A model generated the notes under the pieces. The model saw only the letters and a list, made by a program, of their open reading frames with translations. It did no database searches and was not told the origin of the DNA. A program made the position numbers and the translations under genes. Below, piece after piece: positions 1 through 64,000 of a stretch of 64,000 nucleotides of DNA (position 1 is the stretch's first letter; each line of letters opens with the position of its first letter). Source of the stretch: Rugalucina vietnamica (Eukaryota > Mollusca > Bivalvia > Lucinida > Lucinidae); NCBI GenBank assembly GCA_964017185.1, contig OZ024884.1:14113548-14177547 (forward strand), given 5' to 3'.

Positions 1-1856
1 CAATTTATGTCATTTGAAGTTTTGTTTTATGAATATTAACAAACCCTTTCGAATTAAGATGAAAATTACGGACAAAATATGGCGGTATATATAGAAATTC
101 ACACTGATAGCCCTATAGAGCTATAATTGGTATCAAATGATTGCTAGGACAATGTTCGATATAAATCATCAGTGATTTTAAATGTGTGGGCATTAATGAG
201 ATCTTTATAAACAAGAGAAAAAAAAAACAAAAAGGAAGGGGTATACCAGGTCCATATCTCAACTGCTAATTTCCTTAGAGCGCTGAAAATGGTACCAATA
301 GAAAGCAAGGATAATGCACTATTATCATTGAGTCTGATAGCCTAACCATAAGTTTTTAAATTTTGTAAATGTTATATAAAATTTCGAAAATTTGTAGTAT
401 TAGCAGAAAATTGAAGCACTTGCTCCAACAAAATTTATTGAATCTTCGTTGCCAGCACGCATTCCCTGTATATCTCAACACATGGCAATAAAATGTTGTC
501 CTAGCTATAAATTAATGTTATTTTGAGTTCTCTACAGCTATTGGAGGTCGAGATATACGCCATTTTGTTGGTATACCCCATTTGTGTTTCGTTGATTTTC
601 ACTTATTTATATAGATCTCATTATTATCCATACAAAAGAAATAGCTTATAATTTATATATCTAATTATAGTTATAGAATATTGTCCTAGCAACCATTTGG
701 TTCTAATTATAACTCACTAGGTCTATCAGTAGCGAAGATACATGTGCTTTTCTATGTATACCACCTTAGTTTTCCGTAATTTTCGTCTTGATTAGAAAGG
801 TCTTGTTAATATTCATGAAACAAAGAAAATCATATGACTTATATTTTGTAGTATATTGTCCTAGCAATCAATTTTCAGCATGTAAGGGCTTTTGGTTGCC
901 GAGGTCATTTTGTAGGTTTACCCGTTAAATTGTTCCACCTCTTCATTCATATTTATGAAGATTTCATTTAAATTCATGAAACTGATTTTCAGATCATGCT
1001 AATATCAGATGTTAGGGTCATACTACATTGGCATAGCTTCATTTGATACTTCTTTCAGCATCCTTGGTTTGTAAACCGATCTGGTACAAGTGGTTTTGTA
1101 GTATACCCCGTATTTTTCAAGATTTTTCTCCTTTTCCTTATGTGTTTAATTAATTCTCATGAATAAGCAAATTCAACGATTTAAATAAAAGGTATTTAGG
1201 TAAAATTGCTAGGTCCATGCATTCCTATGAGACGAATTATAGTATTCTAGAGCATGCTATTGATGGAATATGACTATTTTTGTAGGTACACCCTGTTCTT
1301 TAGAATCACACTGCACAAGGGATGGGTGTTGAAACTATGAAATTTTATATCATGCAAATTTACAAATGTGTAAATTGTTAAGGATAATATTTTATAGCTT
1401 TAAGGTGGTCCCTCTGACCACACTGGCAGCCATAAGCATTGATATCAGGGATGCAAGATAGATCTTGTACCCATCCAAAACCTTGCAATGACCATAGTTT
1501 TCCCTCTTTTTTCTTCTAGATTTTCAACATTTTTATTAATATTCATGAAGATGCAGATGAGATAATTTTCATCTAGGCCCATGATATCAATAAATTTGTC
1601 TTTTGATTTTACTGGGTCAATAACAAAGTGACACAATTATAATTTGGGCCTGAAATTAGTTTACTTGTGGATTTTTAACGTTTTTTCTGTCTGTTTTCAT
1701 TAAATTTCATGAATATGCAAGAAAAATAATTTACATTATTTATCATATGATAAAAGGGTCATGTCTAATCGTTCAACTGAGACCAGGTTCAATGGTCTAG
1801 GATAAGTAATAGTGGAGACATGACCAATTTTGCATGTACACCTCCATGTTCAATAA
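1..1856. repeat. Foldback element FB-A, left end cut by window
   Basis: Large inverted repeat centred near 405. For example, the stretch at 190-260 is the reverse complement of 545-625. Its right arm runs to about 1856 and the left arm leaves the window at base 1. Both arms consist of degenerate direct repeats of about 180-187 bp. Each unit carries a TTCATGAATATTAA-like segment, a GGGTATACC-like segment, an ATCTCGGCTACC-like segment and GCTAGGACAATATT. The element at 16740-19565 is a second, complete copy. No long open frame is present. The family is not one I recognise. Confidence 0.8.
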
Positions 1857-3059
1857 TAATGTTAACGGTTGCCATGGAAACTATGCGTTTTTTTTTTTTT
1901 TGTTGTTGTTGTTTTTTTTTTTTTTGTTTTTGTTTTTCATAGTGCAAACGAGTTTATCTTTAAAAACAAAACTTCTTTGCATTTCTAAAGTACCAAAGAA
2001 CAATGATGTAATGTTGTAAATTAAAAAACGAAAACTAAAACAAAAGAACAACCGCCAACGACTACCACTGGGGGGTGGGGTAACATTACACCATACTAGA
2101 GGCCATTTTCCATCTAATATACTGTTTAATTGTATAGTTTTCTACCTGATAATAATCTTACGCTATTGTTTGAGTGTAAAGTATAATTCTAAAGAGATAT
2201 TTGTTCAGACAAATATCAAAACAGGAGCACCAGGCGCATTTTCCTCTGACTTCTGCCTATTATAAAAACTACGTTGGGTAGGCGTAAAGATTTCGTCCTA
2301 GGTAAAAAGTGCTACCACAATTTGACCGTACGACGTGCCTAGAAATGTTGTAGAAGGTTCAATTATTTCATATCCACCGTCAAACCTTTTCTGGGAGGTA
2401 AGTTGTGCCAGGTCAAAAACTAAGGCTGGTACAGAAAACAGCCCCTGGTCTAAAAAAGCGTACATCTGATCAATTCTTGGAAATCCTTCAGCAACTAAAC
2501 ACAAAGCTAAAATATGGTCCGACTACAACACAAAGACGGCACAACTTGTATTTTTTTTTATTAAAAATTACTTATGTGTCACGAGAGAGGAGCGAGGTCA
2601 CGAAGTGTATCGGAGTGCAGGTTAGCCAGCTGATCTAGTGTAAGAGGGGCTGTTCGAAATATTTCTAGTGATTTTTTATGAAATGAATGGTGGAATTCAG
2701 ATCTTAAACTAATTTTTGGAAATAAAATGCATGTCTCTAAAAATGTAATATACAATGGATTACATTGACAAATTTGTTTTATTTTGTTTGAAATGCTGAT
2801 TCCGTATCATTTTTTAAACAGAAAATGCCAGCTAATTTGTGACTTTCGACTTTTGAAGTTTTCGCTTCAAACTGCAATAATTTTATTTTATTTTATTTAT
2901 TTATTTTTTTTTTGTGTGTGTGTGTATGATTTCTCTGAAAATTGGCATGCATGACCGAAAAACACTCTTCTTATGGTGTAAAAAAAAATTGTAAATCGAA
3001 TATCTAGTTTTCAAGAAAATGTCAAAACAAAAGTGTATGCGTTAGAAATTTCCTTTGGT
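1857..3059. other. No gene seen; T-rich and simple sequence
   Basis: T-rich tracts occur at 1888-1945, and an ATTT-rich stretch followed by TG repeats occurs at 2878-2925. The short open frames at 2298-2640 overlap on both strands and have no splice or family support. I see nothing else I can name. Confidence 0.6.
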
Positions 3060-3283
3060 GTATATTTATAAGTAAATGTTGTTTGGTTCCAAATATGGCG
3101 TTTTAGTGCTAACACATTGAAGTTCGACGTGGTTTCCACGACGTGCGCCGGGTGACGAAGGGTCATTGTGTTTAATTCATTGTTGTGTCAGTACCATTTT
3201 GAGTAGAACTAGGACTATGCTTAATTATTAATAGCTAAAAGTATGTATTTTCAGATTATTGCATTTTAATTTCTGTGTGACAA
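3060..3283 (-). mobile_element. Partial copy of the 13.5-14.5 kb inverted-repeat element
   Basis: This stretch matches the reverse complement of about 13580-13800, including TGTTTGGTTCCAAA and GCCGGGTGACG versus CCGTCACCCGGGGC. Its terminal sequence (AAAGTCTACGAACTT..CCCAACC) reappears at 3833-3852. A palindromic MITE at about 3346-3832 therefore lies between the body and the end of this copy. The left end of the copy was not found. Confidence 0.6.
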
Positions 3284-3345
3284 GATATCTGATCTTATCT
3301 TCTGATACTGAATCGATCAATTTCTGATCATCACCTCAAAGAAAG

Positions 3346-3832
3346 GCTACGTTCGGGGTTCTCCCAACGGTAAAATCTGCAAATCTACCAATGATACTGT
3401 TGGTACCATTTTTACCAATGGTAACCAGAAAACCCTGAACGCTTTTCTGCTGCCAATGGTACCATTGGTACCATTGGTAGGTCACATGGTGGAATTTTTA
3501 TCATATTGATCAAAACACCTTACTTGTTTTTGTCTTTCTTATTTACTTCATGTATATTGTGTTATTTGTAACATTTCAATTTGCATGTATGACAAAAGTA
3601 TTGCTTATTTATGAAATTCATTATATATCTTTAGGCTCGCCATATTGAATCACGTGACTTTTCCCGCGTTGGTAGAATTGCCCACGCTGTAGTCTGTCTG
3701 CACCATTTGCTGCCGTATGTTGGTAACATTGGTACCAATGGTATTACCAATGGTACCATTGGTAAAACCTTGAACGGAATTTGTCTACCAATAGTACCAT
3801 TTTTACCATTGGAAAAAACTACGAACGCACGC
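3346..3832. mobile_element. Palindromic MITE rich in GGTACCATTGGTA
   Basis: Inverted ends read roughly TACGTTCGGGGTTCTCCC on the left and the complement of a similar sequence (GAAAAAACTACGAACGCA) on the right. Clusters of GGTACCATTGGTA and TACCAATGGTACC occur next to each end at 3395-3482 and 3705-3815. The body has no coding potential. It sits inside a copy of another repeat, so it is probably a secondary insertion. Confidence 0.65.
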
Positions 3833-3852
3833 AAAGTCTACGAACTTATCCC
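3833..3852 (-). mobile_element. Terminal fragment of the 13.5 kb-type element
   Basis: It carries AAAGTCTACGAACTTATCCC, matching the inverted ends of the element at 13509-14529. It is the detached end of the partial copy at 3060-3283. Confidence 0.55.
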
Positions 3853-3874
3853 AACCCAAACAAAAAAGTATAGA

Positions 3875-4043
3875 AGCTTCCGTGGTGCAGTGGTTACGTC
3901 ACTCGCTTTGTAAACCAGGGGTCGCAGGTTCGATCCCGGGCTTCTCCAGTCCGTCGGATGGGACTATAAACCGAGGTCCCGCCTCCATATGACCATAGCT
4001 GTTGGTGAGACGTTAAACCCCAATTAACCAACAAAAAAAAAAA
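3875..4043 (+). mobile_element. tRNA-Thr-like SINE
   Basis: The head resembles a tRNA. It has an A box around GTGGTGCAGTGGTTA, a CTTTGTAAACC anticodon-arm-like segment suggesting Thr(TGT), and a perfect B box GGTTCGATCCC at about 3928. A body with the tail GACCATAGCTGTTGGTGAGA follows, and the element ends in poly(A) at 4031-4043. This layout is typical of Pol III-transcribed molluscan SINEs. No clean target duplication was found. Related tails occur at 44056-44115, 56700-56760 and in minus orientation at 57.0, 57.8 and 62.4 kb. Confidence 0.8.
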
Positions 4044-4129
4044 AATATGTATGCATTTTGTAAATGCAGCGGCCCTAGTCTAGCGCTAGTTCCGAGTTCT
4101 TTCCCTCGGACCACTAATTGGCAGAACGA

Positions 4130-5016
4130 TATACTATACTATACTATACTATACTACTTTATTGTTCATAACATGTACAATTACAAACAGAGTCACAACA
4201 AATGTTGAGCAAATACATGCACATAAAATGAAATGAATGGAGAAAAAAAAAAAGAAAATAATAATAACAACATATGATGCAAAGTGAAAATGAACCATTT
4301 GATCTCAGTCCCGTGAGGTAGAGGCTCTCGGTAGATATTTATTTCTATTTAGTAGAAGTTCATGACAGAATTGAGCACATGCCACGGCTAATTTAGTTGG
4401 AGGATTGATAATGACATATAATTGTGTAAGTTCATTTAGTGTTTTCCATTCTGGAATTATATTAATGATAAATTCATCAAAAATATTTCTTCTATGATTA
4501 AGTTTCTGACATGATATCAAAAAGTGAAGTTCATCTTCTAACTCCAGTGAGCATAATTTACAGATTCGCCTTTCCCTTTCAACTTTGTTGTGTCTGCCTT
4601 TTTCGATTTCAAGTTTATGGGCCGAAATTCTCATTTTAGTGAGAGCTTGTCTAAAGTTATGATTCTTGACAGTTGAAAGGTAAGGAGCTAAAACATAATT
4701 TCTATCAAGATGTTTATAGAAGGCTAATTTGTCGGAGTTTACTAGTTTTTCTTTGTAGAATTCTGAATATTTTGCTTGTAGCTGACTTTTGACTTTCAAT
4801 GACTCTGCTTTAGATAAAATTTGATTTGCGGTGTCCTTGAAGTGTTCGATTTTAATGTTGTTTTTCCGCATAAGAGTTTCAGAATATTTGTGCCATGAAT
4901 AAGTGTTTAATTTTTTACTGCAGTCCACCGCGTCTTGAAGTATTGGTCTATTTGAAGATAAATTATCGAGGTAGTCATGAAATTTAATAATCTTAGTATG
5001 CAAGGGAAGTAATTCG
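4130..5016 (-). mobile_element. 5'-truncated non-LTR retrotransposon (LINE) 3' end
   Basis: Reading on the minus strand, a coding segment (4305-5003) is followed by about 150 bp of 3' UTR. The element then ends in a five-base simple repeat (TATAG)n at 4130-4156, a type of tail used by several LINE clades. The 5' side stops abruptly near 5016, as expected for 5' truncation during target-primed reverse transcription. The clade is not assigned. Confidence 0.75.
4305..5003 (-). CDS. LINE reverse-transcriptase polyprotein, C-terminal fragment
   Basis: An uninterrupted frame of 232 residues remains from a LINE ORF2 product, which would normally exceed 900 residues. No endonuclease or RT catalytic motifs are left. 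Near residues 147-164 there is a zinc-knuckle-like motif CKLC followed by eight residues, then HFLISC, giving the pattern CX2CX8HX4C. This knuckle follows a basic stretch (KGRHNKVERERRICKLC), which is typical of the region downstream of the RT and thumb domains in many molluscan non-LTR elements. The first methionine is internal to the original protein and is not a real start. The fragment is probably inactive because the RT is missing, although the frame itself is intact, suggesting a fairly recent insertion. Confidence 0.7.
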   Translation of the reverse strand: MHTKIIKFHDYLDNLSSNRPILQDAVDCSKKLNTYSWHKYSETLMRKNNIKIEHFKDTANQILSKAESLKVKSQLQAKYSEFYKEKLVNSDKLAFYKHLDRNYVLAPYLSTVKNHNFRQALTKMRISAHKLEIEKGRHNKVERERRICKLCSLELEDELHFLISCQKLNHRRNIFDEFIINIIPEWKTLNELTQLYVIINPPTKLAVACAQFCHELLLNRNKYLPRASTSRD

Positions 5017-6660
5017 TGCCTTTACGTGAAACGTGGTCATACCATAAAAGGCGTGTGGTCAAAACGTGCATCCCAAAGATTTAAAATGTTTTATGTATAT
5101 TAATTTGATGACTCTGAAGCATAAATAATTTGGTACAATGCTTTAATTGCTCGGGAAAGCTCAATAATTGTAAAATGAGCAATTGTGTCGCAATCTTTGT
5201 ATCCAAAACATGTGCCTGGGGCTCCATAATTGATTGGTGTTGAATGAAAAAATATCTCACGGTTTGATTTAGCACACGAAAACAAGCGAAGTGTTATGTT
5301 TTAGCAGAAAATAAATCAGTTGGAAGAGTATAACTGACAGACACCAAAAACCCTCAAAAATAATTCAAAGTTTCTGGAAAACGACAGAATTGATTTTCAA
5401 GTATTATGCATAATTAATCAATTGCCCCTTTCTGAGCCTCAAACGCACTGCGTCACGTAAACTAGACGTCTCGCGCCAATCACAAAGCTCGATAGTAGCA
5501 CAACAAATATTCCACATTTCACACTAATTTTCTGTAAATTATTATGATGTTTTTGCACAAGCAACATGAAGGCCCCTCTTTAAATCGTTATCAGTTATGA
5601 AAATGTATGAAACTTGAATAAATTGCATGCAAAACAAAATCATCACTTGTCTCTTTTCGGGTCGGTTGCCATGTTGGATATTTCTGTACATGTGACTTGT
5701 CAGAGCTAAATTTGTAGCAGGGCCACGAATCGTGGTCGTAATTTTGCCTAAACCCCCTCCATTTTCGGATTTGGGGGCTTCTTTTTTGGATATATGAATA
5801 AATTAAGCTCAAGTCCATCGTGTAGAAATAAAATATTTTTGGAATATTGACCTAAAGGTGGGTAAAAAATTGCAAATATTTGGCACAACTTTGCATAGAC
5901 TCCTGTCGACTCCATATTGGTTATTGCATCAATGAAATGCCCATGAAGTGCCCACATTACGATGTGATTTGCAGAGCCTTCGTAGGCTTCAGAATGTTTT
6001 ATTATACACGAAGTTGTTGTCGATGCTTTAAAGAAGCTGAATTTGTAGTTGTCAGATGTTTTCTTGCTTCAGTTTTCTAATAAAATTCGATTGAATTTTG
6101 GTCAATTTTTGACCTTCGAAGGCGGTGATAATTGAATAAGAGGTGACATTTGACAAATTCTGGCTGCATTTTGACCACGTAATGAACCGTAATCACAATT
6201 ATACATAACCAGACAATTAAAATAATTAGTTCTGAAGCCTAAATCAAGCGTGAAACCTTCAGTACGTGGTCGAAAATTGGGGCACATGCTTGTGATTGAC
6301 AAAGCGGAAAGTGGTCGGTCGCCATTAAAGATGGCGGCGCCCAGGGTTCAGGAAATATTTCTTTTCTTTTTTGCATGTTTGATGCGAATTCTGAGCCATT
6401 TCATAAGCGTGAAAGTGCAAAAATGCATCAAATTGCCTTTTGGCTTTAAGAGAAGCAGACATTGCCCTTTTTAAATTGAGAATAGTGAAATTGGTGAATG
6501 TCCTTGATTTTGCATGTCACCATGGCCCATGCAGGGGTACTTCCTCCTGTAACTGTTGCCTCAGTTTTATTGCTGATTGATCTGGTCGGCAAGCTACTCT
6601 TTTCATCAGAAGAAATCAATATTGGTCACCAGAACTGCACCTTTCCTGCCTTTTTGCTCA
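5017..6660. other. Unassigned repeat-like sequence, no gene seen
   Basis: Short frames occur on both strands without splice or family support. Fragments such as CGTGGTCATACC near 5033 and TACGTGGTCGAAAA near 6262 recur loosely, suggesting old repeat material. I cannot assign it. Confidence 0.5.
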
Positions 6661-6963
6661 TTCGGTCGAGGGTATAACTTTTTTTTATGGCAGTGGCTAT
6701 TTTGCCGGACCCGGCAAAATAGCCCCTAGGAGCTATTTTGCCGGACCCGGCAAAATAGTCCCTAGGAGCTATTTTGCCGGACCCGGTAAAATAGCTATAT
6801 TGGACTTATACGCTATTTTGCCGGACCAAATACTTATTAAAAATTTTATTTCATATTTTGTAGGGTATTCTAATCTACATTTTTGTTTTATTTATCTATC
6901 TATTTATTTTTATGACCCAACTTTGGTTAAGTTGGAAGGGCATTTTGCCTTTGGCTTGTCTGT

Positions 6964-6982
6964 CTGTGTGTGTGTGTGTGTG
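6964..6982 (+). repeat. (TG)n microsatellite
   Basis: Short run of TG dinucleotides inside the 6689-8069 transposon. Confidence 0.9.
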
Positions 6983-7139
6983 TTGGGGTGGGTGTTTTCT
7001 GGTTGGAGTGTATGCCAGTGGGGTTGTGTGCAGAGATGTGGCTGGCTTCAGTCTGTTTGGTCACTTTTTTGAAACTCTGAATGGTGAATGCTAGAGTTTT
7101 GAAATTTTAAATAGACTTATAGCTGATCATGGCTAGTTC

Positions 7140-7460
7140 CAAGAAACTTGAGCACCGACCCTGCTACCCTGGATTCCCAGATGTTCTAGTTTTTTACCTC
7201 TAGCCCCACCCCCACACATGGACCCAAGAGTCTGACACTTACAGGGTACCTAGGGTTTATAAGATATGAACTTAGAGAAGAAACATTAACATTGTAAACA
7301 GCACATTTTGAAGGTGACCTAGACCTCCAACCCCATTCCCCAGCATGGACCCTCTAATCCGAACTCATGGAAACAAAGCAAACCCTATAGGGTACCTATG
7401 GTCCAAATCTGAATTGCTTCCGATGGTTGGTTCATAAGATATACACCACTAGAGAAATTT
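7140..7460 (-). repeat. Two captured ~180-bp satellite units
   Basis: TAAGATATGAACT and TAAGATATACACC start two units about 175 bp apart. The segments CTCTAGCCCCACCCCC, CATGGACCC and AGGGTACCTA match the complement of the tandem array at 25232-25912. They lie wholly inside the transposon at 6689-8069. Confidence 0.75.
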
Positions 7461-8228
7461 TAACCAAAACTTTGACATAAATTCTACGAATGTTACGGAA
7501 TTACAAATAAACATACAAACTAACTAACATACAAACGGAAAAGCAAAAGCTATATACCCATCAGCATAAATGCCGGGGATATAATGACATCAACTGAAAA
7601 TTACCATATCTGCAATACCAATGAGTGTTGATTTCTACAAAGCATATATTCTTGGGGATCATCTGTGTGTATTCTGACTTTAATTTTCAGACCTTTTCAT
7701 TACAATTTTTCTCCTTTTCTTAAGGGATTCCCATTTAAAAAGTCCCAGAATGCCAGCCTTGCTCCCATTTGTATCTGAATAAAGTCTTTTATCAACATTT
7801 TCAGTATGTGTATTCTTATTATAAAACATAATTATCTCAAATAAATAGGTGAATAAAATTAAAAAAAAAAGTAGATAAATAAAATAAATAAAAATATAAA
7901 ATAAAAATTTTACCAAGTTTTTGGTCCGGCAAAATAGCCTATATGTATATTATAGCTATTTTGCCGGGTCCGGCAAAATAGCCTACAGACTATTTTGCCT
8001 TATTTTGCCGGGTCCGGCAAAATAGCCCCTAGGAGCTATTTTGCCGGGTCCGGCAAAATAGCCACTGCCTTTTTTTATTGTATACTGCAGTTATACTGAG
8101 TCGATCAAATTCTGTACAATATGTATACCCCCTTAACCCACATTTATATAGTAACACAATAGGGCAGGTCGACAAGGTACTCTTCTGTGAAAAGAAATCA
8201 ATATCGGTCACCTTAAACGGTATGTATT

Positions 8229-8475
8229 TTTCTCATTCGGTGGAGGTGATAACCTCGGTCATTATCGCTATGCGTTAACCATTTTCAGACGTTGATAAAA
8301 TCGGAATTTGCCCAAAATATTACGTATTTCATACTTTGGAATAAATTATATGCACAAATCTAAAAGAACATGGAATATTCTGATGGAATTTTTCACTTTG
8401 TTTTCATATTTTGCATTCCAAATTTAGTAAGGGCATAGCGATAAACACCGAGTAATGTACCTCGACCGAATGAAG
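8229..8475. repeat. Foldback with ~45-bp arms
   Basis: CTCATTCGGTGGAGGT..ATCGCTATGC at 8232-8272 is the approximate reverse complement of GCATAGCGATAAAC..CTCGACCGAATGAAG at 8433-8475. The loop of about 160 bp is AT-rich. A related half (CTCATTCGGTCGAGGGTATAAC) occurs at 6657-6679, directly before the 6689 transposon. Confidence 0.7.
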
Positions 8476-8526
8476 AAACTTACCTGTATGACGTCATCCC
8501 AACATGCCCTATATCTGAGAATTTTG

Positions 8527-8582
8527 GTTGAGCATCGGATAATTAAACTGAATAATTATAATGACAATTATCCGATGCTCAA
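8527..8582. repeat. Hairpin TTGAGCATCGGATAATT
   Basis: TTGAGCATCGGATAATT and its complement AATTATCCGATGCTCAA are separated by about 22 bases. A third copy of TTGAGCATCGGAT is at 9006, so these may be ends of a short inverted-repeat element. Confidence 0.6.
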
Positions 8583-8589
8583 TGAAAAT

Positions 8590-9164
8590 TGTCGGTCTTT
8601 TTCTAAGATATTGTCACTTTTTTTATTTTGTGCTAATTGCTTTGGCTGGATGGACATGAAATGCACTTGACGGTTCAGTCTTGATCAGAGGTATATAAAT
8701 TACCCTGAAACAAAACACAAAAATGTAAATGCAGCCTAAAACAGGCCCGATTTCTACACAAACCTGTCGGTTTCTGGTACACCTTCATCACGCTCAAATG
8801 GATTCAGACAAAATGCGATAATTCCCCGACCTCATGTTTACACCACAGACGCATGAACATGTAAGACACTGCACACAATTCCCTGATTTTTTATTTTCGT
8901 CCTGGAAGAAGTTATTAACTAAATAACACTGGGCATGCAACAATTGTTTACCTTTTTAGGTGTTCCGATGTGGAACTTTGATCTATTATCTTTCTCACCC
9001 AACAGTTGAGCATCGGATCGTTTGGTAGGCGTGATTATCAGGCCATAATTGAAGTTAAACACACTTCACCTTTACTTTGCACCATTACAATGTCATTTTG
9101 ATTCTTTGTAACGTCAACTATCCCATCATGCATTTTTATCTTGACTTTAGACTGTATGACATTG
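8590..9164. other. No gene seen
   Basis: AT-rich sequence with one extra TTGAGCATCGGAT at 9006. I see no splice-flanked open frame. Confidence 0.5.
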
Positions 9165-9800
9165 TTTTAGCGTATTTGTAATAAATACATAGTTTGTCAG
9201 AAAAGTTCATAGACACATTTAATATTTTTCAGCAGGAAAAGAATGCAGTCAAAATGAATATATCTGGTTTTGCAAAAATATTTCATCAGCAAATAGATGA
9301 AATTTTATGAAAATCTGACCAACAGGACATCTTCTGCAGCCTTTTCTTTGCACCTCCCTGACAGAGAGTGGGCAAGGGCTTTTCAGTGATGTTACTTGAA
9401 GTTTAAATGCTGTTAGTGGGTTATATATATTTTTGATAAGTTCAACAATGTTTCAGATTTTTTCCACATAGTGTCCTTGGATATCAGCACATTTTTATTA
9501 TCTGTATCCAGCTGTCGAATGCAGATCTATACCAACTGTCGCTAAGTTCTCTGATGACCGGTTGAACATATGAAACCATTCTCATGCGCTGAACGTGTCG
9601 GACAAATGCTCTTCCGCCGCCAATTAGCGTCACAGATAGTCTTTCGAGCATCCAAAAATTGACCATGCCGCTTGTAAACTAGTGACTGACAAGCTGATAG
9701 GTTTTTGTTGTTGTTTGTAGCATTTCCATCTTGTTTGTTGGCGATGTATGATTGTTGGCTGTTCTCCGACATCAAATTACACCATTTTTTCAATCAATTT
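9165..9800 (-). mobile_element. Internally deleted mariner/Tc1-like transposon, copy 1
   Basis: The right end shows ACATAGTTTGTCAGAAAAGT near 9187, which recurs inverted in copy 2 at about 63955-63985. On the minus strand the coding remnant runs from an N-terminal helix-turn-helix-like part to the extreme C-terminus with almost nothing between, then the 3' region. The 5' terminal repeat was not found. The relation to copy 2 is clear over about 600 bp. Confidence 0.75.
9442..9795 (-). pseudogene. Mariner-like transposase remnant, N-terminus joined to C-terminus
   Basis: In shifting frames the minus strand reads a segment like KRHGQFLDARKTICD, which corresponds to the WHxRFxxGRxSxxDD stretch just after the HTH of mariner transposases. 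It then reads SWYRSAFDSWIQ and, after a frameshift, CADIQGHYVEKI followed by a stop. The latter is the typical C-terminal end of the family, where a Gly and an aromatic follow the last catalytic helix. About 200 residues that would hold the catalytic aspartates are missing. The copy at 63.4 kb has the same junction. It cannot encode an active enzyme. Confidence 0.7.
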
Positions 9801-9839
9801 TTTCAGATGCACAGATATCAAGCTATACTGCCGCCAAGG

Positions 9840-10035
9840 CCCAAACCAGGGAATAGCCCACAGGGCGACTAGGGAGAAAAAGTCTCCCTAAATGAACAAA
9901 CTTCTCCCAATTATCAGCTGAGGGAGAAGTGAAAATGTATTGTATATGTAGGCTAACCTGAAGTTCAAGTAAAAACTTCTCCCGAGTTTTCTTGGGGAGA
10001 GGCAAAACTTCTCCCTAAATTTTCTGGCTAGTTTG
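9840..10035. repeat. Short repeat with CTTCTCCC boxes
   Basis: AGGGAGAA or CTTCTCCC boxes occur at least six times in both orientations in under 200 bp. This looks like a small dispersed element of unknown type. Confidence 0.45.
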
Positions 10036-10399
10036 AACCCTGCCAAACATTCAGAAAATGTTGTTGATTGAACATTCTTTCAGGATTTAAAGATTTTAAC
10101 GTTACAGCTTACTTCCATGCCGTCTTGCAAGAAAAATCAGAATGTGAAAATCTTCACATTTTATCGCGTTAATCGTTTTGACACTTGCGCAGCGCAGCCC
10201 TATCCTCAATCAGAAAACTGGTCATATCAAGCGTGTTACTATTTCAATTATGCTGCTTGAAATTGTACAAGACACTTCTTCAACAACGCATTACTGTTTG
10301 TTATAGCTAAAGTGATTTTGGCTGGATTTCTACAGTGCAACAGTCTTCACGAAAACTTCAAAACAGCTGCTGGACAGCTGTCTGACAGACTGAAAATTT

Positions 10400-10570
10400 T
10401 TGCTGGTCAGGCCGAAATTAAAAAATTGTTGGTTTGCTGTTTACCGACTGACCCGAATTTTTCCTGCGACCCAATTATTTTTTTTTTTTTTTTGACTTCA
10501 AAAAAAAAAAAAAATTTTTTTCCGACTCGCGCTGATAAGGTCCGGTTTTTAGTCCTGACATTTTCGAAAT
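10400..10570 (+). repeat. Dispersed repeat with AT homopolymers, copy 1
   Basis: TTAAAAAATTGTTGGTTTGC and the following TTTACCGACTGACCCGAATTTTT match the complement of 11580-11640. Poly(T) and poly(A) runs of 15-17 bases lie back to back at 10478-10513 and could form a hairpin. Confidence 0.55.
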
Positions 10571-10846
10571 ACAATAGGTAGTTCGTGTCGCTCATTTAAT
10601 CGATCCGTATCAGCCAACCGCTTTCATTTGTACTGCAATTTTATCAAGCGTTTCTTAAACCAATATCAGGTAGACTGGACATCGAGACTTCAAATGTAAT
10701 ACACTTAAATGGACGTAAAAAAGTGTAAACCCATCTAGGACACATCTGACATGGCCGCTGAGAACGTTAGCTAGCATGTTTTCGATAAAAATCAACAAGA
10801 TCGGCACGGACAGGAGGGCTTATCCGATCATTTAGAACACCATTAG

Positions 10847-11215
10847 AAGGATAGATTCATCGAGTTGCTGGTTCATCTGTTCGATTACTCAGCCGATTGT
10901 CTAGACGATGATCTGCTACCTCGGTCTGCATGGGTCAATTTTGAAAAACTTGCGATGGTGTCAGTTGCCTCCTCGGAGAACAGTTTCAAGTAGACCCATA
11001 TGGAAAAATAAATATCCTCACAGAATTCGACCCTGGTTTGAAATATGTAACAATCTATATCAATGTAGAGACTTCCAATTCCAATGATGAAAACAACAGT
11101 ACCAATACAGATGCTGGGTTCCAGAAATAACAAAAAACTGTACAAACCTTTGGATATGGAGAAAGGAAGATTGTCTGGTATGTATGAAGAGGTGGGGAAA
11201 GTGCAAAAACTGACT
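10847..11215 (+). other. Exon-like open stretch of unknown origin
   Basis: Two overlapping plus frames read smoothly. One spans 10847-10990 (ending SSENSFK) and the other about 10942-11127 (FQVDPYGKINILTEFDPG). A third frame from about 11118 continues KLYKPLDMEKG up to a possible donor GGTATGT at 11176. The minus strand is also open over 10885-11145. Composition is coding-like, but stops interrupt any joined reading. It could be a decayed retrocopy or chance. I do not recognise a family. Confidence 0.25.
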
Positions 11216-11299
11216 CATTACGGTGTAACATTGAGAATAAGGCTTATCTATAAGTCATTGTAAACACACACCCAGCCTAGGGGATCTTGAATTTTTGAC

Positions 11300-11475
11300 C
11301 AGCAAACTCCTGCTAAAACCTTTGAATTGCCCTTGCTATCTGTTATTTTCATTACACTGCTGTTTTTGCATAAAGTGCAAACTCCAGGTAGTTTCCCCGC
11401 ACTCTGCCCTCTTTATATGCATAAAGCAAACCTCAGGTATTTTCCCCACCCTGCGGGGGCAAAACATTCTTGTGC
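11300..11475. repeat. Diverged MITE-2-like interior
   Basis: GCAAACTCCAGG, AAGCAAACCTCAGG and CCCTGCGGGGGCAAAAC resemble the C/G-rich interior of the MITE-2 copies at 41.0 and 41.7 kb. No terminal repeats are visible here. Confidence 0.4.
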
Positions 11476-11489
11476 AAACCACAGACTAT

Positions 11490-11690
11490 CCTCTTAAAAA
11501 AAAAAAAAAAAAAATGATTGACCGACCGACCCAGTGTTATGAAAGGAAAAAAAAAAAAAAAAAAAAGACCTACCGACCGACCAGCATAAAAAATTCTGGG
11601 TAGGTAAACAGCAAACCAACAATTTTTTAAGGTTGGCCTCAGAAAAAAAATTTGTTGGACAGAAAAAATGACCAAAAAAAAAAAAAAGCT
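11490..11690 (-). repeat. Dispersed repeat with homopolymers, copy 2
   Basis: Inverted relative of 10400-10570: GCAAACCAACAATTTTTTAA is shared in complement. It carries poly(A) tracts at 11495-11513 and 11549-11567 and a GACCGACCGACC box. Open frames on both strands here are driven by the homopolymers. Confidence 0.55.
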
Positions 11691-11699
11691 TCCTAAGCT

Positions 11700-12643
11700 C
11701 GTTGTTTTCCACGATTGAGCAAAAGAATTTATTCGTTTTCCTGTTTACTACTCCTTGAACAATATCGTTTGAACCTCTTTTTAGGGCATTCGAATTACCT
11801 GCAGGGAAATTACGGCAGCGCTCAAATTATTCAAGAATTTCACAACAAAATTACGCGACTTCGATTGGAGGAATGTCAAGGCCAGTGCTTTAAGAGTTAT
11901 TTCCCTTCTCTTCGGGTCAGGTATGAAAGCCATGACCACGCAGTGCCTGCTCTTCCGAACCAGCTATAATATTTATATGTATTTTCACGAAATAAAACGA
12001 TTTTACATTATTCCGTGTGTATCAATATTTCAAAATAATAGACTCATAAAAACCGTGTTAGTTATATTGTAACCGTGTATTATTTTCACACTTTAAATGG
12101 TCATTCTAGGTGCGGCATACCCAGCATGGCAGGCGCAGTGCGGTCGAAGGTTTCATACCTGACCAAATATTTCTGTACGAATGTATTCAATTGGCTGAAA
12201 TTCTTGGCTGACCAATCAAAATTGTAAACATGAAACCAACATGGTCGCCTGCAGGCATCTCAACAAACTGCAGAAAACAATCGGAATAAAGTTGATTTAT
12301 TTCATCATTCGTCGCTGAAAAAGCGAGACGACAATGAACTGGCCTTTTTCTCGTCGGACGGATCGACCGTGAACATGACAGAAATCGCCGGTCAGTTTCA
12401 AAATTTGTTGGAAATGACCGAGAGACCGACACTTTTCGTGAAGACTGGTGCATTTGGCAGAAAGCTGAACGATATTAATGGTTTCAGCGACTTTTAATCT
12501 GTTTATTGTGTTAGAATTCAAATAAATGTCAAGTCAAAATAATTGTCAAGAAAGATTAACACTTGCTGTACACGCTCTTGATCTGATATTTTTTACAACT
12601 GACCTCCAATCATGGTCTGATCTGAGTCTTTACCTTGTTGTAG
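11700..12643 (+). other. Sequence upstream of the first supported exon
   Basis: It contains a plus frame open at about 12241-12498 with an in-frame ATG at 12376 (MTEIAGQFQNLLEM), and an ATG in good context at 12242 (ACATGG) with a 25-codon frame. Either could be transcribed 5' sequence of the gene whose exon starts at 12644. There is no direct evidence. I see no TATA box that can be trusted. Confidence 0.3.
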
Positions 12644-12739
12644 GTGGATCTGAAGTACCAGGTCGATAGACACTTGGCTGCCCTCATGACATCGGACCGG
12701 GGATCTAGCGGGGGAGCCGAGATGCAACTTGATAACCCG
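12644..12739 (+). CDS. Internal or first coding exon of a host gene (phase 0/0)
   Basis: A pyrimidine-rich acceptor ending CTTGTTGTAG precedes the exon, and CCCG followed by GTAAGT, a consensus donor, ends it. The 96 bases translate without stops into 32 residues (VDLKYQVDRHLAALMTSD and onward to QLDNP). Both boundaries are phase 0. An in-frame ATG at 12686 starts MTSDRGSSGG, so the exon may carry the start codon with 5' UTR before it. The G+C content and codon choice stand out from the AT-rich surroundings. Exons at 43509 and 47844 have compatible phases and strand and may belong to the same gene, with an intron of about 31 kb. I do not recognise a domain. The MTSD start is also how human LARP4B begins, but that resemblance is only four residues. 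Confidence 0.65.
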
Positions 12740-12821
12740 GTAAGTTTTTGTACCGCTGCATGTTGGAATACAAACTCATTCACTTACTTGTAGTGCTAGT
12801 CCGGGTATAACACACTTGTGA

Positions 12822-13113
12822 TGCACTAGTCATTTATAAAGACGGCCCCACATCCAGGGGGAGGGCAGGGGATAGCCGTGGAAGTGAGCGGGGCTTTGAC
12901 AAGTTTTGCCGAAATACCCGGGGTTTGCTTTATATAGACAAAAAGGGTTGTGAAATGAAAAGCTAACAGGCTGCGGGGGGAAAACAGCAGTGGTTTTACC
13001 AACGAGTAGTCCCTCCAGGGTGGGGCTTTAAGCAGGGATTTGCTGGACCAAAAGTCAAAGTCCCCGGTATTCCCCGGGGCTGGGGGGGGGCATGGTTTCA
13101 AATGACTAATGCA
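12822..13113. mobile_element. MITE-2 copy (TGCACYAGTCATTT ends)
   Basis: The ends read TGCACTAGTCATTTATAA and the complement-like TTTCAAATGACTAATGCA. The interior is G/C-rich with GGGGCTGGGGGGGG and CCAGGGGGAGGGCAGGGGA. It is related to 41041-41355 and 41710-42029. It lies in the intron just after the exon at 12644-12739. Confidence 0.75.
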
Positions 13114-13508
13114 TAAGTGCAAAACACTTGCGCTATCTTGTAGTGTAAACTGGGTTTTATAAGAATGGGGTATTAAAAGTTTGGACTTAGTATGCGAGAG
13201 GTCCTCATTTGATCCTCTGCTTGTGCAATATGGGGCACAAAATGTCACAAGTAAAAAAATGTTGATCATCACTGAATTTGACCAAATTTTATGTCAACAT
13301 TTACAGGATCTAGCCTTGGCATATATATGGTTGTGATGATGTTCCCCATTCAGTCTTAAGTCAGATTGTGTGGTTTTATATCATCATAGAATAAAGTCTG
13401 CCAGTGAATTCTTCACGCATGACAGCATGACTGACAGGTTGTCAGTCCGGTTTGCTGTTGTGAATTTGCGGGTTCACACATTGAAATAATTGAAGTAGAC
13501 AGCATACT
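13114..13508. other. No gene seen
   Basis: AT-rich intronic-type sequence with no repeat structure that I can name. Confidence 0.5.
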
Positions 13509-14529
13509 GGTTTGGGATTCAAGTTCGTAGACTTTCTTTATAAAAGTTCAAATGCCTGTCATGTAGAAATTAAAATTGTATCATCTGAAAATACAGTCTT
13601 TTACCTATAATATGAGATATTAAGCACGGTTCTACCCAATATGGTTTCAGCACAACAATAAAATAAACACTATGATCCACCGTCACCCGGGGCACGCCGT
13701 GTGAACTTTGACGTCGAAACTACATCAAATTTCAATAAATGTCGGCATTGAAACACTTTGTTTGGAACCAAACAACATGCCGTACATTTAGTTTTTTGCA
13801 TGTTTTCCTTCAGGAATTTGTTAATTATTATTGTCGAAATACTATCATTATTAGAAATAGCTTCTATGCTTAACTTTTATGCGCATTATGCATATCCGTG
13901 TTTTAAAATAATTATGCTAGATATGGAGACTGTAGATGAATTGTAGGCGTGTACATTTCTCATCATATAAAATTCAAGTGCGTCCATCTGACATCTCACA
14001 TGCTTTTTAGATACCATTGCATCATCTGTTCTACAACTTTACATCACATCACTATCGTTTTGCATGTTTCTGTGGCATGTTTGCTAGTTTAACATAAGAG
14101 GGTATCATTGCTCTTGTTTCCACGTTGCCCGTTAACGCTATTTTTCAGTTACGTCGCGCTATACATTTTCTCCAATTTAACAAAATTAGCCATCCACATT
14201 ATGCTTGAAATTTAAGCAGAGATAACAACATGATACTACACTACCTCCAATTGATTAAACTCCAATTTTGATATATACAATGTGATAAATTATTTGTATG
14301 TTCTTCAAAGTATTATAGCTTCAGAATTATTAAAAATATGGTGTGCCCCGGGTAGCGAAACCTAGGTTGCTATGGAGACCATTTTTAATGTGCACTGTGC
14401 ATGATCTCTTGAAAAATATTTTAAAAACGCAACAAGGAGAGTTTGCTCCTTTATAATAATGTACCAAATATCAGATTAATGCATTAATATAAAATCAGTG
14501 GCAAAAGTCTACGAACTTAAATCCCAACC
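13509..14529. mobile_element. Inverted-repeat element, ~1 kb
   Basis: The ends are GGTTTGGGATTCAAGTTCGT and the complement-like ACGAACTTAAATCCCAACC. Inside, a second inverted pair (CCGTCACCCGGGGCACGCC at 13680 and GTGTGCCCCGGGTAGCG at 14340) lies about 170-190 bp from each end. No transposase frame is present. A partial inverted copy is at 3060-3283 plus 3833-3852. Target duplications were not resolved. Confidence 0.7.
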
Positions 14530-14724
14530 CTCTATAGACCACAGACCAGGATGTCATCCCGTTATAATGATGTAGGGCTATGCAATACATGTACACATGT
14601 ACGACAGCTCCACCTTAAAACAGATTGATACTTTTGTATTTAAAACAAAATGGAGTAATGTAATGAGAAAAGTCAGAATTTAGCATATATGCGCCACCAG
14701 GAGCACATAATCTTTCGGCTCCTG

Positions 14725-14959
14725 GCGCCACCTCGTGGGAAAACCATCATTGTGGTTTCCGACCAGGTCTGACACAAACCGGACTGCACAGTAAAAGAAG
14801 ACGGCTAGAAGCATGAAATTTCGTATTTAGGAAGTAGAGGGATTGTACTATCAGTGTAGCGAAAACAAAGGCGCTGATCAGCTTTCGCGGTTACCACGAA
14901 GCTGATCTGTGCCTTTGTTTTCGCATATGCAAATTGTTGGTTTTCCCATGAGGCGGCTC
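14725..14959 (-). mobile_element. MITE-1 copy
   Basis: Full length, with the hairpin near the right end. Ends are GCGCCACCTCGTGGGAAAACC and GGTTTTCCCATGAGGCGGCTC. The hairpin arms CGCTGATCAGCTTTCGCGG and CCACGAAGCTGATCTG differ by an extra T in the left arm. Confidence 0.85.
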
Positions 14960-15065
14960 ATATAATATGCAAAGGCAAAAGAGAGAGACCAACTGCAGAC
15001 CAACTGTACAACTGAATGAACTGATCAGCAATTTTGATTTTGTCACCTAGGCTACATTAGAATTT

Positions 15066-15265
15066 GAGCCTGTGCGCGAGAAAACCAACAATTTGGATTT
15101 CTGACCAGGTCGGACACAAACCGGGCTGTGCAGTCACAGAAGATGGTGAGAGGCATGAAATTTTGCATTAAAGTAAAAGAGGGATTGCACTATCCGTGTA
15201 GCGAAAACAAAGGCGCTGATCAGCTTCGTGGTTACCGCGAAGCTGATCTGCCCCTTTGTTTTGAA
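15066..15265 (-). mobile_element. MITE-1 copy, right end lost
   Basis: The left end GAGCCTGTGCGCGAGAAAACC is intact. Similarity stops after the hairpin near 15265. Confidence 0.75.
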
Positions 15266-15470
15266 ATCTGTGATTGTAATCCCCAAACCATCCTCAGTTG
15301 TTGTACATCTTCATTTGTGCCGGACATGGAAATTATTTACATCATATGGCTCAATTTGTAATTTCTCTGTGGTTTGATCTAGCCATGCTATATAGGAATG
15401 AGCTTGATCAGGGCAAAATCTTTTTCCTCAAGAGCGAAAAAAGAAATCAACTGTCTAGACCACAAAATGG

Positions 15471-15686
15471 GCAGTGTCATGAGAAATCAGCTTTTTGCAT
15501 ATATGGAAAAACAAAGATGTAACTGCACAGCTGATCAGCATCTTTGTTTATGCTACAAGAATTATATATAGTACAATCTCTCTTCTTCTTAAATCTAAAA
15601 CTTCAAGCTTCTAGCCTTCTTCTGTGACTGTTCAGTCCGGTCAAACCTGGTCTGAAACCCCGAAGAATGGTTCTCTTGTGACTAGT
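15471..15686 (+). mobile_element. MITE-1 copy with one hairpin arm lost
   Basis: AAAGATG is followed directly by TAACTGCACAGCTGATCAGC, so the left hairpin arm is missing while the rest of the element is colinear. Confidence 0.75.
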
Positions 15687-15689
15687 GTC

Positions 15690-16106
15690 GTGCTGAATGG
15701 TGCCAGCTAAGGAAAACTATCGTCATAGGTAAAAGTTGGCGAAGATCACTTAAGTTTTCGCTATCGTAGTTAGAACGATGTTATGGTTACATTCGGTTCA
15801 TTTGTGACCATTTCGGGTAATTTGTAATTTTGGGATACACAATACTACTTGCTATGCGGCTCAAATGTTTCCGCCCCTTTTATTGATAAAGCTTCATGCA
15901 GTAGAAACTTACTGGATGTGACACTTTTTTGGGGGGAAAAAGTCAACAAAACTGTATTAAGATTGTAGAGAGCTCATATGTCATCCTCCAATCTTATGGC
16001 CTGCGGACAGGTTGTGGTCCTAACTGTTTTGCTGAGTCAGCATTTTCACACAGCTGATTTGTTATGAAGATTGAAGAATCATGTTCTGGACTAGGAAGTA
16101 CTGTAA
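15690..16106. other. No gene seen
   Basis: Sequence between MITE-1 copies with no supported feature. Confidence 0.5.
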
Positions 16107-16340
16107 GAGCCTGTTTGTGAGAAAACTAACAATTTGGGTTCCAACCAGGTCCGACACAAACTGGGCTGTACAGTCACAGAAGATGGCTAGAAGCTTGAAA
16201 TTTGGGATTTAGGAAGAAGAGGAATTGTACTATCCGTGTAGTGAAAACAGAGGCGCTGGTCAGTTTTGCAGTTACTGCGAAGCTGATTTGCCCCTTTGTT
16301 TACGCCTATGAAGATTTTTGGTTTTCCCATGCGGCGGCTC
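16107..16340 (-). mobile_element. MITE-1 copy
   Basis: Full length. The hairpin has decayed (CTGGTCAGTTTTGCAGTTAC), and the ends are GAGCCTGTTTGTGAGAAAAC and GCGGCGGCTC. Confidence 0.8.
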
Positions 16341-16739
16341 AATTAAAGAAGTATTTTTTTCGACAATTGATACATAAGTTTTTATTGGCGGTGTCTATTT
16401 CAAAATTAATGTACATTATGTCATACATGATAAAATTTTGTTTTACAGCCAAGAAAGAAAACGGAACTTTACAAGGAAGGTCTGTGTAGGAAAAATATAG
16501 GCTGGCACTTTGTGCAGTTTTCGAATTTTGTACCTCTCTAAGTTTATTGTTGGCATGAAAGTTGCCAGTTAAGATTTATAGAATTGGCTTTCACACAGGT
16601 CTGAGGGAAATGGGGGTGGTGGCTGTATATGAGTCAATATATATTTTTGCAACCATTTCAAGGGGTTAGTTGTTAAAAATTCAAACATCTCAAATAGGAA
16701 AGTGACATTGATAAACAAGTTTATGGATCTCTCCCCCGT
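16341..16739. other. No gene seen
   Basis: AT-rich spacer between a MITE-1 copy and foldback FB-B. Confidence 0.5.
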
Positions 16740-19565
16740 GTAGAACACTATTCGGTGACCCTTAAAAGATATCTAATTTGCATATTCATGAATTTTAATG
16801 AAAACAGTAAAAATGACAGAAAATCGTTAAAAATCAATAAATAAACTTAATTTTAGGTCGAAACTATCATTGTGACACTTTCTTATTGAACCAGTAATAC
16901 CATATGACAAATTTATTGATGTCATGGGCCAAAATGACAATTTCAGTCTTATTTGCATATTCATGAATATTAATAGAAAATGTCGAAAATCGAGGAAAAA
17001 CAAGGGATAAACTCTAGCAATGTCAAGGTTTTGGATGGGTTACAAGATCTACCTTGCATCCCTGAAACCAATGTTCATGGCTGCCAGTGTGTTCAGAAGG
17101 ACCATCTAAATGCCATAAAATATTGTCCTCAACGATGGACACATTTGCATGATGTAAAATTATATAGTTTCCGCATCCACCCCTACTGTGATTCTAAAGA
17201 ATAGGGTGTACTCACAAAAATATTCATATACGAACAAAAGCGTGCTCTAAAATACTATAATGGGTTTAGTTGTGATGCATGGACTGATCAATTTAACCGT
17301 AATACCTATTTTTCAAATCATTGATATTGCTTATTCATGAAAATGAATGAAACACACAAGAAATCAGAGAAAAAGGGGGTATACATACAAAGTCACTTAA
17401 ACCATAGCTGTTCACAAACCTAAGATGCTGAAAGAAGTGTAAAATGAATGCTATGGCAATGTTCTATGACCCTTTAGTCTCATATAAGAATTATCTTATT
17501 TTTTCAGTTTCGTGAATTTTCATGAAAACTTCTTAAATTTGAATGAAAAGATGGAAAAAATTTAACCGGCAAACCTAAAAAATGGTGTGTATCTCGGCAA
17601 CCAAAAGCCCTTACACGCTGAAAATGGCATGAATTGATTGCCAGGACATTAGTATACCATCCTGTACTACAATATATAAGTCAATTGATTTTTAGTATTA
17701 TGAATATTAACAAAACCTTTCGAATTTAGATGGAAATTACGAAAAAATTAAGGTGGTATACATAGAAAATCACATGTATCTTGGCTACTGACTGACCTAG
17801 AGAGCAATACTTGGTATCAAATAATTGCTAGGACAATGTTCTATAACAGTATAATCCGATGTTTAAATCACCAGCTTCTTTTATTAGAATGTTATTAATG
17901 AGATTTATATAAATAAGGGAAACATCAACGAAAAATGAAGGGGTACACCAACAAAATTGAATATATTTCGACTACCAATGGCTGTAGAGATCTCAAAATG
18001 ACACCAATAATAGCTAGGACAATATTGTATTATCATGTATTCAGATAAACAAGGGCACACTTGCTGGCAACCAAGTTTCAATTAAATTTATTAGAGCACA
18101 AGCTTCAATTTTCTGTTAATATTACACTTTTCATACATTTTATTCAGTACTCACAAAAATTAAAAAAAAAAAAAAAGTGTGATTAGGCTATCAGACTGCA
18201 TGACATAATTGCATCATCCTAGCATTCTATTGGTACCATTTCAGCACATATGGCAATTGGCAGCTGAGATTTATGCAATTGTGTTGGTATATCACTTCAT
18301 TTTTCGTTAATTTTTCTCTTATTCTTAGTGATCTCATTAATACCTATACAACAAAAGTCACTATTTATTTATATAACAGGTAATATGGTTATAGTTATAG
18401 AATATTGTCCTATAGCACTCTAGGTCTATCAGTAGCCAAAATTCATGTGATTTTCTATGTAAACTGCCTTAATTTTTCCGTAACTTTCCTCTAAATTCAA
18501 AAGGTTTTGTTAATATTCATGAAATAAAAAATTGAATGACTAACATATTGTAGTACAGGATGGTATAATATTGCCCTAGCAACCATTTTAATGCCATTTT
18601 TAGCATGTTAGGGCTTTTGCTTGCTGAGAAAAGCATCATTTTTATGTTTGCCGGTTAAATTTTTCACTTTTTCATTCCTATTTATGAAGTTTCCATTAAA
18701 ATTCATGAAATTGAAAATAAGATCATGCTTATATATGAGACATAAGAATCAGAATACATAGCCATAGCATTTATTTGATAGTTCTTTTAGCATCCTGGGT
18801 TTGTAACAGCTCTGCTTTTAGTGATTTTGTACGTATACCTCCCATTTCATCTAAGATTTTTCTCCGATTTCTTGTGTGTTTTATTTTTTTCATGAATAAG
18901 CAAAATCAATGATTTGAATAATAGGTATTAAGGTTAAATTGCTAAGTCCATGCATCATTATATGACCAATTATAATATTCAAGAGCATGCTATTGTTTGT
19001 ATATGAATACTTTTACGAGTACACCCTATTCTTTAGGGTCACACAAGGGGTGGATGTGGAAACTATATATTTTTTTTTTACATCATGCAAATGTGTTCAT
19101 TGTTGAGGACAATATTTTATGGCATTAAGATGGTCCCTCTGACCACACTGGCAGCCATGAAAATTGGTTTCAGGGATACAAGATAGATCTTATAACCCAT
19201 CCAAAACTTGCAATGGCTTTAGTTAATCTCCATTTTTCTTTAATTTTCTATATTTTATTAGTATTCACGAATATGCAAATGAGATAATTTTCATTTAGGC
19301 ACATGACATCAATACATTTGTCATATGCTATTACTGGTTAAATTACAAAGTGCCACAATTATAGTTTCGACCTCAAATTAGTTTATTTATTGACTTTTCA
19401 TGATTTTTCTGTCATTTTTTTTAATATTTTCATTAAAATTTATGAATATGCAAATTAAATATCTTGTATTTCTTACCATATGATGAAAGGGCAATGTCTA
19501 AGCTTTAAAATGTGACCAAGTTCAGTGGTAATGAATTTTGTATGCACACATCCATGCTCCATTTT
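16740..19565. repeat. Foldback element FB-B, complete, ~2.8 kb palindrome
   Basis: The two arms are reverse complements around a centre near 18115. For example, ATTAATGAGATTTATATAAA at 17895 pairs with the stretch at about 18335. AGGTCGAAACTATCATTGTG at 16856 pairs with about 19355, and GACCACACTGGCAGCC at 19140 pairs with the complement near 17085. Within each arm, TTCATGAATNTTAA-like segments recur at about 16785, 16963, (17150), 17335, 17515, 17698 and 17885, giving a period of about 178-187 bp. A T/A-rich tract sits near the centre. No transposase frame is present. FB-A at 1-1856 is the second copy. Confidence 0.85.
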
Positions 19566-19866
19566 TTTAAATGACCTAAATTAATTTTCAAATGTTCAAA
19601 TGTGAAAAAATACCGCTGATTTTGAGAATCTTCCGAAACCCAAATAAAACCGAATCATTCCATATTTTGGACAAAGGAAGTGCGGTTTGTTGGATACAAA
19701 GACAATGTTGAAATTTGCAGACAGTTTGAACCGAAAAGACAAAGGCATAAATGTACAGGTTATTATGCTGAAAGTTTCTTTTTTACTGGCTGAACGTATA
19801 CTTTGTTCTCTTGTTTTTTACTAGAAAAATCAGCTGAATGTTCAATTATTTTCTTAATGTAATAAC

Positions 19867-20924
19867 AGGGTAATTTGGGGGTAATATGGACAATTGGGGA
19901 ATATGGGCCACCTTGGGTTTTCTTAAAATATTTTACTCAAGACTCATGTTTGACAAAAAGTAATAACATTTTGTTATTCCCTGGCTATCCATCCTAAATT
20001 ATCGAAATCATTTTTACATTCATACCTAAGCTGGTGTTTTCAGAAAGGTTAAATTAATGAACCCAAATAAAACAACCTGTGAAAATCTTGCCCTTTACAC
20101 TTAAGAACCAATAAAAAGATTAATGATATTTATATAGAACCAAGTTTCACGTAAAATTAACCTAGTACACTATTTTTAGAAGATGATGCAAATGGTCATT
20201 TGCATGAGCTATTTTTCAGTGTTGGAAAATTTCTCCATTGACATAACCGTCGTGTCTGGGGTAATATGGACCATCAATTTCCCAATGTAAATTTTCCTTT
20301 TGGGGTAATATGAACCATCTAAGAATTTTGTCTCAAACTCTTTCTGAAAGTAATACACTGAACATTTGATACCACATGTCTTTAGAACTTTAACTTTTGC
20401 ACTTGCGTGATATATTCTAAGCTATCTTTGAAAATAGATTGTTTTACAAGTGAAGTTTATAAGCAAAATATACATGTTTTGAAATCTGTGACATTTTTGC
20501 GAATGTCCGTTTTGTAAGTTTGTCAAGGTGTTTTGAATTTTGATGTGAAATATTTTTCCAGTGAATTTGTTTCGTGAACATCTATGTTTATTTTATGCTA
20601 AATAGACTTTTAAATAGAAGTTTACATTTTGTTTTCCGAATTTATATGTTGACATCGTCAGCATTTTAAAGTTGTGGTCCATATTACCCCAGTAGAGTGG
20701 TCCATATTACCTCAAATGTTTGGGGTAATTTGGACCACCCAGTGGGTGTGTTTATCGTAATACGCAACAAAAACTAGCATACAAAATGATGTAAATTTTA
20801 TATTAAAATGGTTTACAGATGCCTGCCTCAAAATAGACACGGTAAACAATAATAACGTAAATAGTCTGTGGTTGAACTGATTCGTTTTGTGCTTAAGCGG
20901 TCCATATTCCCCCAAAATTACCCT
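19867..20924. mobile_element. TIR element with GGGGTAATATGGAC boxes
   Basis: Ends AGGGTAATTTGGGGGTAATA and the complement-like ATTCCCCCAAAATTACCCT enclose 1058 bp. The box GGGGTAATATGGACCA or its complement recurs near 19880, 20265, 20300, 20680, 20705 and 20722. No coding frame is convincing. The 107-residue minus frame at 20712-21035 crosses the element end and is a chance frame. The target duplication is unresolved. Confidence 0.75.
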
Positions 20925-21207
20925 ATATATTACTTGATGTATCGTGTGTTTGATAAGCAGACATATTTGACATCTATTTGTTGAAATTGTATAAACTATA
21001 AAAGTTTGATATTTGGAAGAAGCAAAAACGTTCAAATGCAGGTAGTATTGGCCGTATTGCGCAATTTTGGGTACTGAATCCTCATCAGTGACCCTTTATA
21101 AAGTCTGCAGACTCTCTGGCTGTATTGGAATTGCTGTGTTGCTCTGTGTTATACAATGAAACTCATAAAATCAAAGCATATAAGAAAGAAATATCCTTTC
21201 CTTGAAA

Positions 21208-21639
21208 TATTGTCCCTGATGTAACGATTTCTGTCCCTGATGTAACACTTTTCACCGTTACATCACGGACCGTTACATCAGGGACATATTTTAGATAAAT
21301 CACCTGTAAATTGCTTCCAATATACTTGTGTGTTCATTGTTATGGTGAAATGTTTACACAACCACTAAACACGTTTTATGAATAGTACCTACATATTGTC
21401 GCTTGAAACAAATAACCAGTAGAGGCTGTTACATCAGGGAACTATTACAAATATACTCACTCACCTGAAAGTTGTAATTATTATTTTTTCAGATCTACTC
21501 TATAGATGTGTCATCATGGCAGTCAGCCATATTTAATTTCAATGTAGCTCTTCAAAATGCAGATAGTTGTTCCACCTTTACCAAGGGGAGTCACTTTGTA
21601 CTTGGTATTTTTAGATAAATTGTTACATCAGGGACAAAA
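21208..21639. mobile_element. Small TIR element with GTCCCTGATGTAAC boxes
   Basis: TTGTCCCTGATGTAAC at the left and GTTACATCAGGGACAA at the right are inverted. Four more copies of the box lie inside, two close together in each orientation at 21230-21293. Non-autonomous. Confidence 0.75.
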
Positions 21640-22166
21640 TGCTAGGTACAAAGTTTGAACACGTAAATTTAGTGTTAAAACCATGGATACTTGCTATCAA
21701 AATGTATTATGTGGTGCATGAATGATTGAATAAAGATGGAGTAGTATTTAGAACAACCACCTTAGCAAAAAAATCATTGAATCAGAGACAGATATAAAAA
21801 AAATCATTTTGCAGACAGCGAAAATATGCCATTTTAGACACTTTGAGTAACATTTTTTTATATTTGCTAGCACTTTAACGATTTTGTTTTGGCTGACCCA
21901 TACTCACCTCGATTCACACCACATTCCAAGCATAAAACATTTACCAGAAGTAAACGGTTTTCAGAAAAAACGTACCCGAACAGGATTTGGTTACGAAAAA
22001 ATATATTGACTCATATGCATACAACTTGTAGTAGTAATCCATAAAGTGACTTTAGTCCCTGGGAAATTGGATTGTGTCCCTTGCATTGGCTGATTATGAT
22101 ATTGATTTTTTTTTATAGCAAAAGTTGTGACATGTCACCAATTTTGCCCGAGGATATCAGAGATTT
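21640..22166. other. No gene seen
   Basis: AT-rich, no supported feature. Confidence 0.5.
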
Positions 22167-22230
22167 GAGCCACGGCATAAGAAAACAAACAACATATAGA
22201 GGTGAAAACAAAGGTGCAGATCAGCTGTGC
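22167..22230 (+). mobile_element. MITE-1 left fragment joined to MITE-2
   Basis: GAGCCACGGCATAAGAAAAC through GATCAGCTGTGC matches MITE-1. Exactly within the hairpin arm the sequence changes to MITE-2. Confidence 0.7.
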
Positions 22231-22286
22231 ATAATCCCCGCCCTTCCCCATAGGTGGGGGAGCCGTGGTTACAAATGACTGGTGCA
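22231..22286 (+). mobile_element. MITE-2 right-end fragment
   Basis: ATAATCCCCGCCCTTCCCC to CAAATGACTGGTGCA matches the right end of the MITE-2 copy at 41710-42029. It is fused to the MITE-1 fragment on its left. Confidence 0.75.
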
Positions 22287-22348
22287 TCAGTCTATAGTTG
22301 AATAGGCATACATGGTTTGAATCCTCATAATTTTTCTTGAGGTGATAT

Positions 22349-22586
22349 GAGCCGCATCGTGAGAAAACCAGATTTTTTGCCTATGCAAAAACAAAGGCAC
22401 AGATCAGCTTTGCAGTAATTGCCCAGCTGATTAGTGCCTTTGTTTTCGCTGCACACGGATAGTACAATTCCTCTTCTACGTATAGCCAAAATTTTAAGCC
22501 TCTAGCCTGCTTCTGTGACTGTACAGGCCGATTTGTGTCACACCTGGTCGGAAACTCTGAAGACCGGTTTTCTCACGTCGCGGCTC
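22349..22586 (+). mobile_element. MITE-1 copy
   Basis: Full length with ends GAGCCGCATCGTGAGAAAACC and GGTTTTCTCACGTCGCGGCTC. The hairpin is slightly mismatched (CAGTAATTGCCCAG). Confidence 0.85.
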
Positions 22587-22734
22587 AATATGAGGATGAT
22601 TGCTCACTGTTCCTCGTGACTTTTACACAAGACAGATTTGATTTTGAAGCATTGCAATTGTCTCGAAATAGACCGTCACAGACAGTCAACGGAAGTAAGG
22701 AGTGCTAGGCTAGCTTCATTCAGATAATTTTATC

Positions 22735-22970
22735 CGCCTCGTGAGAAAAAATAAGAATCTGCATATGCGAAAACAATGACGCAGATCAGCTTCGCGGTAA
22801 CCGCGAAGCTGATCAGCACCTTTGTTTATGCTAATCCGATACTACAATTCCTCTTCTTCTTTTATACAAAATTTCAAGCATCTAGCATTGTTCTGTTACT
22901 GTACAGGCCGGTTTGTGTCAGACCTGGTAGGAACTCCTGAAGACCATTTTTTTTTTTCGTGTCGCAGCTC
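22735..22970 (+). mobile_element. MITE-1 copy
   Basis: Full length. The hairpin GATCAGCTTCGCGG/CCGCGAAGCTGATC is perfect. Confidence 0.85.
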
Positions 22971-22971
22971 A

Positions 22972-23328
22972 TTTGATCCAATGCTTGTCAAAGCCTCATC
23001 AATGGCTTGTGCATCTTCTATTCTTCAAAAAAGAAGGAAATCGTCTTTGTCTCATTGACGTTTTAAACTTTGCAGGCCATTGCTATACTTGTTGGGCGCA
23101 AGATTGAATGGATTAAATGCAAGAGATATTCATTGGCACTGGTATAGTTTAGTGGGCTAAATCTCTTTGGGTTTACATCAGCTTATTGCTATTTGTGAAG
23201 GAATGCTTCGGGCTAGAATTGTTATCTTAAGATTTAATGTTGAATGGCAGCAAGAGTGAGTTGGACAGTTTACGCTGAAATTTATACAAATGTCAGCTTG
23301 AATTTTATTTCAAATTTCTTTGTCAGTC
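22972..23328. other. No gene seen
   Basis: Spacer between two MITE-1 copies. Confidence 0.5.
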
Positions 23329-23567
23329 AAAGCCAGGACCAGTCTCCGGGGTTTCCGAACAGGTTCGACAAAAGCCGGCCTGTACAGTCACGGAAGCAGG
23401 CTTGAAGCTTGAAATTTTGGATTTAGGTAGAGTAGGAATTGTTACTGTCTGTTTAGTGAAAACGAAGGCGCTGATCAGCTGTGCACTTATTGCACAGCTG
23501 TACTGCGCCTTTGTTTTCACCTTTATTTTCGCCTAGGCAAAATTCTGGATTTCTCATAACGGGGCTC
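23329..23567 (-). mobile_element. MITE-1 copy
   Basis: Full length, of the GTGCA hairpin subfamily. A small insertion sits beside the hairpin (TTCACCTTTATTTTCGCC). Confidence 0.8.
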
Positions 23568-23728
23568 ATATCATGTACTCCACATATTACTATAAGTAAA
23601 TTTCAGGAAGTGGTAGCCCTGTCCTATCATGACTGAAAAACTGCAGAATGGAATATAAATTTACAAAACAAGCATTAATGGCAGGACACCTGAACACCTT
23701 TGCATAGTGAAAGGTCAAACTCCAAATT

Positions 23729-23962
23729 GAGTGACATGAGAAAACCAACTATGTGGTTTTTGAACAAGTCCGACTCAAACGAAACTGTACAAGCACAGAA
23801 GATGGCTAGAGGCTGGAAATCATGGATTTAGAAAGTAGAGGAATTGTACTACCCTTCTAGCGATAGCAGAGGCGCTGATCAGCTTCGCAGTTACCGTGAA
23901 TCTAATCTGCGTCTTTGTTTAAGCATATGCATAATGTTGGTTTTCTCATGATCATGTGGCTC
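23729..23962 (-). mobile_element. MITE-1 copy
   Basis: Full length and somewhat diverged; the right hairpin arm has TGAATCTAATC in place of CGAAGCTGATC. Confidence 0.8.
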
Positions 23963-23993
23963 ATTTGTCTTGAAGGATGTAAAGTCTTGATTT

Positions 23994-24226
23994 GAGCCGC
24001 CTCATGGGAAAACCAACAATTTGCATATGCGAAAACAAAGGCGCAGATCAGCTTTGTGGTAACCGCGAATCTAATCAGCGCCTTTGTTTTCGCTACACGG
24101 ATAGTACAGTCCCTCTACTTCTTAAATCTGAAATTTCAAGCTTCCAGCCTGCTTCTGTGACTGTATAGCCCGTTTGTGTCAGAGCTGGTCGGAACCCACA
24201 TTGTTGGTTTTCTCATGAGGCGGCTC
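23994..24226 (+). mobile_element. MITE-1 copy with ATTT duplication
   Basis: Full length, with GAGCCGCCTCATGGGAAAACC and GGTTTTCTCATGAGGCGGCTC ends. The flanks at 23990-23993 and 24227-24230 are both ATTT. It shares the CGAATCTAATC arm variant with the copy at 23729, only 30 bp away. Confidence 0.88.
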
Positions 24227-24574
24227 ATTTATCAGGTCCGCAGATAATTCCTAAGTAATTGTTGTTGGACTTCTGTCTCAATATATCTAGCCATATTGTC
24301 ATCGCTGGTTACCATGGTAACTGTCATATTGTGGGCTTCTGTTGGAGAATTAGCTCATTATAGGTTATAGACAGACAACTGATGAGCTGCAGAAAAAAAT
24401 GGATAATTTCATAAACCTTGCCTCTGGCCTGCGCAGGCGATGATAGATTAATATTATATATTATTATACCGTATTGATGTAAAATATTGACCAATTTTTG
24501 TTAATGTAAAAGTCCCAATCGGCCAGTACATCACGAAATTCATGCATCAGAAAGGCCTGATACTTTGAACACCT

Positions 24575-24803
24575 GGCACCAAGATTATAAAACCTTTTTC
24601 ATGCTCATCTCAGCTGAGCATAAAATTTAAACTGCTCATAAATACTAAGATAGCGCAAATTAATTGAAATTTCATGCTTATGTCACCAAATCCTGTATAA
24701 ATGTTAAAATGCCAACAGTTGTTGGCATTTTAACATTGATGAGCTGGATAAATTTTAGTTTCAGCGGAGCTGAGCGAGAAAAAAGTTTTATAACCTCGGG
24801 ACC
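24575..24803. mobile_element. MITE-3 copy 1 (CAGCTGAGC, central palindrome)
   Basis: The inverted arms contain ATTATAAAACCTTTTTCATG, TCAGCTGAGC and GCTCATAAAT. The centre is a near-perfect palindrome of about 36 bp at 24702-24737 (AATGCCAACA/TGTTGGCATT). The second copy is at 47374-47597. An extra 55 bp sits in the left arm here. Confidence 0.75.
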
Positions 24804-25121
24804 TGTTGTCATTATTATCATGAAGTACGAAACTAATGGCGTTAAAATTTTAGAGGTCTCAACCAACTCCGAAATTAATATGTGCCTAGAATCTGAATTC
24901 TAAACTAATGCTCCAGTCACTTATATCAATGGCCCCTCTGGGGCTGGGAAATAGTGTGGCGTTTAAGTTTGCAGTTCTTTGCTCATGTTTAAACTTTAAA
25001 CCAAGATATACCGCTTCAGATCGTAAGTAATCTTTGTTAAAGGAACTTCCCTCGTCTTTCCATGTATGAAAATTTTGAGAGCCGCTAGAGTCCTACTGGC
25101 AGAAATCTTTCCCAGGTCGGA
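24804..25121. other. No gene seen
   Basis: Mixed sequence before the satellite block, with no supported feature. Confidence 0.45.
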
Positions 25122-25231
25122 AAGCAGTTTTTAGCTCGACTGCACGAAGTGCATAGAGCTATTGCAGTCACCTCGGTCGTCCACGTTCCCGTTCCCGTGC
25201 GCGTGCGCGTGCGCGTCACACTTGCGTTAAA
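25122..25231 (+). repeat. Head of the 180-bp repeat block
   Basis: It contains a small hairpin TAGCTC..GAGCTA around GACTGCACGAAGTGCAT and then a GTGCGC-rich run at 25196-25215. It is positioned like the leader of the following array. Confidence 0.5.
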
Positions 25232-25912
25232 GTTTTCTAGAAGTCCATATCTTGACAACCACTCATCAGAAAGCATTCATACTTGGACCATAGATACCCT
25301 GTAGGGTTAGCTTTCATTCCATGGCATCGGGCCCCTGGGTCCAGGCCAGGGGGTGGGGCTGGAGGTTAAAATCTAGAACACCTTCAAAAATGGCAATTCT
25401 TGTGTTAAAGTTTTCTAGAAGTCCATATCTTGACAACCACTCATCAGAAAGCATTGATACTTGGGCCATTGACACCCTGTAGGGTCGGCTTTCATTCTAT
25501 GGCATCAGATCCCTGGGTCCATGCCAGGGGGTGGGGCTAGAGGTTAAAATCTAGAACACCATTAATAATAATGGCTTTTCTGTGATATAGTATTCTAGAA
25601 GTCTATATCTTGAAAACTTTTTATCAGAGGGCTTTCATACTCGGACCATAGGTACCCTGTAGGGTTGAGTTTCATTTAATGGCATCGGGTCTCTCGGTCC
25701 ATGCCTGGGGGGTGGGGCTAGAGGTTAAAAACTAGAACACTGTAAAAAATAGATGTACTGCTGTGTAACTTTTACAAGGAGTCCATATCTTGACAACAAC
25801 TTATCATAAAGCATTCATACTTCATACACTTTAGGTTCCATGACATCGGACCTCTGGGTCGGAGTCAGGGGGGCGGGGCTAGAGGTCAAAATCTAGAACT
25901 CCCCAATTTTTT
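25232..25912 (+). repeat. Tandem repeat, ~180-bp unit, about 4 copies
   Basis: Unit starts (TTCTAGAAGTCCATATCTTG or close) are at about 25232, 25410, 25590 and 25770. Each unit contains ACCCTGTAGGGT, CTGGGTCCA, GGGGTGGGGCTAGAGGTTAA and CTAGAACACC. Two units of the same family are inside the transposon at 6689-8069. No frame stays open across units. Confidence 0.9.
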
Positions 25913-26017
25913 TTTCTTTTTATTTCTTAATAGAAACAACTTAGGAAGATGGTTGGTCATTCATCTTTTTACTTTATGACACTGACTTGTGTGTCATGAC
26001 GGTAAGGGTCGGTTGAC

Positions 26018-27440
26018 CTACTTTCCATGGTTCAGTGATTTTGCCTTATATCTTGACACTCAATTAGTATATTTTCTTACTTCTTTCAGATTATGAGTGA
26101 GTACAACCAGGCCTTTGACCCCGATATACTTATAGGTCACTGTGACCTAATTTCACGGTTCAGTGATTTTGCCTTATATCTTGACACTCAATTAGTATAT
26201 TTTCATACTTTTTTCAGATTATGAGTGAGTATGACCAGACCTTTGACCCCAATATACTTATAGGTCACTGTGACCTAATTTCACGGTTCAGTGATTTTGC
26301 CTTATATCTCAGTTCTCAAATGGTTTATGAACAAACTTCTTTCAAAGTATGTTTGCGTATAACGACCTTTGACCCTGAATTAGTCCTAGGTCACTGTGAC
26401 CTAATTTCACGGTTCAGTGATTTTGCCTTATATCTTGACACTCATTTAGTATATTTTCATACTTTTTTTCAGATTATGAGTGAGTATGACCAGACCTTTG
26501 ACCCCAATATACTTATAGGTCACTGTGACCTAATTTCACGGTTCAGTGATTTTGCCTTATATCTCGATACTCAAATGGTTTATGAACAAACTTCTTTCAA
26601 AGTATGTTTGCGTATGAGAAGACCTTTGACCCTGAAGTAGTCCTAGGTCTCTGTGACCTAATTTCACGGTTCAGTGATTTTGCCTTATATCTTGACACTC
26701 AATTAGAATATTTTCATACTTTTTTCAGATTATGAGTGAGTATGACCAGACCTTTGACCCCAATATACTTATAGGTCACTGTGACCTAATTTCACGGTTC
26801 AGTGACTTTGCCTTATATCTCGGCACTTAAGTAGTTTATGAACAAACTTCTTTCACACTATGTTTGCGTATAACAAGACCTTTGACCCTAAAGTAGTCCT
26901 AGGTCAATATGACCTAATTTCACGGTTCAGTGATTTTCCTTTATATCTCGGCACTCAATTGGTATATGAACATACTTCTTTCACGATATGTATGAGTACG
27001 ACAAGACCTTTGACCGTAAAGTATTCCTGGGTCACTGTGACCTAATTTCATGGTTCAGTGATTTTGCCTTATATCTCAACACTCAGTTGGTATTTTTTCA
27101 TACTTCTTTCTGATTATGAATGAGTATGACCAGACCTTGAACCCAAACATACTTATAGGTCACTATGACCTAATTTCATGGTTCAGTGATTTTGCTTTAT
27201 ATCTCAACACTGAATGGGTATATGATCAGATTTCTTTCACATTATGAGTAAGTATCACTAGACCTTTGAGGCTTTGACCCTGAAATACTTATAGGTCAGT
27301 GTGACCTTATTTCACGGTTCAGTGATTTTGCCTTGTGTCTTGGCACATGGTATATGAACACACTTCTTTCATAATATGAGTGAGACCTTTAAATCTTAGG
27401 TAGTTATAGTTAACTTTCATGGTTCAGTGATTTTGCCTTA
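26018..27440 (+). repeat. 128-bp satellite, about 12 units, with ERE-type palindromes
   Basis: TTCACGGTTCAGTGATTTTG recurs at 26152, 26280, 26406, 26535, 26663, 26791, 26919, 27047, 27175 and 27311, at steps of 126-129 with 136 last. Diverged units lie at each edge. Two unit types alternate. One has GATTATGAGTGAGTATGACC and CCCCAATATACTTA. The other has AAGTATGTTTGCGTAT and CCTGAAGTAGTCC. Most units contain AGGTCACTGTGACCT and GACCTTTGACCC. Confidence 0.95.
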
Positions 27441-27590
27441 TTGCATCAAGGCAAAAAGATGTATGAGCAATTGAGCATAATGCTTTGGGTTACTAGTCGG
27501 GTTTGGCCTTATGTTTGACAAAGGTCAGAAGCAGTCGAGCACGCTGTCCTGCGACAGCTCTTATTCTCATTGCACAGACCAATTAAATAA
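27441..27590. other. Spacer after the satellite
   Basis: No supported feature. Confidence 0.4.
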
Positions 27591-27700
27591 TTTAAGCCTG
27601 GCGTCCATTTTGTGGGACATAGGCAAACAGTATAGCCCCAGATGTGATGCCGCAGAACGCTGCGTCCCATCTGGGGCTATTCTGTTTGCACAGAGAAATT
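27591..27700. repeat. Foldback TATAGCCCCAGATG, unoccupied paralogue of 50.5 kb site
   Basis: AAACAGTATAGCCCCAGATG and CATCTGGGGCTATTCTGTTT are inverted, with a GCCGCAG/GCTGCG inner stem. The left part (TTTGTGGGACATAGG) is also at 50481, where another element interrupts it. Confidence 0.7.
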
Positions 27701-28238
27701 TCATTGAAAAATTGAGATAAAAATTAAAAATCACTCCTACCACCCCTAAAAATGAAAGTGGATTCGCCCAATTGATAACGATGGGAGAATCCATTAGTCA
27801 AATATGGGTTAATATGGAGACTTGGGAGATCGTCATAGCAGGAGCATCAGGTCAGTCATGTCATGAGAAATCCAGTAGATAAGATAAATTTCTCAGAGGC
27901 CGGCCCAGCATTTCGACCATTTTGTCTTTTACATTTGAGAATCTGCCGATAAATTGCTCAATTTTGTTCGTTTAGCAGGGAATGGAAAGGTTGTACATGT
28001 GCAGTCTGGTCAGAGTGTCTTGGACCTTAATGATGTCAATGATAGTCAATGCTGATGTTCTCCCTGGTGGAAGGCAGGCTCGTATTACCATTAGCAATAT
28101 TGAGTATAAAATGCCGAGTGTTGGATTTCACGGCATCACGTTTTGTCGTCTCCATCTGATAGCGCGGTCTGCTGATAACTTGTCCAAACAGTCTGGATGC
28201 ATGTCAAGCCCGATTTACAGATTTAAAAACTTGAAAAT
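27701..28238. other. No gene seen
   Basis: The plus frame at 27982-28350 runs into the MITE-1 copy and has no splice support. I read it as chance. Confidence 0.5.
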
Positions 28239-28439
28239 GAGCCGCCTCATGAGAAAACCAACAATCTGCATATGCAAAATCAAAGGCGCCTTTGTTTTCG
28301 CAGATAGTGCAATCCCTCTTCTACTTATATCCAAAATTTCAAGCATCTAGCACTTTTCTGTGCTTGTGCAGCTCGGCTTGTGTCGGACCTGTTCAAAAAC
28401 CACATTGTTGGTTTTCCCACGAGGCCGACGAGGGGGCTC
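28239..28439 (+). mobile_element. MITE-1 copy lacking its hairpin, AAAT duplication
   Basis: Both ends are intact and the flanks are AAAT at 28235-28238 and 28440-28443. The internal hairpin is gone: CAAAGGCGC joins directly to CTTTGTTTTCG, leaving only GGCGCC at the base of the former stem. Confidence 0.88.
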
Positions 28440-28844
28440 AAATTTTGATGGCATCCCTGAAAGCATTTCCTGAAAAAGTTCATTTGGAAAAAAAGTCGAC
28501 AGACTGGAAGAAATCATTCCATCATACCCAGTATGATGCTCGTTAATAGAATGCTACATTCTGCTTGCTATATATACAACTAATGAACTATGAATTTGGA
28601 AATTTTCTCATAATTTTTATTATGCGAATTTTCTTTTTCCAAATTATTTGCGAGGTATTGAATTCTCGAACAAGTTTTCATCTTGTCTTTGTAGCTTATA
28701 GAGTCTCTTTATTTAGTGAGAGAACCTTGAATTCTCTAGGCATAAAATTTGTGAGCACAGAAATCAGGTCAGTGGAAATGAGTAGAAATACCAACGGTTC
28801 ATCTCGGTCTCTCTGAAGCAGGTTTCTGAGACACTAGACATTAT
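28440..28844. other. No gene seen
   Basis: Spacer between MITE-1 copies. Confidence 0.5.
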
Positions 28845-29078
28845 GTGCCGCATCATGAGAAAACCAACAATTTGCATATGCGAAAACAAAGGCGCAGATC
28901 AGCTTCGCAGTGACTGCGAAGCTGATCAGCGCCTTTGTTTTCGCTACACGGATGGTACAATTCCTCTACATGCTAAATCCAAAATTTGCAGCCTCTATCC
29001 GTCTTCTGTGCTTGTACATTCCGGTTTGTGTCGAAGCCGTTCTAAAACCACATTGCTGGTTTTCTTACGACTGGGCTC
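28845..29078 (+). mobile_element. MITE-1 copy, hairpin perfect
   Basis: The GATCAGCTTCGCAG/CTGCGAAGCTGATC stem is perfect and the flanking GGCGC arms extend it. The flanks TTAT and ATAT differ at one base. Confidence 0.85.
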
Positions 29079-29379
29079 ATATAAATTCCAATCACAACCA
29101 CACTGGCATATAATTTCTGAACTAATTGTATTGAACATTTTCTGCGGCCCAGACATAGACATAGAACAGGGATCCAGTCGGATTGGGGAGGAAAAACTTT
29201 CATTGCAATTCTAGTCACATTTAGTGTTTGCTCTACATTTTACAATGAAGAAATGTGTTTTTTATTGTGAGCCAATTTTTTTATTATTTTTTTTTTTATG
29301 AGACGGGTCAATCAGTAGGGGCCGCAGTGCGCCAGTTTTGAGACAGCATACACATAATTTCATGTCCCTTTCACATACC

Positions 29380-30693
29380 CACGGCTAACAAACCTTTAAA
29401 TGCGTAACCGCCGGTTAAGAAAGAAAATCCGATTCACGCCCTTCCGGTTGCGCATATGAAGACCAAGAAAAGGTAAACAAAACATACACTACTAGGATCG
29501 ATTGATGATTATATTTTAGTACAGAAATATATCGATTATCTATGAATGCTATTTTGTCACTTATTTACTATTGTAAGTCAGCACCAAAGTAGCTCGCAAA
29601 ATAATTTGATGGTCTTTGAGTTATTTATTCCCTTCTTCGAACCCGGTGTTCCAACAAGACCAAAGTCGGCGAAATACAACTAAAAATTGGACAATTTGCT
29701 GGTAAATATCAAATTTAGTGATTGCTCCACGACAAATTTACAGATATGTATTAACTAAATTGCATCTGATGTCTGTGCCAGTATTTCGTTGTGTTAGTGC
29801 CCGGCATTATCGATTTGAAGGGAAGGAAAAGATGGGTACGCATTTAATCATTAAAATATGAAGGATATATTTCAAGATACGTTTGAAAACCTCATCCTGT
29901 TCAAGTTATGGTATTTATTTCCCTGTAAAGCGTTTTGAAAGACATAAAACCAAGAAAAAACAAATTAAAGTATACAGAATGCTGTAAAATCGTCTTCATG
30001 AATAGGAATATCATGCATGTGAACTTTTGTATGACATGTATTTCATAGACAGTTTGTATTATTTTATATCAAACATTTTCACTGCAAATATCACAAACAC
30101 ACCAAATTTGAGTAAGCACCTATTGTGACAATAATCTTCAGCGTAAAACAATTAACAAAAACAAAAACTTTAATACATGTGTTCTATAATGATTATATTG
30201 CTATCATTCTAATGATTAAATTCGTAACCGAAATGTTGACACAGCTTTTAAGCACATATGCATAGAATGCATTGGCCAGAGGCAACGAAACTGTCACCAG
30301 ACCTCACACAATGTTAAAATCATCTGCGCACTGTATTGCTTTCCGTTAATATGGACGTAATGAGCGGAAATCTAAAAATATCCCTGCGACTGACCCACAT
30401 TTTCGTCGTGTACAATGCAATCCCAAAATGTGTTTTGGGGTAGGGAATAAAAATCATGATTATAAAGAAAAAAATCTGGAAATCCTTTGGGGTCCAAATA
30501 TAGCAATGTCTAACTAATAAAATAGCATTGAAAGAATTATAATATTTGTCTTCGAATCGAAATATTTTACTCGGAAACACGAGCTGCAAAAGTTTGTTTA
30601 CCTTTTGTTGGCCATCTGATGCGAAACCGGAAGGACATGAATCGGATTTCTTTTCTTAACCGCGGTTACGCATTTAAAGGTTTGTTAGCCGTG
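29380..30693. mobile_element. TIR element with ~100-bp inverted ends, ATACC duplication
   Basis: CACGGCTAACAAACCTTTAA at the left and TTAAAGGTTTGTTAGCCGTG at the right start inverted arms of about 100 bp, which also share GATTC..CCGGTT..GTAAACAAA. The flanks are both ATACC. The 1.1-kb interior is AT-rich with no transposase. The superfamily is open; a 5-bp duplication is unusual. Confidence 0.85.
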
Positions 30694-31558
30694 ATACCCG
30701 TGTTTCAAAACTTGAAAATTCACGTAAAGGAAGAAGACAGATTTATAAACCAAGTTTTTCTTTTGAATAGTTAAAAGCAGATTTTCTCATGGAATGGCTC
30801 ACTTTAATTGCAAAAATAAGAAAAATAGGCATACCCCTGTGTACCCCAGTTTTGCAACATAAAAGTGGGGTATAAGGGTGGGTATACATTACACTGATAT
30901 GTTTTCTTGATGGTTAACGGTTAGCCAATATATTACAGAAAACATCAATACAAGGTTGTATACAGTAAATATCAATACAATTTATAAACTTTGGTAATGA
31001 GACAACCAAAAATATAAAAAAAATGATTTACAAAAATGTATACATGTCAAAATGATTTACAGTCTGTTGTGACATATTTACTGCATTATAATTACAAGAA
31101 GAAACAATTTATTCAGGTCAATTAGCCTGTATTTGGCTGTCTCAAACCTTGAAATGGCAATGGAAAAAGATGATAAAGGCTCTAGATTCACAAGTGGTAG
31201 TCAGTCATAAGTAATTTACTGTCTTGAAAAATAAACCAAAACTGTTGAAAACTTTTCTAGTATTTAGATTGTTTACATGAGGCCCAGAGAAAAAAATAGA
31301 TGAGATCTCTACCCATATAATTATGTTCAAAACCCTCCAAAATCATTTTTTATTTGGGTTGAAAAAAAAAATTGAAAAAAATAAATTTTTCGATAAAAAA
31401 GTCAAGATAATGTGTAATTTTCATTTACTTAATTGCCTAAGTGTTATTTAATGCAAAAAATCATATAAAATTTTAGAGAAACTAGGCCTTGAAGACAGCA
31501 AAAGTGGGTGCCATAAAATAAAATTAAAGGTAATAATAAGGCTTAAATGATTTTTTAT
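30694..31558. other. AT-rich spacer, no gene
   Basis: At 30820-30890 a fragment (AATAAGAAAAATAGGCATACCCC..GTGGGGTATAAGGGTGGGTATAC) resembles the repeat at 53838-54085. The rest is AT-rich with no supported feature. Confidence 0.5.
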
Positions 31559-31759
31559 GTGTGGTTCCGGTTTCCGTACCTACCCTAATTTTTTTACCCT
31601 ACCCTAAACATTTAAATGGTCTTTAGAGAGAAAAACAACTAAAAATAGCCACATTTTCCGATTTTGAGGCCGTTTTCTGTGTTGAATGTTTTGCCTAAAT
31701 TAAATAATACTCCCTACCTGCCTTCCCTAATTTTTGGAGGCATGAAACAGGAACCACCC
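31559..31759. mobile_element. Small MITE with GTGGTTCC ends
   Basis: TGTGTGGTTCCGGTTTCC at the left and the complement-like GAAACAGGAACCACCCA at the right enclose about 200 bp with CTACCCTAATTTTT boxes. The target duplication was not found. Confidence 0.6.
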
Positions 31760-32001
31760 ATATATTTCATTTAGGCCTAATAATACCCACCCACATGCCC
31801 CTGAATTTTAAAAATTAGGATGAGAATCAAATAAATAAATTTCCTCTAGCCTTAGATCCTGTATGGATAAAAACAGGATGTCTAATTTTAACCACTTATC
31901 TTCGTATGTGACTGGTGTGAACTTTTTCTATGCACGATAATCTTGAATTTTTCTTGTCTTAAGATACCTAAGGACGGTATTTCGATGTCACCTAACCACT
32001 G

Positions 32002-33072
32002 CAGGGTTCGAAAAACCCGGGTATTAAACCATAAAACCCAACCCAGTGGGTTTCTGCGGGTAAACCCGTATACCCACTGGGTAGCGGGTAGTGACCAGTA
32101 TTAGAAATTTTATGATCTTTATATCTAATGATGATACTCGAGTATTGAGCAAGATTTTAAGGCATTTTACAAATGAATGTACAAGTAACAAGACATTTAA
32201 ATTTATCTCATTTGAACAACCTATTTGGTTTGTGTGAAGCAATCCCAAAAGAACAATCAGCTATCTAACCAAGCTGGCAAGATTGCATTAGGGGTGTTTG
32301 ACGATTAGACAGAATTGAAAAGATACAGAGGTTTTAACTTCTCGTTGAGTTTTTTTGTTGTTGTTACTAAATGTGATTGACATGCACAAGAAGAAAGACT
32401 TGGTTTGTGACAGACTTATGATAAGAGAATGGTGAAAGATATTTCTACTGCCATAAAAATAATCAGATAAATCTAGCTAAGTCACATTTTACCTATAATT
32501 CATCATTTAACTTCTATGCCAGATGTCATTACAGCTAGACATACAAGGCAGTCAACTAAGTGACATAAATTTAGAACATACCAAACAATTAGTTAACACC
32601 TCATTTTAGCAGTGCCTAAATAGGTGTCATATGGGGTATTGTTATAAAAGTGTTATCAACACTTCCTAGAGCAATAATTAGGTGAAAACACAAACAAAGG
32701 ATTAAAGCAATTGTCTATTAAATGTGAGAGACTGATTGATGATATACTTTCATTGCTAGCTTTCATTGAAGTACAGTTCTAAAACTATCATTAGCTCCTA
32801 CTAATATTCAAAATTGATGGTGTCATGGAATTTTAGTGGATGTAATATAAAGTACACCTTAGTAGTAAGTTTTACTTAAGTATAATATGTTTTTAAAGAG
32901 AAATTTTTTTTTTGTCTGTCAAATTACTGTAAAATACACAAATGTGAACATCAAAAATAGTGAGGACCCACTAAGTACCCACTTTTTCAAAATAAGGCTT
33001 AAAGCCCAACCCGGGTTTACCCGGGTAAAACCCATGGGTAAACCCGGGGAGAGATGGGCACTTAGAACCCTG
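32002..33072. mobile_element. Non-autonomous hAT-type element, perfect 8-bp TSD
   Basis: CAGGGTTC starts the element and GAACCCTG ends it. The flanks 31994-32001 and 33073-33080 are both AACCACTG. An 8-bp duplication with CAGGG-type ends is the hallmark of hAT transposons. Subterminal regions are full of ACCCGGGTAAACCC boxes at 32020-32090 and 33008-33052. The 1-kb interior is AT-rich and lacks a transposase. Confidence 0.92.
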
Positions 33073-33080
33073 AACCACTG

Positions 33081-33813
33081 TGACAGCCTACGCTGATATT
33101 GGACTTAGTTTCTCTCGGAGTGTCGTTGGAAAATTGATTTTTTGCGTCGTAAGCAATTTCTAATACTGGAGACAGCAGAAGCAGTCTGTAAGCACTTGAT
33201 AATAACATATGGTGAATTTCATGTCGTGAAATTAGTGGTGAAATCTGGACAAAAAATGTGTTCATAAGCAACAAGTGGAGGTTGGATGTGGTTTTTCATG
33301 TGGACATTGTGTTAGTGTTGGTGTGTTTTGGTTAGCCTAGGGTAATTGGTGCGTCTAATGACAGTTTCAGTGTAACATATGGTTTCATGTATACTGTGAC
33401 AAGCTATTATAGTGGGCTAATGTGTCAAGTGAACTGATTAGTATTAAAACATTGTGGTTGGATTATTTCATTGAATTGTTCATAAGGAAATAACCATTGA
33501 TTCTATCTGTTCTCGGTTTCATTTGGAATGGACACCCATGTAGACTACTGTACTTAGTAGCAAGGGTATTTGGGTTGTTGCAAGATTAAATTGTTGATTT
33601 GATTGAGTGCGAGTGTGTCTATTGATGTAATTTTATCTGTATTGAACATGTATATCAAATGTCCCGATTTGCATACATGTATAATATCATGTGACTTGCA
33701 TATTTTCATCATGTACACGTCACTTTAAATCGGTGAATAATAAGCATTCTTCAAAGCTACCTTTTCATTTTGTACATATTCAGTAATGATTTCTGCTTAA
33801 TTATCACTGTTCC
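33081..33813. other. No gene seen
   Basis: No supported exon or repeat. Confidence 0.5.
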
Positions 33814-33978
33814 CAGGGTTTTCATTAAGAATTTTTGTAAGAGGCCTAAAGACTGTTTGAGGCAGTCAATTTTTAAGTCTTTATGTATATTTAAATGCCA
33901 ACAGTACCATTTGAGGCGGCCAGAAAATGGTATGAGACAGTCATTTTGGCCTCCAGCCGCCTCTTTATGGAAACCCTG
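33814..33978. mobile_element. Small CAGGGTTT-ended element
   Basis: CAGGGTTTTCATTAAGA and the complement-like CTTTATGGAAACCCTG bound 165 bp containing GAGGC(A/G)G boxes. The flanks TGTTCC and TGCTCC match at five of six bases. It is probably an hAT-related MITE. Confidence 0.65.
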
Positions 33979-34077
33979 TGCTCCTGGGTCTATGGGAATA
34001 GTTGGGTTAGTATCCTCTTTTCAATGCCTTGGTGGGCTTGCCTATAGTTACAGTCTGCTCTTACCCAGAGTGTGTGT

Positions 34078-34107
34078 GTGTGGAGGGGGGGGGGGGGGGG
34101 GGGGGGC
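34078..34107 (+). repeat. Poly(G) tract
   Basis: A run of more than 20 G with a single A before it. It could form a G-quadruplex and is prone to sequencing error. Confidence 0.85.
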
Positions 34108-34176
34108 TAGCCGCTAGTGGTAGAGGACCAGACTTGGAGGTCCTGGGTTTGATCCCTACTGGGGTCATTATAAATA
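34106..34176 (+). ncRNA. tRNA-like SINE head
   Basis: CTAGCCGCTAGTGGTAGAGG resembles an A-box region, GGGTTTGATCCC a B box, and GGACC..GGTCC a short arm. No clear acceptor stem or A-rich tail was found, so it is more likely a tRNA-derived SINE remnant than a tRNA gene. Confidence 0.45.
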
Positions 34177-34965
34177 TTTATGGAATCAAGATACACACTA
34201 GACATTTAGCAATGTCAATAATGTTTATTATTACTGCATTTCATGATTCCTAAAATGCACATAATTACATTGTACATTAAACCATAATTTGAGGCAGCTT
34301 TAAGACAGAAATCATACAGATGTTCAACTGAGAACTATTTTTAGCCCTATTAAATTATATTTATGGTTGATACTTTGATGATATTTTAAGGAAAAATTTG
34401 CTATTACTGATATTTACATTTCTTGTGAGGCCTGATCTTAATTTCATTGGTGCACACTGGTGGTCCCAATAACTCCCTTATTTTTGAGCTTGGCTTTTGT
34501 GTTGCTTCATGTAGGGTGGGTGGATTGTTTTCAATTTTGGGTGGATGCAATATTCAAGTCACTATTTTTAAGCGAAATTAATAAATCATTGAGAAGGGTG
34601 TAGACATAATAAGTGCAATCACTCATGAACGTATTTGATGATTGAAGGGAGTTAATGCGTAACATTATTTTTTTTTACCTTACATATGATGATAAAAAGA
34701 TTCTGATGCAATAAACCTAACCTATTTTAAGGGATAAGATCAAACATCTTAGTACTGACCTATTTATGGCAAGGTAGAAAAATCTGAACAATATTTGTAA
34801 GATAAAAACCAAACCTCGGCTGAAACCCAACAGCATGCCAAAAATAAAAAAGATTGGACCCTGTGTAAAGTCAAGGTCAAAACCTCTGATCCATTGCAAG
34901 GTCAAGGTCAAGCCATCACATTGTTTCTTCTGAGACAACCAACACCACTGAATAATCTAAGAATA
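34177..34965. other. No gene seen
   Basis: AT-rich. GTCAAGGTCAAAACCT and AAGGTCAAGGTCAAGCC at about 34868-34915 are the AGGTCA-rich filler common in these repeats. Confidence 0.45.
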
Positions 34966-35137
34966 ATTCACCATTTTTGCATTATTGACTGGTTCCCAGC
35001 TTAGAAAAAAATCAATATTGGAAATGCAGGTAACCAAAACCACCCTGACCTTGAGGTCAGGGTGGTTTTGGTTACCTGTATTTCCAATATTGATTTTTGA
35101 AAGCTGGAAACCAGCCGATAATGCAAAAATGGTGAAT
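34966..35137. repeat. Near-perfect 172-bp palindrome
   Basis: The arms are about 85 bp each with a loop of two to four bases at 35050-35055 (GACCTTGAGGTC). The left arm starts TTCACCATTTTTGC and the right ends GCAAAAATGGTGAA. Only a few mismatches are present, for example CTTAGAAAAA versus TTTTTGAAAG. Confidence 0.92.
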
Positions 35138-35174
35138 AACCTGTCCGGGAACAACTTACACAAGTTGCTCAAAG

Positions 35175-35541
35175 CAGGGATTTTTTTTCTTCAGGTGTCT
35201 CAGGGGCCGAAATAAGGCCCCTTTCCCAATGGAATTTAGGTGACATTTTTCCCAATCTTGAGAGAGAAAAAATCCCAATCACAGCAGAAAATAATTTTCA
35301 ATAGTTCTATACATTGTGAAATTCACACGCTGCTGTTTGAAATGATGTTTAACTTTGATTTTAAGTTATTATTTGATGATTCTAAATGAAAAACGTTAAG
35401 TAACTATGTCAACTTGGAAAATATCATCAACTTTAATAGAATGTTCTGAAAATTTACCAGAGTCAGGGTTTTAAATGTCACTAATTTTCCCAATCAGAAT
35501 GGCCCTGGGGCCCCTTCCCAAAATTGCCAAGATAATCCCTG
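35175..35541. mobile_element. CAGGGATT-ended MITE, copy 1
   Basis: CAGGGATTTTTTTTC at the left and AATCCCTG at the right bound a 367-bp element. It shares GGGGCCGAAATAAGGCCCC and TACATTGTGAAATTCA with the copy at 53097-53441. No clean 8-bp duplication is visible. Confidence 0.75.
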
Positions 35542-36224
35542 CATAGCCAGTACAACCCTTAATATTGATTTCATCTGTGTTGGTTGTTGATAAGCAGTAC
35601 GTGTGACCATACGACCCATACCCATAGTTCAAGGTGAAGGTCATAGGTCACAAGTTGACTTTTAAGAACAAGATGATGAAAACATGCATTTACTCGATAC
35701 TAAGGTTCTTAGGTTTTTGATGACCAGTACAAGGCTTTGCGGCTTCTCATCAGCTTCTTGAATAAATCAGCAGGGCTAGATGTTTCAATTTCAGTTGGAA
35801 AGTAGAACAGCTACATATATACAGAAGTTACTAACTAGGCAGGCAGAGGATAAGGTTGCTTATTTATGGTTTTGTTTGCAAAACAAACAGCAACATCTTT
35901 CTGTTCATGACATGGCTGTAAAAAGATATTTAATCATCTCAGCTGTTGGATAGTAATTATTGGGGCCGCAGCTCAAGAAAACCTATCTTCTGTGCTCTAG
36001 ACAAAGATGGACTGGATCTCAAACGCTTGAGCTCATTATTAGTCTTAGTTCTTAATTTTTTTGAAAGCTGAACTTGTCATAATATCTAAGAATCAAGACT
36101 GTACTAAGTCTTACTCTAATCGTGCTCGACTGTGTCATGCCTGGTCTCATTGGCTGACAGCAGGTTTTGTTTTGATGAGTCTCGAATGATAACAGGGATA
36201 ACAACATGATCATGTGATAACATT
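35542..36224. other. No gene seen
   Basis: AGGTCA-like runs at 35620-35655, otherwise no supported feature. Confidence 0.45.
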
Positions 36225-36405
36225 TGAGACGCCTCATGAGAAAACCAACAATTTGCATATGCGAAAACAAAGACGCAGATCAGCTTCGCGGTAACTTCAA
36301 AGCTGATCAGCGCAATTGCTTTCGCTACACGCATGGTACAATTCCTCTACTTTCTAAATCCGAAATTTCAAGCCCCTTGCCATCTTCTGTGACTGCACAG
36401 CCTGC
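36225..36405 (+). mobile_element. MITE-1 copy, right end missing
   Basis: The left end and a mutated hairpin are present. It breaks off at ACTGCACAGCCTGCAACC, where an opposite-facing copy begins. Confidence 0.8.
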
Positions 36406-36410
36406 AACCA

Positions 36411-36593
36411 ACATGATCGTTTCCGACCAGGTCTGAGACAAACCGGGCTGTGCAAGCACAGAAGATTGCTAGAGGCTGGAAACTCTGGATGTAGAAAGTA
36501 GAGAAATTGTACTATCCCTATAGGGAAAATAAATGCGCTGATCACAGATCCTGATCCACTTCTTTGTTGTAGCATATGCAAAATGACACTGCT
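36411..36593 (-). mobile_element. MITE-1 copy, left end missing, tail-to-tail with 36225
   Basis: It starts at CGTTTCCGACCAGGTCTGAG. The hairpin is nearly destroyed (CTGATCACAGATCCTGATC). Together with 36225-36405 it forms an inverted dimer joined through the non-hairpin ends. Confidence 0.75.
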
Positions 36594-36782
36594 CAAATAA
36601 TGGATGTGAACTTGTGAAATAAGGGGGGTTGTCATCAATGCTGTTTTTGGTTCCGTTGGTTTCCGTTTATCGCTGGATCTAAATTTCTTAATAGAAAATT
36701 TTCCTGCCCAGTCGTTTAAGTTTTCCACTGTAAGCTTAGCTTTCCTACTTTGTGTTTGACTGGGGAGGGTCATAGACATCTT

Positions 36783-36965
36783 TAGGGTTCTGACCTGGCC
36801 TGAAGATGGTTAGACTCTTGAAATTTGGTACTGGAAAGGAATTATACATTATTGTCCTTTGAATGAAAAAACCAGACATGATCAGTTGAACAGTTAATAC
36901 TGCTTAGTTGATCAGCGTGTTTGTTTTTGCATACACAAAAATCATGTTTTCTCGTGTTCTGCTTA
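36783..36965 (-). mobile_element. Old MITE-1 copy
   Basis: GACCTGGCCTGAAGATGGTT to ATCATGTTTTCTCGTG follows the family order but is strongly diverged. Confidence 0.55.
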
Positions 36966-37011
36966 AGTCATCAGCTGTCGCCAGTTTTGTTCATGAATAC
37001 AAAAGATGTAT

Positions 37012-37244
37012 GAGCCGCCTCATGGGAAAACCAACAATGTGATTTCCGAACAGGTCTGACACAAACCGGCCTGTATAGTCACAGAAGATGGTTAGAGGCT
37101 GGAAATTTTGGAGTTAAGTAGAGGAGGAATTGTACTATCCGAGTAGCGAAAACAAAGGTGCTGATCAGCTTCGCGGTTCCCGCGAAGCTGATCTGTGCCT
37201 TTGTTTTCGCCTATGCAGATTGTTGGTTTTCCCATGGGCGGCTC
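37012..37244 (-). mobile_element. MITE-1 copy, near consensus
   Basis: Full length. The hairpin GATCAGCTTCGCGGTTCCCGCGAAGCTGATC is a continuous palindrome. Ends are GAGCCGCCTCATGGGAAAACC and GGTTTTCCCATGGGCGGCTC. Confidence 0.9.
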
Positions 37245-37289
37245 ATATCAGTCTGCTACAAGTACATAAAGTGATGATGAGCAAAACTG

Positions 37290-37485
37290 TTTTTACCTAT
37301 GCGAAAACATATTTAAAGATACATGTACATGTCTTTGTTCTCGCTACACTGATAGAACAATTCTTCTGATCTCGAAATTCGAACTTTCAGCATCTACGCT
37401 TTCTTCTGTAGCTGCTTAGCCCAGTTTGCGTCTGACTTGGTCTGAAACCCTGAAGACTGATTTTCTCGCATCACAACACAAATTG
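37290..37485 (+). mobile_element. Old MITE-1 copy, partial
   Basis: CCTATGCGAAAACA to GATTTTCTCGCATCACAAC with the hairpin lost. Confidence 0.6.
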
Positions 37486-37604
37486 TGATGAGCAAAGTCA
37501 TCTGCATTGTGATCAGCAAATTAGATTTCTGAATGATTGCAAAGCACATGTTTGTTTGACAAATCAGAATCATAGTTTTTGCACCTTGGCTGACACAATC
37601 ATAT

Positions 37605-38006
37605 GAGTAGCGTCAGGAGAAAACCAACAATGTGGTTTTGAACAGGTCAGACACAAACCGAACACTAGAAGCAAAGAAGATGACTGTACAGCCACAGAAG
37701 ACAGTTAGAAATTTTGGCTTTAGAAAGTAGAAGAATTGTATTATCCATGTAGCTAAAACAATCAGCTTCCCAGTTACAGTACAACCTCATTATAACGCTA
37801 TGTTTGGGGTCCAAAGAAACAGACCATGTTATATGTGAACTGTGTTATAATGAGGTTATTTACTGCATTACAGGAAAATAGTAATTTGGGAGCCATGCCA
37901 TGGCCGTGTTATATTGGAAACCGTGTTATAACGAGGCGCGTTATAATGAGGTTAGACTACTTTGTTTTCGCATATGCAGATGGTTGGTTTTCTCATACAA
38001 TGGCTC
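37605..38006 (-). mobile_element. MITE-1 copy interrupted by another MITE, ATAT duplication
   Basis: The outer element is MITE-1, with flanks ATAT at 37601-37604 and 38007-38010. Its hairpin region is interrupted at 37783-37953 by a second inverted-repeat element. Confidence 0.85.
37783..37953. mobile_element. Nested MITE with AACCTCATTATAACG ends
   Basis: AACCTCATTATAACGC and GCGTTATAATGAGGTT bound 171 bp. A further internal copy of the motif (AATGAGGTTATTTACTG, GTTATAACGAGGCG) is present. A decayed relative (TTCAACCTCATTATTATG) is at 48995. Confidence 0.8.
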
Positions 38007-38138
38007 ATATCTAGATCTTTCTGATGTCCACTGACATTTGCTACCACATCTACAGACAGGGCTGAACCTGTGTATATCTGACTTTTCCTTTTGCTTGTCT
38101 GTGTATGTGTTCTTGATGTTCAGAAGTCTTTGGTAGTT

Positions 38139-38541
38139 GCAGGGTTCCCAGGGACTCTGGAAAACCTAGAAAACATGGAAAATGGCTGAAAAAAAAATCC
38201 TTGCATGGAAAAGTCATGGAATTTGAAAAATGATGAAATATCATGGAAAAATCATGGAATTTTGTTATTGAAATGCTATTTTGGATGTCATTGGCACATC
38301 TTTTTTTCCTGGATTGATAAATAAATTTCTGATTTTCATCAGGGCATTTAAATTCTAATTTTTCTTCATCAGAAAACAAGATAATACCTAGAAGTGTCCT
38401 GTGCCATTTAATTATCTGTTCTTGCCTTTTATACAGTGTTATATGACAAAGAATAAAAAATAGTCCTGGAAATTTAACACCCATCATGGAATTATCATGG
38501 AAGTCATGGAATTTTGTTTTATACATTCTGTGGGAACCCTG
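38139..38541. mobile_element. CAGGGTTCCC-ended element with CATGGAA boxes
   Basis: CAGGGTTCCCA and TGGGAACCCTG bound 403 bp. TAGTTG stands directly at both flanks. ATCATGGAAAAATCATGGAA-type boxes recur near both ends. It is hAT-like by end sequence, though the direct repeat is six rather than eight bases. Confidence 0.75.
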
Positions 38542-38671
38542 TAGTTGTTACTTGCCCAGAAGTTGATTGAAAGCTGTTCTGAAACTCTTTACAGTTTATC
38601 CCGCACTTGACATTGATTGGAAAACCCCTTTTAAAAAATTTTAAACACAAAAATCGAAAGTTTAATGGCTG

Positions 38672-38865
38672 TGGTCTGACACAAATCGAGCTGTACAAGC
38701 ACAGAAGATGGCTAGAAGCTTGAATTTTGGATTTAGGAAGAAGAGAAATTGTACTATCCGAATAGCGAGAACAAAGGCGCTGATCAGCTTCGCAGTTGCT
38801 GCGAAGCAGATCTGTGCCTTTGTTTTCGCATAGGCAAATACATGGTTTTCTCATGATGTGGCGCA
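38672..38865 (-). mobile_element. MITE-1 copy, left end missing
   Basis: GTGGTCTGACACAAATCGAG to ATGGTTTTCTCATGATGTGG. The hairpin GATCAGCTTCGCAG is present. Confidence 0.75.
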
Positions 38866-38881
38866 AAGTTCATATGTCTAT

Positions 38882-39070
38882 GAGGCATGTCAAGAGAAAA
38901 CCAGCCACAGCCATTTCCAATAGGGGCAACTTAAACTAAATTGTACAATCACAGAAGATGGTTGGAAGCTGAAAATTTGTGTTTAGAAATGCACAATCGA
39001 TGTAACAAAGTCAAGGTGGTAATCAGGTGTGCGTCATTTCTGTCTATACATGTTTTTCAATAGCGCGGCT
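38882..39070 (-). mobile_element. Old MITE-1 copy
   Basis: Diverged but colinear from GTCAAGAGAAAACCAGCC to TAGCGCGGCTC. Confidence 0.55.
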
Positions 39071-39890
39071 CAATTCCATTGATTGGTTGTTCATTGTGGG
39101 GAAATAAGGAAAATAATAATATCGGAAATCACAGGTCTCTATTTTTAGCTTTTAATAATATTGATAAAGGCATACGTGGATAGACCATGTGTCAATATTA
39201 AACAAGGCGAAGAAGTGACGCTGATAGGTTAACAAGTATCGGATTATTTTATATCAACATTCATTAAGATATTGATCGTTGTGACGATGATTATCTATAA
39301 GTGAAACAGTGTCTGTATTCTTGACAATGGATTCGTAGATTCGGCTACATTGAAAGTTTGAATTTTAGGAAACTGTCTTTATTTTGATTGTCTTGGATTG
39401 GAATTTTTCGCATGTTATTATAGAATGGAATTCTATGTTAAGTAATATTTTCTGTGTCTATGCATTTTTGTGCGACAAAAATCTTGTTCGACATTCTACA
39501 GTCTATAAACATTAAGCGTAGTGATGTTTTATAAAGTAAAGTTAAATTGGCTTTTCTTGTGATTTTGGCTCATAATGTAATTCGTGGGGGTGGGGTGTGG
39601 GTGGGTGCTGATTAGAATATGTACAGTATTCGGATATAGAAAGAATAACAGCTCAACGCTTTCACAGATTTATGATCATGATAGAGCTAGCCTCTGTTCT
39701 TGGGGAATGTGTGGGGGGGGGGGGGGTCTCCAAAGCATCACATTATTCAATTCATTGCTTCCCAGATATGTAGGAAAAATATGTAAGACCAAGTTTTGGT
39801 CTGTTTACCTAAATAAAGACTTGATAGGATCGTGACAATCACACCTTGATGCCAGTAGATGCATAGATAGGGCATGTTATTTAGTTACAA
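39071..39890. other. No gene seen; G-rich patches
   Basis: G-rich runs at 39585-39609 and 39707-39727. AT-rich otherwise. Confidence 0.5.
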
Positions 39891-40124
39891 GAGCCGCCTC
39901 GTGGGAAAACCAACAATGTGGTTTCTGAACAGGTTCGACACAAATCAGGCTGTACAGTCACAGAAGCAGGCTAGAAGCTTGAAGTTTTGGATTTAGAAAC
40001 TAGAGGAATTGTACTATCCGTGTAGCGAAAACAGAGGCGCTGATCAGCTTCGCGGTTACCGCGAAGCTGATCTGCGCCTTTGTTTTCGCACATGTGAATT
40101 GTTGGTTTTCCCATGAGGCGGCTC
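39891..40124 (-). mobile_element. MITE-1 copy, near consensus, ACAA duplication
   Basis: The ends GAGCCGCCTCGTGGGAAAACC and GGTTTTCCCATGAGGCGGCTC are almost perfectly inverted. The flanks are ACAA at 39887-39890 and 40125-40128. The hairpin of 60-66 nt is nearly perfect. Confidence 0.92.
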
Positions 40125-40926
40125 ACAAAGTGAAATGATTGGCATTTTTTAATGAGCCCTGAAACATGCACACTCATTTTTTGATTGAATCATTTAAACT
40201 TTTTCAATTTTGCATCTTATCTGAGGGGGAAGTTGTCTAATAATGTCACGAGAAGTAGAGCATACTTGTCCACATATCAACTGCATGGTAGGTAATATAA
40301 ATGATAAAAATGGTTGTACCATGGACCTCTGTTTTATTTCGTGTGATCTTTCATCAGGACCCTTTTACTTGCCTTCGGCTGGCTCGTAAGGTCATCAAAA
40401 CTATGGATTAATTTACAAAACCCTGCACTTTATAAAGCACATATTAGTTTATTATCTATAACTTAAGTCATATAATATTTAAGAGTTCTAAGGCCTACTT
40501 AATTACATCTTTCTTTTCTATTAGTTGACAGCTATTTTCATTATACTTTTGGTTTTCTTTTGTTTGTAAAAAAAAATATGGTTGATTTATGAATACTAAG
40601 AAGTGTAATGGATTGAGCTTTTCATGATCATAATTATGATGCAAGAGAGAAATGAATGGCAAATCTATTAATGAAAAATTTCATAACTTATCAATTCTTC
40701 CTTATTGAAATGGATTTTGCTTAGAGACTAATTTTAGATGGTGGTAATTTGAATAAGTTTTCTTTACACTTGAAACCTGTCATGTTTGTGTTTTAATATT
40801 TAATAATATAAATTATGAAGCAGTAAATGAGTGCACATAGTTGATTGGTTTGTTTCGGTTCAGAAGAGTTTCGATAGTGACATAGTATTGCTTTTGACAA
40901 CAAAGCTATGGGATATTAGGCAAGAC
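40125..40926. other. AT-rich, no gene seen
   Basis: No supported exon or repeat. Confidence 0.5.
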
Positions 40927-41007
40927 AGTTTGCATATAGTTCTTCTAAGAGTTGTGCAGGGCTGACAGTAGTTTGCATATAGTTCTTCTAAGAGTTGTGC
41001 AGGGCTG
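40927..41007 (+). repeat. Tandem duplication, 38-bp unit, 43-bp step
   Basis: AGTTTGCATATAGTTCTTCT..GTGCAGGGCTG occurs at 40927 and again at 40970 with no differences that I can see. This looks recent. Confidence 0.85.
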
Positions 41008-41040
41008 TCACTGTCAGAGTCTTCCTTGATGTCCAAATAA

Positions 41041-41355
41041 TGCACCGGTCATTTGTAACCACTGCTCCCCCCACATACGGGGAAGGGCAGGGATTTTGAC
41101 TAAGCTTTCAGTGCCCTGCTTTAAGCCCCACCCCCAGGGGGCAAACTGAGGTCAAAACTTTGCTCTTTGCACTGCCCTTTGCAATAGAAAATCTCCCTGG
41201 GGAAAGGATCCTAATGTCAAAACCCCTTCGTTTCCACTGCACTGCGGGGGACATTCAAAAAGTAATTGCCCTGCACTTTAGCCCGGCTATCCACCACCCT
41301 TCCCCGTAAGTGGGTGTAGGGGGAGGGGGGGCAGTGGTTACAAATGACTGGTGCA
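41041..41355. mobile_element. MITE-2 copy
   Basis: TGCACCGGTCATTTGTAACC at the left and GGTTACAAATGACTGGTGCA at the right. G/C-rich subterminal sequence and boxes such as AAACTGAGGTCAAAACTTTG inside. Confidence 0.88.
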
Positions 41356-41709
41356 TATGGAATCATTCGTTTGCATCATTGTTGGAGAAATGTGAAAATA
41401 CTATTTAAATTAGGCCTTTAAATTATCACCAAATGCTTAGGTATTGATACGTTTTGGCGTATATGTATATAACTTATATAGAGTGCAGCCGTTTGTGTCG
41501 CTGGGCAGATCAAAGTAGACTTGTTGCAAATTGCAGTTGATAAAATTGATTAAATCATACGGGATAACAGGGGTAAACATCATGATAAAGGGGATAAACA
41601 TCATATTTTAGATAAGTGTAGTCTATTTTGTCCATGAAATACTTACTATATTACTATCATTCACTATGACATAATCATGTAAGAAAATGTTTTATGACCA
41701 CACATGTTA
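41356..41709. other. No gene seen
   Basis: AT-rich spacer between two MITE-2 copies. Confidence 0.5.
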
Positions 41710-42029
41710 TGCACCAGTCATTTGTAACAACTGCCCCCCCCCCCCCCCCGACCCACCCACTCACCCACCTAGAGGGAAGGGTGGGGGATAGCCGGGCTTA
41801 AGTGCGGGACAAGTGTCCCCACAGTGCAGGGGAAATGACAGGGTTTTGACATTAGGATCCTTACCCCAGGGAGCTTTTCTATTGCTAAGGGTGGGGCAAA
41901 GAGCAAAGTTTTGACCTCCAGTTTGCCCCCCCTGGGGGTGGGGATTATAGCAGGGCACTTAAAGCTGAAAGTCATAATCCCCGCCCTTTCCCGTAGGTGG
42001 GGGAGCAGTGGTTACAAATGACTGGTGCA
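41710..42029. mobile_element. MITE-2 copy
   Basis: TGCACCAGTCATTTGTAAC and GGTTACAAATGACTGGTGCA bound 320 bp. A poly(C) run follows the left end. Its right end is the closest match to the fragment at 22231-22286. Confidence 0.88.
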
Positions 42030-43112
42030 TTAAACATGCTGAAGGCTTGTTTAATAAATTTCATATTACTTGCTAGTAAAGATCCTCTCTATCTCTCTAT
42101 ATAAATTTAAAACTTGAAAGTCAATCTCAGAAGCAAAAATGATGCTTGTAAAAATACATAAAAAAGATATTGTTATGTATAAAATATATTACTCATAACA
42201 TCTTTTTCGGCGTTATTTCGTCTAAGTTCTGCATTCGGCAAAGTGTTTTGTTTTGGCTAAAGTTGTCTGTCATCCAGTTAAATGCTGACTGCACCAGTTA
42301 CATGTATTGAACTCATTTTTCTTGGTCAGTGTGTTGAAAGATAGAGATTAAGTATGCGAGTGGATAGGGGAAGGGTTGTTTAGTGGGGGGCATAGGTTTG
42401 AAATAATGCTTAAAGTAGGTTGTGGATCAGTTCGAATTGGAAACACTGCTGAAACAGAAAGTTTTGATCATATATTTTGCAGATATGTAATTTTGTCATC
42501 TTGAGTGTTGATGGTATGTCTTTCAGAAGTTTCAAATTCATTTGAAATTTGTACTGGAATTCATTTCTTTATATTTTTGTGCTGTTTGCACCTTATGCGT
42601 GTTTTCATATTTTTAGTTAAGTTTGGGTTACTGAGTGGCCACCTATAATTGGGAAATAGCTGCTCACTTGGCTTACAATATGTTTTCTTAGCATAAGGAC
42701 CTTATTGTCAATTTAGTTTGTCCCTCCTCGGTTTTTGAGTGGGATTTTCTTTCTGATTGTGCCATTTCCTGATCATTGCCTTCTTGTACCTTTTTAACTG
42801 CTTTGTAAAACATTCAGTGCCAGGTTTTCTCATGATTCAGCCTTTGTAAATGTAGAGAACTATAGTGAAACTAAGAGATAACTCAGAAATATAGGAAGTA
42901 CAACTACCCAATACACTTAAATGGAAAAGAGAGTAACTAATACACTTAAAAAAGGGGAAATAAAATTTAAACAATTATGCGGATACAGCATATTATGAAA
43001 AAATCTTGAGATTTCAAGGATTTAAATGCACCTAAAGGAAGATAATTTAAACTAAAATAGCAAAAGTTGCATACAGACATTGTTGTAATTACTTTAAGAG
43101 TGGTTGCTAAGA
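42030..43112. other. No gene seen
   Basis: AT-rich, intron-like if the exons at 12.6 and 43.5 kb belong together. Confidence 0.5.
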
Positions 43113-43347
43113 GTGCCGCGGCATGAGAAAACCAGATTTTTGCCTATGCGAAAACAAAGGCGCAGATCAGCTGTGCAGTAACTGCACAGCTGATCAGCGC
43201 CTTTGTTTTCGCTACACAGACAGTACAATCCCTCTTCTACTTATATCCAAAATTTCAAGCTTCTATCCATTTTCTGTGACTGTACAGACCGGTTTGTGTC
43301 AGGCCTGGTCGGAAACCCAGAAGACTGGTTTTCTCACGACATGGCTC
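43113..43347 (+). mobile_element. MITE-1 copy, TGTGCAG hairpin subfamily
   Basis: Full length. The hairpin GATCAGCTGTGCAG/CTGCACAGCTGATC is perfect. The left end is mutated (GTGCCGCGGCATGAGAAAACC). Confidence 0.87.
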
Positions 43348-43508
43348 ATTTAAAAGGAAAGAAGACGCATTGTGAAGGAAACACATTGACAAGAAAGTAA
43401 ACTTTTCACGAAACTTGCGACCAGTGGTGTTAGAAAGGAGCAAGTTTGGATTTTTGTTTGATCAAGAGTTTCAAAGTGGATCCCAGGAGTAAAGACTTGT
43501 TTCTTCAG

Positions 43509-43964
43509 CAAGACTCTGAAATTGCTGTCGGCGATTATTATTCATGCCCGGAAAGTGGATCACACATTTACGGCAGCAATGTGAGTGACCTTGAGGATTA
43601 TTCCGTTCGCTTGGGCGAGGAGGCGGGTAATTGTATGGACTTCCATCCTGGTGAAACAGGTGTCGACTTTTACCCAAACATTAACCAACCTCTGCATGTT
43701 GAAACAGGGGAGCTCACTGCTGACAGTTTCTTCTCTCCAATAAATCAGTCGGACTGTTACCCCACTATAAGTGAGCCGGGTGATCGGGTTAACACCAGGG
43801 ACGTGGTCTGTGACCTTTGTGATCGCTGCTGTCGGTGCGACCTTTATGGCGGTTGCTCGTCTCTGATGCTGCCGGGAGATGTGTATTATTATTCGTCCAA
43901 TTCGTTTGTTCTGTGTGTCAAACAAAATAAAAACGAGAAGCAGTTATATAGTCCTCCGCAACAG
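43509..43964 (+). CDS. Host-gene exon, 152 codons (phase 0/0)
   Basis: The acceptor CTTGTTTCTTCAG is strong, and CAACAG followed by GTATAG is a usable donor. The frame, from QDSEIAVGDYYSCPESGS to QLYSPPQQ, has no stop over 456 bases and is in phase 0 at both ends. It also continues open upstream to 43434, where it meets TAG, so a longer exon start is not excluded. The product is acidic and low in complexity. It has a Cys-rich patch CDLCDRCCRC near residues 100-115 of the exon, but no fold that I recognise. The minus strand is open for 121 codons here, but without splice signals. It lies 161 bp downstream of a MITE-1 copy. It likely joins the exon at 47844. Confidence 0.7.
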
Positions 43965-44280
43965 GTATAGTATTTTTGATTGACTATTCTTTCTTTCTTT
44001 TACCATTTCTTTCACTTGAATTTGTACTTTCTGTTAGACTAAAATTAATGGCGGCCCATTCTCCATATGACCATAGATATTGAGTGGGACCTATAAGGCT
44101 ATAAACCAACCAACTCACTTGAGTCGAGTTTCATATGATAAAACCAGGCAGTGGTAAAAAACTGCCAGGGAACAACTTACCATTCTGATTTGTTGTAAGT
44201 TGTTCCCACACAGGTTCCGTCAGCCATAATTATATTGATTTCATCTGCATCAATTGTTCTCGGTCACAAGTTTGTCTCTG
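43965..44280 (+). other. Intron start with SINE-tail fragment and small hairpin
   Basis: Contains CCATATGACCATAGATATTG at about 44062, matching the SINE tail seen at 3990. Also a hairpin GGGAACAACTTA..TAAGTTGTTCCC at 44168-44207, a motif repeated at about 54170-54220. Confidence 0.55.
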
Positions 44281-45208
44281 AATAACCATTGTGTTATGCA
44301 GGTTCGTAGTAGTAACCATTGAGTTATGCAGGTTCCTAGTAATAACTGTTGTGTGATGCAGGTTCTTAGTAATAACTGTTGTGTTATGCAGGTTCTTAGT
44401 AATAACCATTGTGTTATGCAGGTTCTTTGTAATAACCATTGTGTGATGCAGGTTCTTAGTAATAACTGTTGTGTGATGCAGGTTCTTAGTAATAACCATT
44501 GTGTTATGCAGGCTCTTAGTAATACCGTTGTGTGATGCAGGTTCTTAGTAATAACCATTGTGTTATGCAGGTTCTTAGTAATAACTATTGTGTGATGCAG
44601 GTTCTTAGTAATAACTGTTGTGTGATGCAGGTTCTTAATAATAACCATTGTGTTATGCAGGTTCTTAGTAATAACCGTCGTGTGATGCAGGTTCTTAGTA
44701 ATAACTGTTGTGTTAAGCAGGTTCTTAGTAATAACCATTGTGTGATGCAGGTTCTTAGTAATAACCGTTGTGTGATGCAGGTTCTTAGTAATAACCGTTG
44801 TGTGATGCAGGTTCTTAGTAATAACCCTTGTGTTAAGCAGGTTCCCAGTAATAATCATTGTGTTAAGCAGGTTCCGTTGTGTTATGCAGGTTCCTAGTAA
44901 TAATCATTGTGTTATGCAGGTTCTTAGTAACAATCGTTGTGTTATGCAGGTTCTTAGTAATAACAGTTGTGTTATGCAGGTTTTTAGTAACAATTGTTGT
45001 GTTATGCAGGTTTTTAGTAATAACAGTTGTGTTATGCAGGTTTTTAGTAACAATTGTTGTGTTATGCAGGTTCTTAGTAATAACAGTTGTGTTATGCAGG
45101 TTTTTATAAGTAAAAACCATCCGGCATTGTGTTATGCAGGGTTTTATTTTAGAACTGCTGTGATATGCAAGTTCTTAGTAAGAACCATTGTGTATTGCAG
45201 GTTCATCA
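44281..45208 (+). repeat. 30-bp minisatellite, about 31 copies, inside an intron
   Basis: The unit reads AATAACCGTTGTGTGATGCA followed by GGTTCTTAGT. Because 30 is a multiple of three, long frames are open on both strands: plus decapeptide MQVLSNNxCV, minus VITKNLHHTT. From about 44925 to 45090 two variants alternate (AATAACAGTT and AACAATTGTT), giving a 60-bp higher-order unit. One unit near 44873 is truncated. The array lies between the exons at 43509 and 47844 on the same strand. Confidence 0.95.
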
Positions 45209-45652
45209 GCTGATGGCCTTCCCTTTGATGACCATTTCCATCGGAAATCTACAGCAAATGATTACTGAGATATTGATGTAGATATTGCTATATCAATGTC
45301 ATTATTTTTCATATAAATGTATATTAAGGCCTGAAATGAACGTCTCTTCTTCATTAATTATAAATGAGCAGTGTCCAGTGAAAACACAACTTAGGGTTGT
45401 AACCAGATCTGACACAAGCCCCCAGCTGCTCAGCCACAGAGAATGGCAAGAGGAATCATCAAATTTTGTGAAGTGATTGTAATTATAAGGAATTAAGATT
45501 CTGATGTATGTGAAAGCATTTACATGGACTTGCCATAAAATCAGGTTCTTGAGAATCAATGCTTCTTGGAAGTGTTTGTCTATCAGATTGCATTAGCTAA
45601 TTAGCAAACTGTTGATGACAATTTCTATCTAGAGTAGAATGATATTGTGGAC
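45209..45652. other. No gene; old MITE-1 fragment possible
   Basis: At about 45395-45470 AACCAGATCTGACACAAGCC and CACAGAGAATGGCAAGAGG resemble the non-hairpin half of MITE-1, strongly diverged. Confidence 0.4.
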
Positions 45653-45665
45653 ACAGTATTAAATC

Positions 45666-45925
45666 AAGGCGGCCCCCGTGGCCGAGTGGTTAAGGTCGCT
45701 GACTTCAGTGCTCTTGATCATTCGATCATCTCACCGATGTGGGTTCGCGCCTCGCACGGGGCACGAATTCATATGTGAGACAAGCCATGTTCTGCTTGCG
45801 GGTGTGTCAGGTGGTTTTTCCCCGGGTACTCCGGTTTTCGCCCCACCTACCGATTGATTCGTCTCGATATGAGTGAAAAAGCTTGAAAGGGACGTAAAAC
45901 TGAATCAAAAAAAAAAAAAAAAAAA
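45666..45925 (+). mobile_element. tRNA-derived SINE with 13-bp target duplication
   Basis: The head GTGGCCGAGTGGTTAAGG is a clear A box. A long variable-arm-like segment and the B box GGTTCGCGCCT follow, as in type II tRNAs (Leu/Ser-like). The body ends in GGGACGTAAAACTGAATC and about 20 A. ACAGTATTAAATC flanks it at 45653-45665 and 45926-45938, a perfect duplication typical of LINE-driven insertion. It appears young because tail and duplication are intact. Confidence 0.95.
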
Positions 45926-45975
45926 ACAGTATTAAATCTGTTGATCCTAGAAACTTCATAGTAGCAGGTGGGAAT

Positions 45976-46111
45976 CATTTGATCCTCCCTATGAGAAAAC
46001 CAGCAACATGCATAGGCAACATGCATAGGCGAAAACAGAAGGCGCAGATCAGCTGTGCAGTAACTGCACAGCTGATCAGTGCCTTTGTCTTTGCTACACT
46101 AAAAGTACAGG
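45976..46111 (+). mobile_element. MITE-1 copy, right half missing
   Basis: It has a perfect TGTGCAG-type hairpin and a small duplication GCAACATGCATAGGC at its left. It ends soon after the hairpin. Confidence 0.75.
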
Positions 46112-46654
46112 TGGGGGGGAGCAAAATGTCTCTTGTACATGTGCATAAGGCGAAATTTCAGAACATTCAGCCAACCAAAGGAGTATTGATGTGTGCATGT
46201 GAAGTGCCTAGATCAGCCTTTGCAGAGACGGACAGTTCAGATTTCACCTGTTCTGGGACAAAAATTACGAAAAACTTTTTTCATTGGTTTTGCCACACAT
46301 AGCGACACATCTGGGTTAAGATGTATTCTTTTTCACTGGAATTGTCAACAGAGATCATAGGTTTTTAACGAAAATCAATAGCAAACTCCCACATATCTTT
46401 ATTTCTGGAACACTCATTCATTAATTCTAATGAAAAGACATTTTCCGGAAGCATGAATGGAAATGTTCTAGGAACGTTACTTTTATTGGCCAGCACATGA
46501 CTAAACAACTGCAGAAACCTGTAGCTCCATACGGTACTGCTTAAGTCGAGCCCAAGGTACTGTTAGGTACTCTGGAAGTGGTTGGTTTTATTCAATATGA
46601 CAGAAAATTTGTTGATTGGGACATTGAAGTCGTAAAGAATCAAATCAAACAAAT
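46112..46654. other. No gene seen
   Basis: Intronic sequence with no supported feature. Confidence 0.5.
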
Positions 46655-46876
46655 CAGCCGTGACGCGAGAAAACGGGTCTTCGGGGATTCCAACCAGGTC
46701 TGACACAAACCGGCCTGTGCAGCTACAGAACATGGCTAGAAGCTTGAAATTTCCAATTTAGGAAGAGGATGAATTGTTCTATCCCTGTAGCGAAAACAAA
46801 GGCGATGATCAGCTGTGCAGCTGATCTACACCTTTGTTTTCGCATAGGCGAAAATCTGGTTTTCTCATGAAGCTAC
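46655..46876 (-). mobile_element. MITE-1 copy with shortened hairpin
   Basis: The hairpin is reduced to GATCAGCTGTGCAGCTGATC: the second inner arm is deleted so that the outer arms meet directly. The right end is worn. Confidence 0.8.
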
Positions 46877-46907
46877 ATCATCTCTTATGATCAGAGGGTT
46901 TTAGATT

Positions 46908-47103
46908 AAGCTGGACCATGAGAAAAGCTGTTTCAGGTCCACAAACCTGGAGGAGGAGACTGTATGAAGGCTAGAAACTTTAATTTTCTGATTGAGAGCA
47001 TGGAGGGATTGACTGTTCTTGAAGTGAAAACAAGCTGTCTGTGTTAACTATGCAGCTGATGTATTATGTTTGGTAAAGGAATATTTCCTCATGAAACAAC
47101 TTA
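46908..47103 (-). mobile_element. Old MITE-1 copy
   Basis: Colinear but heavily diverged. AACTATGCAGCTGAT remains from the hairpin. Confidence 0.5.
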
Positions 47104-47373
47104 TTAAATTTACTAATGAAATGAGGAAATGTGTATGAATGACTTCAATTTTCAATGTGGCCTTGTACTATTGTACCATATTGTTTGAATTTTTATGCAA
47201 ATTAGTTTCGTGTGATTAGAAGATGTTTAAGCTCACTAAAATAAAAAAATGTAAATCGTATTTCAAAGCCAAAATAGAGCAGCTTTCAGCTCAAAACTAA
47301 AAAAAGTAAATTATATTTCAAAGACAAAATAGAGCAGTGAGGTGGTCTACTTGTTAGAGAATTTGACACCAGA

Positions 47374-47597
47374 TCCTGAGGTTAAAAAACTTTTTTTCTT
47401 CTCAGCTCAGCTGAGACTAAAATTTATCCCGCTCATAAATGTTAAATTGCCAACAATTGTTGGCATTTTAACATTTATTAGCAGGATAAATTACAGGCTT
47501 AGAAGTTATAAAACATTTGGGCTATTTTGGTATTTATGAGGAATTGTAATTTCAAGCTCAGCTGAGTTGAGCGTGAAAAAAGTTTTACAACCTCAGG
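47374..47597. mobile_element. MITE-3 copy 2
   Basis: Ends CCTGAGGTTAAAAAACTTTT and AAAAGTTTTACAACCTCAGG. Centre palindrome TTGCCAACAATTGTTGGCA at about 47449-47467. Inner boxes CTCAGCTGAG and GCTCATAAATGTTAAA are shared with 24575-24803. Confidence 0.85.
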
Positions 47598-47843
47598 AGC
47601 AGATTGAGAGGTTGGAAGTTTGAACCCCACAGGGTCCGGGGTTTTCCTTAGAGCCAGACTTGTTAATGTCCCATTACCATTATACAGGTTAATACACAGG
47701 AAGTGATGGATGCATCCCAACATGACTGAAAAATTGTTGACTGGGATGTTCAACCACGAAATTATGAACCAACAAGCAAAAATCAAGATAGATTTGCCAT
47801 AAATTTGTAAGTCCTAAAGGAATGTTTCTGTTTCTCGTTGCAG

Positions 47844-47967
47844 GTCACACCTAAATCACCAGGATTGAATCCCAATGCCTCAGTGTTTCTAAGCAGCAAG
47901 TCTGGCCCGGGGGTGCCCGACACCGGACAGTGGGAGCACAGCGACAGCGGGATTAACAGTAGCAGTG
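47844..47967 (+). CDS. Host-gene exon encoding a PAM2-like motif (phase 0/1)
   Basis: A good acceptor TGTTTCTCGTTGCAG and the donor GTGAGTAA bound 124 bases. The frame begins VTPKSPGLNPNASVFLSS and ends near DSGINSSSG. LNPNASVF fits the PAM2 consensus (L-N/S-P-N-A-x-x-F), the peptide by which PAIP2, eRF3, ataxin-2, LARP4 and others bind the MLLE domain of cytoplasmic poly(A)-binding protein. The usual Pro after F is Leu here. PAM2 alone cannot identify the gene; a LARP4-like product is one option but no La motif is in the window. Directly downstream, decayed copies of this exon occur at about 48020-48130, 48190-48250 and 48313-48420. Confidence 0.75.
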
Positions 47968-47989
47968 GTGAGTAATATAGGTCAAGGTC

Positions 47990-48440
47990 ATTTTGTGTAT
48001 GGTTCAAGGTCATGGTAAATTGATTCTCAGTGCCTCGGTGTTTCTAAGCACTGTAAGCAGCAAGTTCGGGCCTAGGTTGACCGACATGGGACAGTGGTAG
48101 CACAGCGACAGTTGGATTAACAGTTATAGTGGTGAGTAATTAGGCCAAGGTCATTTTATGTATGGTTCAAGTTCATGGTCATGTTGAATTAATTCCCAGT
48201 TCAAAGTTATTACAAGTCCGGCCTAGTGGATCTGGCCAGTAACAGTGTGAGTACGGTGATATTGGTTATGTAGGTCAAGGTCATTTTGTTCTAGGTTCAA
48301 GGTCATGATTAATTAATTCCCAATACCTCAGTGTTTCTAAGCAGCAAGTCTGGGCCCCGGATGCCCGGCGTGGGACTGTGGGACTACAGCGACAGAGGCA
48401 TTAATAGTACATGTCATAGTGGTCAAGGTCATTTTTTGTT
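47990..48440 (+). pseudogene. Three decayed tandem copies of the PAM2 exon and its flank
   Basis: Copies begin near 48018, 48186 and 48313, each followed by AGGTCAAGGTCATTTTGT-like intron sequence. The first keeps GCCTCGGTGTTTCTAAGCA but has an insertion (CTGTAAGCA) and a TGG-TAG stop where the exon has TGGGAG. The last keeps CCTCAGTGTTTCTAAGCAGC and GACTACAGCGACAG. None retains the TTGCAG acceptor. The first keeps GTGGTGAGTAA. They are read as dead duplicates. Confidence 0.8.
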
Positions 48441-48599
48441 TAGTTCAAGGTCATGGTCATGATTTGATTTTAATGCCTAAGATTTAGAGACAAGTGGTCA
48501 AAGAGATCTGTACCAATATGTGCCTTTTTTGTCATAAAGGGTATTAACTTAAATTAAAAAAACTCAAGACATAACAACTCAAGACATAACAATGTATTT

Positions 48600-48842
48600 G
48601 AGCCACGAAGCGAGAAAAACAGTCTTCGGGGTTTTCGAACAGGTCCGATACAAACGAGCTGTAACGTGTTCTAGCACAGAAGAGGGCTAGAAGCTTGAAG
48701 TTTCAGATGTAACAAAGAGGGATTGTACTATAAGTGTAGTGAAAAATAAAGGCGCTGATCAACTGTGCAGTTACTGCACAGCTGATCTGCGCCTTTGTTT
48801 TTTTTGCAAAGGCAAAAATCCGGTTTTCTCATGATGCGGCTC
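48600..48842 (-). mobile_element. MITE-1 copy, ATTT duplication
   Basis: TGTGCAG hairpin subfamily. ATTT at 48596-48599 and 48843-48846. The ends are GAGCCACGAAGCGAG and CATGATGCGGCTC. Confidence 0.9.
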
Positions 48843-49440
48843 ATTTAACATTTTGCCTTAAGTACCAAAATTGTCATGTTTTGTTAAGTGAAACACAGCT
48901 GTCATCTGTCTTCTGTTTTATTTGTTTTATAGTTTATTTGGCCTATAAACATCTTTATGTTGCTTTATCTTATTCATACAATAACAAACATTGCAGTTCA
49001 ACCTCATTATTATGTGCCCCACTATAAAATGCCAATTGCAGTGTAAAGGTAAAAGTATATAGTATTGATCAGGAAATGGCACAATCAGAAAGAAAACCGA
49101 GTTGGGGGGAAAAAAAACAACCCAACAATCAAGTACTTAAACTAAGAAAACATATTGTAAGCAGAGTGAACAGCTATTTTCCCAATAGGTGGCCACTCAG
49201 TTACACAAACTTAACTAAAATTATGAAAACACACACAAGGTGCCAACAGCACAAAAACCCAACACCAAGACTTTTTAAACAATTAGAACCACCACAGAAG
49301 TATCGCCTTGGAACAATCAGTAATATTAAATTACTGGCGGGCTTAAATCGATTTTACATGGCCATAACCTCACCCTCAGCTTCAGCAGCGGTTCATAATA
49401 TTTAGTTACTAGTTGTTCTGAATATTTTGCTATATTATAT
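48843..49440. other. No gene seen
   Basis: The plus frame at 49076-49405 (109 codons) lacks splice support and a family. CAACCTCATTATTATGTG at 48997 is a remnant of the nested MITE type at 37783. Confidence 0.45.
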
Positions 49441-49675
49441 GAGCGGTGACGCGAGAAAACCGGTCTTCGGGGTTTCCGACCAGGTCCGACACAAACCGGC
49501 CTGTACAGCCTTAGAAAAAAGCTGGAAGCTTGAAATTTCGGATTTAGGAAGAAGAGGAATTGCACTATCCGTGTAGCGAAAACAAAGGCGCTGATCAGCT
49601 GTGCAGTTACTGCACAGCTGATCTGCGCCTTTGTTTTCGCATAGGCAGTAATCCCTTTTTCTTACGATGCGGCTC
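49441..49675 (-). mobile_element. MITE-1 copy, ATAT duplication
   Basis: ATAT at 49437-49440 and 49676-49679. Perfect TGTGCAG-type hairpin. Confidence 0.9.
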
Positions 49676-50037
49676 ATATTTCAAGCAATGATAAAACTGT
49701 GATACTGCAGTGTATGTGTACTTGGGATGGAGTCAGGATGGGGGGGGGGGGGAGTGAAAACAGACTGTCACCAAAGAACAGGTCTTCAGAACTTGTTGAT
49801 ATAATTTTTATGTTAAAGTTACTTCTATTCACCATGGCAGGGGAGGGGTGTAGTGGATACATATCACTAAATGGCCTACGCTCTTAAACACCAACAACAC
49901 CCTTCGAAAAGCTACATTAGAAAGCATTTGAAGAGCACCTCTGTCTTATAGCCTTGTGCATAAGCTATAAAGTGCCCTGCCAGGAGCTTACGTCAGACTG
50001 GTCGCATTTTATAGGCAAAGCTATGTAGAAAATAAAT
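49676..50037. other. No gene seen; poly(G) at 49740
   Basis: A G run of 12 or more at 49740-49753. Otherwise unremarkable. Confidence 0.5.
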
Positions 50038-50263
50038 GAGCCGCCGCATGGGAAAACCAACAATCTGCATAGGCGAAAACAAAGGCGCAGATCAGCTTCG
50101 CAGTAACTGTGAAGCTGATCAGCGCCTTTGTTTTAGCTACACGGATAGTACAATTCCTCTACTTCCTAAATCCAAAATTAAATTTCCAGTCTCTAACCAT
50201 CTTCTGTGACTGTACAGCCCGGTTTGTGTCGGACCTGGTCGGAACATTCTCAGGCACAGGCTC
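50038..50263 (+). mobile_element. MITE-1 copy, shortened right end, AAAT duplication
   Basis: AAAT at 50034-50037 and 50264-50267. The right end is rearranged (TTCTCAGGCACAGGCTC), yet the duplication is intact. Confidence 0.85.
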
Positions 50264-50480
50264 AAATTGTCACAAAATGCTCAAGGGAATCGCCAGTAAA
50301 GACAAGTTTTTGTGACAGAAATGTCATAGGGCTCATAAAAAAGACGTCGAGACACAGTAGATGTAGAAAGCTTGTAGGAGGACGACATTATTCTGCTACC
50401 GTAAATGCTCTCGAAAAATTGGCTGGAAGAGCCCAAAATTTTGTAGCAAACACACTTTGATTATTTTTAACTCATATATT

Positions 50481-50505
50481 TGTGGGACATAGGAAAATAT
50501 TATAC
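50481..50505 (+). repeat. Left half of a split TATAGCCCC repeat
   Basis: TTTGTGGGACATAGGAAAAT followed by ATTATA matches 27612-27635 and is separated from its continuation at 50983 by the foldback element. Confidence 0.7.
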
Positions 50506-50982
50506 ACGGCCACCAATCCAGCTCTTTCATAGCAAAATACAATGATAATGAATTCATTTGCGGTACCTCACACTATGCAGCTGCGGGATTCAAAACGTGT
50601 AAGTGACTTCATGTTCTCTTGTTTTATATCAATTACTCCTATTTTAAGACACGTTTCAAAAATCGTAGAGTGACATGATGTGGGTGTTGAAAATCTAGCA
50701 TACAACATAAAAGCGCATGTGTTGCACTCACATCAAAAGTGATTCCAAACCACATGATAATTATGTTTTCAGCAGATCGGCTGGAAATGAAAGAAGCTAG
50801 ATAAATTACCCACATCATGTCATTCCACGATTTTTGAAAGATGTCTTAAAATAGGAATAATTGATAATCAAAGAAGAGTACACGAAGTCCTTTACACGTT
50901 CCGAATCCCTCAGCTGCATAGTGTGATGTACCGCAAATGAATTTATTATTATTGCATTTTGCTATGAAAGAGCTGCGCCGTG
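50506..50982. mobile_element. Foldback MITE, ~200-bp arms, ATTATA duplication
   Basis: CACGGCCACC..CAGCTCTTTCATAGC at the left is complementary to GCTATGAAAGAGCTGCGCCGTG at the right, and the match continues over about 200 bp. ATTATA flanks it at 50500-50505 and 50983-50988. Comparison with the uninterrupted relative at 27.6 kb, which reads CAGTATAGCCCC, confirms an insertion. The loop is about 80 bp. No ORF. Confidence 0.92.
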
Positions 50983-51322
50983 ATTATAGCCCCAGATGTG
51001 ACGCTGTAGATTGATACCAAGGAAGAGGTTACTTAAATACCAACAACATGACTGAAGAATTGTTGACAGGGACATTAAACAAAGAGCAAATACACTGACT
51101 GGCTACCTATGGTATGGCTGCCTGTGGGCAATGAAATAGATTTATAAAATTAGTGGATTCACAAAGATCGGTACTATTAATGTCTGGGCCACAGGCTTAA
51201 TATTGATGAACATAATTTACTAATATACAATAAAATTAACAATAAAATAAATTTGAAACTATTTTTTGTCAAATAAATACAAAATTATTGTAGGATCTAA
51301 AAGTTTACAGTATTTACTATTT
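50983..51322. other. No gene; right half of the split repeat at its start
   Basis: ATTATAGCCCCAGATGTGAC is the continuation of the interrupted repeat. Beyond that AT-rich with no supported feature. Confidence 0.5.
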
Positions 51323-51556
51323 GAGCCTTTGCATGGGAAAACCAAAAATCTTCATAATTGAAAACAAAGACGCAGATCAGCTGTGCAGTAACTGCACAGC
51401 TGATCAGCGTATTTGTTTTCACTACACAGAGAGTACAATCCCTCTTCTTCTTAAATCTGAAATTTTAAGCTTCTAGCCTGCCTCTGTGATTGAACAGACC
51501 GGTTTGTGTCGGACCTGTTAGGAAAGCACATTATTTGTTTTCTCACGCGAAGGCTC
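51323..51556 (+). mobile_element. MITE-1 copy, ATTT duplication
   Basis: ATTT at 51319-51322 and 51557-51560. The TGTGCAG hairpin is perfect. Confidence 0.9.
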
Positions 51557-52469
51557 ATTTACATTATCCTACATGATAACAAAAGTCGTCATGACTTCTA
51601 AAAATATCCTAGCACCTGAGGGGACGTCATGATCATGACTTGGATGATTAAAAGTATGGGCTTTCAACATGAGTTGCGACAAAACAAAATCAAAAAAATT
51701 AGTCAAAGGCATTACCAGGTATGCCGACAGTGTGTCAGTGACGTAAAAAAAAAAGTCTGCTCAAGAACAGGCCAGGTTTTGATCTGATGCGCATTAACTC
51801 AGCAACTTATCATGTCACACTGTTCCTTGACATTACCCTCTTAAACCCCACTTTTATATAGAAAAACGGGGCTTTGTAGTTTTTAATGTGTACCTACAAT
51901 CAATGTTTTAGCAAACTTTTATAAAATATCAAAAAATTATCCAATGAAATTTTCATTTTGTTGCTTCTGAAAAAATTCTCTGTATATTGCATGTGCAAGT
52001 TTTCGTAACAAACACTCCCAAGGGCAGATTACCAATACATGTGCTTCCTATTGACGAAAGTAAATTGACCATCTTATGGGTTAAAATAGGATCAAATGCT
52101 CAAAGGTTATTCTTTTGGCGTCTAAATTAAAAAAAAAAGGATAAATAAAGGTTAATTGTTTACTTGTTTGAATGTAAAATTTTAATGCGACATTGTTAGT
52201 TTTTTTGTCACATTTTGGTGTCTAAATAAAAAAAAAGTTTTAAAAGTTAATTGTTTGAATGTAAAATTTTAATGTGACATTGTTGGCTTTTTGTCACTTT
52301 TTGGCTAATTATATAACCAGAGCAGAAAAGATGTAAGGGCCTAGTGGTAGGTTATTCAAGCCCAGATCTGGGTTCGAAACCTGCCATTGTTTGTAGTGCC
52401 CTTCACTGTCCCATATGGGTGGTGGATAAACGTGCAATACTTCATTGCTGGGCTGTAGGCATGATAAAT
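51557..52469. other. Repeat fragment at 51838-52010, otherwise no gene
   Basis: TTAAACCCCACTTTTATATAG, GTGTACCTACAATC and CTGTATATTGCATG match the element at 53838-54085. A short imperfect direct repeat (TTGTTTGAATGTAAAATTTT) occurs at 52165 and 52250. Confidence 0.55.
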
Positions 52470-52710
52470 GAGCAGCGGCGCGAGAAAAACGGGCTTCGTG
52501 GTTTCCGACCAGATCTGACACAAATCTGCCCGTGCAGTCACAGAAACAAGCTAATAGCTTGAGATTTTGAATTCAAGAAGATACGCAAGTAATTGCACTA
52601 TCTGTATGGCAAAAACATAGGCGCTGATCAGCTGTGCAGTTACTGCACAGCTGATCTGCGCCTTATTGTTTTCGCACTGGCAAAATTCCTTTTTTTTCAT
52701 GGCACGGCTC
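52470..52710 (-). mobile_element. MITE-1 copy, AAAT duplication
   Basis: AAAT at 52466-52469 and 52711-52714. TGTGCAG-type hairpin perfect in the core. Confidence 0.9.
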
Positions 52711-53096
52711 AAATTGTAGATTGCCTCAAACCAAGGTCTGATTAGATTATTGTGTTGCCACACATAGCCTTGAAGTGACAACCTTGATCAAAATGTTAAC
52801 ATGCCTCTTGAGAATTAAGTTGACGTTTCCTGATTTACTCCTATTGCTAAAATATTGCCGGATGTGTTCGGTGTCAATATGACATTAGCTGTTGGTGGGA
52901 CATAATCCTAAACTCAATAATCACCCTATATACTGATGATGCAAAGAATTGTTATACTGCGCAGGTGGATGCAACATAATACGTCATGCGGTGGTTGGAA
53001 GATGGATCAATTGGACAACAACCTACAGCAAGGCAATGAACTTTGAGCTGTTGGTTGTTGCCTAATCGCCACACTCCATTTCATCAGATGACATGT
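52711..53096. other. No gene seen
   Basis: No supported feature. Confidence 0.5.
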
Positions 53097-53441
53097 CAGG
53101 GATTTTTTTTTTTTTCAGGGGTCTCAGTAGCCGAAATAAGGCCCCATTCCCAATGCAATTTAGGTGATTTTTTTTCCCCAGTCAGCTAGAAGAAAAAAAT
53201 TCCCAGTGTTTGAAAATAATTTTCAACTGTTCCATACATTGTGAAATTCAAACTTTGCTGTTTAAAATGGTGTTTAACTTTGATTACAAGTTATTATTCA
53301 TGAATAATGATTCTAAATGCTAGGTCACCTTTGAAAATATTATCAACTTATGATGTTTTGAAAAATTCCCAAATTCATGGTTTATGTCACTATATTTCCC
53401 AATCAGAAAGGCCCTAGAACCCCTTCCCAAAACTTCCCTTG
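53097..53441. mobile_element. CAGGGATT MITE, copy 2
   Basis: Aligns end to end with 35175-35541: CAGGGATTTTTTTT, CCGAAATAAGGCCCC, TACATTGTGAAATTCAAACT. The right end is worn. Confidence 0.7.
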
Positions 53442-53837
53442 CCGTGTGATGTTGCATCAATCTGTGCAGGGAGAAATTTTGTATGCATACGGGTATATAG
53501 AGTGATAACATAGCCATTCACCGGTTACTATTACATTGCTATTTCAAGGTTGAAAATGTGTCGATAAAGCTGACAAATAATATGCATTTCATACTGTGAT
53601 AATATTTTATCAGATTATTCATGAAATAATAGCCTGATGCAGATTTTTTTTTTTCAATTATATTAATGGCATTAGGGCCATAAAAAGTTCCACTTTGTTG
53701 CAGAGGCTTGAAATAAATTGTTTGAAACAATTATTATTTGTTTGGCCAAAGGCTTTTATGTGTAGTAAGGTGGGAAAATCTACTCTTAGGATTTACGCCT
53801 GAGGTCATACACATCAGGAAAACATGTCCGTGTAATA
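53442..53837. other. No gene seen
   Basis: AT-rich spacer with no supported feature. Confidence 0.5.
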
Positions 53838-54085
53838 TATACCCCCTTGAACCCCACTTTTATATAGCAAAAATGGGGTATGCAGGGGTATACCCATTTT
53901 TCTTATTTTTGCTCCAAAACATAGATTGTAGGTACGCGTTAGAACCGCCTCGGCGAGGCGGTTAAACGTGTACCCACAATCTATGTTTTGAGCAAAAATA
54001 AGAAAAATATCAAAAATTTTCTGGTGAATTTTTACAGTAGAAAAAAATATCTGTATATTGCATGGGCATGTTTTCGTAATGATAA
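53838..54085. repeat. Repeat with 48-bp inverted arms
   Basis: TTATTTTTGCTCCAAAACAT at 53903 and ATGTTTTGAGCAAAAATAA at 53984 are inverted, and an inner stem CCGCCTCGGCGAGGCGG sits at 53943-53959. The partner copy is at 51838-52010. Confidence 0.75.
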
Positions 54086-54413
54086 AGCCACACTGGGCAA
54101 CTGGAGACAAACAGCAAATGCCGACTGAGAACAACTTAAAATACAAATGAAATCGAGGATATAAAGACCTAAGTGGGAACAACTATTAAGGTTAAGAATG
54201 ATCTGTATTGAGTTGTTCCCAGATAGGTATTATTACTCCATATAATATCAAGTTGTTAGGTATGACTGCATTATTTAGTCCATGTTGGTTGTTCTGATTT
54301 ACGTTGTTTGTTTCAGGAGAAAGGGTGTGAACAACTGCAAGTTTCAGAAGAAGCTTGATATTTTCATATTTTGAAACAAGACTTGTAGCACCGGCGAAAG
54401 CTACTTTGCTGCT

Positions 54414-54458
<45 letters not shown>

Positions 54459-54578
54459 CACATTCTGTGAGATAGAAAAACATGAACACATTTTCGTAAC
54501 ATATTGAAAATTTATTGTCACTGATTTTCATGAATTGCGAAAAAAAGAAGAAAGGTTGTACATGGTCAATGACTGGTG
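54086..54578. other. Spacer with GGGAACAACT hairpin and poly(T)
   Basis: GGGAACAACT at 54175 and AGTTGTTCCC at 54211 form a hairpin like the one at 44168. A T tract of about 37 lies at 54417-54455. Confidence 0.55.
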
Positions 54579-54726
54579 TGTAACAGGCGAAGAAAAATTC
54601 TTTCTTCCCTGACGGGGATCGAACCAGGTTCTCCCGCGTGCTAAGCGAACACTCTACCACATCGCTGTAAAAGCCGGCTTGTACCGCAAGGCAGTACAAG
54701 TGTGCTATATACCTATACCCTGTGAC
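54579..54726 (-). repeat. TRIM 3' LTR
   Basis: 148 bp, with TG/CA ends. Contains the same tRNA-like segment as the other LTR. The two LTRs differ at only a few positions that I can see (for example GACGG versus AACGG), so the insertion appears recent. Confidence 0.88.
54606..54676 (-). ncRNA. tRNA-Ala(AGC)-like segment inside the 3' LTR
   Basis: The minus strand reads GTGGTAGAGTGTTCGCTTAG, then CACGCGGGAGAACC and a perfect B box GGTTCGATCCC. The order and spacing follow tRNA-Ala(AGC). The acceptor stem does not pair well, so it is promoter-like rather than a functional tRNA. Confidence 0.65.
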
Positions 54727-54844
54727 ATTCTCCCCCACCAAATTGGGCTTCGTCCCGGAAGTCCCTGGCCATCCAGTTTATCGTAGAAACAAACTCGGGG
54801 AATTACTGCACGGGTCATAGGATTAATTCACGTTGGGCGCCAAA

Positions 54845-54993
54845 TGTAACAGGCGAAGAAAAATTCTTTCTTCCCTAACGGGGATCGAACCAGGTTCTCC
54901 CGCGTGCTAAGCGAACACTCTACCACGTCGCTGTAAAAGCCGGCTTGTACCGCAAGGCAGTACAAGTGTGCTATATACCTATATCCTGTGACA
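54845..54993 (-). repeat. TRIM 5' LTR with tRNA-Ala-like segment
   Basis: 149 bp. tRNA-like part at about 54873-54943, B box GGTTCGATCCC in the complement near 54883. Confidence 0.88.
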
Positions 54994-55279
54994 GGTGCAT
55001 TAGAATCACTTAAATGCAAGCATGAGATTTATGTTAAACAAAGTAGATTTCTCTAAAATTATCACGCAATACACTGCTTTATTTCTGTAGTGGACTAGTC
55101 CGACGTTCTCTTCCGAGTTTGGCAGGGAAAAGCTACATAATTGATAGTGTTTTAGGGAATTGACATCGCGGGTCTATAAATAGTCTGCGACAAGCTAAGT
55201 CAATTATTTGGTGCTCAGAGTTTCTGTTTTTAGCCGTAGATTGGAACAAGTTAATAAGACCTAATATTGGGAGATATTT

Positions 55280-55518
55280 GAGCCGCCTTTTTAGAAAATC
55301 GGGTTTTGGGCTTTATATCAGATCCAATATACTACAAAATGGCCTCTAAACTCGCAGAAAATAAGATAAATTTGTATTTTTCACAGGTAGAGGGATTTCA
55401 CTGTCCATGCAGTGAAAAACAAGTTACAGGTTGATCAGCTGTGCAGTTCTTGTGCAGCTGATCTGTTGCTTTGTTTTCGCATATGAAAAAAAAGAAGTCT
55501 TTTCACAGAATGGTTCTT
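55280..55518 (-). mobile_element. Old MITE-1 copy
   Basis: The left end GAGCCGCC is clear. The hairpin CTGTGCAGTTCTTGTGCAGC is still recognisable; other parts are diverged. Confidence 0.65.
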
Positions 55519-55699
55519 AATTGTCTCTTCCATCAAAACAGGCAGTTCATACAAGGTCGCCTTGGACCTGCCTTGAGGGTAATGATAGTTTCAGAATAAA
55601 TTTTTGAATGACATTTCTCGGCAAAGAATGTAATAATGTTGTTAGTTTGGTTTGTTCTTTGAACACAATTCACTCCTTAAGCAGTAGGGCACAACCTTT

Positions 55700-55850
55700 A
55701 AATCGATATATTATATCTAGAAGGAGATATGCCTACTTACCATATATTTCGAACGAAATATACCCTATTATAATATATCTAAATTGACATATAATATGTC
55801 AATCTAAATATCATTATATATTTCGATCGAGATATATTATTTCCTTCATC
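55700..55850. repeat. Left subterminal AT-rich repeats
   Basis: ATATATTTCG, AAATATACC and GACATATAATATGTC boxes, matching 60090-60480 in complement. Confidence 0.75.
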
Positions 55851-56278
55851 TGAACACATGATCATTTTGCGTCATGCGCAGTCTCTCATCGAGTTTCGCA
55901 TAGCGGGAAGGTTTGAATTTTGTGCAGAAACAAATTTCCAACAAAAAATCCAGCGTCATCTTTAAGTTCACCAGGGAAGTTATGTACAATTTGGATTTGA
56001 ATATGCTCGTCGCCCGATTTACACGAGTAAACACTATTTTACCTGCTGAACATAACGACATAAAGCGCTAGGGATATTCCAAAAAGTGTTAATTATATCT
56101 AAAATGTTGGACTGGTTAGATTATATGACTTAACGTCCATATCAGCAATTATTCAGTCATATTGGGAAGGAGCCAACGCTTTCTGTAAACCAGAAGTCAA
56201 GGGATCTTAAAATTTTGCTCCATGGCTCTTCACGACAACAACGTACGATCTCGCCGGGGCCTCTCTGTACGTAAATAA

Positions 56279-56352
56279 ATTCTTCTTCTTCTTCTTCTTC
56301 TTCTTCTTCTTCTTCTTCTTCTTTCTTTCTTTTTTTTTCTTTCTTTCTTCTT
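56279..56352 (+). repeat. (CTT)n microsatellite
   Basis: About 15 CTT units then CTTT runs. The long Lys/Glu frames on the minus strand are produced by it. Confidence 0.95.
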
Positions 56353-56574
56353 TCAAAGAGTGACTCCACCACAATGCCAGGCAACAAATATTTACCTCGA
56401 TGAACAGGCTGTTCATTGAGAGCATGACTGCAACGGAAACCAGCGATCTCTCAAATTTAACTAAATTAAACGGATAAGGACGGCAAGCCGATGCGACTTT
56501 GCCCATCCCCGCCCATAGGGCCGTGAGAAATAGATGGACTGCCAGACAGAGCTTGTAACTGAGTGATCGACCAC

Positions 56575-56760
56575 ACGATTACTGGTTAACCACTTAGGTC
56601 TGAAATTGCATAGGAAAAGTTATAAGCTTTAGTTGTTGTGTGGTTATATTTCTTCAGCATATTTCTAAGCATGTCACGACATCCCAAATATTGGGTAGAA
56701 GTCCCATTGAAAGGATGCAACATCCCAGTATGACCATAGATGTTGAATCGGGTCTCACAA
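56575..56760 (+). mobile_element. SINE-like element, plus orientation
   Basis: GATTACTGGTTAACC at the start and GCAACATCCCAGTATGACCA near the end are the complement of the three copies at 57.0, 57.8 and 62.4 kb. The tail is related to the SINE at 3875. Confidence 0.6.
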
Positions 56761-57007
56761 ATGCTCGGTGCGGTGCTCGAATCAACACTGGCCAGAGCAG
56801 TATTATGATGCAACGCGGCAAGGGGCCGTCAAACTCGGTTGCAGTTACGCTACATGAATTTGCATGGCTCCTCGTCCTCCGTGGAGTTAATATGCCCTGC
56901 TCTAGGACAACAGGGTGCTGCCAGTGCCACGGTGATCGATTGCATGACCTCTCAATTCGGATTACGATGCTTTACCACTACGTCACCACGCTCCCTATTT
57001 ATTTTAT

Positions 57008-57300
57008 TTTATGTTTGTTTGTTTGTTTGTTTGAATTGATGTTTAACGCCCCAGTCAAAAGCTAATGGTCATGACTTTTAAACAAAAATAGGACATCATG
57101 ACATCCAAAAAGCTTTAAATACGTATATCCGACCAACTATACCAACAAGGCTTGTATGTGTGGATAGATTGACATGAACCACTTTTCCTGGGCAGGCTCA
57201 GACATGAGCGGTTAACCAGTAATCAGATGGTCAGTCAGTAGCGAAGAAGCTTTGCTTGGAGGCAAAAGCAGCCGATCTATTTCTTTTAGCTCCCAATGAA
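57008..57300 (-). mobile_element. SINE-like element
   Basis: The (GTTT)n at 57013 is the complement of an A-rich tail. Then GATGTTTAACGCCCCAGTCA, and GAGCGGTTAACCAGTAATCA at the far end. Confidence 0.65.
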
Positions 57301-57349
57301 AGGACAGTAAATGAGGTCTCAACACACAGGAAACGAGGAAAATAGCTGA

Positions 57350-58312
57350 CACACATTAGCATATAAGCCAAACGCGCGCCGGGTGTGTTGCCAAAAATGT
57401 AAAATTCAACATACGTCAGGAGCGCAATGGAGACACGTTAGGAACGCGTTACTTGCGCGCTTTGTACGCTTGGTGTACGCCTCGGTGTATGTTGATATAC
57501 GTCACTGTAGGTCGATGCGCGCTCCACGCGCGTATGGGCTCAAAAGACTTTTTAAGCATGTTTAAAAATTTTCTCGAAACTCGGCGTGAATCGGTCGTGT
57601 GTCTAAGCTGGAAACCACCGTCACTCGTGTGTTACAGGCGCGTTGAATACGCTTTGAACGAGCTTGGCGCACATATTAGACACGCCAGTGTAAGTAACAT
57701 ACGCGTTCCGATTTAAAATAAGAAATAGTGCTTCAGTAACGTGCCCCAAACGTGTATGAGACGCGCGTTTAACGTTTGCTGCGCGCCTAAAGCGCCTGCT
57801 TAGTGTTTGTTTGTTTGTTTGTTTGTTTGAATCGATGCTTTACGTCCCAGTCAACAGCTAAGGTTATGTCGGGACGTTGCCTCCACTTTTTGGGATATTT
57901 AACAAAAATTAGGATGCCATGACATCCAGCAAGTCCAACAAAGCCTCAAAGGCTAATATGTGTGGACGGTTTTGACTTGAAACCACTTTTCTTGGGCAAG
58001 CTCAGACCTGAGCGGTTAACCAGTAATCAGATGGTCAGTCAGCAGCGAACAAGCTTTGGGCACAAGCAGCCCATCTATTTCTCTAGGCCCCAACGGGCGA
58101 GACTTCCTGCTTAGTGTGTCTGGGACGTAACACAAAACGTACTTTTTTCAGCGTTTTGAGATTTTTTTTCCATACGTCTGGTAAACGCTTTAGTCACGCG
58201 CTAATGTGTGACTGCTAAAACGAGTTTAAGAAACAAATTTTCTTTATACGTCCAAAATCTTCAGTGTGTTGAGATTTTTCATACGCCCGGTGCGCTTTTG
58301 AGTTCGCTAATG
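57350..58312. repeat. CpG-rich foldback element
   Basis: ACATTAGC..AAACGCGCGCCGGG at the left pairs with CCCGGTGCGCTTTT..GCTAATGT at the right. The interior is unusually rich in ACGCGT and GCGCGC compared with the AT-rich window. A SINE-like element (57808-58110) is nested in it. A related inverted piece is at 62700-63000. Confidence 0.65.
57808..58110 (-). mobile_element. SINE-like element nested in the CpG-rich repeat
   Basis: (GTTT)n, then GATGCTTTACGTCCCAGTCA, and GAGCGGTTAACCAGTAATCA, ending GGCCCCAACGGG. Very close to 62391-62690. Confidence 0.75.
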
Positions 58313-58496
58313 TACTATCTGCAGGAAACCACGGATTTATAAATTATAATGTTGAATCTCCCGAGACCGCCCGGTGCTTGCAAAACCATGCATTTTGTAT
58401 CAGACCGAGAAGGAAAGCTTATCTTGTGGCTCTAGTTCAACAAAGATAATGGAAAATATATACAACTGTTTATACCACCCAGTAAATTTATATTAC

Positions 58497-58512
58497 TGAC
58501 CGCTTCGAGGCG
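58497..58512. repeat. Short hairpin ACCGCTTCGAGGCGGT
   Basis: Six-base stem and four-base loop. Similar CCGCCTCGGCGAGGCGG hairpins occur at 53943. Confidence 0.5.
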
Positions 58513-58574
58513 GTACTTCTGTTGTAGTCCTACTTGTTTTATGTATTGCACCTTTTATGTACGTTTTCAAAGCG

Positions 58575-59259
58575 TTGTTGAACCGCAGATTTCACACGTG
58601 TGAAATCGGCGGCACTTAATCATAAAATCTGCGAATATCTGGTATTATTCTCATATGTGAAAAAAATTGTACCAAATTTTCACATTCTAGACGGGACAAG
58701 TCAGTGTTTTGACGTGTGAAGAATTGGTTTGGATTCATCACATCTTTGAACAACTGGTATCAGTTTTACTAAATGTTCACATACAGTTGTATAATGCTAT
58801 ACATTGAAGAACTGGAATCGAAGGCAAAACCACTTCAGATGGGTGGTTTTCGTGAGTGTAAAGAATACGTACGAATAGTACATGAAATTTTATTACATGC
58901 GCATATCTCACATGCGTGTGAAATGGAATGAAATTTCGTTACCAATTCTTCGCCGGCTTGGAGGATTTGGTACCAATAATTCTTATAAGAACTTTGCGAA
59001 ATGTGAAATTTGTGGTTGAAGAACGTGTTTTCGTGTGTTAGAAGATTTAGTACCGATTTGTGTCAATTCTACACATTCTCCACAGACGTTATATAAATTC
59101 GTACCGTCAGAAACAGAAAACGTTTGAAATTTTAGTATTAATTTCACCGCCTCCACCCCGCCATCGAAATTTAACATACACAAATGTCACACTTCCAAAA
59201 TGTGCCATGTTGGTACCTATTTTTACACAGATGTGAAATTAAAAAATGCGGCTCAACAA
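58575..59259. mobile_element. TIR element with TTGTTGARCCGC ends and TTCACA boxes
   Basis: TTGTTGAACCGCAGATTTCA at the left and TGCGGCTCAACAA at the right. Boxes TTCACACGTGTGAAAT, TGAAGAATTGG and GGTACCAA recur in both orientations. No transposase. It lies inside the 4.8-kb composite. Confidence 0.7.
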
Positions 59260-59652
59260 GGCTATCATCCATGTCGAGACATCAACGTGTTATTGGAATG
59301 GTGCTGGTACCGGTGAACCGATTTGAATTTATGCTTCCTGTGTCTGGATGCCTCAATTTTTTAATATCCCGGAACATCTCTGACATATTGAAAGGAGAGA
59401 AGGAAAATATATAAGAATGATTGCTGGAAAACAAGTAGGTCATGAACCATCATTGTTAACGGACCGGGTACTTGTTTACCGATGGTAAAGCTTCATACGA
59501 TGAGATGGTTCATGTACGAGCGTATCTTGGCGAAATCTAGCACATTCGAGTTTTCAAAAATAAGCTAATCGATGATCGTGTTCGCGTGACGGCTATGCTG
59601 CACTAGACTGCAAATACCTAGATGCATTGTACCAATAAATCGCTTAATACAG

Positions 59653-59775
59653 TCCTCTAAGGCACAGTGGATAAGCTAAATATACTGTGAAAAAGGAGTA
59701 ATGAGTTCGATCCCATGCTTCTCCACTCCTCCGGGTGAGACTTAAAGCCGAGGTCCCACGACGACAAAGACGTAT
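59653..59775 (+). mobile_element. Diverged tRNA-derived SINE
   Basis: A-box-like AAGGCACAGTGGATAAG, B box GAGTTCGATCCC, and GCTTCTCCACTCCTCCGGGT to CCGAGGTCCCACG parallel the SINE at 3875. Confidence 0.65.
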
Positions 59776-60089
59776 TGTGACTAGGCCACAGACTTTGTGA
59801 CCTTTTGTTAAGTCTAAGTCTTCAGACCTGTCAGATAAAACCTGAACACACGGAATCGTTTAAACACCACCAAGATGATATTTAAGATGTTTGTCCGTCG
59901 CCAGGTTGAACTGGGCCATGTTAGTTGCAGACTAAGTTGCGGGCATATTCCAGTCGACAGAATATCTTGATCAACAAATCACGTAGATCAGCTAGATAAG
60001 CAGCAATCCATTTCACTTCGTCACCTCGCTCTACCTCCGCGTGGTGTGGAGAGTTATCAAGGCATCCTGACTACAATTTACGTATACAT
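59776..60089. other. No gene seen
   Basis: Interior of the composite element, nothing assignable. Confidence 0.45.
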
Positions 60090-60480
60090 GTTGCTAAGAG
60101 GCGAAATATTTTGAAAATATATGTCAATTGAGACATAATATGTCAAACGAAATATATATTTTAACCGGATGTAGAGCTATATATCTCGAAGTAGATATTA
60201 TATTTAAATTCAAATATTTTGAGTTTATATCTAGATTTAGATATGATATCTAGTTTTAGATACTATATTAAAAAGGAGATATTTTAACAATATATGTCAA
60301 TTTAGATATAATATGTAAAACGAAGTATAGATAAAACCGGATGTAGAGTTATATATCTAGAAGGAGATACTATATGTAAATTCAAATAGTTTGTGTTTAT
60401 ATCTAGATTTATATATGATATCTAGTTTTAGATACTATATGAAAAAGGAAATATTATATATCGATTTAACGGTTGTGCCC
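60090..60480. repeat. Right subterminal AT-rich repeats
   Basis: Two tandem units of about 180 bp start near 60120 and 60295. Each has ATATATGTCAATT, ATAATATGT, AACCGGATGTAGAG and ATATCTAGTTTTAGATACTA. Confidence 0.8.
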
Positions 60481-60490
60481 TACTGTTAAG

Positions 60491-61272
60491 GAAGCCAGCT
60501 TTCTGCAAGGCCCCAGAAGTGATCCTCACCTGTGTAACACCTATTTTTTTATAGCCTCAACCCTTCAATGTATTATTCTATAGCTATAACTGTAATGGAA
60601 AAGGTCCATATAGATATCCATCCGAGAAAAAAAGAAGTCCGGGTTTAAAAGATTGTTTATTCGTCAATATGATTATTTTAGGATGTAAAGCTGTAGACAT
60701 ACAAAAAGTAAATCGATTGTTTTGTCAACTGGGACACTTAAAAGTTTAAAAGTTACTAACGTTTCAAATTAAAAAGAATGCTTAGAGGCCATGGGTAGTG
60801 ATTCGGTCGGCGGTCATCAGTCTGCGGTCTTTGCAAGCCTTAGGCATATTCGTCCCCAATTATTTCGATACAAATTGTTATTTCGGTTTCTAATCCATAA
60901 ACGACATGCTTAAGACATGATTTCTATCATTGATTATGCCTGTAGTGCCTGTCTGTTCTTCATAATAATAATAGTTCATCGCCGTTTGTATTTAGCGCTA
61001 CACTGCCGTGGTCTCTTCAATAGTTTTTTTTATGATAACCTCGAAGGTACGAATGAAGCCGAGATAGCCTGATTCTCTTACTCTCCTAGCAATCAAGGGC
61101 GGGAAAATGATTCGGTATCAATTAAGCATGGCACTGGTTCCTATTCCGAATATATTTACATATAACATAAACCTGATAACGGGAAACCAGCCGATAATGG
61201 CAACTATTTTTAGAATATTATTTATAGACCATAAATATTAATAATAACATGAGTAATGCCGTTAAAAGTCTG
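60491..61272. other. No gene seen
   Basis: AT-rich. GGGAAACCAGCCGATAATGG at 61181 repeats part of the palindrome arm at 35107. Confidence 0.5.
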
Positions 61273-61346
61273 TCGGCCCCATTAGCTCAATGTGTTAAGC
61301 ATCGGTCTTCTAATCAGCCTCTTACAGGTTCGAATCTCGCCGAGTA
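61273..61346 (+). ncRNA. tRNA-Arg(TCT)-like pseudogene or SINE head
   Basis: ATTAGCTCAATGTGTTAAGC resembles an A box, CTTCTAA an anticodon loop with TCT, and GGTTCGAATCT a B box. CGGC and GCCG could close an acceptor of only four pairs, and the anticodon stem is poor. A functional gene is unlikely. Confidence 0.45.
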
Positions 61347-61505
61347 TACGCTATACATTTTTTTATCATTATAAGTTTCTTTTCTTTCTTCATTCGTTTT
61401 TATTCTTCCTTTTTTATGGAGTCTATTTAGCAGTACGCTGAAAAAAGTTGTTCAGTACTGGCGATAACTGGTAGGCCCAGACAGATGAATGTTGCATTAT
61501 CAAAT

Positions 61506-61740
61506 GAGCCGCGTCACAAGAAAACCGGATTTTTGCCTATGCGAAAACAAAGGCGCAGATCAGCTTCGCAGTAACTGCACAGCTGATCAGCGCCTTTGTT
61601 TTCGCTACACGGATAGTACATTTTCTCTTCTTATTAAATCCGAAATTTCAAGCTTCTATGCTGCTTCTGGGACTGTACATGTTGGTTTGTGTCAGACCTG
61701 GTTGGAAACCCCGAAGACCGGTTTTCTCGCGTCGCGGCTC
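61506..61740 (+). mobile_element. MITE-1 copy with mismatched, chimeric hairpin
   Basis: The left arm is GATCAGCTTCGCAG (one subfamily) and the right arm is CTGCACAGCTGATC (the other). The ends are GAGCCGCGTCACAAGAAAACC and GGTTTTCTCGCGTCGCGGCTC. Confidence 0.9.
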
Positions 61741-62390
61741 ATTAATATTGAATTTTGAAATGATGTTTATCCGTATCTTCAATGGCAAAAAAGATAAATG
61801 TATTACATAGGTGTAAATTATGTAAAGTGTATGTTGAGATATCTGATGATTTTCACAAGTGATTGATATCAGCCGATATTTTAACTGTAAACTTTCTGAT
61901 AACTTATGACGTTTCCATTCACTTGACGTCATTAAAAAGTGTTTCACGCCAGAAATTCTTACGCCTTTAACTCAGTTATTTAAGAAATTACATAAAGTAT
62001 TGGTGTTCATGTTCATAAATTTTTTATTTAGAACGTAAGGAAGAGTGTGTTTTCAATATTTTTTTTGTTTTGCATTTTCACCGCCTGCCTCTTCAATGGG
62101 AAAATGTACAAAATCAACACACTCGATTAAATATATTTGGTATTCAATTCAAAAAAGTAAAATATCCTCTAAGTATATACCCATACCCATACATACACGT
62201 CAATCTTGAAAAGTCAGTCGCACATTAACGTACAAGACAAACGCAACACGCTGAATAAGAAAATTTGCTTCTTAAACTTTAATTACCTATAGTATAGGAC
62301 TTACGGCTAATCAATTACTAGAATCTAGTAAAACCACAACATGGAAGTATGGAGAAATCTCCGACCACTTTTGCAACCTCTTGGCGTGAT
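61741..62390. other. No gene seen
   Basis: AT-rich. No supported feature. Confidence 0.5.
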
Positions 62391-62690
62391 TTGTTTGTTT
62401 GAATTGATGCTTTACGTCCCAGTCAACAGCTAAGGTCATGTTGGGATGTTGCCTCCATTTTACAGGACTTTTACCCAAAATGAGGATGTCATCACATCCA
62501 ACAAGTGCTTGAAATATAACTATCCAACTAAGACCCAAAAGGCTTATACGTATGGATGGTTTGACTTGAAATGTTTCCTCGGCAGGCTCAGAAAAGCGCG
62601 GTTAACCAGTAATCAGACGGTCAGTCAGCAGTGTATTTAGCTTTACCTGGAGGCACAAATAGCCTATATCTATTTCTTTAGGCCCCAATG
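62391..62690 (-). mobile_element. SINE-like element, third minus copy
   Basis: GTTTGTTTGAATTGATGCTTTA, CAGTCAACAGCTAAGGTCAT and GCGGTTAACCAGTAATCAGA, ending GGCCCCAATGGGAGG. Confidence 0.75.
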
Positions 62691-62699
62691 GGAGGGGGG

Positions 62700-63000
62700 C
62701 CCATACTCTCTATGGTGAAATTAGCAGTCACAAATGATTAGCGTGTGTCTAAGGTGTGTACAGGTCGTATAATAATCTCAGCATGCTGAAAATTTTGGAT
62801 TGCATGTACTTTTGTACAGTTATGTTAAGCACACAATACAGTATAGGCGCGTATCAAACGTTTAATGTAACGCGTGTTGAACTTATTATAAGACACATAC
62901 CCGAGACACGTCGAGCTTTAAGCATGCTGCATGCTTAAAATACTTTAATGTACACCAAGCGTACAGAACGCACTTGTACGAGGTTTGTGGACACCTTGGC
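62700..63000 (-). repeat. Inverted relative of the CpG-rich repeat
   Basis: TTAGCAGTCACAAATG pairs with TGTGTGACTGCTAAAACG at 58205, and TACACCAAGCGTACAGAACGC pairs with the stretch at 57460. As in the 57.4 kb copy, a SINE-like element lies next to it. Confidence 0.55.
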
Positions 63001-63370
63001 TAGCAGGAAAAGTAAAGTGCTGTTGTTTAAGTTTTTTTTTGTTTTTGTATAAATATAAGCAGCAATATCTTATGAGCATATTTGAGGAATTTGTTTCAAT
63101 TTGAAGTATCAACACGTTAAATATGACATATTTTCTACTTAAGCGTACGTAGGGCCACACGGGACAGGTGCCAAAACGTCAACAAAATGTGACGATTTTC
63201 ATATTGTGTTTTTTCCCTGTCAAACGGCACTTAAATATGTTATAACATTAAAATATTTCGTCCTGAAACCATATAACACTGACTTCAGTTTCAGAAAGAT
63301 TCCGACTTGGCGGCAGTGTTGTTTGATTTATGTGAAAAAAAAAAAAAAACAGAAGCAAACCGAAAAATCT
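63001..63370. other. No gene seen
   Basis: Nothing assignable. May include the unrecognised 5' part of the mariner-like copy that follows. Confidence 0.4.
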
Positions 63371-63985
63371 GTTTGAAATAATGGCGTAATTTGACGTCGG
63401 AGAACAGCCGACGCCGATTGTATGTTTGTTAAAGAAATCACCCACAGATACGATGAAAATGTTACAAACAACAGAAACGTCATCGGTCTGTCAGTTACTA
63501 TTTAGTTCACAGTAAATGTGGCACAGACGATTTTCAGCTGCTCAGAAGTCCACCTATGATGATAAACGGAAGATCACCTGTCTGGCATGCTCGCCGCAAG
63601 AAATTGTTACACATGTTCAACAGGTGGACGAACAATTTTGCGAGAATTGGTACGGCGTATCTGCATTTGACAGCTGGATACACAGACATAAAAATGTTGA
63701 TAGCCAAGGATCTTTTGTTAAAAAAAACACCCTGAAACAAACGTATAACGCGCTGGCGGCTTAAAATGTCAAGTAACGTTATATAGAGACGTTGACCTTT
63801 GCCCCGCACTCGGTTCGAAAGTGCAGGGAAAAGGCTGTAGATGACGTGTTTTTGTCAGATTTCAATAAAATTTCTTGTATAATTATTTGCTTATAAAATA
63901 CTTTTGCAAAAGCAGATATATTCATTTTTCTGTTGAAAATATAAATGGTGTACACGAACTTTTCTGACAAACCACGTATGTATTA
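63371..63985 (+). mobile_element. Internally deleted mariner/Tc1-like transposon, copy 2
   Basis: Homologous over its length to the minus-strand copy at 9165-9800. The right end reads GAACTTTTCTGACAAACCAC, complementary to the other copy's ACATAGTTTGTCAGAAAAGT. The left terminal repeat was not found. Confidence 0.78.
63425..63764 (+). pseudogene. Mariner-like transposase remnant, same deletion as copy 1
   Basis: An early frame reads KKSPTDTMKMLQTTET, like the HTH start of mariner transposases. After a stop, MWHRRFSAAQKSTYDD gives the next conserved segment. The frame passes through ACSPQEIVTHVQQV directly to NWYGVSAFDSWIHRHKNVD and SQGSFVKK, the C-terminus. The catalytic Asp region (about 200 residues) is absent. 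A second frame on the minus strand is a shadow. Confidence 0.72.
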
Positions 63986-64000
63986 AACGCATGTGTTACG

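Follow-up and report, generated by a model that had tools for sequence, protein, structure and literature searches.

The element at positions 54,579 to 54,993 of the window, a stretch of 64,000 nucleotides from the bivalve Rugalucina vietnamica, is very probably a young Helenus-type TRIM, a non-coding LTR retrotransposon of 415 bp that is mobilised in trans, probably by a Ty3/Gypsy element. In the cycle proposed for this element, transcription would begin in the 5' LTR, with Pol III as the probable polymerase and the tRNA-like boxes as its promoter, and the RNA would end at the TTTTT of the 3' LTR. The minus strand would then be primed by host tRNA-Lys(CTT) and the plus strand by the purine tract, with the DNA completed and inserted by a Gypsy reverse transcriptase and integrase.

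The element and its genomic family

The element is complete and lies on the minus strand in the order LTR, PBS, internal part, purine tract, LTR (Table 1). Its LTRs are 98% identical direct repeats with TG..CA termini on both copies; their length, given as 148 bp in an earlier reading of the sequence alone, measures 149 bp. The 5' LTR is followed by TTTGGCGCCCAACGTG, which holds the 14-nt PBS, and the 117-bp internal part terminates in the purine tract GGTGGGGGAGAA, directly before the 3' LTR. The letters GGTG stand at each flank as a 4-bp TSD. The PBS, purine tract and 4-bp duplication described in the sequence-only reading are all present. At E ≤ 0.001, neither the LTR nor the internal part matched anything else in the 64-kb window. 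Elsewhere in the window, positions 44250-45213 hold a long open tandem repeat on both strands (CVMQVLSNN and similar on the plus strand), minisatellite-like and expanded.

Table 1. Positions in the window of the features assigned to the TRIM, with strand and basis of assignment
Feature	Positions	Strand	Basis
5' LTR, 149 bp, TG..CA	54845..54993	-	direct repeat; also in relatives
3' LTR, 149 bp, TG..CA	54579..54727	-	direct repeat; 3 mismatches to 5' LTR
PBS, 14 nt, tRNA-Lys	54829..54842	-	sequence; tRNA identity via ARAGORN on L057
Polypurine tract GGTGGGGGAGAA	54728..54739	-	sequence; surrounding internal part 80-97% identical among other aligned copies
tRNA-Ala(AGC)-like stretch, 5' LTR (LTR 55-125)	54869..54939	-	ARAGORN, lowered threshold
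tRNA-Ala(AGC)-like stretch, 3' LTR (LTR 55-125)	54603..54673	-	LTR coordinates as in 5' LTR; direct repeat
Box B GGTTCGATCCC, 5' LTR	54881..54891	-	sequence; such a box in 5/5000 shuffles
Weak box A CAGCGACGTGG, 5' LTR	54923..54933	-	sequence; first position T in 15/66 LTRs
TTTTT, possible Pol III terminator, 5' LTR (LTR 131-135)	54859..54863	-	invariant in 66/66 covering LTR stretches
TATATA, 5' LTR (LTR 17-22), upstream of tRNA-like stretch	54972..54977	-	sequence
TSD GGTG, left	54575..54578	+ (letters)	sequence
TSD GGTG, right	54994..54997	+ (letters)	sequence

The genome searched comprises 1.09 Gb in 47 contigs. When the 415-bp TRIM was used as the query, at least 41 of 44 matches, a lower bound with 40 of 659 candidates scored, were 95-100% identical to it over 393 bp or more of its 415 bp, far beyond what chance would give; the 41 include the window copy, and two of them overlap in a tandem array. 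The exact junction of LTR end and PBS occurs 56 times in the genome, versus 0 for a reversed control pattern. Thirty-eight loci were read, consisting of 30 of the 56 junction sites and eight matches from the genome search, with overlaps between L007 and L011, L027 and L028, and L029 and L030. These loci contain 23 complete LTR-internal-LTR units, each with a PBS and a purine tract in the internal part, and 21 of the units lie outside tandem arrays. Tandem arrays of the form LTR-internal-LTR-internal-LTR, in which an LTR is shared, were read at three places (L009, L027/L028, and L029/L030).

An exact 4-bp TSD abuts the outer LTR ends in 15 of the 21 complete non-tandem copies, while with the right flanks permuted the exact matches averaged 0.9 and never exceeded 7 of 21. 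Six copies are without an exact TSD: the flanks of L018, L024, and L036 agree at three of the four positions, those of L008 and L016 do not agree (the L008 copy sits inside a tandem array of another repeat), and L003 may be flanked by TATA at either end, provided that a mutation has changed its last base. Divergence within LTR pairs is low, with a median of 1 mismatch in 149 and no mismatches in seven of the 21 copies, one of which (L003) has a 1-base gap. The 500-bp flanks of the 21 copies have in common nothing except other repeats, the longest such match between two copies being 360 bp at 92% and in non-corresponding places. Given the TSDs, the near-identical LTR pairs, the unrelated flanks, and the complete units, the window TRIM is a young copy of a family with recent LTR-type insertion. 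Both LTR-type integration and recent activity had been proposed from the window copy, and both are supported by the copies read.

tRNA-Lys junctions and a candidate Gypsy partner

In ordinary copies the PBS pairs with 14 nt at the 3' end of tRNA-Lys. Among the 36 regular-expression junctions in non-duplicate loci, the 14-nt PBS is followed by AATT in 30, CATT in one, and GGGC or GGGT, as in tRNA-Lys, in five; this last count is no frequency, since L057, L058, and L059 were fetched for their longer match and L017 and L033 came from the 30 junction loci. Genome-wide, the longer tRNA-Lys form has 11 sites at up to one mismatch. Five of these were read (L017, L033, L057, L058, and L059), and the others are at C3:47612695, C3:69643074, C5:1326354, C9:4988659, C12:17546664, and C15:32805446. 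The tRNA-Lys sequence extends for 17 nt at L017, 18 nt at L058, and 17-18 nt at L033; at L057 and L059 it covers at least the 47 nt that were compared.

The context of the tRNA-Lys sequence differs among the five sites. In L057 (G000:C15:5552900-5554600), ARAGORN at its default setting reports a 76-base tRNA-Lys(CTT) with CCA at 797-872, in antisense; it lies two bases from the LTR end, a spacing shared with the TRIM. An internal deletion has left 61 bp of the LTR of L057, and a Gag-like ORF lies beyond the tRNA copy. L059 (G000:C11:34444700-34446200) has TRIM LTR 1-149 at 98%, followed by the greater part of a tRNA-Lys(CTT) complement, a damaged 81-base tRNA according to ARAGORN, and then by other sequence. 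At positions 1430-1730 of L033 (G000:C8 near 54149230), within a rearranged cluster, an LTR end (LTR 96-149) and 17-18 nt of tRNA-Lys complement are followed by an inverted TRIM LTR; the 18th base, a C, could be part of the inverted LTR, so that 17-18 nt is the safe reading. In L058 (G000:C11:47019700-47021100), a stretch like a tRNA-Lys PBS stands on either side of a TRIM LTR, and ahead of the left-hand stretch is the LTR-like end of a different sequence. In L017, the last 22 bp of the LTR and 17 nt of PBS are joined to a Gypsy 3' pol part. The extra letters in L017 and L058 may belong to the PBS of another element, and the evidence on the TRIM family is therefore limited to L033, L057, and L059.

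According to a review (PMC13191261), plus-strand strong-stop synthesis halts after an 18-nt tRNA sequence at m1A58, while copying of an unmodified tRNA continues as far as its 5' end. Junctions of both kinds, one with 17-18 nt and the other with most or all of the tRNA, fit these two products, and in their sequence the odd junctions resemble plus-strand strong-stop DNA that was integrated and so preserves the identity of the primer. A more far-reaching reading, which is possible and rather doubtful, is that the genome holds a fossil record of TRIM reverse-transcription intermediates, some stopped at m1A58 after 17-18 nt and others carrying the greater part or the whole of a mature tRNA-Lys(CTT) with CCA, and that intermolecular second-strand transfer linked certain of them to Gypsy templates (L057 to the Gag-like ORF, L058 to the sequence behind another PBS). 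If this is true, then TRIM and Gypsy RNA would have been in one particle, the partner would be named by its own hybrid copies, and the question of which element mobilises TRIMp3 elements would have a direct answer. Among the titles listed in a survey of the literature, none reports copied tRNA at LTR junctions in a genome, which is weak evidence of absence. The odd junctions suggest a simple read-out of primer identity, and perhaps of the autonomous partner, from integrated intermediates.

The same junctions could have formed without reverse transcription, if TRIM copies had recombined with tRNA-Lys genes or with PBS sequences belonging to unrelated Gypsy elements. This explanation falls short of an even chance, and it was given added weight because of the ambiguous 18th base in L033, where the final C can be assigned to the inverted LTR partner. 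The arrangement of L058, with its LTR between two PBS-like stretches and a different LTR-like end to the left, is also what recombination might leave, as are the internally cut LTR of L057 with a Gag-like ORF behind it and the 22 bp of LTR and 17 nt of PBS on Gypsy 3' pol in L017, an LTR that may be of another family. Eukaryotic tRNA genes are not known to encode the CCA, and its presence in L057 argues against a tRNA gene as the source. The L033 junction also speaks for reverse transcription, as it ends at 17-18 nt against an inverted LTR and not in a tRNA gene.

Several sequences point towards a Gypsy partner. The ORF behind the tRNA copy in L057 matches PNMA (E 2.1e-6), which is derived from Ty3/Gypsy Gag. 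The 3' pol part of L017 is common to at least 11 other loci (L043-L053) at 88-92%; the L017 ORF itself has no Pfam match, and in one stretch of the L043-L053 family the domains RT RNase H, integrase zinc-binding, and integrase core are arranged as in Gypsy. At the 3' end of this family, with both strands considered, ten of the 11 loci read GGGGAAGAATGTCATAGGGCG and L049 reads GGAGAAGAATGTCATAGGGCGA. The ends themselves are GGGGAAGAATGTCATAGGG in ten and a near form in one, differing at 2 of 19 positions from the GGGGGAGAATGTCACAGGG of the TRIM; in its purine tract and LTR start the Gypsy family is thus almost the same as the TRIM. On these sequences a Gypsy is a candidate partner and no more than that, since the TRIM LTR was not found in three neighbouring pieces of the L043-L053 family (L054, L055, and L056, where the internal part gave chance-level words) and no PBS was found for that family. 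The search for an autonomous Gypsy partner called for in the sequence-only reading has thus yielded a Gag-like ORF and a pol part, but no complete autonomous element with the TRIM LTR among the loci examined. The partner would be recognisable if several sites were to show an LTR ending in CTGTTACA, an 18-nt tRNA-Lys PBS, and Gypsy genes.

One further candidate, an ORF of L036/L039, was rejected as the partner: it has a SCAN domain but lies about 7 kb off, and any further matches to the TRIM LTR in that stretch are short words. This open frame, at 7659-9899 of L039, has 747 codons, reaches the end of the stretch read, and contains the SCAN domain at E 1e-11, possibly as part of a retroelement Gag. 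At the same locus (G000:C9:53433053-53434000), the outer LTR of a TRIM copy is adjoined by an unlike sequence that has a purine tract of its own, in a hybrid-like arrangement.

tRNA-like sequence and putative transcription of the LTR

A tRNA-Ala(AGC) is reported by ARAGORN at LTR 55-125, in the same sense as the TRIM, when the threshold is set at 50-85%, and is absent at 90-100%. At the default setting no tRNA was reported in the whole window, and an Rfam search of positions 54301-55300 at E ≤ 5 matched no family, neither tRNA nor 5S. The 85% level was reached by 43 of 5000 dinucleotide shuffles of the LTR, and a box B of the form GGTTCRANNCC on the given strand occurred in five of 5000 LTR shuffles. 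Box B (GGTTCGATCCC) is intact in the LTR. The consensus for box A is TRGYNNARNNG, and the box A of the LTR (CAGCGACGTGG) is weak, being off this consensus at 2 of 7 constrained positions, with T as its first letter in 15 of 66 LTRs. From the lowered-threshold ARAGORN result, the null results at default and in Rfam, and the shuffle controls, the stretch is best described as a worn tRNA-derived sequence, above chance yet no tRNA gene. The claim that each LTR contains the A/B-box portion of a tRNA-Ala(AGC)-like sequence is therefore borne out on the minus strand for the stretch as a whole and for box B, but box A is weak. The central 55 bp of the stretch are 78-80% identical to a nearly intact tRNA-Thr(GGT)-like sequence in L021. 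That sequence lies in a 115-bp TG..CA LTR-like unit (1264-1378 of L021; G000:C5 near 33057774), possibly a second Helenus family.

The TTTTT of the LTR lies a few bases past the tRNA-like stretch and before the PBS, and none of four poly(A) hexamers sought was found in the LTR. Together with the upstream TATATA and the invariance of the TTTTT, the lack of these hexamers is consistent with a Pol III unit in which U3, R, and U5 measure about 54, 80, and 14 bp. We infer Pol III activity of the LTR from these features; the TTTTT of the 5' LTR would be expected to end a Pol III transcript ahead of the PBS if there is no read-through. Across copies, letters other than the majority one account for 0.017 of box B and 0.032 of box A (0.012 minus its first base). 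The corresponding shares are 0.030 for the remainder of the tRNA-like stretch and 0.019 for LTR 1-54, with 0 in the TTTTT and 0.011 in LTR 126-149, although variation is biased at that end because 30 loci were picked by the exact last LTR bases and the PBS, a pattern just outside of which the TTTTT lies. The copies are too alike for selection on the boxes to be demonstrated.

If the TRIM is instead transcribed by Pol II from the TATATA, then the tRNA-like stretch would be the remnant, without function, of a former SINE insertion into the LTR. This is a tentative alternative and on balance the less likely one. It would account for the degenerate box A and the broken cloverleaf, for boxes that are not clearly less variable than LTR 1-54, and for a T5 that would block a Pol III transcript ahead of the PBS. 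However, both boxes are retained in the published Helenus families (PMC10886601). The intact box B, the absence of all four poly(A) hexamers from an LTR that has kept its T5 throughout, and the similar tRNA-Thr-like sequence in another LTR-like unit of the same genome also count in favour of Pol III.

A tRNA SINE consists of a tRNA head and a LINE-like tail, without LTRs, a PBS, or an integrase-type TSD, and the window element differs from it by its LTRs, PBS, and 4-bp TSDs. That the family is an ordinary tRNA-derived SINE duplicated in tandem, the case against which the sequence-only reading had asked for a test and to which the three arrays might seem to point, is refuted and has next to no probability left, given the internal part with conserved PBS and purine tract between the LTRs of all 23 complete units, the 4-bp TSDs at the outer LTR ends of 15 of 21 non-tandem copies, the TG..CA ends, and the tandem arrays known also in the Helenus family LTR-11_DR (PMC10886601).

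Comparison with known systems

The plant element Cassandra had been named as the closest established parallel; this is not supported, as tRNA-bearing animal equivalents are already published as Helenus (PMC10886601). Cassandra is similar in having the Pol III promoter of a small-RNA gene in the LTR of a non-coding LTR retrotransposon (PMC10886601) and in forming tandem arrays, as the title of PMC7215508 states. It differs in carrying 5S rRNA and not tRNA sequence, in occurring in plants, and in that its transcription has been shown (PMC10886601), whereas for the window TRIM it is predicted. Ajax, a nemertean TRIM with part of 5S rRNA, shares the TRIMp3 plan but is 5S-derived and has a 5-bp TSD and a tRNA-Leu primer (PMC10886601). 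The biv-TRIM elements of bivalves (Satovic 2019) are animal TRIMs of similar plan and low abundance; in contrast to the window family, no canonical PBS was identifiable in them, and a tRNA-like LTR is not among the features described in the passages of PMC6934838 consulted.

Helenus (TRIMp3; Kojima 2024) comprises TRIMs with tRNA-derived sequence in both LTRs, found in a screen at less than 1000 bp; in animals these have 4-bp TSDs, and tRNA-Lys is among the primers in wasps, vertebrates, and bivalves (PMC10886601). Box A (TRGCY and YGG) and box B (GGTTC) are conserved, Pol III promoter activity is expected but has not been validated, and Gypsy partners have been inferred by similarity of the PBS (PMC10886601). 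The window family resembles Helenus in its TRIM plan, in the tRNA-like stretch with a GGTTC box B in both LTRs, and in its PBS and purine tract. Further points of likeness are the 4-bp TSD of animal members, a primer from the tRNA-Lys 3' end in some families, tandem arrays in one family, and several families per genome. A Gypsy mover is likely for Helenus and is the candidate here, where a Gag-like ORF and a Gypsy pol part lie behind tRNA-Lys junctions. Compared with the main text of PMC10886601, the window family is a further member of Helenus, and it adds one more genome confirming that tRNA-bearing TRIMs are real and recent LTR retrotransposons, not SINE tandems. It differs from the published families in its resemblance to tRNA-Ala(AGC), in a box A (CAGCG..TGG) that fits YGG but departs from TRGCY, and in having odd copies that carry copied tRNA-Lys; these integrated tRNA-Lys junctions are the part worth following.
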